A DNA stretch of 35,635 bases from an uncultured Oscillospiraceae bacterium (GTDB lineage Bacteria; Bacillota; Clostridia; Oscillospirales; Oscillospiraceae), in contig CALXCU010000062.1 in NCBI GenBank assembly GCA_944386885.1, positions 1 through 35,635 of the forward strand, read 5' to 3'. The notes under the pieces were generated by a model. It worked only from the letters and a program-made list of their open reading frames with translations. It was not told the DNA's origin and searched no databases. The position numbers and the translations under genes are program-made. Within the stretch, counting starts at the first letter, position 1; every line of letters begins with the position of its first letter. Of this stretch, positions 1-35,635 are shown in pieces.

Positions 1-951
1 ACCTATAACCTCTTTGCCGTGACCATGAAGCGCATGGGCATCGACTTCACCTTTGTCTCCCCCGACTGTACGGAGGAAGAGCTGGAGGCCGCCTTCCAGC
101 CCAATACCAAGGCGGTCTTTGGGGAGACCATTGCCAACCCCGCCCTGGCAGTGCTGGATATCGAGAAATTTGCCCAGGCCGCTCACCGCCACGGGGTGCC
201 CCTGATCGTGGACAACACCTTTGCCACCCCCATCAACTGCCGCCCCTTCGCGTTTGGGGCTGATATCGTCACCCACTCCACCACCAAGTATATGGACGGC
301 CACGCCAACGCGGTGGGCGGGGCCATTGTGGACTCGGGAAAGTTTGACTGGACCGCGCACGCCGACAAGTTCCCCGGCCTCACGACCCCCGATGAGAGCT
401 ACCACGGCATCACCTACACCGAGCGCTTCGGCCTGGAGGGCGCCTACATCACCAAGGCCACGGCCCAGCTCATGCGGGACCTGGGCTCCACCCCCGCCCC
501 GCAGAATGCCTATTACCTGAACATCGGTCTGGAGACGCTCCATCTGCGGGTCCCCCGCCACTGTGAGAACGCCATGGCTGCGGCCAAATTCCTCCAGGAT
601 CACCCCAAGGTGGCCTGGGTGCGCTATCCCGGCCTGCCCGGGGATCCCTATCACGCCCTGGCGGAGAAGTACCTGCCCCACGGCAGCTGCGGCGTGGTCT
701 CCTTCGGCGTAAAGGGCGGGCGCAAGGCCGCTGAGGCCTTCATGGCCGGGCTGGAGCTGGCCTCCATCGCCACCCATGTGGCCGATGCCAAGACCTGCGT
801 GCTCCACCCCGCCTCCTCCACCCACCGGCAGATGAACGACGCCGAGCTCTCCGCTGCCGGAGTCGCCCCCGACCTGGTGCGCCTGTCAGTGGGCATTGAG
901 GACATCCAGGATATCCTCTCCGACCTGGACCGGGCCCTCTCCCGGGTGTAA
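1..951 (+). CDS. metY: O-acetylhomoserine aminocarboxypropyltransferase, 3' part (5' end outside window)
   Basis: PLP enzyme that makes homocysteine (or methionine) from O-acetylhomoserine and sulfide or a thiol in the cytoplasm. The reading frame is open from base 1, so the true start lies upstream; 316 residues remain of a family that is usually about 425, so roughly the first quarter is missing. The Cys/Met-metabolism PLP signature is clear: VDNTFATP near bases 205-230 and HSTTKYMDGH, with the PLP-binding lysine codon at 286-288. The C-terminal substrate region (HPASSTHRQ, then SVGIEDIQDI) is intact and the frame stops with TAA at 949-951. A cystathionine synthase of the same fold is the main alternative, but the overall sequence looks like the MetY group. 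Confidence 0.93.
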   Translation, partial: TYNLFAVTMKRMGIDFTFVSPDCTEEELEAAFQPNTKAVFGETIANPALAVLDIEKFAQAAHRHGVPLIVDNTFATPINCRPFAFGADIVTHSTTKYMDGHANAVGGAIVDSGKFDWTAHADKFPGLTTPDESYHGITYTERFGLEGAYITKATAQLMRDLGSTPAPQNAYYLNIGLETLHLRVPRHCENAMAAAKFLQDHPKVAWVRYPGLPGDPYHALAEKYLPHGSCGVVSFGVKGGRKAAEAFMAGLELASIATHVADAKTCVLHPASSTHRQMNDAELSAAGVAPDLVRLSVGIEDIQDILSDLDRALSRV

Positions 952-980
952 TCCTCCGCTTCTCTAACTCGAAAACCGAA

Positions 981-1016
981 GCGCCCCCGGGACAGCCGTC
1001 CCGGGGGCGCTTTTTC
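981..1016 (+). terminator. Intrinsic terminator after metY
   Basis: A 13-bp perfect stem (981-993 with 998-1010), tetraloop AGCC, followed at once by TTTTT at 1011-1015. It lies 29 bases after the metY stop. The facing minus-strand gene ends at 1022, so the hairpin may also serve it, but the T-tract on that side is poor. Confidence 0.9.
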
Positions 1017-1021
1017 CAGCA

Positions 1022-1354
1022 TCAGCTCCAGGTCTTCCACACGTCGGGGCAGTAGCCCACGGTGGCCTGGCGCCCGTTGCGGACAATGGGGGTACGCAGC
1101 AGCTTGGGCTCCTCCAGGAGCTTTTCCAGCTTGTCCTCGTCGTAGGCCAGGTAGCGCACCAGCTCTGCGCCCGGCTTCTTGGGGTCCATAAGGGCCTCCA
1201 GCCCCACGGCGTTCTTGACGCTCTGGAGCTCTCCCCGGCTGATGCCGTATTTGGCCAGGTCCACCCACTGGAATTTGATCCCGCGCTCTTTGAAATAGCG
1301 CTGGGCCTTTTTGGTATCAAAGCACTTCGAGGTGCCGAAAATCTGGATGTTCAC
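1022..1354 (-). CDS. ArsC/Spx-family thioredoxin-fold protein
   Basis: A 110-residue protein of the arsenate reductase-like (ArsC/Spx/YffB) family. The N-terminal strand runs into a single cysteine in TSKCFDTKKAQRYF (Cys11), followed by the helix and the late LLRTPIVRNG segment that carries the family arginine. There is no second active-site cysteine next to Cys11, so it is either a glutathione/thioredoxin-type single-Cys reductase or a regulatory relative; the substrate cannot be told. The start is GTG at 1354: it overlaps the stop of the upstream gene as GTGA, and an upstream extension would run through that gene in another frame. No arsenic-resistance genes are nearby, so arsenate reduction should not be assumed. 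Confidence 0.8.
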   Translation of the reverse strand: MNIQIFGTSKCFDTKKAQRYFKERGIKFQWVDLAKYGISRGELQSVKNAVGLEALMDPKKPGAELVRYLAYDEDKLEKLLEEPKLLRTPIVRNGRQATVGYCPDVWKTWS

Positions 1355-1578
1355 GCCTCTTCCTCCTCCCCGATCCAGGTGAAGCGGGGTCCGGCGTAGT
1401 CCCCCCGCTCCACGCACTGGCCCCACATGGCCGCCGGGCGGACCCAAAGGCCCTTTTCGCCGTACAGGGCCTGATAGACCACCATGGGCTCCCCCGTCTC
1501 GGAGTGGCGGGCGGTAAAGAGCACCCGGTACTCCCCGCCCTTGAAGTGGCGGTAGCGCCCGGGCCGGATCTCCTCCAT
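1351..1578 (-). CDS. DUF1653 family protein
   Basis: A 75-residue protein matching the DUF1653 pattern: YRHFKGGEYRVLFTARHSET, then VVYQALYGEKGLWVRP. These small proteins occur alone or fused to other domains and have no established function. The ATG at 1578 is preceded by GGAGGAATTTCC, a good ribosome site. The stop overlaps the next gene's GTG by 4 bases, so the two are probably translationally coupled. A 90-base gap holding a hairpin separates it from the atp operon. Confidence 0.8.
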   Translation of the reverse strand: MEEIRPGRYRHFKGGEYRVLFTARHSETGEPMVVYQALYGEKGLWVRPAAMWGQCVERGDYAGPRFTWIGEEEEA

Positions 1579-1629
1579 GGAAATTCCTCCTTTTTGGCTG
1601 TATGGGGCCATTATACCGTCTTGCACGGC

Positions 1630-1660
1630 AAAACACAAGGGGCGGCCTTCCGGCCGCCCC
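1630..1660 (-). terminator. Probable terminator of the atp operon
   Basis: A 9-bp perfect GC stem (1639-1647 with 1652-1660) and a 4-base loop lie 7 bases after the atpC stop. On the minus strand it is followed by TTGTGTTTTG, a broken U-tract. Confidence 0.7.
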
Positions 1661-1667
1661 TCTGGCG

Positions 1668-2072
1668 TCATCTGCGGGTCTTGAGCCGGGCCATGGCCCG
1701 GCTCAGGGCCGCCTTGGAGTGGTAATACTCCTGAATGCTCTGCTTCTGGCGCAGGCGCTCCTCGGCCCGGGCCTTGGCGGCCTCGGCCCGCTTGTAGTCG
1801 ATCTCCTCTGGCCGCTCCGCAAAGTCCACCAGGAGGATGACATAGTCCGGTTTGATCTCGGCAAAGCCGGGCCCTACGGCGGCGGGGTGCCATTGGCCGT
1901 CCACCTGGAAGCGCAGCTGGCCGGGCTCCACGGTGGTGACGGCGCATTCATGACCTGGCAGGACTCCCAGCTCCCCGTCCAGGGCGGGGAGGACCAAGGA
2001 CTGGGCGGGGCCGATGTAGAACTGCCGCTCAGGGGTGATGATCTCCAGATAGAAGGTCTTGGCCTCTGCCAT
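1668..2072 (-). CDS. atpC: F1Fo ATP synthase epsilon subunit
   Basis: Central-stalk epsilon subunit, 134 residues, the usual length. The N-terminal beta-sandwich is visible (FYLEIITPERQFYIG, then PALDGELGVLPGHE), followed by a C-terminal alpha-hairpin rich in Ala/Arg/Glu (AEAAKARAEERLRQKQ) that in this family can inhibit rotation. Its ATG directly abuts the atpD stop (TAA-ATG, no gap), so translation is probably coupled. It is the last gene of the operon. Confidence 0.95.
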   Translation of the reverse strand: MAEAKTFYLEIITPERQFYIGPAQSLVLPALDGELGVLPGHECAVTTVEPGQLRFQVDGQWHPAAVGPGFAEIKPDYVILLVDFAERPEEIDYKRAEAAKARAEERLRQKQSIQEYYHSKAALSRAMARLKTRR

Positions 2073-4385
<2,313 letters not shown>

Positions 4386-4398
<13 letters not shown>

Positions 4399-5906
4399 GT
4401 GGCGCTCACCCGCTTCTTATACTCCTCCAGGGCCTCCCGGATGGCCTCCACGGCGGGGGCGCTCAGGTTACCGGTGGACTGGATCTCCTCCATAACGGAG
4501 GCATGGGCCTCCTCCATCTCCCGGGCGAAGTCCAGGGCGAAGGCGCGCACCTTGTCCAGGGGCACGTCGTCCAGCAGGCCGTTGGTGGCGGCATAGAGAA
4601 CGACCGCCTGGCGGCTGACTGGCATGGGGTGGTAGAGGGGCTGTTTGAGCAGCTCCAGCAGCCGCCGGCCGTGGTCCAGCGTCTTCTGGGTCGTCTCGTC
4701 CAGGTCGGAGGCGAACTGGGTGAACACCTCCAGCTCCCGGAAACGGGCCAAGTCAATGCGCAGGGTGCCGGCGGTCTTTTTCACCGCCCGGGTCTGGGCC
4801 GCGCCGCCCACCCGGGAGACCGACAGGCCCACATTGACCGCCGGCCGCTGGCCCGCAAAAAAGAGGTCGCTCTCCAGGTAGATCTGTCCGTCAGTAATGG
4901 AGATCACATTGGTGGGGATATAGGCCGACACGTCGCCGGCCTGGGTCTCGATGATGGGCAGGGCGGTCATGGAACCCCCGCCGTACTCTTTCGTCAGGCG
5001 GCAGGCCCGCTCCAGCAGCCGGGAGTGGAGATAGAACACGTCGCCGGGATAGGCCTCACGCCCAGGCGAGCGCTTAAGGAGCAGGGAGAGCGTCCGGTAG
5101 GCCACAGCGTGCTTGGAGAGGTCGTCGTAGACGATGAGCACATCCTTTCCCTGGCTCATGAAGTACTCGCCCATGGCCGCGCCGGCGTAGGGGGCGATGT
5201 ACTGGAGGGGGGCCGGATCGCTGGCGGTGGCCGAGACGAGGATGGAATAGTCCATGGCCCCGTGCTTCTGGAGGGTGTCCCGGATGCGGGCCACCGAGCT
5301 GGCCTTCTGGCCGATGGCCACATAGATGCAGATGACATTCTCCCCCTTCTGGTTGAGAATGGCGTCCACCGCAATGGCCGTCTTGCCCGTCTCCCGGTCG
5401 CCGATGATGAGCTCCCGCTGTCCCCGGCCGATGGGCACCATGGCGTCGATGGCCAAAATGCCGGTCTGAAGGGGCACGTTCACGGGCTCCCGGGAGAGGA
5501 CACCGCTGGCCTCCCGCTCAATGGGCAGGCGGGCGGCAGCGGCGATGGGCCCCCGCCCGTCAATGGGCTCGCCCAGGGCGTCCACCACCCGGCCGATGAG
5601 GGCCTCCCCCACCGGCACGCCGGCGGCCCGGCCGGTACGCCGGACCACGGTGCCCTCCCGGACGCCGGCCTCACTGCCCAGGAGCACCACGCCCACGCTG
5701 TCCAGGGACAGATCCATGACCATGCCCTTCACGCCGGTGTCCAGCTCCACCAGCTCACCGTAAAGGGCCTTATCCAGGCCGTAGACGGTGGCGATGCCGT
5801 CGCCCACCTCCAGCACGGTGCCGGTCTCCTCCCGGCGGACCCGGGTATCATATCCCTCGATCTCCTCCCGCAGGATGGAGATCATCTCTTCCGGTTTGGT
5901 CTTCAT
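4386..5906 (-). CDS. atpA: F1Fo ATP synthase alpha subunit
   Basis: Non-catalytic nucleotide-binding subunit, 506 residues, full length. Visible features are the N-terminal beta-barrel ([16 protein letters not shown]), the P-loop region, [14 protein letters not shown] (Walker B), and the signature [14 protein letters not shown]. The P-loop reads GDRETGKT, where most alpha subunits have GDRQTGKT, a Gln-to-Glu change. It overlaps atpH upstream by 4 bases (ATGA) and atpG downstream by 13. Confidence 0.97.
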
Positions 5907-6427
5907 GCCATCTGCCTCTCTTCCAGCCGCTGTTTCAGGCGGCGCAGCGCCCCCTGGGCGCTTTTATCATAGGTCACGCCCTCTATCTCCAGGGTAAATC
6001 CCCCCAGGAGGGCCGGGTTCACCCGGGTCGTAAAGACCACGTTGTCCCGGCCGTGGAGCCGGCACAGGGCGGCCCGGAGCTTCTCCAGCTCCTCCTGCCC
6101 CAGAGGGCGGGCCGAAGTCAGGACGCACCGGGCCGTATTATGCTCCGCCAGCTCCAGGTCCCGGACATCCTCCAGGATCTGGGGGAGGAGGGCCATGCGG
6201 CCCTTCTCTGCCAGCAGGCAGTAGAAATGCTTCAAAACGGCGTGCCCGTCCAGGGCGGGCAGCCGCTCCAAAACGCGGGCCTTCTCCCGGGCCTGGACGG
6301 CGGGGGAGCACAGGGCCTCCCAGAGAGGCTGCGTTCCCATCAGCACCCCGGCAGTCTCTTCCAGCACGGCCCGGTCGGGCATAATCGGCCACAGGGCCTT
6401 GGCGTAACGGCAGGAGAGCTCGCTCAT
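5903..6427 (-). CDS. atpH: F1Fo ATP synthase delta subunit
   Basis: Peripheral-stalk subunit joining F1 to the b dimer, 174 residues. It begins SCRYAKALW, the usual YAxAL motif, and carries the C-terminal delta signature [14 protein letters not shown]. It overlaps atpF by 4 bases and atpA by 4 bases, so all three are probably translationally coupled. Confidence 0.93.
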
Positions 6428-6912
6428 GCCTGCTCACCCACTTCCGCCAAAAAGGCGCTGACCAGCGCCCGGTCGTCTTCCCCGTCCAGGGCGCGGCCGG
6501 CCGCCTTGGAGGCCGCCAGCAGGGCCAGGGAGGCCACCTGGTCCCGGGCGGAGCAGAGCACAGCCTCCCGCTGGGCCTCGGCCTGGGCCTGGGCGTCAGA
6601 GAGGACCTGCTTGGCGTCGGCCTGGGCCTGGGAGAGGCGGGCGTCGTAGGCCGCCTGGGCCCGCCCCTTGGCCTCCGAGATGATCTGAGCCGCCTCCTCC
6701 CGGGCGCCGGAGAGCCGGGCCTCATAGGCGTCTTTGGCCGCCTGCGCCTGGCGGCTGCCCTCTTCCGCGGCGTCCAGCTCCTCCCGCACCAGGGCTGCAC
6801 GCTGCTCCAGGATGGCGTTCACCCGGCCGAAGAGAAATTTCCGCAGGAAGAAATAGAGTATCAGCAGGTTCAGAATGGTAAAAAAGATGGTGGAGGGTTG
6901 GAAATCCAACAT
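6424..6912 (-). CDS. atpF: F1Fo ATP synthase b subunit
   Basis: Peripheral-stalk b subunit, 162 residues. One N-terminal membrane helix (FFTILNLLILYFFLRKFLF, about residues 10-28) is followed by a long Ala/Glu/Gln/Arg-rich coiled coil. The frame stays open upstream, but the ATG at 6912 has GGCGGAG at good spacing and gives the standard MLDFQPSTIFF start, so the longer form is rejected. Confidence 0.93.
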   Translation of the reverse strand: MLDFQPSTIFFTILNLLILYFFLRKFLFGRVNAILEQRAALVREELDAAEEGSRQAQAAKDAYEARLSGAREEAAQIISEAKGRAQAAYDARLSQAQADAKQVLSDAQAQAEAQREAVLCSARDQVASLALLAASKAAGRALDGEDDRALVSAFLAEVGEQA

Positions 6913-6928
6913 GTACTCCGCCCCCTTT

Positions 6929-7147
6929 TTAGCCCATGAAGATGATGAGCAGAGCGGTGATAAAACCGAAGATGGCGGTGCCTTCCGCCAGGGCGCAGCC
7001 CAGCAACAGGGCGCTGTTGATCTTGCCGGCGGCCTCGGGCTGCCGGGCGATGGCCTCGCTGGCCTTTCCTGTGGCAAAGCCGATGCCGATCCCGGCGCCG
7101 ATTCCCGTAAAGACGGCCACTGCCGCGGCCATGATCGCGATAGACAT
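6929..7147 (-). CDS. atpE: F1Fo ATP synthase c subunit (proton type by sequence)
   Basis: Rotor-ring proteolipid of 72 residues: two membrane helices joined by the ARQPE loop (residues 34-38). The ion-binding carboxylate is Glu55 in ALAEGTAIFGF. The Na+ ring ligands known from Ilyobacter c subunits are absent: the helix-1 glutamine position is Ile22 and the serine after the carboxylate is Gly56. This points to H+ coupling. The ribosome site GGGAGGAG lies just upstream of the ATG. Confidence 0.95.
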   Translation of the reverse strand: MSIAIMAAAVAVFTGIGAGIGIGFATGKASEAIARQPEAAGKINSALLLGCALAEGTAIFGFITALLIIFMG

Positions 7148-7188
7148 AATGATCTCCTCCCAAAATTCTGTGTTTGGTCTCTTCTGCT

Positions 7189-7890
7189 TCAGTCCGCCTC
7201 CTGAATCCCCTCGCCGGTGAAAAGCGTGGTGAGGAAGACGAACACGACAGTCTGGATGAGCCCGTCAAACAGGTCGAAATAGATGCTGAACACCGCCGGG
7301 ACCACCGCCGGGGCCACGAACTTGATCATCTCCATGATGATGAACGCCCCCAGGATGTTCCCGAACAGCCGCATGCACAGGGCCAGGGGCCGCACCGCCA
7401 CCTCCATCAGGTTGATGGGGGCCAGCAGGGCCATGGGCGCCCCAAACTGCCGCAGTCCGCCCACCAGCCCCCGATAGCGGAACTGGGCGCCGTAGATGAG
7501 CAGCATGCTCATCAGGGCCAGGGCGGCGGTGACGCTGATGTCCTTGGTGGGGGGCACCAGCCCGAAGATGCCGATGAGGTTGGACGCGGCGATGTACAGG
7601 GCCACCGTGCCCAGCCAGGGGGCGAAGGGCCGCCAGTGCCTGCCGATGCTGGTCTTGACAAAGCCGTTGAGAAAGCTCACCGCGCTCTCCAGCGCGATCT
7701 GCACCTTCCCTGGATCGCGCACCCGGAGGTTCCGGGTCAGGACCAGGGCCAGCACCATCCACACCGCCAGAATGATCCAGCTCACCACCACCGATTCCGC
7801 CACCGGGATGCCCCCCAGCAGCGGGATGGTGAAGGCGGTCTGGTTCGACAGCGCGTCCAGCAGCGTCTCTTTCAGCGCATCCAAACGCAT
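7189..7890 (-). CDS. atpB: F1Fo ATP synthase a subunit
   Basis: Membrane stator that forms the ion half-channels with the c ring; about 233 residues and 5-6 hydrophobic segments. The essential arginine is in the segment RPLALCMRLFGNILGAFII, with the partner segment FDLFDGLIQTVVFVFL near the C-terminus. The start is not certain. ATG at 7890 directly follows AGAGAGGTG, a Shine-Dalgarno match that is unusually close; GTG at 7893 or a TTG at 7884 are alternatives. First gene of the operon; no atpI is seen upstream. Confidence 0.92.
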   Translation of the reverse strand: MRLDALKETLLDALSNQTAFTIPLLGGIPVAESVVVSWIILAVWMVLALVLTRNLRVRDPGKVQIALESAVSFLNGFVKTSIGRHWRPFAPWLGTVALYIAASNLIGIFGLVPPTKDISVTAALALMSMLLIYGAQFRYRGLVGGLRQFGAPMALLAPINLMEVAVRPLALCMRLFGNILGAFIIMEMIKFVAPAVVPAVFSIYFDLFDGLIQTVVFVFLTTLFTGEGIQEAD

Positions 7891-7893
7891 CAC

Positions 7894-8172
7894 CTCTCTT
7901 TTTCGCGGGCCCCATCTTACTCCACCCGCGGGCGGAAAGAAACCCTTTTGAAGGTAAAAAAACTAACGACCATGCCCGCTGTGCGCCCTCCGCACGCCGG
8001 GGCAGGCGGCCTCCCCCGCTGGCGCTCTGCGGGGGAGGAGGGATCTCTGACGCCAAATACGCTCGTGCGGTGCAAAGCAGGCCCCTTCGCGTCCATTCTG
8101 TGGCATTTCTTGCCGGGTCTCTTCCGTTTTCCCCGCTCCTTTTCCCTGAATGCGCCGAAATCTTCTCCTGGT
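7894..8172. other. Divergent intergenic region between atpB and the kinase gene
   Basis: No gene is supported here. It must hold the atp operon promoter, but only a weak candidate is visible on the minus strand (TTTCTT, 17 bp, TAAGAT ending near 7911). A 9-bp GC inverted repeat sits at 8011-8019 and 8029-8037 without a T-tract. Confidence 0.5.
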
Positions 8173-8201
8173 TTGACAGCGGCGGCGAAATTTTTTATAC
8201 T
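8173..8201 (+). promoter_or_regulatory. Consensus-type sigma-A promoter for the kinase/regulator pair
   Basis: TTGACA at 8173-8178, a 17-bp spacer, TATACT at 8196-8201. The kinase ATG follows at 8225 after AGGGGGC. Confidence 0.88.
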
Positions 8202-8224
8202 GATAGGGAAAGGGGGCGGCCGCT

Positions 8225-9862
8225 ATGCCGAAGCGTCCTCAGCACTCCATTCGCAGCCAGCTCACCCGCCTGAGCCAGGCCATTGTACTCCTGTCCATCC
8301 TGCTCTCGCTGGCGGGGGCTCTGTCCCTGGCGCTCCAGGGGGAGCGGCGCACGCTGGACAACAGCCTGCTCAACTCGGCCACCATGCTCTCGAACATGCC
8401 TCTTGTGGAAAACGCTCTGCTGGGGACAGTCCCCCAGGCAGAGCTGGCCGCCTTTTTGGACGAGGCCACCGCCTCCATCTCTGATATTGACCTCATCCTG
8501 GTGGCCGATCTGCACAGCGTGCTCCGCTACGCCCCCGACCCGGCGGTCATCGGGACGGTGTACCCCGGCACGGCCCAGAACGCCGCCCTCCAGGGGGCAA
8601 AGCCCTATACCTCCAATGAGACCGGTCCCATGGGCTCGGGCCACTCCGCTTACGCCGCCGTGTACGGCCCGGACGGGGCTCTGCTCGGCTTTGTGATCGT
8701 GGGGCTCTATGCCCGCAGCATGGCCCACATCACCTTCTCTACCATCCTCCGTTTCGCCCTCATCGGCCTGCTGGCGGCAGTGCTGGCCTCCCTGCTGGCC
8801 CTGCGCCTGTCGGCGCGGATCAAGCGTTCCCTGCTGGGCTATGAGCCCGATGCCTTCGCCCGGCGCTTCCACCAGCGGGAGGACATCCTGGACGCCCTGG
8901 AGGAGGGCGTGCTGGCCATTGACGCCGGGGCCAGTATTATCTTCCTCAACCGCGCCGCCGGACAGCTCCTCTCCTTGGAGCCCAAAGAGGTGGTGGGCCG
9001 GCCGATCCACGCGGTCTATCCCGCCACCACCCTGGACCGGGTGCTGCGCACTGGAAAAGCGGAGTACAACGTGAGCGTGCGCTCTCTGAAGGATGTGCGG
9101 GTGCTCTCAGACCGGCTGCCCGTTTACGAGGAGGGGCGTCTGGCGGGGGCGGTGGCCATCTTCCGCAACCGCACGGAAGTGACCCGTCTGGCCGAGGATC
9201 TGACCGGCGTACGCCACATGGTGGAGGCCATGCGTGCTTACACCCATGAATTTATGAATAAGCTCCATGTGATTCTGGGCCTCCTTCAGATTGGGGAACC
9301 CGAAAAGGCCCAAGCCTACATCATGGACGTGACCCGGGTGCAGCGGGACGCGGTGAGCCGGATCATGAACCAGATTGGGGAGCCCTCGGTGGCCGCCCTG
9401 CTGGTGGGCAAGACCAGCAGGGCCAGCGAGCTGGGCATCCGTCTGATTCTGGACCGGGAGAGCGCCCTGTCCGAGGGGGACCCCTGGCTGCCCCCGGAGG
9501 CCTATGTGACGGTGCTGGGCAATCTCATCGAAAACGCCATCGACGGCCTTAATCAGTCCGCCCGGCCGGGCAAGGAGATTACCGTCAGCATCCGGGCCCG
9601 GGAGCAGGGCCTGCTCCTGTGCGTAGAGGACAACGGCCCGGGTATTCCTGAGGAACTGCGCCCCTCCCTGTTCCGGCGGGGCGTCTCCACCAAAGGCGAT
9701 CAGCGGGGCACCGGCCTGTCCCTGGTCCGGGAGGTGGTGGACACCTACCATGGGGAGATCCGGTTGGAGTCTGAACTGGGGGTCGGCACATCCTTTTTTA
9801 TCCGGTTTCAGCGGGAACCCCCTCCCGCAGCAAAGGAGGAATTCCCATGTACCAAGTCGTAA
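8225..9862 (+). CDS. CitA/DcuS-family sensor histidine kinase
   Basis: Membrane sensor kinase, 545 residues. Order of parts: membrane helix about 18-37; extracytoplasmic sensor about 38-168; second helix about 171-194; PAS domain about 217-320; SpoB-type dimerisation helix with the phosphorylatable histidine in YTHEFMNKLHVILGLLQ (His341); HATPase with the N-box LGNLIENAIDGL, DNGPGI (469-474) and GTGLSL (495-500). This layout is that of kinases sensing citrate, C4-dicarboxylates or related acids. No transporter or lyase gene is adjacent, so the ligand is unknown. Its end overlaps the regulator gene by 16 bases. Confidence 0.92.
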   Translation: MPKRPQHSIRSQLTRLSQAIVLLSILLSLAGALSLALQGERRTLDNSLLNSATMLSNMPLVENALLGTVPQAELAAFLDEATASISDIDLILVADLHSVLRYAPDPAVIGTVYPGTAQNAALQGAKPYTSNETGPMGSGHSAYAAVYGPDGALLGFVIVGLYARSMAHITFSTILRFALIGLLAAVLASLLALRLSARIKRSLLGYEPDAFARRFHQREDILDALEEGVLAIDAGASIIFLNRAAGQLLSLEPKEVVGRPIHAVYPATTLDRVLRTGKAEYNVSVRSLKDVRVLSDRLPVYEEGRLAGAVAIFRNRTEVTRLAEDLTGVRHMVEAMRAYTHEFMNKLHVILGLLQIGEPEKAQAYIMDVTRVQRDAVSRIMNQIGEPSVAALLVGKTSRASELGIRLILDRESALSEGDPWLPPEAYVTVLGNLIENAIDGLNQSARPGKEITVSIRAREQGLLLCVEDNGPGIPEELRPSLFRRGVSTKGDQRGTGLSLVREVVDTYHGEIRLESELGVGTSFFIRFQREPPPAAKEEFPCTKS

Positions 9863-10527
9863 TCGTTGAGGATGACCCCATGGTCGCCTTGCTCAACCGC
9901 ACCTTTACCGAGCGGGACAGCCGCTTCCGGGTGGTGCAGTCCTTTCAGGATGGGCAAAGCGCCCTGGCCTGGCTGGAGGAACACCCGGCGGACCTGCTCA
10001 TTTTGGACGTATATATGCCCCGCCTCACCGGTGCGGAGCTGCTGCGGGCCCTGCGTGCCCGGGATGTAGAGGCCGACGCCGTCATGGTCACCGCCGCCAA
10101 CGACGCGGCCACCGTGGACGCCATGCTCAAGCTGGGTGTGGTGGACTACCTGGTCAAGCCCTTTACCCAGGAGCGCTTTCAGCGGGCCCTGGACACCTTC
10201 CACCGCCACCGGGAGGCTGTGGCCTCCGGCGCCACAGTTACACAGGCCGCCCTGGACCGGCTCCTGGCCCACCCCTCTCCTGCCGCCCTGCCCAAGGGTC
10301 TCCAGGCCGACACGCTGGAGCGGGTACGCGCCTGCCTGCGCACCGCACCCCCCACCGGTTTGAACAGTGACACCCTCTCCCGTCAGACGGGGCTCTCTGT
10401 GGTGACCGTGCGCCGCTATGTAAATTACCTCCTGGAGCGGGGCGAGGCGGCAAACACCATAAACTATGACACCGGCGGCCGGCCCTGCCGGCTCTACCGG
10501 CTCTCAGACTCCTCTTCCACATCATGA
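9847..10527 (+). CDS. CitB/DcuR-family response regulator
   Basis: Partner of the preceding kinase, 226 residues. Receiver domain: acidic pair Glu8-Asp9-Asp10, phospho-acceptor Asp54 in LILDVYMP, conserved Lys104 in LVKPF. The C-terminal part (about 165-220) holds a helix-turn-helix (LSRQTGLSVVTVRRYVNYL) typical of this subfamily. The start is supported by AAAGGAGG inside the kinase gene. Likely DNA-binding activator; its targets are not obvious in the window. Confidence 0.92.
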   Translation: MYQVVIVEDDPMVALLNRTFTERDSRFRVVQSFQDGQSALAWLEEHPADLLILDVYMPRLTGAELLRALRARDVEADAVMVTAANDAATVDAMLKLGVVDYLVKPFTQERFQRALDTFHRHREAVASGATVTQAALDRLLAHPSPAALPKGLQADTLERVRACLRTAPPTGLNSDTLSRQTGLSVVTVRRYVNYLLERGEAANTINYDTGGRPCRLYRLSDSSSTS

Positions 10528-10563
10528 GGCAAGTTTGTGGAAACTTTCTCATAAAACGCAGAA

Positions 10564-10600
10564 GAGCCCGGCGGAACTGTTTCCGCCGGGCTCGTTTGTT
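10564..10600 (+). terminator. Intrinsic terminator after the two-component pair
   Basis: A 13-bp perfect stem (10564-10576 with 10581-10593), loop CTGT, then GTTTGTT. It starts 36 bases after the regulator stop. Confidence 0.88.
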
Positions 10601-10617
10601 CAGGTGGGATCATGCAG

Positions 10618-10661
10618 AGACAAAACACAACCCCCCAGCCGTCCAACGCGACTGGGGGGCT
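10618..10661 (-). terminator. Minus-strand intrinsic terminator of the orphan unit
   Basis: CCCCCCAG (10631-10638) pairs with CTGGGGGG (10652-10659), extendable by an A-T and a wobble pair outside. Read on the minus strand it is followed by TTGTGTTTTG. It is downstream of no recognised minus-strand gene, only of the orphan promoter at 11076-11104. Confidence 0.78.
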
Positions 10662-11069
10662 ACGCCTGATTCTGAATCTCTACCATGTCTCAACCTCATA
10701 CTTTCTATAGATTTGCGCTTCTGGAATCATAGGACTCTGGAGAATTCACATCGTCAGTTCTCGAAACCTCACTGTTGTGCTGAGCCATCCTGTTTACGAT
10801 ATTTCGTCTGAGGGGCCTTCACACATCTCTTCGTACACACGAACTTGGCTGAACTGGTTCCGTCTGATTCTCTGCCCGGTCTTTCTGCTTCCATTGCGCT
10901 GTTCAGATGCCCATTCGCCAATCCTTCGTTTGCCCTTGATCGGAGAACAATCAATGGATGGATCTCTTCCAGGTCTTTGCGATCTATTTGAAAATCTCCA
11001 CGGCTTTGGGTCATCTGAGAAAGTGGGGTTCGCGTCCATCTAGTACATTGGACTCTCTCCTTTCTTTCT
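10622..11069 (-). ncRNA. Unrecognised transcription unit, candidate ncRNA or small-protein gene
   Basis: About 445 bases bounded by a near-consensus promoter and an intrinsic terminator. No known family was recognised. Close to the predicted 5' end is AAGGAGAG followed by a minimal ORF, ATG-TAC-TAG, whose stop overlaps a second ATG as TAGATG; the second ATG (11039) opens an 81-codon frame down to 10794. Another 81-codon frame (11014-10769) overlaps it in a different phase and has no ribosome site. Base composition is clearly lower in GC than neighbouring genes, and neither frame shows the strong GC3 bias of the other genes. I favour a regulatory or structural RNA, or a recent import, over a conserved protein. 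It does not look like tmRNA, RNase P RNA or SRP RNA by eye. Confidence 0.45.
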
Positions 11070-11075
11070 GGCTAT

Positions 11076-11104
11076 ATTGTACTACGGGTTCTTTAAAATG
11101 TCAA
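11076..11104 (-). promoter_or_regulatory. Near-perfect sigma-A promoter of the orphan unit
   Basis: On the minus strand: TTGACA (11104-11099), a 17-bp spacer, TACAAT (11081-11076). The predicted transcript starts near 11069 and runs toward the terminator at 10618-10661. The spoVAC stop is 55 bases upstream. Confidence 0.85.
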
Positions 11105-11158
11105 GGGGTTTTCGTAAAAAAAGGCAATTGTTTTTTCCGGCACGCCGGTTCTCAATTC

Positions 11159-11596
11159 TCATTGAAGCAGGCACAGGATCACGCCGTAGAGGGCGCTGGC
11201 GGTGACACCGTAGACGATCACAGGCCCCGCAATGGAGAACATCTTGACGCAGGTGCCAGTGACAAATCCCTCGCTGCGGAACTCCAGGGCAGGGGCGGCC
11301 ACAGCGTTGGCAAAGCCGGTGATGGGCACCAGAGTGCCCGCTCCCGCGTGCTTGGCCAGCTTGTCAAAGAGGCCCAAGCCGGTAAAAAGAGCCGAGAGGA
11401 AAATCAGGGTCACTGACACCGCTCCCCCGGCCACGTCCTCGTCCAGCCCCAGGGAGAGGTAAGCCCGGCGCAGAGCCTGCCCGCCGGTGCAGATGAGCCC
11501 TCCCACCAGGAAGGCCCAGGCCAGATCTTTCCACAGGGGGGAGGGCTTTGCCATCTTTTGAATATACGCGCCGTACTCGCGATTGGTCATATCCAC
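11159..11596 (-). CDS. spoVAC: Stage V sporulation protein AC
   Basis: Integral membrane subunit of the SpoVA channel that moves Ca-dipicolinate in forming and germinating spores. About 145 residues with several hydrophobic segments. Family hallmarks: WAFLVGGLICTGGQ near the start, HAGAGTLVPITGFANAV in the middle, and ALEFRSEG, which fits SpoVAC better than the shorter SpoVAE. The start is GTG at 11596, 11 bases after AAGGA; the ATG at 11590 is 17 bases away and is the alternative. SpoVAC is normally followed by spoVAD and spoVAE; here the downstream DNA holds the orphan unit instead. Confidence 0.88.
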   Translation of the reverse strand: MDMTNREYGAYIQKMAKPSPLWKDLAWAFLVGGLICTGGQALRRAYLSLGLDEDVAGGAVSVTLIFLSALFTGLGLFDKLAKHAGAGTLVPITGFANAVAAPALEFRSEGFVTGTCVKMFSIAGPVIVYGVTASALYGVILCLLQ

Positions 11597-11662
11597 GCTG
11601 CATCCCGTCCTTTCTCTCCCAGTATGCCCGGGCACGGGAGATGTTATGCGCGGATCGGACCG

Positions 11663-11902
11663 TCACAGCTCCTTGTAGAGGGCGGGGGCATCGGCCTTGC
11701 CCACATGTTCGGCCACGCTGAGGACCTGCACCCTCACAGTGCGCTCACCGAAGCGCAGTTCCAGCACATCCCCCTCCTTGACCTCATAGGAGGCCTTTAC
11801 GGCCCGGCCGTTGGCAGTGACCCGCTGGTTGTCGCAGGCCTCGTTGGCCACGGTGCGCCGCTTAATGAGCCGGGAAACCTTCAGCCATTTGTCCAGTCGC
11901 AC
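11663..11902 (-). CDS. rqcP: S4-domain RNA-binding protein, RqcP (YabO) type
   Basis: A 79-residue S4-fold protein: MRLDKWLKVSRLIKRRTVAN is the S4 start, and the second half (VKEGDVLELRFGERTVRVQV) completes it. Length and sequence match RqcP/YabO, which works with RqcH on stalled 50S subunits in ribosome-associated quality control. It starts with GTG at 11902 after AAAGGAGAG. The mazG-hup-yabO neighbourhood is known from Bacillus and other Firmicutes, which supports the call. Confidence 0.9.
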   Translation of the reverse strand: MRLDKWLKVSRLIKRRTVANEACDNQRVTANGRAVKASYEVKEGDVLELRFGERTVRVQVLSVAEHVGKADAPALYKEL

Positions 11903-11938
11903 GGGTATCTCTCCTTTCTCTGACAGCCTTTGGCCACC

Positions 11939-11967
11939 AAAAAAGCAGCCCCGGACGGGTCCGGGGC
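11939..11967 (-). terminator. Intrinsic terminator after hup
   Basis: A 9-bp perfect stem (11948-11956 with 11959-11967) with a very tight loop, followed on the minus strand by TGCTTTTTT. It separates hup from rqcP; readthrough is possible. Confidence 0.82.
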
Positions 11968-11983
11968 CAAAAATCAGTCAATT

Positions 11984-12262
11984 TTACCGGGACACAGCGT
12001 CCTTCAGGGGCTTGCCCGGCTTGAACATCGGCACCTTGGAGGCAGGGATCTCGATGGTCTTTTCCGGATCTCGGGGGTTGCGGCCGGTGCGGGCGGCCCG
12101 CTCCCGTACCTCGAAGGCTCCGAACCCCACCAGCTGCACTTTCTCGTTCTCCGCCAGGGTGGCAGTAATCACCTCCAGCGCGGCGTTGAGGGCGCTTTCC
12201 ATATCCTTTTTTGACAGGCCGGCCCGCTCAGCTGCGGCGGCGATCAGTTCCGTTTTGTTCAT
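11984..12262 (-). CDS. hup: HU-family nucleoid protein
   Basis: A 92-residue DNA-bending protein. It begins [20 protein letters not shown], and carries the family core [19 protein letters not shown], with the arm region and the C-terminal [11 protein letters not shown]. The ribosome site AGGAGGAAAG precedes the ATG. A possible weak promoter (TTCGAC, 18 bp, TACAAC) lies just upstream. Confidence 0.97.
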
Positions 12263-12308
12263 GTCTTTCCTCCTGTGTTGTATTTGTAACGGTGTGTTGG
12301 GTCGAAGC

Positions 12309-12344
12309 GGTCCGCAGCGGCCTCCTGGAGGTCCGCTGCGGACC
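12309..12344. other. Large GC-rich hairpin between mazG and hup
   Basis: A 12-bp perfect inverted repeat (12309-12320 with 12333-12344), with a further possible 5-bp stem in its loop. It has no T-tract on the minus strand, so it is not a standard terminator for mazG; it may be an RNA processing or stability element ahead of hup. Confidence 0.6.
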
Positions 12345-12358
12345 CTTCCTTTCTTCCA

Positions 12359-13150
12359 TTACGGCGCCTGCTTGGCCCGGTCCCAAAGGGCGTCCAGTTC
12401 CGCCAAGGTCATCTCCTCCAGGGTGCGGCCCTCTTCCCGGGCCATGGCCTCCACCTTGCGAAAGCGGCTGATGAACTTGTCAGTAGCCTGCGTGAGGGCC
12501 TCCTCCGGGTCGGCATGGACGAAGCGGGAGACGTTTACCGCTGCAAAGAGCAGATCGCCCAGCTCCTCCTGAATGTTGGAGCCCTCGGCCACAGCGGTCT
12601 TGAGCTCCTCCAGCTCCTCGGAGAGCTTGTCCAAGGCCCCGGACACGTCGGGCCAGTCGAAGCCGGCCTTCCTCGCCTTCTTCTGGACCTTTTCCGCCCG
12701 CCAAAGGGCGGGCAGGCTCCGGGCGACGGCCGCGAGCGCATCGGTATCGGTGGCCTGTCCCTTCTCCTTCCGCTTGAGCGCCTCCCAATTGGAGAGCACT
12801 TCACCGGTGTCCGAGACCTGCACGTCCCCAAAGACATGAGGATGGCGGTAAATGAGCTTCTTGCAGATCCCATCGGCCACGCCGTCCAGGTCGAAGCGGC
12901 CCGCCTCCTCCTCCATGCGCGCGTGCATCATCACCTGGAGCAGCACGTCCCCCAGTTCTTCCTTCAGGTGCTCGGGGCTGTCCTCATCAATGGCCTCTAC
13001 AGCCTCATAGGCCTCCTCCAGGAAATTGCGGCGGATGGATGTGTGGGTCTGCTCCGCGTCCCAGGGGCAGCCCCCCGGGGCGCGGAGAATTTTGACAATC
13101 TCCCGCAGGTCTCCCACGTCATAGGCGTCTTTGTATTGAAAATCTATCAT
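12359..13150 (-). CDS. mazG: Nucleoside triphosphate pyrophosphohydrolase MazG
   Basis: House-cleaning NTP pyrophosphohydrolase, 263 residues, with two MazG domains. Domain 1 (about 15-115) has CPWDAEQTHTSIRRNFLEEA and EELGDVLLQV, the acidic metal-binding motifs. Domain 2 (about 150-250) repeats the pattern with LSEELEELK and EELGDLLFAAVN. It sits 38 bases after the spoVB-like gene and ahead of hup and rqcP, a common Firmicute order. Confidence 0.95.
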   Translation of the reverse strand: MIDFQYKDAYDVGDLREIVKILRAPGGCPWDAEQTHTSIRRNFLEEAYEAVEAIDEDSPEHLKEELGDVLLQVMMHARMEEEAGRFDLDGVADGICKKLIYRHPHVFGDVQVSDTGEVLSNWEALKRKEKGQATDTDALAAVARSLPALWRAEKVQKKARKAGFDWPDVSGALDKLSEELEELKTAVAEGSNIQEELGDLLFAAVNVSRFVHADPEEALTQATDKFISRFRKVEAMAREEGRTLEEMTLAELDALWDRAKQAP

Positions 13151-13188
13151 ACTTTCCGATCTCCTGCAAGGTATTTTTCCTATTTTGT

Positions 13189-14952
13189 CTATTTAATACG
13201 CAAGATCTTTGCAATTTTTTCACCCTTTGGCATGAGCTCCAGATCCTCCCTGGAGATCACCCGCAGGGCCAGCACCAGCGCGAAGTAAACCAGCACGCCT
13301 ACACCGATGGCGGCCGCCGTGCACAGGGCGTTCTCCAGGAAACTCAGCCCTGCCTCTCCGCCCAGGACACGCGCGGCCATGCCGTAGACTGCCCAGACCG
13401 CACCGCCCATGACCACGCTGGCCAGCAGGGGCTTGACAAATGCCTTGGCATAGCCGGGGGCAGAGGGCACCCGGGCCTTGATGATGAGCAGGTTCAGGAT
13501 GGCCGCGATGGCAAAGCAGCACAGAGTGCCCACCGGCGCGCCGTAGATCATGATGTTGGGGTTGCCCACCAGGGTGTAGTTGACGATGATCTTCACCACG
13601 CCGCCGATGACCACCGTCACGATGGGCAGGTTGACAATGCCGTTGGCCTGGAGAATGGAGGTGGCGATGAGCTGGATGCACACGAAGATGGAGGCCAGGC
13701 CCAGGATGGAGAGCAGCGGACCGGCGATGGTGTGGTCGGTGCTGCCGCCGGTGAGGAGCCACATAATGGGCTCGCCCAGGGTGAACAGGCCAACCCCGCA
13801 GGGCAGGGCGATGATGGCGGCGAAGCGCAGGGCGGACTCAGAGACCTTTCGGGCCTCCAGGTCGTTATGCCGGGCCCGGGCAGCCGAGACCGCCGGGATG
13901 ATGCTGGCCGTCAGGGGCACCATCAGGTTGAAGGGCAGATTGTAGATGCTCATGCACTTCTGATAGGCGCCGTAGAGCCCCCGGGCCGAGTCCAGCACCG
14001 GCACCACCGCCGGGTCGGAAGCCGCGGCCTGGAGGTTCTGCTGCAAGATCTCCACGGCCTTGTTGCCGATATTCAGGAATCCCCGGGTCCCCTCGGTGAG
14101 GACCGCTCCCGCGTCCAGCATGGACTGGAACACGTTTTGAAGCTGGCCGTTGACCAGGTTGGTGTCGATGAGGGTGACGATGGCGCTGGTGGAGGAGCTG
14201 ATGGTAATGGGGATAGCCAGCTTGAGCAGGCGGACCAAAATGGTCTTGGCCCGGTCGGGCCGGTCCGTAAAGGGCCCGGGGCGCAGCCGCTCCGTGCGCC
14301 GGTGGTTGATGGAGAGGTAGATCACCGACAGGATGCTCCCCACTGACACGCCGGCAATGGCTCCGACTGCCATCATCCGGTCGCCGAAATCCTCGGGCTG
14401 GAGGGCCAGGGAACCGATAAACAGGGCCAGGCCCATGCCGATGAGGAGCTTGGAGACATTCTCCAGCACCTGGGAGATGGCGGTGGGCATCATATTCAGG
14501 TGGCCCTGGGCATAACCCCGGAAGGCCGAGCAGCAGCAGGTGCACAGCACCGCCGGCGAGAGCGCGACCACGCACCAGACCGCCTTCTCGTTTTGCAGGG
14601 CATAGGTGGCCACCGGCTGGGCAAAGACCGACATGCACAGGAAACTGAACACGCCCATGGCCAAAAAGGCGAAGAAGGCCACCCGAAAGACCTTGCGCAC
14701 CTGGTTGTGGCGGCCCAGGGCGTTGGCCTCAGACACAGTCTTGGACAGGGCCACGGGCAGGCCGGCGGTGGAGATGGTCAGGAAAAAGCTGTAGATGTTA
14801 TAGGCCGCTCCGAAGTCGCCGTAGGCCTCGTCGGAGAGGATGATCCCCAGGGGGATCTTGTAGATGGCGCCAATGACTTTGATGATGACGGTGCTCACCA
14901 TCAGGATAGCCACGCCGCCGAAAAAGGTATTTTTTTTCTGCTCTCTGGACAA
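13189..14952 (-). CDS. spoVB: SpoVB-like polysaccharide/lipid flippase (MOP superfamily)
   Basis: Multi-pass membrane protein of 587 residues with about 14 hydrophobic segments, of the MATE/MOP exporter superfamily (SpoVB/MurJ/YtgP type). The N-terminus KNTFFGGVAILMVSTVIIKVIG and the segment CSAFRGYAQGHLNMMPTAISQV are typical. These proteins move lipid-linked cell-wall or polysaccharide precursors; SpoVB acts in spore cortex formation. Whether this copy is sporulation-specific cannot be told. The start is TTG at 14952, placed after GGGGGAG with good spacing; no upstream ATG fits. Twelve bases separate it from mtaD. Confidence 0.85.
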   Translation of the reverse strand: MSREQKKNTFFGGVAILMVSTVIIKVIGAIYKIPLGIILSDEAYGDFGAAYNIYSFFLTISTAGLPVALSKTVSEANALGRHNQVRKVFRVAFFAFLAMGVFSFLCMSVFAQPVATYALQNEKAVWCVVALSPAVLCTCCCSAFRGYAQGHLNMMPTAISQVLENVSKLLIGMGLALFIGSLALQPEDFGDRMMAVGAIAGVSVGSILSVIYLSINHRRTERLRPGPFTDRPDRAKTILVRLLKLAIPITISSSTSAIVTLIDTNLVNGQLQNVFQSMLDAGAVLTEGTRGFLNIGNKAVEILQQNLQAAASDPAVVPVLDSARGLYGAYQKCMSIYNLPFNLMVPLTASIIPAVSAARARHNDLEARKVSESALRFAAIIALPCGVGLFTLGEPIMWLLTGGSTDHTIAGPLLSILGLASIFVCIQLIATSILQANGIVNLPIVTVVIGGVVKIIVNYTLVGNPNIMIYGAPVGTLCCFAIAAILNLLIIKARVPSAPGYAKAFVKPLLASVVMGGAVWAVYGMAARVLGGEAGLSFLENALCTAAAIGVGVLVYFALVLALRVISREDLELMPKGEKIAKILRIK

Positions 14953-14964
14953 AGGTGCTCCCCC

Positions 14965-16266
14965 TTAGTTCTGGAACAGCAGGGGCAGGGCATAGTCCCG
15001 GACCTCCCGCTTGACTCGGTCAATGTCAATGGTGAAGAACTCACCATTCTGGTATATGACCTTGCCCCGGGCCATATTCATCACCACGTTGGAGCCGTGG
15101 GCGGCGTAGACCAGGTTGGAGATCACGTCATGGCAGGGCGTCAGGTTCAGCGCCTGAAAGTCCACCAGAATGAGGTCGGCGTCATAGCCGGCCTGGATGC
15201 GCCCAGTCTTCCGGCCCAGGGCCTTCCCGCCGTTTTCGGTGGCCATGCGCAGCGCCTGGGCGGGCAGCAGGGCCAGGGGGTCACAGTTGGCGCCGTTTTG
15301 CAGGATGGCCGCCAGCTTCAGGTCCCCGAAGAGGTCGGTGCAGTTGTTGGAGGATACCCCGTCGGTGCCCAGGGCCACGTTGACCCCAGCCTTCGCCATG
15401 GCGGACACCGGCGCGATGCCGGAGCCCAGCTTCAGGTTGGACATGGGATTGTGGATGGCCGAGACTCCTTTTTCGGCCATGATGGCCCAGTCCTCCGGAG
15501 TCGTCCAGACGCAGTGGGCGGCGATGGCCCGCACATCCCAAACGCCGTATTGATTCAGGGTCTGGATGGGGGTAAGCCCGCCGTGGCGGGCCTTACAGGC
15601 CTCGTGTTCTGCACGGGTCTCGGAGATGTGGACATGCATCCCCAGGCCGTGCTCTTTGGCGTAGGCGGTCACCCACTCCCACATCTCGGCCCGGGAGGTG
15701 TACTCGCCGTGAATGGAGGCGTCCACCAGGATCTGGCCTCCGTTGTAGCCGTGCCAGTCCCGGGTCAGCTCCCGCAAGGCAACGCAGTCGTGGTCGGTCT
15801 CCGGGTCAAAGGCGTCGGAGAAGAGTACCCCGCCGCAGCTCAGGTTGGCGCTGATTCCGCTCTCCGCCACCCGCTGGGCGACCACATGGGTGCGCATATA
15901 CATGTCGGCAATGCACGTCACGCCCGAGGCAATCATCTCCGCCAGCCCCAAATCAGCGCAGCAGGCCACCGCCCGGTCGTCCCACCGGTCCTCCGTGGGG
16001 AAAATAAATTTTTCCAGCCAGTCCTGGAGGTTGTTCCCATCGCCGTAGCCCCGCATAGCGGTCATGGGCACATGGGTGTGGGCGTTGACAAAGCCGGGCA
16101 TCAGGACGTTGTCCTTTCCGTCAATCTCCCGGTCAAAGGGGCCCGCCGGGCGCTGCGTCCCCACAGAGGCAATTTTGCCGTCCTCCACTGCCACAAACGC
16201 GCCGGAGAGGACGGTGTCCGCCTCATCCAGCAGGACGGCGCGGACATTGGAAATCAGAATCTTCAT
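14965..16266 (-). CDS. mtaD: 5-methylthioadenosine/S-adenosylhomocysteine deaminase
   Basis: Zinc amidohydrolase of 433 residues that deaminates methylthioadenosine, adenosylhomocysteine or related adenosines. Metal ligands are visible: GFVNAHTHVPM (HxH), HVHISET, AHCVW and GTDGVSSNN. The C-terminal beta part (GRIQAGYDADLILVDF) is complete. It is 15 bases after punA, so the two should be co-transcribed; the product inosine-type nucleoside is a natural substrate of that phosphorylase. Other amidohydrolases of this group (for example 5'-deoxyadenosine deaminase) cannot be excluded. Confidence 0.9.
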   Translation of the reverse strand: MKILISNVRAVLLDEADTVLSGAFVAVEDGKIASVGTQRPAGPFDREIDGKDNVLMPGFVNAHTHVPMTAMRGYGDGNNLQDWLEKFIFPTEDRWDDRAVACCADLGLAEMIASGVTCIADMYMRTHVVAQRVAESGISANLSCGGVLFSDAFDPETDHDCVALRELTRDWHGYNGGQILVDASIHGEYTSRAEMWEWVTAYAKEHGLGMHVHISETRAEHEACKARHGGLTPIQTLNQYGVWDVRAIAAHCVWTTPEDWAIMAEKGVSAIHNPMSNLKLGSGIAPVSAMAKAGVNVALGTDGVSSNNCTDLFGDLKLAAILQNGANCDPLALLPAQALRMATENGGKALGRKTGRIQAGYDADLILVDFQALNLTPCHDVISNLVYAAHGSNVVMNMARGKVIYQNGEFFTIDIDRVKREVRDYALPLLFQN

Positions 16267-16281
16267 GCTCTGTGCGCCCCC

Positions 16282-17106
16282 TCACATCCGCTTCAGACAC
16301 TCCAGCACCAGGCGGGAGAACTTATCTTTGCAGGCCGCGGCGGCATCCAGCACCTCCTGCTCGCTCAGAGGCTGGTCCAGAATGCCCGCGGCCATGTTGG
16401 AGAGGAGGGTAAAGCCCAGTACCTGCATGCCGCAGTGGCCGGCGGTGATGACCTCGGGGGCGGTGGACATCCCCACCGCGTCGGCCCCGGCGGTGCGGGC
16501 AAAGCGCACCTCGGCGGGCGTCTCATACTGGGGACCTGGGAAGTACATGTAGACCCCCTCTTTCAGGTCGATGCCCAGGTCCTTGGCCGCGCTCCGGGCC
16601 GTCTCCCGCAGGGCTGGGGTGTAGAGCTTGGAGGCGTCGGGGAACCGGGGGCCGAACTCGGGGAGGTTCTCCCCGCGCAGCGGGGACTCCATAAAGATCT
16701 TGATTTGGTCGGTGATGAGCATCAGGTCGCCGGCCTTCCAGGCGGTGTTGACACACCCGGCGGCATTGGTGACCACCAGGGTGTCACAGCCCAGCAGGCG
16801 CAGTACCCGCACAGCGTAGGAGACTTCCTCATAGGAATAGCCCTCGTAGTGGTGCATCCGGCCCTGCATGACGGCCACGGCCTGGCCTTCCAGGGTGCCG
16901 AAGACCAGCTGTCCCTTGTGACCGGGGGCGGTAGAGGCCTTGAAATGGGGGATATCCCGGTAGGAGACGGCAGTGGCGTTCTCCACCTCGTCCCCCAGGA
17001 AGCCCAGGCCGGAGCCCAAGATCATGGCCACTCTGGGCCGAAAATCCCCGATCTGGGCGCGGATATACTCTGCGCTCTCTTGGTACTGCTGGAATGTATA
17101 GTGCAT
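16282..17106 (-). CDS. punA: Purine nucleoside phosphorylase (trimeric PNP/MTAP family)
   Basis: Splits purine nucleosides with phosphate to give base and ribose-1-phosphate. 274 residues, as expected for the trimeric family. Motifs: ILGSGLGFLGDEV (phosphate loop), GRMHHYEGYS, VTNAAGCVN, FPGPQYETPAEVRF and AVGMSTAPEVITA. A longer open frame exists upstream, but the ATG at 17106 has AAGGAGAAG in place and gives the standard start. Followed by mtaD and preceded by the zinc-ribbon gene. Confidence 0.94.
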   Translation of the reverse strand: MHYTFQQYQESAEYIRAQIGDFRPRVAMILGSGLGFLGDEVENATAVSYRDIPHFKASTAPGHKGQLVFGTLEGQAVAVMQGRMHHYEGYSYEEVSYAVRVLRLLGCDTLVVTNAAGCVNTAWKAGDLMLITDQIKIFMESPLRGENLPEFGPRFPDASKLYTPALRETARSAAKDLGIDLKEGVYMYFPGPQYETPAEVRFARTAGADAVGMSTAPEVITAGHCGMQVLGFTLLSNMAAGILDQPLSEQEVLDAAAACKDKFSRLVLECLKRM

Positions 17107-17132
17107 AGTCTTCTCCTTTTCTTCATGGCAAT

Positions 17133-17163
17133 GGGGCGCCGGACGGAATGCGTCCCGCGCCCC
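17133..17163 (-). other. Hairpin between the zinc-ribbon gene and punA
   Basis: An imperfect GC stem (GGGGCGC paired with GCGCCCC, then GGACG with CGTCC) lies between the two genes and has no T-tract. It may tune expression or stability within the operon. Confidence 0.5.
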
Positions 17164-17180
17164 GCTCGTATGTTCTTGAC

Positions 17181-17573
17181 TCACAGCCGGGTGCCGCACT
17201 CTTTGCAGAAGTGGTCGTCCCGGCCGCACATGTTCCCGCAGGAGGGGCACTCTTTGGCATTGCGCAGCACGGCGATGCGCTCCTTCACCTCGTCCACAGC
17301 GGCGCTTTTCTCATCCAGCTGAGCGAGGAGGCCATCCAGGGCGCCCTCGCTGGCCTCCTGGCCCCGGTGGGTATCGTAGACCACCTGGCCCACATCCTTG
17401 AGCAGGTCGGCGATCTCGCTTTTCAGGTCGAAGATCCTCATGTTCAGTTTGGCGATGTCCACCATCTGTCCGGCGTATTTCCCGGCCGAGCGTGCGGTGG
17501 TGCCGGCCGCCTCACCCAGATCCACCGCCGTAGCGCGTACGCGCTCCAGCAATTCCCTCACACGATCATCCAT
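17181..17573 (-). CDS. Small coiled-coil protein with C-terminal zinc ribbon
   Basis: A 130-residue protein with no assigned function. Residues about 1-100 are helical and charged (likely coiled coil, LNMRIFDLKSEIADLLKDVG), and the end is a zinc ribbon: CPSCGNMCG followed by FCKECGTRL, two CxxC pairs. Such proteins often act as adaptors or chaperone-like accessories, but nothing specific can be claimed. The ATG at 17573 follows AGGAGGG. It is the first gene of the operon with punA and mtaD and has a long leader. Confidence 0.8.
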   Translation of the reverse strand: MDDRVRELLERVRATAVDLGEAAGTTARSAGKYAGQMVDIAKLNMRIFDLKSEIADLLKDVGQVVYDTHRGQEASEGALDGLLAQLDEKSAAVDEVKERIAVLRNAKECPSCGNMCGRDDHFCKECGTRL

Positions 17574-17653
17574 CTGAAAAACCCTCCTAATCCATATCTC
17601 AAGTCCTGTGAATGCTCTGGTATCTCCGCCCGGATCGGAGGACGCGTTTGAAT

Positions 17654-17700
17654 GCCTCCGGGCCGCGCTGCCTCCCTGCTCCGGGAGCTGCGCGCTTCTC
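17654..17700. repeat. 47-bp repeat, copy 1
   Basis: Nearly identical (one mismatch) to 17786-17832. It contains an imperfect hairpin (CGCGC...TCCC paired with GGGA...GCGCG). It lies in the leader of the zinc-ribbon operon. Confidence 0.9.
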
Positions 17701-17746
17701 TTGTCACGCTCCGCACCCTCCGCCGCGGTCGGCTGCTTACCCCTCC

Positions 17747-17787
17747 GCCCAAAATGCCGCCGGCCTGCGGCCGGCCTGTTTTTGGGC
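17747..17787. repeat. 41-bp compound palindrome between the two repeats
   Basis: An outer stem of GCCCAAAA with TTTTGGGC encloses an inner perfect 7-bp stem (17759-17765 with 17769-17775). It resembles a REP/terminator-like stem-loop and has T- or A-rich shoulders on both strands. Confidence 0.85.
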
Positions 17788-17832
17788 CTCCGGGCCGCGC
17801 TGCCTCCCTGCTTCGGGAGCTGCGCGCTTCTC
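17786..17832. repeat. 47-bp repeat, copy 2
   Basis: Second copy, 132 bases from the first, in the same orientation, with T in place of C in the hairpin loop. Together with the palindrome it forms a repeat-palindrome-repeat mosaic of about 180 bases. Confidence 0.9.
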
Positions 17833-17836
17833 CCAC

Positions 17837-17865
17837 ATTTTACACCACAACAGGGGGAAAAGCAA
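17837..17865 (-). promoter_or_regulatory. Likely promoter of the zinc-ribbon/punA/mtaD operon
   Basis: On the minus strand: TTGCTT (17865-17860), 17-bp spacer, TAAAAT (17842-17837). The transcript would begin near 17830 and carry a leader of about 255 bases that contains both 47-bp repeats and the palindrome. Confidence 0.6.
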
Positions 17866-17895
17866 TTGAAAGAAGGGCCTTCCGCCTCTCTTTCA
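17856..17895 (-). terminator. Probable terminator after lepB
   Basis: TGAAAGA (17867-17873) pairs with TCTTTCA (17889-17895), with a further short inner stem; on the minus strand it is followed by ATTGCTTTTCC. Its T-rich tail overlaps the -35 of the next promoter. Confidence 0.55.
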
Positions 17896-17908
17896 GCGTT
17901 TTATACAC

Positions 17909-18466
17909 TTATCGCCCCAGAGGCCAAATCACCAGGCAGCACTTACCCAGCACATAGCGGGTATCCACCACCCCCAGGTCGGGATTCCGGCTGTCGTTGG
18001 AGACGTTCCGGTTGTCGCCCATGACGAAGATGCACCCCTCCGGGACGGTGATGTGGTCGATTTCCTGCCAGTACTGCCGCTCCATGGGCTCCAGGATGTA
18101 GTCCTCCTCCAGGGGGGTTCCATCCACATAGACGGTATTTTCCTCGTAATCAATATCCACCGTCTGGCCCTCTACCGCAATAACGCGCTTGACTATGGGG
18201 CCGCTCACGCCCTCAAAGTCCTTGTGCAGCACCACGATATCCCCCTGCTGGGGCTCATACCCCAGGCTCCACACCAGCATCCGGTCCCCGTGCTCCAGAG
18301 TCGGGCGCATGGAGCTGCCGTCCACTACGGTTATCCGGCCCAGCAGGGTAAAGACCACCACGATACCCACCACCACGGGCACCACGGCCTGGAGCCAGCC
18401 GTATACCATCTGTCCCAGGCCCTGGGGCTCCTCCTGGACCTGTTTTTCTTCTTGTTTTCCTGCCAT
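17909..18466 (-). CDS. lepB: Signal peptidase I
   Basis: Membrane-anchored serine/lysine protease that removes signal peptides from exported proteins; 185 residues, the short Gram-positive type. One membrane helix at about 25-45 is followed by the catalytic serine in GSSMRPTL (Ser52) and the catalytic lysine in GPIVKRVIAVEGQ (Lys93). The conserved box GDNRNVSNDSR and the tail VLGKCCLVIWPLG are present. The ATG at 18466 follows AGGAGG. It lies 117 bases after rny with a hairpin between them. Confidence 0.95.
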   Translation of the reverse strand: MAGKQEEKQVQEEPQGLGQMVYGWLQAVVPVVVGIVVVFTLLGRITVVDGSSMRPTLEHGDRMLVWSLGYEPQQGDIVVLHKDFEGVSGPIVKRVIAVEGQTVDIDYEENTVYVDGTPLEEDYILEPMERQYWQEIDHITVPEGCIFVMGDNRNVSNDSRNPDLGVVDTRYVLGKCCLVIWPLGR

Positions 18467-18485
18467 AAGTTCCTCCTATGGAAGG

Positions 18486-18513
18486 GAACGCCCCGGCTTC
18501 TGCCGGGGCGTTC
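18486..18513. other. Perfect GC hairpin between rny and lepB
   Basis: A 12-bp perfect stem (18486-18497 with 18502-18513) and a 4-base loop. On the minus strand no U-tract follows, so termination would be weak at best; it may act as an RNA stabiliser or processing site. Confidence 0.6.
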
Positions 18514-18583
18514 GCCGTTTCTGTCCTTGTGGCGCCGCTGGAACGGCGGTTCTTGTCTGTTTGCCTCGCCCGCTGGGCGCTTC

Positions 18584-20128
18584 TTACTTCGCGTAGGCCA
18601 CGACCTTGGTCTCCCGAATCATGTTAACCTTAATCTGGCCGGGATATTCCAGCTCATCCTCGATCTTTTTGGCAATGTCCCGCGCCAGGAGCACCATCTC
18701 ATCCTCCGAGACCTGCTCGGGCTTGACCATAATGCGGACCTCCCGGCCGGCCTGGATCGCAAAGGACTTCTCCACGCCGGGGAAGGACGAGGTGACCTCC
18801 TCCAGCTTCTCCAGGCGCTTGATGTAGTTCTCCAGGTTCTCTCTCCGGGCCCCGGGGCGGGCGGCGGAAATCGCGTCAGCAGCCTGCACCAGACAGGCCA
18901 CAATGGTCCGGGGCTCCACATCGTTGTGGTGGGCTTCAATGGCGTGGACCACATTCTCGTTCTCCCGGTACTTCCGGGCCAACTCCACGCCGATCTGCAC
19001 ATGGGAGCCCTCCACCTCGTGGTCGATGGACTTGCCCAGGTCGTGAAGCAGGCCCGCCCGTTTGGCCTCGTTGACGTTGGCGCCAATCTCGGCCGCCAGG
19101 AGCCCGGCCAGGTGGGAGACCTCAATCGAGTGGTTGAGCACATTTTGCCCATAGCTGGTGCGGTACTTCATCCGCCCCAGGAGCTTGATGAGCTCCGGGT
19201 GCAGGCCGTGGACATTGGTTTCGAACACGGCGCGCTCGCCCTCAGCCTTAATGGTGGCGTCCACCTCCCGCTTGGCCTTCTCCACCATCTCCTCAATACG
19301 GGATGGGTGGATGCGCCCGTCCTGAATGAGCTTCTCCAGGGCGATGCGGGCAATCTCCCGGCGAACCGGATCGAAGCAGGAGACCGTGATGGCCTCCGGG
19401 GTGTCGTCAATGATGAGGTCCACCCCCGTAAGGGTCTCCAGCGTGCGGATATTGCGCCCTTCGCGGCCGATAATACGGCCCTTCATCTCGTCGTTGGGCA
19501 GGGGGACCACGGAGACGGTGGCTTCCGCCACGTGGTCGGCAGCGCAGCGCTGGATGGCAAGGGAGATGATCTCCTTTGCCTTCGTGTCTGCTTCTTCTTT
19601 GTAACGGGTCTCGATCTCCTTGACCTTCATGGCGGCCTCGTGGGTCACATCATCCTCAATCTGCTGGATGAGGTAGGCCTTGGCCTCGTCGGCGGTAAAG
19701 CCGGAGATCCGCTCCAGGACCTCCATCTCGCTGCGTTTGACTTCCTCGACTTCCTCCCGGGCGGCGTCCAGCTCCCCCAGCTTCTTCTGCAGGGTCTCCT
19801 CTTTCCGCTCCATGTTCTCAGTCTTTCGGTCCAGGTTCTCTTCCTTTTGCTGGAGCCGCCGCTCCTGCTTCTGCAGGTCGGCCCGGCGCTCCTTTACCTC
19901 GCGCTCATACTCGTTGCGGGCCTGTAGGATCTCCTCCTTGGCCTCTACCAGGGCTTCGCGCTTTTTCGACTCGCCGCCTTTGATTGCCTCGTTGATAATC
20001 CGCTTGGCCTCTTCCTCAGCGCTGCCAATCTCCTTCTCCGCCGTCTGCTTCCGGATTTGGATGCCGGCGGGGATACCTATGGCCAGTGCGATCACAGCCG
20101 TAATCACACACGCGATAATTGTTATCAA
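18584..20128 (-). CDS. rny: Ribonuclease Y
   Basis: Membrane-anchored endoribonuclease that starts mRNA decay in Firmicutes; 514 residues, the usual length. N-terminal membrane helix about 2-22; long Glu/Lys/Arg coiled coil about 28-140; KH domain with [15 protein letters not shown] (217-231); HD domain with the metal pair His362-Asp363 in [17 protein letters not shown]; conserved C-terminal [13 protein letters not shown]. It starts with TTG at 20128; the ribosome site GGAGGTG lies about 11 bases upstream. A good promoter and a leader hairpin lie ahead of it. Confidence 0.97.
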
Positions 20129-20210
20129 GGTTCGAACACACCTCCATTTCTGTAAAATCAGCCAATTATGATGTCCGGCAGAGGGTTTAAAAGATCACTC
20201 TGCACAAAAA

Positions 20211-20240
20211 TTTGAAAAACGTCCCCTCAGGTTTTTCAAA
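20211..20240 (-). promoter_or_regulatory. Attenuator-like hairpin in the rny leader
   Basis: A perfect 10-bp inverted repeat (20211-20220 with 20231-20240) with a 10-base loop. Transcribed from the rny promoter, it is followed at once by TTTTTG. The stem is AT-rich, so it would be a weak terminator suited to attenuation. A second hairpin (GCAGAG with CTCTGC) sits at 20178-20203. Confidence 0.6.
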
Positions 20241-20256
20241 ATATTACACCCAGTCT

Positions 20257-20285
20257 ATTTTAGAGCCAGACTGCGCCTGTGTCAA
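20257..20285 (-). promoter_or_regulatory. Promoter of rny
   Basis: On the minus strand: TTGACA (20285-20280), 17-bp spacer, TAAAAT (20262-20257). The expected leader is about 120 bases long. Confidence 0.85.
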
Positions 20286-20486
20286 GGAAATTCGTACGCG
20301 ACGTAAAAGTTTCCACCCCCTGCTCCCTTGCTTTTTACAATATTATGATAGTTATAATATAGAATACTATAATAAAATCCTGTAACATTACCCTTTGCTT
20401 CGAAAAAAGGTGAAAAATATTGTCTGACGTTCCGGCTGTTCTTACTTTCTCTTCTAGAGGCCGGAACAGGCTCCCTTGCCCCCACA
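20286..20486. other. Core of the rny-yedF divergent region
   Basis: No gene is supported. It contains an AT-rich imperfect palindrome at 20343-20375 and a perfect 8-bp GC inverted repeat (20429-20436 with 20460-20467) just upstream of the yedF promoter. Either could be an operator. Confidence 0.5.
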
Positions 20487-20515
20487 TTGACACAGGCCCG
20501 GCGCGATTCTATAAT
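20487..20515 (+). promoter_or_regulatory. Perfect-consensus promoter of yedF
   Basis: TTGACA at 20487-20492, 17-bp spacer, TATAAT at 20510-20515: full match to the sigma-A consensus. Two small hairpins follow in the leader (20518-20531 and 20532-20551), then AAGGAG at 20568. Confidence 0.92.
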
Positions 20516-20583
20516 ATGGGCAGAAATGCCCGGCGGAGCCCTGTTTCCGCCCTGCAAAATGAAAATTAAGGAGCGTTTTGACT

Positions 20584-21177
20584 ATGCGTATTATTGACGC
20601 CAAGGGCAAGGCCTGCCCCATGCCTGTCATCATGGCAAAGCAGGCGATTTCTGAGGGTGAGACTGCGTTCACCATTCTGGTGGACAACACCACCGCCGTG
20701 GGCAACCTGCAGCGCCTGGCCGGCAACCAGGGCTTTGACGCCGCTGTCACGGAGGGAGAGGGCGTATATTCTCTGGCCTTTGTGAAAAACGGCGACGCTC
20801 CCGCCCCTGCGGCGGAGGATGCGGCCCCCGCCGCCTGCGGCGCTGGCTATTCCGTGTTTGTGGGCCGGGACATCATCGGTTCGGGCGACCGGGAGTTGGG
20901 CACCAACCTGATGCGCATGTTCTTCTATACCCTGGCCCAGTCGGACGACCTGCCCCGCTCTATTCTGTTCATGAACGCCGGCGTGAAGCTGCCCACCGAG
21001 GATGAGCAGGTCATCGAGCACCTGAAGGCTTTGGTGGAGAAGGGTGTGGAGGTCCAGGTGTGCGGCACCTGCCTGAATTTCTACGGCCTGAGCGACAAAC
21101 TGGCCGTTGGCACGGTGAGCAACATGTACGATATCGTCTCCCAGATGCAGGCCGCCGCCAAGGTCATCACCGTCTAA
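20584..21177 (+). CDS. yedF: Sulfurtransferase-like selenium metabolism protein YedF
   Basis: 197 residues in two parts. The N-terminal TusA/SirA-like domain (about 1-75) has the CPxP motif as KACPMPVIMAK, with the carrier cysteine Cys11. The C-terminal DsrE-like domain (about 96-197) has VCGTCLNFYGL near its end. This family is linked with selenium-using Clostridia by co-occurrence; its biochemical step is not settled. The ATG at 20584 is chosen over an in-frame TTG at 20578 because it is 10 bases from AAGGAG. Its stop overlaps the next ATG (TAATG). Confidence 0.9.
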   Translation: MRIIDAKGKACPMPVIMAKQAISEGETAFTILVDNTTAVGNLQRLAGNQGFDAAVTEGEGVYSLAFVKNGDAPAPAAEDAAPAACGAGYSVFVGRDIIGSGDRELGTNLMRMFFYTLAQSDDLPRSILFMNAGVKLPTEDEQVIEHLKALVEKGVEVQVCGTCLNFYGLSDKLAVGTVSNMYDIVSQMQAAAKVITV

Positions 21178-21437
21178 TGGACTACGGCGTCATCACCTTC
21201 GTCTCCTCCAGCGGGGCTATCCAGGCCCAGAAGGTGCTCAAGGGCCAGGTCCCCTTCCAGATCATGCCCGTGCTGCGGGAGATCTCCAAGGGCTGCGGCA
21301 TCTCGGTGCGCTTTCAGCCCGGGGACCTGGAGCAGGTCCGTTCCCTTCTGGCGGGCTCCGGCCTGCCGCCGGAGGAATATGCGTTTTACGGCGTCACCGG
21401 GAACGGTTCTCATCTGGAGGCCGCCCCGCTCCCCTGA
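21177..21437 (+). CDS. DUF3343 protein (putative Se/S carrier-like)
   Basis: An 86-residue protein that shares one base with the yedF stop (TAATG). It matches DUF3343: GAIQAQKVLKGQVPFQIMPV, then REISKGCGISVRF with the conserved cysteine Cys40. DUF3343 proteins are often found beside YedF in anaerobes. The pair is followed by a strong terminator. Confidence 0.88.
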   Translation: MDYGVITFVSSSGAIQAQKVLKGQVPFQIMPVLREISKGCGISVRFQPGDLEQVRSLLAGSGLPPEEYAFYGVTGNGSHLEAAPLP

Positions 21438-21462
21438 CGGTTTCCTGCCTCAGGGCAGAAAC

Positions 21463-21501
21463 GCGCCGCCCCCTCCCGCCGAGAGGGGGCGGCGCATTTT
21501 T
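21463..21501 (+). terminator. Intrinsic terminator after yedF-DUF3343
   Basis: A 13-bp perfect stem (21463-21475 with 21483-21495) followed by ATTTTT. It also lies just past the end of the convergent flavodiiron gene and may serve both, though the minus-strand T-tract is short. Confidence 0.92.
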
Positions 21502-21508
21502 CATTCCT

Positions 21509-24040
21509 TTACCCCAGCACCTGGGCGAAGGTAGCCTGCTTCTCCAGCGCCTGGGTCAGCTTGGCCATGTCCGAGAGATCCCCCAGCAAAATAACGCCGC
21601 ACAGGCGATTGTTGAGGAAATAATACTTTTTGTATTGTTTTTTCCCGGCATCCCGGAATTCCACCGTCTTATAGAGCAGGTTGGGATTCTTGCCGTTGTC
21701 GCCGGCGGCGAAGAGGGCGGTGTCCATGCCGTGGAACGTGAGGGCGGCCGACACCGGGGTATAGGCCATGTCATCCCCGGCGGCGCAGGCGCCGGCCACC
21801 TTGCCCTCCTCCAGAGCCTGGGGCCAGATGGCGTAGTTCATCCCCTGGTACTGGGCGCAGTCGCCGCAGGCGTACACCCCGGGCAGATTGGTCTCCATGC
21901 GCTCGTTGACCACCACGGCCCGGTCCACCTCCAGGCCCATCTCCTTGGCCAGGGCCACGTTGGCCCGCACGCCGGCGGAGACAATGACCAGGTCGGCGGG
22001 GAACGTCTCCCCGTCCTCCAGACGTACGCCGGTGACCTTCTCCTCCCCCTCAATGGCGGCGATCTTGGCGCCCGTGCGGATGGCGACGCCGTGCTCCTCG
22101 CTGATGCTCCGCAGGAGGGCGGCGGCGTTCTCATCCAGCTGCCGGCCCATGAGCACCGGCGCGGCCTCCAGTACCGTGACGGCCAGTCCGCCCCGGCGCA
22201 GCTCCCAGGCGGCCTCCAGGCCCAGCACGCCGCCGCCGATGACCACGGCGCTCTTGGCCCCCTCCATGAGGGCGAGCACCTTCTGGGTGTCCGCCAGGCG
22301 GCGGATGGCTACCACCTGCTCCTTGCCGCTGCCCGGGATGGGGGGCACGAAGCACTCGCTGCCCAGGGCGTAGATGAGGCGGGTGAAGTGGAGTTTGCTG
22401 CCGTCGTCCAGGGCGGCCTGCTTCCCGTTCAGGTCCACCGCCGTCACCCGGCGGCCCAGCACCAGGCAGATGTTCTGCTCTTCATACCAGCTCTGGGGCT
22501 CCACGGCGATCTGCTCGGCGGTGAGGCCGGCCAGGATGGACTTGGTGAGCATGGGGCGGTTGTAGGGGGGGACGCTCTCGTCGGAGACAATGGTGATGGT
22601 CCCCGTCTTGTCCCGCTCCCGGATGGCCTTGGCCGCGTTGAGACCGGCCGCGCCGCCGCCCAGGATCAAATAGAACTCGCCGCTGTCCTTGCGGTAGCCG
22701 GTGTCCTCCACCTCCACGGGGACGAAGTTCTCCTTGCCCACGCCGCAGACCGGACAGACTTCCAGGGAGGAATCAAAGATCTCCCCACACACCAGGCACT
22801 TGACCAGGCTCCGGGTCCCCTTGGCCTTTGGCTTGACGGGCTCCTTGTTCTGCACCAGGCAGCCGAATTGATAGCCCCACTCGTAGGCCCCCACCAGGTC
22901 GGCCTCGCTGGGCTTAAAGCGCACCCGGTATCCCTCCACCACCTTCATGCGCAGCTGCTTGAGGCGCTGGGTGATGTTGGGCACGCCCTCGCCGCTCCAG
23001 CCGTAGCTGCCGAAGGCGCCGGCGTGCTTGCCGCCGTGGGTGCCGGCGAACATGGAGGTGGTCAAATCCCAGATGGGCTTGAGGGCCTCGCCCACAATGG
23101 TAGGGGTGCCCAGGAGGATGCCGTCGGCGAAGAGGACTTCCTCCTGCACCTTGGCCGGGTCGGCGGTCACCAGGTCGTAGGCGCGCACATCCACCTCGCC
23201 GCTGTCGGCCACGCCCTGGGCGATCTTCTCCGCCAGGGCTCCGGTGTAGCCGTAGGCGCTCACATAGGGGATGATGACCGTCTTGCGGGGGTTGGGGTTG
23301 ATGACGGTGGACCAGCGCTCATAGGTATCCAGCATCCAGGGGATGTCCCGGTCCAGCACGGGGCCGTGGCCGGGGCAGATCATGGACAGGTCCAGCTGCC
23401 GCACCCGGGCCAGGGCCTTGAGCATGAAGGGCTTGAAGGGTCCGATGATCGCGTCGTAATAGTAGCGCAGGGCTTTCTCATAGTCCTCCCGCTGGGTTAC
23501 TTTGCTCAGGAGAACCCCCTCATGGGCATAGTGAGAGCCGAAGGAGTCGCAGGTCACCAAAATCTGCTCCTCCTCAATGAACGTATACATCGTGTCCGGC
23601 CAGTGGAGGTTGGGCACCACCAGGAAGCGCAGCGTCCTGCTGCCGATGGTCATCCGCTGGCCGTCCTTAATGGGGATGCTGACAAAGTCCCGGTTGACGA
23701 TCTCCTTCAAAAAACCGGCGGCGCAGCCGGTGGAGAGCACTTTCATCTGGGGGCTCAGGTCCAGCAGCTTCTCAATGCTGCCGGCGTGGTCGGGCTCGGT
23801 GTGGCTGACCACCAGGTAGTCGATCTTGTGCACGTCCACCAGCTCCTGGAGCTTGAGCAGATAGTCGTCCCAGAATTTGGCCTTGGCCGTGTCAAAGAGG
23901 ACCACCTTGTCCCCCGCCTGGAGCACATAGGAGTTGTAAGTGGTGCCGAATTCGGTCTCCATGATGATATCGAAGACCCTCAGGTCATAGTCTTGGATTC
24001 CAGTCCAATAGAATCCCTCGCGCAGCTTAAGCGTTTTCAT
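21509..24040 (-). CDS. FdpF-type flavodiiron protein: diiron, flavodoxin, rubredoxin and NAD(P)H-rubredoxin reductase in one chain
   Basis: 843 residues. The metallo-beta-lactamase-like diiron domain (about 1-250) has ligands His80, Glu82, Asp84 and His85 in HTEPDHAGS, then His146, Asp165 and His225. A flavodoxin domain (about 254-395; YVSAYGYTGALAEKIA) follows. Next is a rubredoxin domain with Cys415, 418, 429 and 432. The C-terminal FAD/NAD reductase (about 455-843) has GGGAAGLNAA, VIGGGVLGLEAAWEL and YACGDCAQ. Such chains act as NAD(P)H:O2 (or NO) reductases in the cytoplasm without partners. The rubredoxin Cys pairs are only 10 residues apart, the short-spaced type known from Clostridioides FdpF. 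The ATG at 24040 follows AAGGAGG; an upstream in-frame extension is rejected. Confidence 0.95.
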   Translation of the reverse strand: MKTLKLREGFYWTGIQDYDLRVFDIIMETEFGTTYNSYVLQAGDKVVLFDTAKAKFWDDYLLKLQELVDVHKIDYLVVSHTEPDHAGSIEKLLDLSPQMKVLSTGCAAGFLKEIVNRDFVSIPIKDGQRMTIGSRTLRFLVVPNLHWPDTMYTFIEEEQILVTCDSFGSHYAHEGVLLSKVTQREDYEKALRYYYDAIIGPFKPFMLKALARVRQLDLSMICPGHGPVLDRDIPWMLDTYERWSTVINPNPRKTVIIPYVSAYGYTGALAEKIAQGVADSGEVDVRAYDLVTADPAKVQEEVLFADGILLGTPTIVGEALKPIWDLTTSMFAGTHGGKHAGAFGSYGWSGEGVPNITQRLKQLRMKVVEGYRVRFKPSEADLVGAYEWGYQFGCLVQNKEPVKPKAKGTRSLVKCLVCGEIFDSSLEVCPVCGVGKENFVPVEVEDTGYRKDSGEFYLILGGGAAGLNAAKAIRERDKTGTITIVSDESVPPYNRPMLTKSILAGLTAEQIAVEPQSWYEEQNICLVLGRRVTAVDLNGKQAALDDGSKLHFTRLIYALGSECFVPPIPGSGKEQVVAIRRLADTQKVLALMEGAKSAVVIGGGVLGLEAAWELRRGGLAVTVLEAAPVLMGRQLDENAAALLRSISEEHGVAIRTGAKIAAIEGEEKVTGVRLEDGETFPADLVIVSAGVRANVALAKEMGLEVDRAVVVNERMETNLPGVYACGDCAQYQGMNYAIWPQALEEGKVAGACAAGDDMAYTPVSAALTFHGMDTALFAAGDNGKNPNLLYKTVEFRDAGKKQYKKYYFLNNRLCGVILLGDLSDMAKLTQALEKQATFAQVLG

Positions 24041-24111
24041 ATGTGCCGCCTCCTTTTTCTGTTGTAACCGGCTGTTGTTCCCTCCCGGCCGGGACACCGT
24101 TTCCCATGCTC

Positions 24112-24140
24112 ATGATACCCCATGCGCCCTCTTTTTACAA
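24112..24140 (-). promoter_or_regulatory. Likely promoter of the flavodiiron gene
   Basis: On the minus strand: TTGTAA (24140-24135), 17-bp spacer, TATCAT (24117-24112). The leader of about 65 bases contains the palindrome TCCCGGCCGGGA. Confidence 0.65.
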
Positions 24141-24163
24141 CCGTCAGTTTCCCCGCCGCAGAG

Positions 24164-24205
24164 TAGAGAAACGCCGCCCCCGGGGCGGAGCGCCCAGGGG
24201 CGGCG
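24164..24205 (-). terminator. Terminator after the dehydratase-family gene
   Basis: A 9-bp perfect stem (24172-24180 with 24197-24205); on the minus strand TTTCTCTACT follows. It lies 22 bases after the stop. Confidence 0.7.
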
Positions 24206-24227
24206 GGGTCGACCGGCGGACTTCCGC

Positions 24228-25394
24228 CTATTTGTCGATAGTCTCCAGGAAGGCGGCCAGGCGGGTGTTGATCTGTCCCTTGTCCGCCTGGGAATAGTCG
24301 GTCTCGATGTTCAGGTAGGGCAGGCCCTTCTCCTCCGTCACCATCTTCTTGATGTAATAGGCTTCCACGTCGAACGTGTGGCAGGATTGAAGGACAATCT
24401 CGATGACGCCGTCCACATGGTACTCGTCAATCATCTTGCTCATATACTCCCGGCGGCTCTCATTGGGGCTCATGACCGAGCAGTTGATGTTCAGATATTT
24501 TTTCGCCAGGGCGTGGTAGACGTCGGGGTCATTTTCGTCCACCAGCTCGATCTTCTCCCGCACGCCGCTGCAGGTATCGATGGCCACCACGTCGGCCCCC
24601 AGCTCCTCGACCGTGCGGATAATCTTCTCCCGTACACCGGCATTGGGGCATCCGGTGACCAGCAGGCGGGGGCGTTCGCTGCTCTTGCCCTTATAATTGG
24701 CCTCCCAGTCGGCCAGGATCTCCTCCGTGCGCTGCTCCACCGCGGCGCAGCGCTGCTCCAGGTCGAAGGAGAAGCTGCCCGCGTCCACCCGGGTGCCCAT
24801 CTCATAGCCGCTCAGGGGCGCAGGATCCAGCTTGCCCAGCTCCAGGTAGCGGAGCATGACCTGCCGCTCGTGGTTCTTCAGGTGAATCGCCTTGCGGATG
24901 TCGTCCTCCGTGATCGTCACGCCGAAGACGCTCTCCAGCTTCTTCTGAAAGGCGATGATCTCCTCCCGCCAGAAGGCCACGTCCTGTTCGGTCCGCCGGA
25001 AGGGAAGCTGCATGACGTAAGTCTCCTTGATCTCATTGAGGAGCTCAAACATCTTTTTCTTGCCGTCGCAGGTGGTTTCGCCCACCACCAGGTCCGAGAA
25101 ATAGAAATAGGGACAGGTGTCGGTGAGAGCAAAGCCGTAGCTGGCCTTGATGAGGGGGCATAGATTCCGGGGCAGGTTGGTCTCAGCGGCGGGGATGGGC
25201 TCCTCCGTGAAGGCGCACAGCCCCACCGGCAGGGCTCCTGCGGCGTACACCAGCTCCAGGGGGATAAACGTGCAGAACGAGCCCACGACCCGGGCGCCCT
25301 TCTCCTTGAGTTCTTTCATGCGCAGGAACCCCGCCTGGCGGGCCTGGTCGTAGCTTTCAAAATTCGGGGGCAATTTGATGGCGGTCTTTTCCAT
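24228..25394 (-). CDS. 2-hydroxyacyl-CoA dehydratase / double-cubane cluster protein family
   Basis: A 388-residue protein of the HgdB/FldC/YjiM superfamily, which binds iron-sulfur clusters. Cysteines lie in GSFCTFIPLE (Cys41), NLCPLIKASYGF (Cys79), TDTCPYFYFS (Cys94), GETTCDGKKKM (Cys109) and, near the C-terminus, LQSCHTFDVEAY. GETTCDGKKKM and QSCHTFDVEAY are like those of the double-cubane (YjiM-type) proteins, which reduce small molecules at low potential and need an ATP-driven activator. No activator gene or second dehydratase subunit lies beside it. The substrate is unknown. The ATG at 25394 follows AAGGAGAA. The promoter is clear. Confidence 0.88.
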   Translation of the reverse strand: MEKTAIKLPPNFESYDQARQAGFLRMKELKEKGARVVGSFCTFIPLELVYAAGALPVGLCAFTEEPIPAAETNLPRNLCPLIKASYGFALTDTCPYFYFSDLVVGETTCDGKKKMFELLNEIKETYVMQLPFRRTEQDVAFWREEIIAFQKKLESVFGVTITEDDIRKAIHLKNHERQVMLRYLELGKLDPAPLSGYEMGTRVDAGSFSFDLEQRCAAVEQRTEEILADWEANYKGKSSERPRLLVTGCPNAGVREKIIRTVEELGADVVAIDTCSGVREKIELVDENDPDVYHALAKKYLNINCSVMSPNESRREYMSKMIDEYHVDGVIEIVLQSCHTFDVEAYYIKKMVTEEKGLPYLNIETDYSQADKGQINTRLAAFLETIDK

Positions 25395-25481
25395 AACCAG
25401 TTCTCCTTCCCTTCGCTGCAACGCGGCTGGCCCAGGCTTTGGGCTGCTCTTCAAAGGCCTGGCCGTGATCGAATCGGAAAA

Positions 25482-25510
25482 ATCTTACCCCCCTATTGCG
25501 CTAAAGTCAA
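25482..25510 (-). promoter_or_regulatory. Promoter of the dehydratase-family gene
   Basis: On the minus strand: TTGACT (25510-25505), 17-bp spacer, TAAGAT (25487-25482). Upstream, 25520-25600 is strongly AT-rich, like an UP element. Confidence 0.8.
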
Positions 25511-25668
25511 CCGGAGCGCCAGATTATTTAATATTTTGATAATTAATCCGACATTTTATCTAACATTTCCTATAAATTCCTCATTTTATTTTTCTCGCCT
25601 TTCTAATGGTTTTCCCAGCCACCCGCCGCATGGAATATAATAAGTGGAGCAGCGGGCTAAGGTAGGCC

Positions 25669-25851
25669 ATGAAAATACCGGCCAATCGAAGCCTCAAACA
25701 TCTTTTTCCGTATGCACTGTTGGAGGCGGCGGCTTACACAGCAGCTTCGATTCTTAATTATTTGTCTGGGGCTGAAAATAAAGCCCTTTTTGCGGCATTG
25801 ACAGCCGCACTGATGTCGCTCCTTTTTTTGCTTTTCCGTGAATTGATGTAA
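25669..25851 (+). CDS. Small hydrophobic protein, unrecognised
   Basis: A 60-codon frame with a basic N-terminus (MKIPANRSLKHLF) and two likely membrane segments (about 14-30 and 38-57, ending LLFLLFRELM). A possible promoter lies upstream (TTCCCA at 25612-25617, 18 bp, TATAAT at 25636-25641), and a weak ribosome site AAGGTAGG. No family is recognised. It may be a real small membrane protein or chance. Confidence 0.35.
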   Translation: MKIPANRSLKHLFPYALLEAAAYTAASILNYLSGAENKALFAALTAALMSLLFLLFRELM

Positions 25852-25948
25852 AAACAAACTGTCTGTATGGTTATGTAGAGCTAATTCCTAAAAACTATCT
25901 CTCAAAGATCTTGGAAGAATCCCGGCAAGTTCAATTAGTCTTAGCAGA

Positions 25949-26113
25949 ATGGACACGAATGACCGCACCAATGAATTTTATCAATGGTACGGTCATTCGT
26001 TCTTGCAAGATAATATGGATCTTTATGATATGCAGTCCTATTTATCAGCCGTTAAAGTAATCTGTTTCTGCTGCTTCCTTATTGGCGTTCACCTGATGGC
26101 GCCTGTTCATTAA
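25949..26113 (+). CDS. Very small ORF, unrecognised
   Basis: A 54-codon frame with a polar first half (DTNDRTNEFYQWYGHS) and a hydrophobic C-terminal segment (VICFCCFLIGVHLM). No ribosome binding site is visible, so translation is doubtful. It overlaps a strong hairpin. Reported because it lies in an otherwise gene-free AT-rich stretch. Confidence 0.18.
   Translation: MDTNDRTNEFYQWYGHSFLQDNMDLYDMQSYLSAVKVICFCCFLIGVHLMAPVH
25955..26000. other. Strong imperfect palindrome in the AT-rich gap
   Basis: An 11-bp perfect outer stem (25955-25965 with 25990-26000), one mismatch, then 4 more pairs and a 14-base loop. Neither strand has a U-tract after it. It could be a structured RNA, the tip of a small mobile element, or a protein site. 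Confidence 0.65.
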
Positions 26114-26140
26114 AACAACCTTTTTGCCGCTGTACTGCGA

Positions 26141-28813
26141 TTACTTGTCCATCGCACGGGGTGCTTTAATAGCGGCCTGGGCGGCGGCCAGGCGGGCGAT
26201 GGGCACACGGTAGGGAGAGCAGGAGACATAGTCCAGACCCACCTTGTGGCAGAACTCCACGCTGGAAGGATCGCCGCCATGCTCGCCGCAGATGCCCATA
26301 TGGATGTCGGGGCGGGTCTTGCGGCCCAGCTCAGCGGCCATCTGTACCAGCTTGCCCACGCCCTTCTGGTCCAGATGGGCGAAGGGGTCGGACTCATAGA
26401 TCTTCTGGTCATAGTAATAGCTGAGGAACTTGCTGGCATCGTCGCGGCTGAAACCGAAGGTCATCTGGGTCAGGTCGTTGGTGCCGAAGGAGAAGAACTC
26501 GGCCTCGGTGGCGATCTCGTCGGCAGTGAGGGCGGCGCGGGGGATTTCGATCATGGTGCCGACCTCATACTTCATATCCACGCCGGAGGCGGCGATGATG
26601 GCGTCGGCGGTCTTGACCACCACCGTCTTGACAAACTTGAGCTCCTTGACCTCGCCCACCAGGGGAATCATGATCTCCGGGACGATCTTCCAGTCGGGGT
26701 GCTTCTTCTGCACATTCAGGGCGGCGTTAATGACCGCGGTCGTCTGCATCTCGGCAATCTCCGGGTAAGAGACGGCCAGGCGGCAGCCGCGGTGGCCCAT
26801 CATGGGGTTGAACTCGTGCAGGCCGGCGATGACATTGTGGAGCTTTTCTACACTGACGCCCAGGTCGGTGGCGATCTCCTGAATGTCCTCCTCCTTGGTC
26901 GGCAGGAACTCATGCAGCGGGGGGTCCAGGAAGCGGATGACCACCGGGCAGCCCTCCATGGCCTCATACAGGCCCTCGAAGTCGCCCTGCTGGTAGGGCA
27001 TGATCTTGGCCAGCGCCTTCTTGCGGTCGGCGGTATTGTCGGCCACGATCATCTCCCGCATCGCCTTGATACGGCTCTCCTCGAAGAACATGTGCTCCGT
27101 GCGGCACAGGCCGATGCCCTGAGCGCCGAAGGCGCGGCCCTGCTTGGCGTCCCGGGGGGTGTCGGCGTTGGTATAAACCTTGAGCACCCGGTACTGGTCC
27201 GCCCAGCCCATCAGGCGGCCGAAGTAGCCGGAGCCGGGATCGGCGGGCACCGTGGGAATGGCCTCGCCGTAGATGTTGCCCGTGGAGCCGTCCAGGCTGA
27301 TCCAGTCGCCCTCGTGGTACTCCTTGCCGGCCAGGGTGAACTTCTTGTTCTCATAGTCCACCACGATGTCGCCGCAGCCGGAGACACAGCAGGTGCCCAT
27401 GCCGCGGGCCACCACGGCGGCGTGGGAGGTCATGCCGCCCCGGACGGTGAGGATGCCCTGGGCGACCTGCATGCCCTCAATGTCCTCGGGAGAGGTCTCC
27501 AGGCGGACCAGGACCACCTTCTCGCCCCGCTCATGCCACTCCTTGGCCTCCTCAGCGGTAAAGACCACCCGGCCGCAGGCGGCGCCGGGGGAGGCAGCCA
27601 GGCCTTTGCCGATGACGGCGGCCTTCTTCAGGGCCTCGGCGTCAAACTGAGGATGGAGCAGAGAGTCCAGCTGCTTGGGCTCTACCCGGCACACAGCCTC
27701 CTTCTCGTCGATCATGCCCTCGTCCACCAGGTCCACGGCCACCTTCAGGGCGGCGGCGGCGGTGCGCTTGCCATTGCGGGTCTGGAGCATGTAGAGCTTA
27801 CCGTTCTCAATGGTGAACTCCATGTCCTGCATGTCTTTATAGTGTTGCTCCAGCTTGTTGGCGATGGCGGCAAACTGGTCGTACACCTCGGGCATCTCCT
27901 CGTGGAGTTTGGAGATGGGAGAGGGCGTGCGCACGCCGGCCACCACGTCCTCGCCCTGGGCATTGATGAGGTATTCGCCAAACAGGGCCTTCTCGCCGGT
28001 GGCAGGGTTGCGGGTGAAGGCCACGCCGGTGCCGGAGGTGGGGCCGAAGTTGCCGAACACCATGGACTGCACGTTGACGGCGGTGCCCCAGTCGTAGGGG
28101 ATCTCATTCATGCGGCGGTAGACGTTGGCCCGAGGGTTGTCCCAGGAGCGGAACACGGCCTTGACGGCCTCCATCAGCTGCTCCTTGGGCTCCTGGGGGA
28201 AGTCCTCGCCCTTTTCGGCCTTATAGAACTCCTTAAAGCGGACCACCAGCTCCTTCATATCGTCGGTGTCCAGCTCCACGTCCTGCGTAACGCCCTTCTT
28301 CTTCTTCAGGCCGTCGATGATCTCCTCAAAGCGCTTCTTGGAGAGCTCCATGACTACATCGGAGAACATCTGGATGAAGCGGCGGTAGGAGTCGTAAGCG
28401 AAGCGGGGATTCTGGGATTTCTCAGCCAAGCCCTCCACTACCACATCGTTGAGGCCCAGGTTCAGGATGGTGTCCATCATGCCGGGCATGGAGGCGCGGG
28501 CGCCCGAGCGCACCGACACCAGCAGGGGGTTGGAGGCGTCGCCAAACTTCTTGCCGGTGATCTCTTCCAGCTTGCCCAGGTAGGTGAGGATCTCCTCCTG
28601 GATTTCGGGGGCGATGGCGCGCCCATCCTCGTAGTAGCGGGTGCACGCCTCGGTGGTCACGGTAAATCCCTGGGGCACAGGCATGCCCAGATTGGTCATC
28701 TCGGCCAGGTTGGCGCCCTTGCCGCCCAGCAGCTCACGCATCGCTCCGTTGCCTTCGCTGAACTGGTAGACATACTTGTGTCCTGCTTTGTTATTCATAC
28801 AGTCTTGGGCCAT
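26141..28813 (-). CDS. ppdK: Pyruvate, phosphate dikinase
   Basis: Interconverts pyruvate, ATP and Pi with PEP, AMP and PPi; 890 residues, the usual length. The N-terminal ATP-grasp domain has ELLGGKGANLAEMTNLGMP and LLVSVRSGARASMPGMMDT. The central swivel domain carries the phospho-histidine in GGMTSHAAVVARGMG (His464). The C-terminal PEP/pyruvate TIM barrel has GLCRTEHMFFEE, FSFGTNDLTQM and the catalytic cysteine in HMGICGEHGGDP. In anaerobes it serves PPi-linked glycolysis or gluconeogenesis. The ATG at 28813 follows AGGAGGG. It is transcribed alone. Confidence 0.98.
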   Translation of the reverse strand: MAQDCMNNKAGHKYVYQFSEGNGAMRELLGGKGANLAEMTNLGMPVPQGFTVTTEACTRYYEDGRAIAPEIQEEILTYLGKLEEITGKKFGDASNPLLVSVRSGARASMPGMMDTILNLGLNDVVVEGLAEKSQNPRFAYDSYRRFIQMFSDVVMELSKKRFEEIIDGLKKKKGVTQDVELDTDDMKELVVRFKEFYKAEKGEDFPQEPKEQLMEAVKAVFRSWDNPRANVYRRMNEIPYDWGTAVNVQSMVFGNFGPTSGTGVAFTRNPATGEKALFGEYLINAQGEDVVAGVRTPSPISKLHEEMPEVYDQFAAIANKLEQHYKDMQDMEFTIENGKLYMLQTRNGKRTAAAALKVAVDLVDEGMIDEKEAVCRVEPKQLDSLLHPQFDAEALKKAAVIGKGLAASPGAACGRVVFTAEEAKEWHERGEKVVLVRLETSPEDIEGMQVAQGILTVRGGMTSHAAVVARGMGTCCVSGCGDIVVDYENKKFTLAGKEYHEGDWISLDGSTGNIYGEAIPTVPADPGSGYFGRLMGWADQYRVLKVYTNADTPRDAKQGRAFGAQGIGLCRTEHMFFEESRIKAMREMIVADNTADRKKALAKIMPYQQGDFEGLYEAMEGCPVVIRFLDPPLHEFLPTKEEDIQEIATDLGVSVEKLHNVIAGLHEFNPMMGHRGCRLAVSYPEIAEMQTTAVINAALNVQKKHPDWKIVPEIMIPLVGEVKELKFVKTVVVKTADAIIAASGVDMKYEVGTMIEIPRAALTADEIATEAEFFSFGTNDLTQMTFGFSRDDASKFLSYYYDQKIYESDPFAHLDQKGVGKLVQMAAELGRKTRPDIHMGICGEHGGDPSSVEFCHKVGLDYVSCSPYRVPIARLAAAQAAIKAPRAMDK

Positions 28814-28833
28814 GTAATATCCCTCCTAAAAGC

Positions 28834-28874
28834 TTTGACAGAAGGAATTATACCATTTGTCAAAAAAAATGCAA
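28834..28874 (-). promoter_or_regulatory. ppdK promoter with an inverted repeat around the -10
   Basis: On the minus strand: TTGCAT (28874-28869), 16-bp spacer, TATAAT (28852-28847). A perfect 7-bp inverted repeat, TTTGACA (28834-28840) with TGTCAAA (28858-28864), is centred on the -10, placed like a repressor operator. Confidence 0.7.
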
Positions 28875-28966
28875 GAGCACACCGCATAAATGTGTAAAAA
28901 ATGAATTTATTTTTTTGACCCCCCGGCAAAACGGGTGATTTTTACGAGATATTTATCCCATTTTTT

Positions 28967-29011
28967 CATAAAAAGCACAAAGTTCCGGACCGCTGCCGCG
29001 ATCCGGAACTT
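28967..29011 (-). terminator. Terminator of the DUF4358 operon
   Basis: A 10-bp perfect stem (28980-28989 with 29002-29011); on the minus strand TTGTGCTTTTTATG follows. It is 23 bases after the DUF4358 stop. Confidence 0.85.
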
Positions 29012-29034
29012 CCGTAGGCCAAGGAAAAATATTT

Positions 29035-29517
29035 CTATTCCGCCAGGCCGTCCAGGACGGCCTGAGCGGCAGAGGCGTCTTCCGCCACCGCCAGGAGCAC
29101 CGAGTTCCCCCTCTGCTCCAGGATGGCCCCGTCCAGCTTGGACACCTCCTGGGGCTGATAGTTCTCCAGCGCGGCGCGCTGGTCGGCCACCCGCTGTTCC
29201 AGAGCCTCCAGGGCGCTGGAGGCGGCGTCTTCGCTATTGAAAGTGAGTACGGCGATCTCCTCCGCGCCGGCGGTAAGGGAGGTGTACACAGCGCAGCCGG
29301 TCACAGCTTCGGCGTCAATGTCATAAAGCGTGCCGCAGGCCAGGTCCACGCTCATCTCCTCTAGGGGCTCGGAGAAGGCCCCCGAGTCCAGCAGTGCCTG
29401 GGCAGTGCTCTCCGGATCAAACGGCGCGGCGTTGGAAGCGCCGCCCCCGCAGGCAGTCAGTGTCAGGGCCAACAGAGCGGCCAGTATCCCCAACGCCCAG
29501 GGAAAATCATGACTCAT
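29035..29517 (-). CDS. DUF4358 lipoprotein
   Basis: A 160-residue secreted lipoprotein: a hydrophobic signal segment ends in LTLTAC, a lipobox with Cys at about 23, followed by a Gly/Ala-rich linker. The mature part matches DUF4358 (helices with ALEQRVADQRAALENYQPQE, then a strand ILEQRGNSVLLAVAED). Function unknown; the family often sits beside SGNH hydrolases, as here. The ATG at 29517 follows GAGGAGG. It starts 33 bases after the SGNH gene. Confidence 0.85.
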   Translation of the reverse strand: MSHDFPWALGILAALLALTLTACGGGASNAAPFDPESTAQALLDSGAFSEPLEEMSVDLACGTLYDIDAEAVTGCAVYTSLTAGAEEIAVLTFNSEDAASSALEALEQRVADQRAALENYQPQEVSKLDGAILEQRGNSVLLAVAEDASAAQAVLDGLAE

Positions 29518-29550
29518 TGCAATAAAACCTCCTCAAACTCCAATTCACAC

Positions 29551-30474
29551 TCAAAAGTCCACCGTGTGGGTCTGCAAGTAGGCCAACCACTCCTGGTACC
29601 AGGCCCGGGTAAAGTGGACGCCGTCCACAGTATTCTCCTTGGCCAGGATCCCGTCGGAATTGCTCAGCGCGGCTCCCACATCCAGAAGCACCACCTGCTT
29701 TTCTTCCGCCAGCTGCTCAAAGATGGCGTTGTAGACCGCCACCTTATCGTTGTTTACATAGGAGGGCCAGTTCTCCGCGCACAGCTCTGGATTGACCGGG
29801 GTGAGGGTCTGGAGATAGATGACCGCGTCGGGCTGGGTCTCCCGCACCCGGTCGATGAGGGCGGCAAACTTGTCATGGAAGCCCTGGTCGTCGTAATATC
29901 CCAGTTCGTTGATACCCAGGGAGAGATATACCTTTCCGAACTGCCCGCTCTGGACGCCCAAAGCGTCCACGATGGAGTAGGAGGTGCCGCCAATCTCGAT
30001 GAGCTTCTTGGGATCGTCCTCCATCACGTCAAAGACAGAAATGCCCTTGTAGCAATAGAATGTGGCCCCCTGGATGCCGCTGTAAAGCTGAAGTCCCTCG
30101 GTCCGGGAGTCCCCGATGAAGAGGGCGTCGGAGAAATAACTCATATCTACCGCCGGGCTCTCCGGGGCACTCTGGCTGTAGTCATAGGCGGCGCGTTCCG
30201 CCGGGGAAGGGGACGGTTCCGGAGTTGCGGAAGAATTGGGGGTAGCTTCCGCCTCTGGCGGCGCGGAAGCGGCAGGGGCCTCCGAGACGGCATGGGCAGG
30301 AGGCGTCGCCATAGTGGGCGCTGCCGGACTCTGGCTTGGGGTAGCAGCTACGGCGGGCGCATTCCGCGCCCGGGTCAGCGTGGGGGCCAGCAGTAGGCCA
30401 GCGCACACCACAACCCCCGCCAGCAGCAGAGGAAGACTCAGTCCACGTCTGTGCGGATATTTTGATGTTCTCAT
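29551..30474 (-). CDS. Membrane-anchored SGNH/GDSL hydrolase
   Basis: 307 residues. A short cytoplasmic N-terminus, one membrane helix (about 13-32), a long Pro/Ala/Ser-rich linker (about 38-95), then an SGNH domain: block I IGDSRTEG (Ser123), the Asn block LGINELGYYDD, and block V DGVHFT with Asp and His. It therefore acts outside the membrane, probably as an esterase or acetyl transfer partner on cell-surface glycans or lipids; the substrate is unknown. It starts 36 bases after the HAD gene. Confidence 0.88.
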   Translation of the reverse strand: MRTSKYPHRRGLSLPLLLAGVVVCAGLLLAPTLTRARNAPAVAATPSQSPAAPTMATPPAHAVSEAPAASAPPEAEATPNSSATPEPSPSPAERAAYDYSQSAPESPAVDMSYFSDALFIGDSRTEGLQLYSGIQGATFYCYKGISVFDVMEDDPKKLIEIGGTSYSIVDALGVQSGQFGKVYLSLGINELGYYDDQGFHDKFAALIDRVRETQPDAVIYLQTLTPVNPELCAENWPSYVNNDKVAVYNAIFEQLAEEKQVVLLDVGAALSNSDGILAKENTVDGVHFTRAWYQEWLAYLQTHTVDF

Positions 30475-30510
30475 AGGAAATGACCTTTCTATGTATCTGA
30501 AATAAACGCT

Positions 30511-31206
30511 TTAACCCATCAAATACGCCTTTAGGGCAGAAAACGAGGGCGCTATCCAAGTGGGAATTATGGAAGTGGGGTTGGGAAGGCCGCTGGGATT
30601 ATACCATATGGCGTCAAAGCCAGCATTCAATCCTCCCTGTATATCCGAGACCAGATTGTCTCCGATAACCACAGCCCGCCGGGGGTCCCGGATGTCCATG
30701 GCGCAGCTCACCGCCTGGAAGAACTCCCGCTGGGGCTTCTGCCAGCCCACCTCCTCGGAGATGAACACATAGGGAAAGAGCTCCTTCAGCGGGGAGCGGC
30801 TCAGCCGGCCCCTCTGTGCCTGTGCCACGCCGTTGGTGACCAGGGCCATGGTGAACCCGGTCGCCAAAAAGCGGCAGAGCTCCTCCGCACCGGGAAGCAG
30901 GTCGTCTCCCTCCGCCAAACGGTCCAGATAAAAACGGTTGAGGGCCTTCGGGTCCTTCCCGCCCCCCATCACCCGGTCGAAGACGGCAAAGCGCTCCACC
31001 ACCAGCTCCTCCCGGCGGATCTCCCCGAAGTCCAGGCGCCGCCAGAGGATGCGGTTGACAGCGCGGTAGAGGGCCTGGGTATCCCCATCCACGGGATAAC
31101 CAAAGGCCTCCAGGGTGCGCAGGAGGGCCTTCTCCTCGGCTCTGTCAAAGTCGAAGAGGGTGTTGTCCGCGTCAAAGAGCAGATAGTCGTAGCGCAAAAA
31201 GCTCAT
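30511..31206 (-). CDS. HAD phosphatase, YjjG-like
   Basis: 231 residues of the HAD superfamily, subfamily I. Motif I is FDADNT (Asp12, Asp14), motif II LVTNG, motif III lysine in GWQKPQREFF, and motif IV VVIGDNLVSDI. The helical cap lies at about 18-90. Closest by look to YjjG-type nucleotidases that act on noncanonical pyrimidine nucleotides; the substrate is not proven. The ATG at 31206 overlaps the upstream stop as ATGA. A longer frame upstream is rejected because it runs through the exporter gene out of frame. Confidence 0.87.
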   Translation of the reverse strand: MSFLRYDYLLFDADNTLFDFDRAEEKALLRTLEAFGYPVDGDTQALYRAVNRILWRRLDFGEIRREELVVERFAVFDRVMGGGKDPKALNRFYLDRLAEGDDLLPGAEELCRFLATGFTMALVTNGVAQAQRGRLSRSPLKELFPYVFISEEVGWQKPQREFFQAVSCAMDIRDPRRAVVIGDNLVSDIQGGLNAGFDAIWYNPSGLPNPTSIIPTWIAPSFSALKAYLMG

Positions 31207-31667
31207 CTCCCGGAATTGGAATGGGTGCGGCGGCGGAAGACCTGCCACATGCGGATGGCGCTGGAAACCAGCAGAATGCCCAGGGCCAGGGCCCCCGACA
31301 GGCTCAGAGTGTGCATCATCTGGGTAAGGAAGAGGGTATTCTCCCCCCGAATGGCGTGCTGCATGGTAAAGTAGATGCCTGCGCCGGGGACCAGGGGGAA
31401 AATGGCGATGAGCAGATAGACTGTGACCGGGCATTTGCGCACCCGGGCCATGATCTCCGAGTAGACCGACAGGGCCACGGCGGCCACGAAATAGGCCATA
31501 ACCTCGCTCCCTACCACGGGCAGGGCCAGCAGATAGGCCAGCCAGCCAGCAGCACCCCCCAGAGACGTAAAAATGATCTCCTTCCCCCGCAGGTGAAAGA
31601 GCACGCAAAACCCGATTCCACCCACAAAGGCGTACAGGCAAGGGAGAAATTCAGACGCAGGAAACAC
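31203..31667 (-). CDS. ThrE-type exporter, small subunit (ThrE_2/YjjB-like)
   Basis: About 154 residues, five hydrophobic segments, matching the C-terminal half of threonine/serine exporters (PVVGSEVMAYFVAAVALSVYSE, then IFPLVPGAGIYFTM). It pairs with the next gene upstream, as in the split YjjP-YjjB system. The start is uncertain: GTG at 31667 stands 8 bases after GGAGG and is preferred; GTG at 31676 overlaps that ribosome site. Confidence 0.87.
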   Translation of the reverse strand: MFPASEFLPCLYAFVGGIGFCVLFHLRGKEIIFTSLGGAAGWLAYLLALPVVGSEVMAYFVAAVALSVYSEIMARVRKCPVTVYLLIAIFPLVPGAGIYFTMQHAIRGENTLFLTQMMHTLSLSGALALGILLVSSAIRMWQVFRRRTHSNSGR

Positions 31668-31681
31668 AGTGCGCACCTCCC

Positions 31682-32488
31682 TCAGAAGCTTCCAGCCAAG
31701 CTGAGCACGAAGCCAGTGCCCAAAGCGATGGCCGTGGCAATGAGCAGGGCCTGGATCACCAAATTAGGGCCTGAAATCAGGTTTCCTGTCAGGATATTCC
31801 GCATGGCATTGGTGAAGATCAGGCCAGGCACCAGCAGCATCAGCGCTCCGATAATAACGGCATCCAAGCTCTCCCCCACCCCCAGGTTCACCAGAGCAAG
31901 GGCGCACAAAGTCAACACGGCGCCCCCCACAATGGTGCGGATGAACTGGTTTGTCTCCAAAAAGTCCAGGATCAGGTTACACAGCCCCACGGCCACACCG
32001 CACAGTCCAGCGGCCACAGCATCCCGGATGCCTCCCCCGAAAAAGAGCGCATAGGCACCCGCTCCTACGGCGCTGCCCAGGAGCTGTACCGGCACTGGAT
32101 ACCCCTTGGGCAGCTGAGCCAGCTCTTCCATACGCGCCTGCACCTCTTCCAAGGAAGGGGCGGTATGGGCCACCTCCCGGCTCAGAGCGTTATAGGCCAT
32201 TAAGCGGGTCAGATCTGTCCCGTGGTTAGGCACCTGGCGGATGCGCGTGCTGGAACGCCCTTCTTTGTCCGTGAGGCTGACCATGACGCAGTTGGTGATG
32301 GCAAAAACCTCCCCGCTCTCCACACCGTAGGCCCGCAGAAAGCGCTGCATGGACTCCTCCACCCGGTCCACCTCCGCACCCGCCAGGGACAGCCGGAACC
32401 CCAGCTCCGCCGCCAGATCCAAGAGCTGCCCGTCAGGCTCCTCCGCCGGTCTGTTCCCCTGGTTGGGATCCGAGTCCTTCGCAGTCAT
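31682..32488 (-). CDS. ThrE-type exporter, large subunit (ThrE/YjjP-like)
   Basis: 268 residues. A cytoplasmic N-terminal half (about 1-125, including LAGAEVDRVEESMQRFL) is followed by five membrane segments (about 130-265) with LLVPGLIFTNAMRNIL. Family members export small molecules such as threonine, serine or dicarboxylates; the substrate here is not determined. It overlaps the DUF3783 gene by 4 bases and is 14 bases from the small subunit. Confidence 0.88.
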   Translation of the reverse strand: MTAKDSDPNQGNRPAEEPDGQLLDLAAELGFRLSLAGAEVDRVEESMQRFLRAYGVESGEVFAITNCVMVSLTDKEGRSSTRIRQVPNHGTDLTRLMAYNALSREVAHTAPSLEEVQARMEELAQLPKGYPVPVQLLGSAVGAGAYALFFGGGIRDAVAAGLCGVAVGLCNLILDFLETNQFIRTIVGGAVLTLCALALVNLGVGESLDAVIIGALMLLVPGLIFTNAMRNILTGNLISGPNLVIQALLIATAIALGTGFVLSLAGSF

Positions 32489-32883
32489 GCTCTTTCCTCC
32501 GGCACAGCGGCTCCCTCTATCGCCTCTCGTTCCTGTTTCAACTCCTCATAGAGCTGATAGAAATTCCAGGCAGCGTTGCCGGGGGTAACGACCGCCTTGT
32601 AGACCGCCCGGGGCACACCGGCCTTTAACAAAGCGGAGAGGACCCGGTCCAGATCCCGGCCCCGCACGCCGGAAAAGACCATAATACTCTCTGGGATCGG
32701 TGTTTCGTTCCTCCCTTCCCCGGCGGGAAGGAGCCCGGTGAAGGAGCCTACGCTCCGCCCCAGCTCTTCCGGGGCAATATTCTTGATGCGCAGGCCGTGG
32801 GCGGCAAAGACCGCTTTGGCCCGGCTCCCCTCCTGCGGTGTTCCGGCGTTGTAGTAGAGCACCATTCCGCGCAGTGCTGGCAT
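32485..32883 (-). CDS. DUF3783 protein
   Basis: 132 residues. The C-terminal part (MVFSGVRGRDLDRVLSALLK, then YKAVVTPGNAAWNF) matches DUF3783; the N-terminal part looks like a small alpha/beta domain (MVLYYNAG, then KAVFAAHGLRIKN). Function unknown. It is coupled to the exporter gene by an ATGA overlap and follows the membrane protein gene by 18 bases, with AAGGAGG as ribosome site. Confidence 0.78.
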   Translation of the reverse strand: MPALRGMVLYYNAGTPQEGSRAKAVFAAHGLRIKNIAPEELGRSVGSFTGLLPAGEGRNETPIPESIMVFSGVRGRDLDRVLSALLKAGVPRAVYKAVVTPGNAAWNFYQLYEELKQEREAIEGAAVPEERA

Positions 32884-32901
32884 AATACAGCCTCCTTCCT
32901 C

Positions 32902-34215
32902 TCAATCCACCTGTTTGGCGCTGGGATAGAGCCGCTCCATCCGCTCGTCCGGGAAATGCTCATCCAGGAATTCGGTGACCACATTGGGCGTTCCCGTCTC
33001 ACCGGAAATGCGCTGGGTGTACCGCCCCATGGCCATGGCGGTGACGAGCAGGTTGACCGCCATGAAGATCACCAGCACCCAGGTGCCAATCTTCCCGATC
33101 CGGATGGGGATGCGTTCGATGAGGCTGGAGAGGCGGGGGTAGATCCCTTTGATCCACACCAGGGCGGCAATGCCCCAGAAGAAACAGTAGAGCAGGTTCA
33201 CCCGGCCCCCAAGGTTGAAGGGCAGGTGGCTGTAGTCCCAGAAAATCGTGCCGAAGGCCAGCTCAAAGAAGACGCTGCACACATACTCGTACACGCCCCC
33301 CAGCACGGTGCCGGCCAGGAAGAGGTAGCGGTCGCTCTTGTCTTTAAACTTATGGAGGACGGCGGTAAGGAGCACCGCCCCCAGGCCCCACACGATGCTG
33401 AACGGCCCCCAGACCACGCCGCTGCGGCTCATCCAATAGCCCATGGAGAAGCGGCAGAAGATGGTCTCAATCACATCCCCTAAAAAGGAGGCGATAACAA
33501 AGAGCCACACCATCTTGTGGAAGCCCCAGCCCGGGGCAAAGACTGCGGGGGCCTGTTTCTTCTCCTCCAGCAGCTCTCCGGCCTTCAGGTTCGGATAGGC
33601 CCGCATGACCCGGCGCTGAACCCGGCCGGTGATGGCGCTGCCGAACTGGGCGGAGATGTTGCGAAAATCCTTCCGCAGGGTCTGGAGCCGCTGCAGCCGG
33701 AAGCGCAGCTGGAGCACCGACACCAGGGAAAGGACCAGGTCGACGGCCATCAGGAGCAGCACGATCGCCAGCACAGTCTGCTGCGTCCGCACGGGGATCA
33801 GCTCCAGCAGGCTGGCCAGAAGGGGATTGGACACCCTTACGCAAAGCACCGCCAGCAGGCCCCAGACCGCCAGCAGAGGCAGCGTCACATAGCCCTCAAA
33901 CTGGAAGCGGCGGCGGGAGTAATCCCACCACTTCCGGTGGAAAATACGCTCCAACAGGAACCCGGTAAAGTATACGAGTCCCGCTGAAATCACCGCGCCG
34001 CCCAGGAAGAGGAAAAACAGATGATCCCGCAGCTCGGAGAGAAAAACAGTGAAAAGCACCGCCGCCACGCCGTAAATGGGGCACAGGGGCAGATTGAGGA
34101 AGCCGGTGTTGACAAAGGTATGCTTGCGCAGAGCGGCCACCGCCACCCCGGCACACCAGCCGGCCAGGGAGTAAAAGAGGAAAAACCAGACCAGTTCGTT
34201 GAGGGAATATTCCAT
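32902..34215 (-). CDS. Membrane protein with two CmpB-type domains (putative ABC-transporter type IV)
   Basis: 437 residues with about 10-11 hydrophobic segments. The PF06541-like unit appears twice: the first has LNLPLCPIYGVAAVLF and LLERIFHRKWWDYS; the second has VVWGPFSIVWGLGAVLL and FELAFGTIFWDYSHLPFN. A charged cytoplasmic stretch (about 170-225) separates the halves. No ATP-binding partner is adjacent, so the ABC label is only a family name. The C-terminal tail is soluble. First gene of the operon; the ATG at 34215 follows AAAGGA. Confidence 0.85.
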   Translation of the reverse strand: MEYSLNELVWFFLFYSLAGWCAGVAVAALRKHTFVNTGFLNLPLCPIYGVAAVLFTVFLSELRDHLFFLFLGGAVISAGLVYFTGFLLERIFHRKWWDYSRRRFQFEGYVTLPLLAVWGLLAVLCVRVSNPLLASLLELIPVRTQQTVLAIVLLLMAVDLVLSLVSVLQLRFRLQRLQTLRKDFRNISAQFGSAITGRVQRRVMRAYPNLKAGELLEEKKQAPAVFAPGWGFHKMVWLFVIASFLGDVIETIFCRFSMGYWMSRSGVVWGPFSIVWGLGAVLLTAVLHKFKDKSDRYLFLAGTVLGGVYEYVCSVFFELAFGTIFWDYSHLPFNLGGRVNLLYCFFWGIAALVWIKGIYPRLSSLIERIPIRIGKIGTWVLVIFMAVNLLVTAMAMGRYTQRISGETGTPNVVTEFLDEHFPDERMERLYPSAKQVD

Positions 34216-34327
34216 ACAGATTCCTTTCGCCCATCCGGGCCGGTCATCCTCTTGGGATAAGACGAAGCACAGCCCAAAATAGTTTCACAGTGCGGCATTT
34301 TTTGACCCAGAACCCCGGATCCAGCCT

Positions 34328-34356
34328 ATTGTACTATGCCGGGACCCGGGACGCAA
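34328..34356 (-). promoter_or_regulatory. Promoter of the seven-gene membrane/exporter operon
   Basis: On the minus strand: TTGCGT (34356-34351), 17-bp spacer, TACAAT (34333-34328). The leader is about 105 bases. Gaps of at most 36 bases join the genes down to the terminator at 28967-29011. Confidence 0.7.
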
Positions 34357-34367
34357 GTAAAATGATA

Positions 34368-35192
34368 TCACCGCCTCCGAAGGGCCCAGAAGGCCACCGC
34401 GCTGGCTGCCGCCACATTTAGGGAGTCCACCCCGTGGGCCATGGGGATGCGCACGGTGTAATCGCACGCGGCGATGGTCTCCCGGGCCAGGCCGTCCCCC
34501 TCGGCTCCCAGGACAATGGCCAGCTTTCCCAGGCCTTGGAGGACGGGGTCCTCAATGCTGACCGCCCGCTCGCTCAGGGCCATAGCCGCCGTGGGAAAGC
34601 CCAGCCGCCGCAGCCGCTCCAGCCCCGCTTCAGGCCAGTCCCCCGGCCCCTCGCCGATCCGGGTCCAGGGCACTTGGAAGACGGTGCCCATGCTCACCCG
34701 CACCGCACGGCGGTAGAGGGGATCGCAGCAGGTCGGGGTGACCAGCACCCCGTCCACCCCCAGAGCGGCCGCCGAGCGGAAGATGGCCCCCACGTTGGTT
34801 GCATCCACGATTCCCTCCAGCACAGCCAACCGGCTGGCCCCGGCGCAGAGCTCCTCCACCGTGGGCAGCTGGGGGCGGCGCATGGCGCACAGCACCCCTC
34901 GGGTGAGAGGATAGCCCGCCAGTGCCTCCAGCGTTTCCCGGCCGGCGGTGTACACCGGCACATTCCCGCACCGCTCCAGCAGGGACGCCGCCCCTGGGAT
35001 CTTCCTGCGCTCCATCAGGAGGGACACCGGCTGGCATCCGGCATCCAGGGCCCGGTCGATCACCTTGGGGCTCTCGGCAATAAAAATCCCCTTCTCCGGC
35101 TCCAGGCGGTTGCGCAGCTGGGCCTCCGTGAGATGAGAAAATACTTCCAGTTCCGGTGCGTCCAGACCGGTCACTTCAATGATCTGTGCCAT
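34368..35192 (-). CDS. SpoU/TrmH-family RNA 2'-O-methyltransferase
   Basis: 274 residues. A short N-terminal substrate-binding part (LRNRLEPEKGIFIAESPKVI) leads to the SPOUT knot with its three motifs: NVGAIFRSAAALGVDGVLV, VLGAEGDGL, and IPMAHGVDSLNVAAASAVA. It uses SAM to methylate a ribose in tRNA or rRNA; the target cannot be told. The ATG at 35192 follows AAGGAGA; an in-frame ATG at 35216 has no ribosome site. No promoter is obvious upstream. Confidence 0.92.
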   Translation of the reverse strand: MAQIIEVTGLDAPELEVFSHLTEAQLRNRLEPEKGIFIAESPKVIDRALDAGCQPVSLLMERRKIPGAASLLERCGNVPVYTAGRETLEALAGYPLTRGVLCAMRRPQLPTVEELCAGASRLAVLEGIVDATNVGAIFRSAAALGVDGVLVTPTCCDPLYRRAVRVSMGTVFQVPWTRIGEGPGDWPEAGLERLRRLGFPTAAMALSERAVSIEDPVLQGLGKLAIVLGAEGDGLARETIAACDYTVRIPMAHGVDSLNVAAASAVAFWALRRR

Positions 35193-35216
35193 GCTGTCTC
35201 CTTCCCTCTCTAACAT

Positions 35217-35293
35217 GGATTGATCGTCTCATGTTGCTTCCTTTTTCCATCCAGGCAAACGGCAGCCGACTGGACGCCCCAGCTTTCAATCGC
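35217..35293. other. Gap between the methyltransferase gene and the glycosyltransferase remnant
   Basis: No gene or clear promoter is seen here; the methyltransferase gene must be transcribed from here or from readthrough. Confidence 0.4.
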
Positions 35294-35512
35294 TCAGCTC
35301 CTTGTAAGCAGAGACATCTCTGCCTTGCTAAAAATCGGCCTTGTATCCTGCAAAGCGGCTTGTCCAAGCAAAATCAGCATCGGTATGATGGAATAGTGGT
35401 ACCGTCCTGCCACTTCTACCAGCATCTGTGCAAGGATTAGGCCCGTGATATACAGAGGAACTAAGATATATGTCGTCTTTCTTTTGCTGCGCCACAGTCT
35501 GACCGCGCCTAG
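35294..35512 (-). pseudogene. C-terminal remnant of a polytopic membrane protein, probably a GT39-type glycosyltransferase
   Basis: An open minus-strand frame of 72 residues ends with TGA at 35296-35294 and has no start. It contains TYILVPLYITGLILAQMLVE, then GRYHYSIIPMLILLGQAAL, a pattern typical of the last membrane segments of mannosyl/arabinosyl-type glycosyltransferases. The frame is lost at the CTAG at 35509-35512, where IS DNA begins. I infer that an insertion cut the gene; the rest may lie beyond the IS outside the window. Confidence 0.55.
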
Positions 35513-35635
35513 ACCTTGTTTGAAAAATCGAGAGAATTGTGTTAAATCAACAAGATAGCGATAGCGGCAAGGTAAACGAAGGCCAGGAATGAGGCATCCA
35601 GTTTGTCATATCTGGTGGCAATTCTGCGGAACCAC
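35513..35635 (-). mobile_element. End of an IS5-family (IS427-like) insertion sequence, truncated by window edge
   Basis: The outer end near 35512 (ACCTTGTTTGAAAAATCGAG) looks like the terminal inverted repeat of this group, and CTAG or TA next to it fits its usual target duplication. Inside lies the end of the transposase gene. Confidence 0.75.
35542..35634 (-). CDS. IS5-family transposase, C-terminal 30 residues
   Basis: Frame reads WFRRIATRYDKLDASFLAFV and then a short hydrophobic tail, ending with TAA at 35544-35542. The RRIATRYDKLDASFLAFVYLA ending is characteristic of IS5/IS427-group DDE transposases. The catalytic part is outside the window. Confidence 0.85.
   Translation of the reverse strand, partial: WFRRIATRYDKLDASFLAFVYLAAIAILLI

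Follow-up and report, generated by a model that had tools for sequence, protein, structure and literature searches.

An apparently uncatalogued structured RNA of Oscillospiraceae with minigenes at both ends and a possible role for ribosomes as its caps

Within a contig of an uncultured Oscillospiraceae bacterium (CALXCU010000062.1, assembly GCA_944386885.1), the 35,635 nt of which were analysed as a whole and are here called the window, the minus-strand stretch 10618-11069 appears to be the gene of a structured RNA that carries a minigene at each end. The ends of the transcript are those implied by a promoter and a terminator, which lie about 450 nt apart. Comparison with related genomes supports the view that this unit is one member of a structured RNA family conserved in Oscillospiraceae and present in some further Oscillospirales, and an architecture of two minigenes around a variable structured middle is well supported by the aligned sequences. 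The family is apparently uncatalogued, as scans of the window and of 20 further loci indicate that Rfam 15 does not contain it. As to function, we give an even chance to the reading that the RNA is capped by ribosomes at its two minigenes and acts in trans.

The RNA gene and its relatives

An earlier note on this DNA had described an orphan transcription unit at this place and had offered three readings of it, namely a new structured RNA, a small protein controlled by a leader peptide, and imported DNA. The observation was confirmed; of the readings, the structured RNA was supported and the other two were not. The promoter that the note had placed on the minus strand, TTGACA-17-TACAAT at 11104-11076, is of the sigma-A type, matches the consensus at 11 of 12 positions and is kept in relatives. 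It is one of two 11/12 matches in 6 kb, a region with six promoter-like sites against 1.4 ± 1.4 in shuffles. TTGACA is present in all ten aligned units. Named genomes were also scanned with a 28-nt pattern that starts downstream of the -10 element, excludes the promoter and fixes nothing after the ATG; within 45 nt upstream of this pattern, TTGAC was found in 34 of 34 distinct sites (TTGACA in 33), each time with a -10-like hexamer 16-18 nt past it. These 34 sites include one from a viral contig, exclude one duplicate and come from genomes that partly overlap the 69-unit set described below. Alignment A4, the units of which were chosen on the promoter, is left out of the promoter evidence.

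At the other end, the U-tailed hairpin of the earlier note is predicted in the full fold at about 10661-10618, and a simple terminator scan does not report it. Fold and alignments identify it as an intrinsic terminator (10618-10661, minus strand) that has a U-rich tail and, in its loop, a conserved GGA (CGTTGGAC here); terminator-like sites as such are not enriched in the 6-kb region (4 vs. 5.2 in shuffles). In one relative (G124, locus L031), two extra terminator elements lie downstream of the unit at 1077-1114 and 1295-1332, 218 nt apart, as if the 3' end had been duplicated.

Inside the unit the GC content dips, as the note had said, to 0.46-0.47 in 300-bp windows, compared with 0.60-0.70 in most adjoining windows, and the fold is more stable than that of shuffles (z = -2.9). 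The unit is present once in its own genome. The statement that no known family was recognizable here also held: no Rfam family reached its gathering threshold in the whole window, a scan of 10500-11200 at E<=10 gave eight sub-threshold matches, none close to its cut-off, and scans of the 20 further loci returned two tRNAs and nothing else. Three plus-strand ORFs, considered as candidate toxins of a type I toxin-antitoxin system, had no Pfam match.

Conservation in relatives, the absence of which the note would have taken as a refutation, was found in many genomes of the family. By blastn, the unit matched 15 of 99 genomes, its own included, several of the matches being short and limited to one end, and 9 of 10 genomes of the window's genus, again including its own; the nearest relative (G009) shares 86% identity. 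Ten aligned units conserve the promoter, roughly the first 45 nt, the core and the last ~100 nt, and they range in length from 366 to 551 nt (about 270-550 nt overall), with a varying middle between fixed ends. A covariance model of the core and the 3' part (R1; E <= 0.001), built from nine units with the window's among them, finds 108 of 400 family genomes, in 37 of 106 genera, with a single match in 104 of the 108; in four of the 108 only the terminator part is matched. With a model of the 3' end (R2), matches, some of them weak, extend to 188 of the 400 genomes and 62 of the 106 genera, and a model of the 5' part (R3) matched 315 of 394 genomes of the order, too unspecific a result for counting. 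The 69 units analysed below are our own pick from the 108 positives, mainly those whose match covers most of the model (200 nt or more in 67 of the 69), so that the set favours complete units. The other 39 positives, mostly short matches, lie outside it, as does the unit of G002, which was used in the ten-unit alignment, in the third-position analysis of the 3' ORF and in the comparison of 81-codon frames. Counts over units are not independent, because the units are related and two are nearly identical.

Elsewhere in the order, units occur in families f13 (G694, G658, G724) and f19 (G642); G694 and G658 keep the 3' ORF together with a three-codon 5' ORF (MYK, MYR), and G642 keeps the 3' ORF. 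One genome of the window's own family (G238, locus L210, C56:18300-22600, minus strand) has five diverged unit copies close together. They make up five of its seven R2 matches, have the peptide frame MLDNKN/MLDIKN or MLDNKK and, by our reading, lack the 5' AUG in two cases. A strict search for the exact MLDNKN ORF pattern gave 0 of 291 class-wide and also missed the 12 members of the order in that sample, the window's own genome included. A plasmid search with a deep relative returned one record, from Vescimonas. Among culturable relatives, Pseudoflavonifractor phocaeensis and P. gallinarum have the unit in their genomes. The weaker R3 matches in family f26, such as L208 (G090:C23), are false positives made up of repeated strong promoters with short RNAs; from L208, the one inspected, we take them to resemble type I toxin-antitoxin loci. 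In family f16, at L213 (G519:C21, ~79300), a similar 5' leader AGAAAGGAGGTGAGTCCAATG precedes an ORF for a 41-aa membrane-type peptide instead of a minigene.

The structured-RNA option is backed by the R1 matches in relatives and by hairpins with compensatory changes. Over nine units, 98.1% of the cells of the consensus structure are paired, compared with 93.4% for shuffled and 35-40% for slid versions, figures that are favoured by the derivation of the structure from the same alignment that tested it. Two-sided changes occur in 13 of its 41 pairs, a number reached by none of 500 shuffles. An opposing measure of covariation counted 24 further pair types against a shuffled mean of 26.9. The best-backed helices are the hairpins CUCAC-NNNN-GUGAG and GCGA-NNNN-UCGC, the stem enclosing the second of these, and the terminator. 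In the window, the core hairpin UUCGU-GUGU-ACGAA (10830-10843, minus strand; helix 3, of the CUCAC-NNNN-GUGAG type) belongs to a helix with two-sided changes in three of five pairs, and ACGA-AAUA-UCGU (10796-10807, minus strand; helix 6) to one with such changes in two of four, 100% of the cells being paired in both; the terminator stem has them in 5 of 15 pairs. A pairing of the 3' Shine-Dalgarno sequence with GUUCCAAACC (helices 1 and 2) has no two-sided change in the nine units, and covariation support for it is absent. A pairing of the terminator loop with the region of the 5' start (in the window, GUCCAAUG and CGUUGGAC) catches the eye in some units but was rejected by a permutation test in which 133 of 300 permutations scored as high as the cognate pairs (62 units).

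The remaining two readings of the earlier note have almost no probability left. The ribosome-binding site, ATG-TAC-TAG (11048-11040) and the two 81-codon frames (11039-10794 and 11014-10769) that had been listed are all present, and these frames and the low GC content speak for the two readings. However, in the nearest relative each of the frames carries four or five 1-nt indels as well as in-frame stops, both frames are interrupted by stops in five of five relatives compared, and the proposed codon-substitution check gave no third-position preference (10, 16, 16 and 17, 17, 13). The TAGATG restart is absent from all five relatives; four of the five keep the ATG of the second frame, but not its reading frame. 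Neither frame has a Pfam or NCBIfam match, and the compensatory changes in the RNA likewise speak against a protein. The 81-codon genes were thus rejected, as their frames are broken in the nearest relative. Against import stand the conservation of the unit through the family, its position beside a codirectional spoVAC in 30 of 69 units, and a search of the phage collection that gave no match. A contig labelled viral (L126, IMG/VR contig 3300006201_000213) has a complete unit with promoter, both minigenes and terminator near its end, from 6090 to ~6450, which is most simply host DNA, possibly beside a provirus. None of seven viral matches of the 3' ORF pattern is a unit.

Minigenes at both ends

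Near the presumed 5' end, the alignments reveal a polypurine tract with a Shine-Dalgarno sequence, AGAAAGAAAGGAG (11057-11069, minus strand). It is followed by the 5' minigene ATG-TAC-TAG (Met-Tyr-stop; 11040-11048, minus strand), so that the window unit has the two-codon minigene form of a Shine-Dalgarno sequence, AUG, one codon and a stop. The three-codon ORF seen in the earlier note thereby turned out to be a conserved feature. A stop occupies its third codon in 50 of the 59 scored units among the 69, compared with 2.0 expected in shuffles, and all three stops are used (TAG 22, TAA 18, TGA 10); TGG, the sole TRR codon that is not a stop, is the third codon in none of the 59 units and in none of the 34 scanned sites. 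In three of the nine scored units that lack the third-codon stop, the frame ends after 3 to 5 sense codons; in the remaining six it runs on further. Ten of the 69 were left unscored for the 5' start, and two of these (G178 and G053) have an AUG followed directly by UAA. The 34 distinct sites from the named-genome scan include 29 whose third codon is likewise a stop, with TAC (13), TAT (6), ATT (5), GGC (3), ACC (1) and AAC (1) as second codons. Deeper relatives have MY, MYK, MYR, MYN or MT as their 5' ORF, and that of G642 has 13 codons.

Toward the 3' end lie a conserved box, GCGCAAATCTATAGAAAG (10701-10718, minus strand), and the Shine-Dalgarno sequence GAGGT (10693-10697, minus strand). The 3' minigene that follows, ATG GTA GAG ATT CAG AAT CAG GCG TAG (MVEIQNQA-stop; 10660-10686, minus strand), meets the terminator stem with its stop codon. 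By ORF criteria that were fixed after the pattern had been noticed, 67 of 69 units vs. 3.7 in shuffles have a Shine-Dalgarno sequence and a start that opens an ORF of 6-9 codons, the stop of which lies at the base of the terminator stem; the ORF has 7 or 8 codons in 61 of the 67. The two units without this arrangement are those of G012 and of G212, in which no terminator was detected; for G001, the script chose a non-conserved frame. Starts in the 67 units are TTG (36), ATG (19) and GTG (12), and stops are TAG (39), TAA (20) and TGA (8). The predicted accessibility of both Shine-Dalgarno sequences is ordinary (0.46 and 0.47 vs. 0.41 overall, in 33 hand-chosen units of the 69).

The encoded 3' peptide varies within one family (VEIQNQK, IEPQVEK, EPNQW, ENPTHV and DNQSQK), and deeper relatives repeatedly have M(M)LDNKN or MLDIKN in this frame. 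Changes fall on third positions in 23 of 52 cases, a weak enrichment (permutation p 0.06; 34 sequences in clades picked by eye). Because of this weakness, the peptide itself is poorly supported, and it is the retention of start and stop that speaks for translation. As start codons and stop codons interchange while the peptide drifts, translation itself seems to be under selection. We infer that both minigenes are translated, and on a plain reading of the sequences the act of translating them would count for more than their product.

Proposed ribosome capping of the RNA and its nearest parallels

Our best guess is that the RNA is stable, has a regulatory or housekeeping role and bears cycling ribosomes as caps; ribosomes probably sit on both of its ends. 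By repeatedly initiating and terminating on the two minigenes, they would serve as removable caps, the 5' cap shielding the RNA from 5'-to-3' decay of the RNase J1 type and the ribosomes of the 3' minigene occupying the RNA end at the terminator. Such an RNA would be long-lived as long as initiating ribosomes are ample and would be lost when they run short; its structured middle would be the working part, acting in trans on a putative target. Capping is proposed because the minigene form has been tied to possible mRNA protection and 5' stabilizers of the Bacillus type are known. In the available text of one source, a two-codon minigene raises expression, possibly via protection of the mRNA, and elsewhere the binding of ribosomes to a strong Shine-Dalgarno sequence was enough (PMC8708949). 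For Bacillus-type RNAs, the accessible part of another names 5' roadblocks and a polypurine 5' stabilizer, and describes the hbs mRNA as guarded from RNase J1 by initiating ribosomes (PMC3997798). Capping could also be a by-product of the minigenes and not their purpose. It is a tentative and rather doubtful proposal that the RNA founds a new class, in which ribosome-loading minigenes occupy both termini and the lifetime of the RNA reads the supply of initiating ribosomes; if true, a translation-capacity sensor would be present in much of Oscillospiraceae.

These observations bring to light, in a common group of gut bacteria, a widespread RNA family that our scans did not find in Rfam 15. It offers a simple case for asking whether ribosomes can cap and protect a non-coding RNA, and whether selection can favour translation itself over the peptide. 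We found no description of a minigene at each end of a variable structured middle in the open-licence literature, to the extent of the text accessible there. Candidate structured RNAs from human microbiomes have been catalogued (PMC8040213, available in part), and the RNA could therefore stand unnamed among them.

SgrS and RNAIII are dual-function small RNAs with an ORF, and their peptides are longer than 20 aa. VcdRP similarly joins a regulatory-type RNA to an ORF, but its product VcdP has 29 aa according to the available text (PMC8672173), whereas the ORFs of the unit have 2 and 6-9 codons. The unit further differs from dual-function RNAs in the location of its ORFs at the two outermost ends and in the weak conservation of the peptide. 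The two-codon minigenes axe-txe mg2 and LEE1 share with it the order of Shine-Dalgarno sequence, AUG, one codon and stop, and a possible effect on mRNA stability; as far as the source is accessible, however, they lie in the leaders of protein-coding mRNAs or inside them (PMC8708949), whereas the unit has no shared downstream protein gene and has a second minigene at its 3' end. With the 5' stabilizers of Bacillus (polypurine, ermC stall and hbs), it has in common a polypurine 5' Shine-Dalgarno sequence, where a bound ribosome protects the RNA (PMC3997798, in its available part). Those elements act on mRNAs, in contrast to the unit, whose body is structured and whose minigene closes after one codon.

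The known RNA that comes closest in style is the raiA-motif RNA, or ModT (RF03072), of which the unit is no member by Rfam score. In the accessible text, ModT is a structured and trans-acting RNA of Bacillota with a SigA promoter, and its synteny gives no clue to function (PMC11706538). The gene was deleted in C. difficile as a 215-nt stretch, and the term 'open reading frame' is absent from that text (PMC11706538). The raiA model matched neither the unit nor any other place in its own genome, but the control matched nowhere either. The unit also resembles tmRNA (RF00023) and 6S RNA (RF00013) as a single-copy RNA gene, and tmRNA in its size range. Identity with either was rejected: the unit has no match to the two models, tmRNA scores over the cut-off elsewhere in 35 of 40 genomes, and 6S RNA is matched elsewhere in 26 of 30 (23 over the cut-off), in the window's genome at C90:33871-34071. 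In the window's genome (G000), G002 and G007, no tmRNA above the Rfam cut-off is present, which may be an assembly gap.

Other readings and the genomic neighbourhood

The minigenes themselves suggest two further explanations. The unit could be a very short mRNA, with the 6-10-aa peptide of the 3' ORF as its product, for example a signalling or inhibitory one, and the rest as untranslated leader. This agrees with the retention of start and stop in 67 of 69 units and with deep relatives, which repeat M(M)LDNKN- or MLDIKN- with codon changes that preserve the residues. However, the peptide drifts freely within a single family, its third-position enrichment is weak, a ribosome-binding site with MLDNKK or MLDIKK also opens ordinary phage genes, and a covarying structured body of several hundred nucleotides would be superfluous; we therefore regard the peptide as an unlikely purpose. 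The minigene of lambda bar is presumably a parallel for the 5' minigene, and the RNA might, like it, provoke the release of peptidyl-tRNA and sequester ribosomes or a single tRNA, thus slowing translation. The near-consensus promoter would suit such a role, and a Shine-Dalgarno sequence, two codons and an early stop (as in the 50 of 59 units) are properties of toxic minigenes in the available text of PMC8708949. Yet the minigene studied there did not inhibit growth according to the same text, and the second codon of the unit varies (Gly GGC, Tyr TAC/TAT, Ile ATT and others), so that no single tRNA would be targeted. The 3' minigene and the structured middle would be left unexplained, and an action of this kind is quite improbable.

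The surroundings of the unit bear on two others. Its upstream neighbour in the window, outside the RNA, is spoVAC (11159-11602, minus strand; PF03862, E 1.1e-40; TIGR02838, 163.6 bits, slightly below the cut-off of 164). A search with the protein from the window places this gene upstream of the unit and in the same orientation in the 30 of 69 cases mentioned above, with G333 as a 31st by a weak match, and in Vescimonas fastidiosa the unit is directly upstream of spoVAC. A sporulation RNA linked to spoVAC is nevertheless rather unlikely. The promoter is of the vegetative sigma-A type, and linkage to spoVAC can reflect vertical inheritance. Co-occurrence with spoIVA is uninformative because this gene is nearly universal in the family (266 of 320 genomes; 183 of 202 high-quality ones), and G017, which is 98% complete, has R1 and R2 matches but no spoIVA match. 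The contact of the stop codon with the terminator stem, seen in almost every unit, recalls leader-peptide attenuators, and ribosomes on the 3' ORF might disturb the terminator and cause readthrough into a neighbouring gene in cis. Against this, the next gene downstream in the window is convergent (9847-10527, plus strand), and by crude ORF picking the genes downstream of 63 units are unrelated (47 clusters) and lie on either strand without bias (33 plus, 30 minus). Since no downstream gene is shared, the unit is not a leader, and we consider attenuation very unlikely.

Farther along the window, a second near-consensus promoter, TTGACA-17-TATACT, was observed at 8173-8201 on the plus strand, just upstream of a pair of genes for a sensor kinase and a DcuR-like response regulator (8225-10527).
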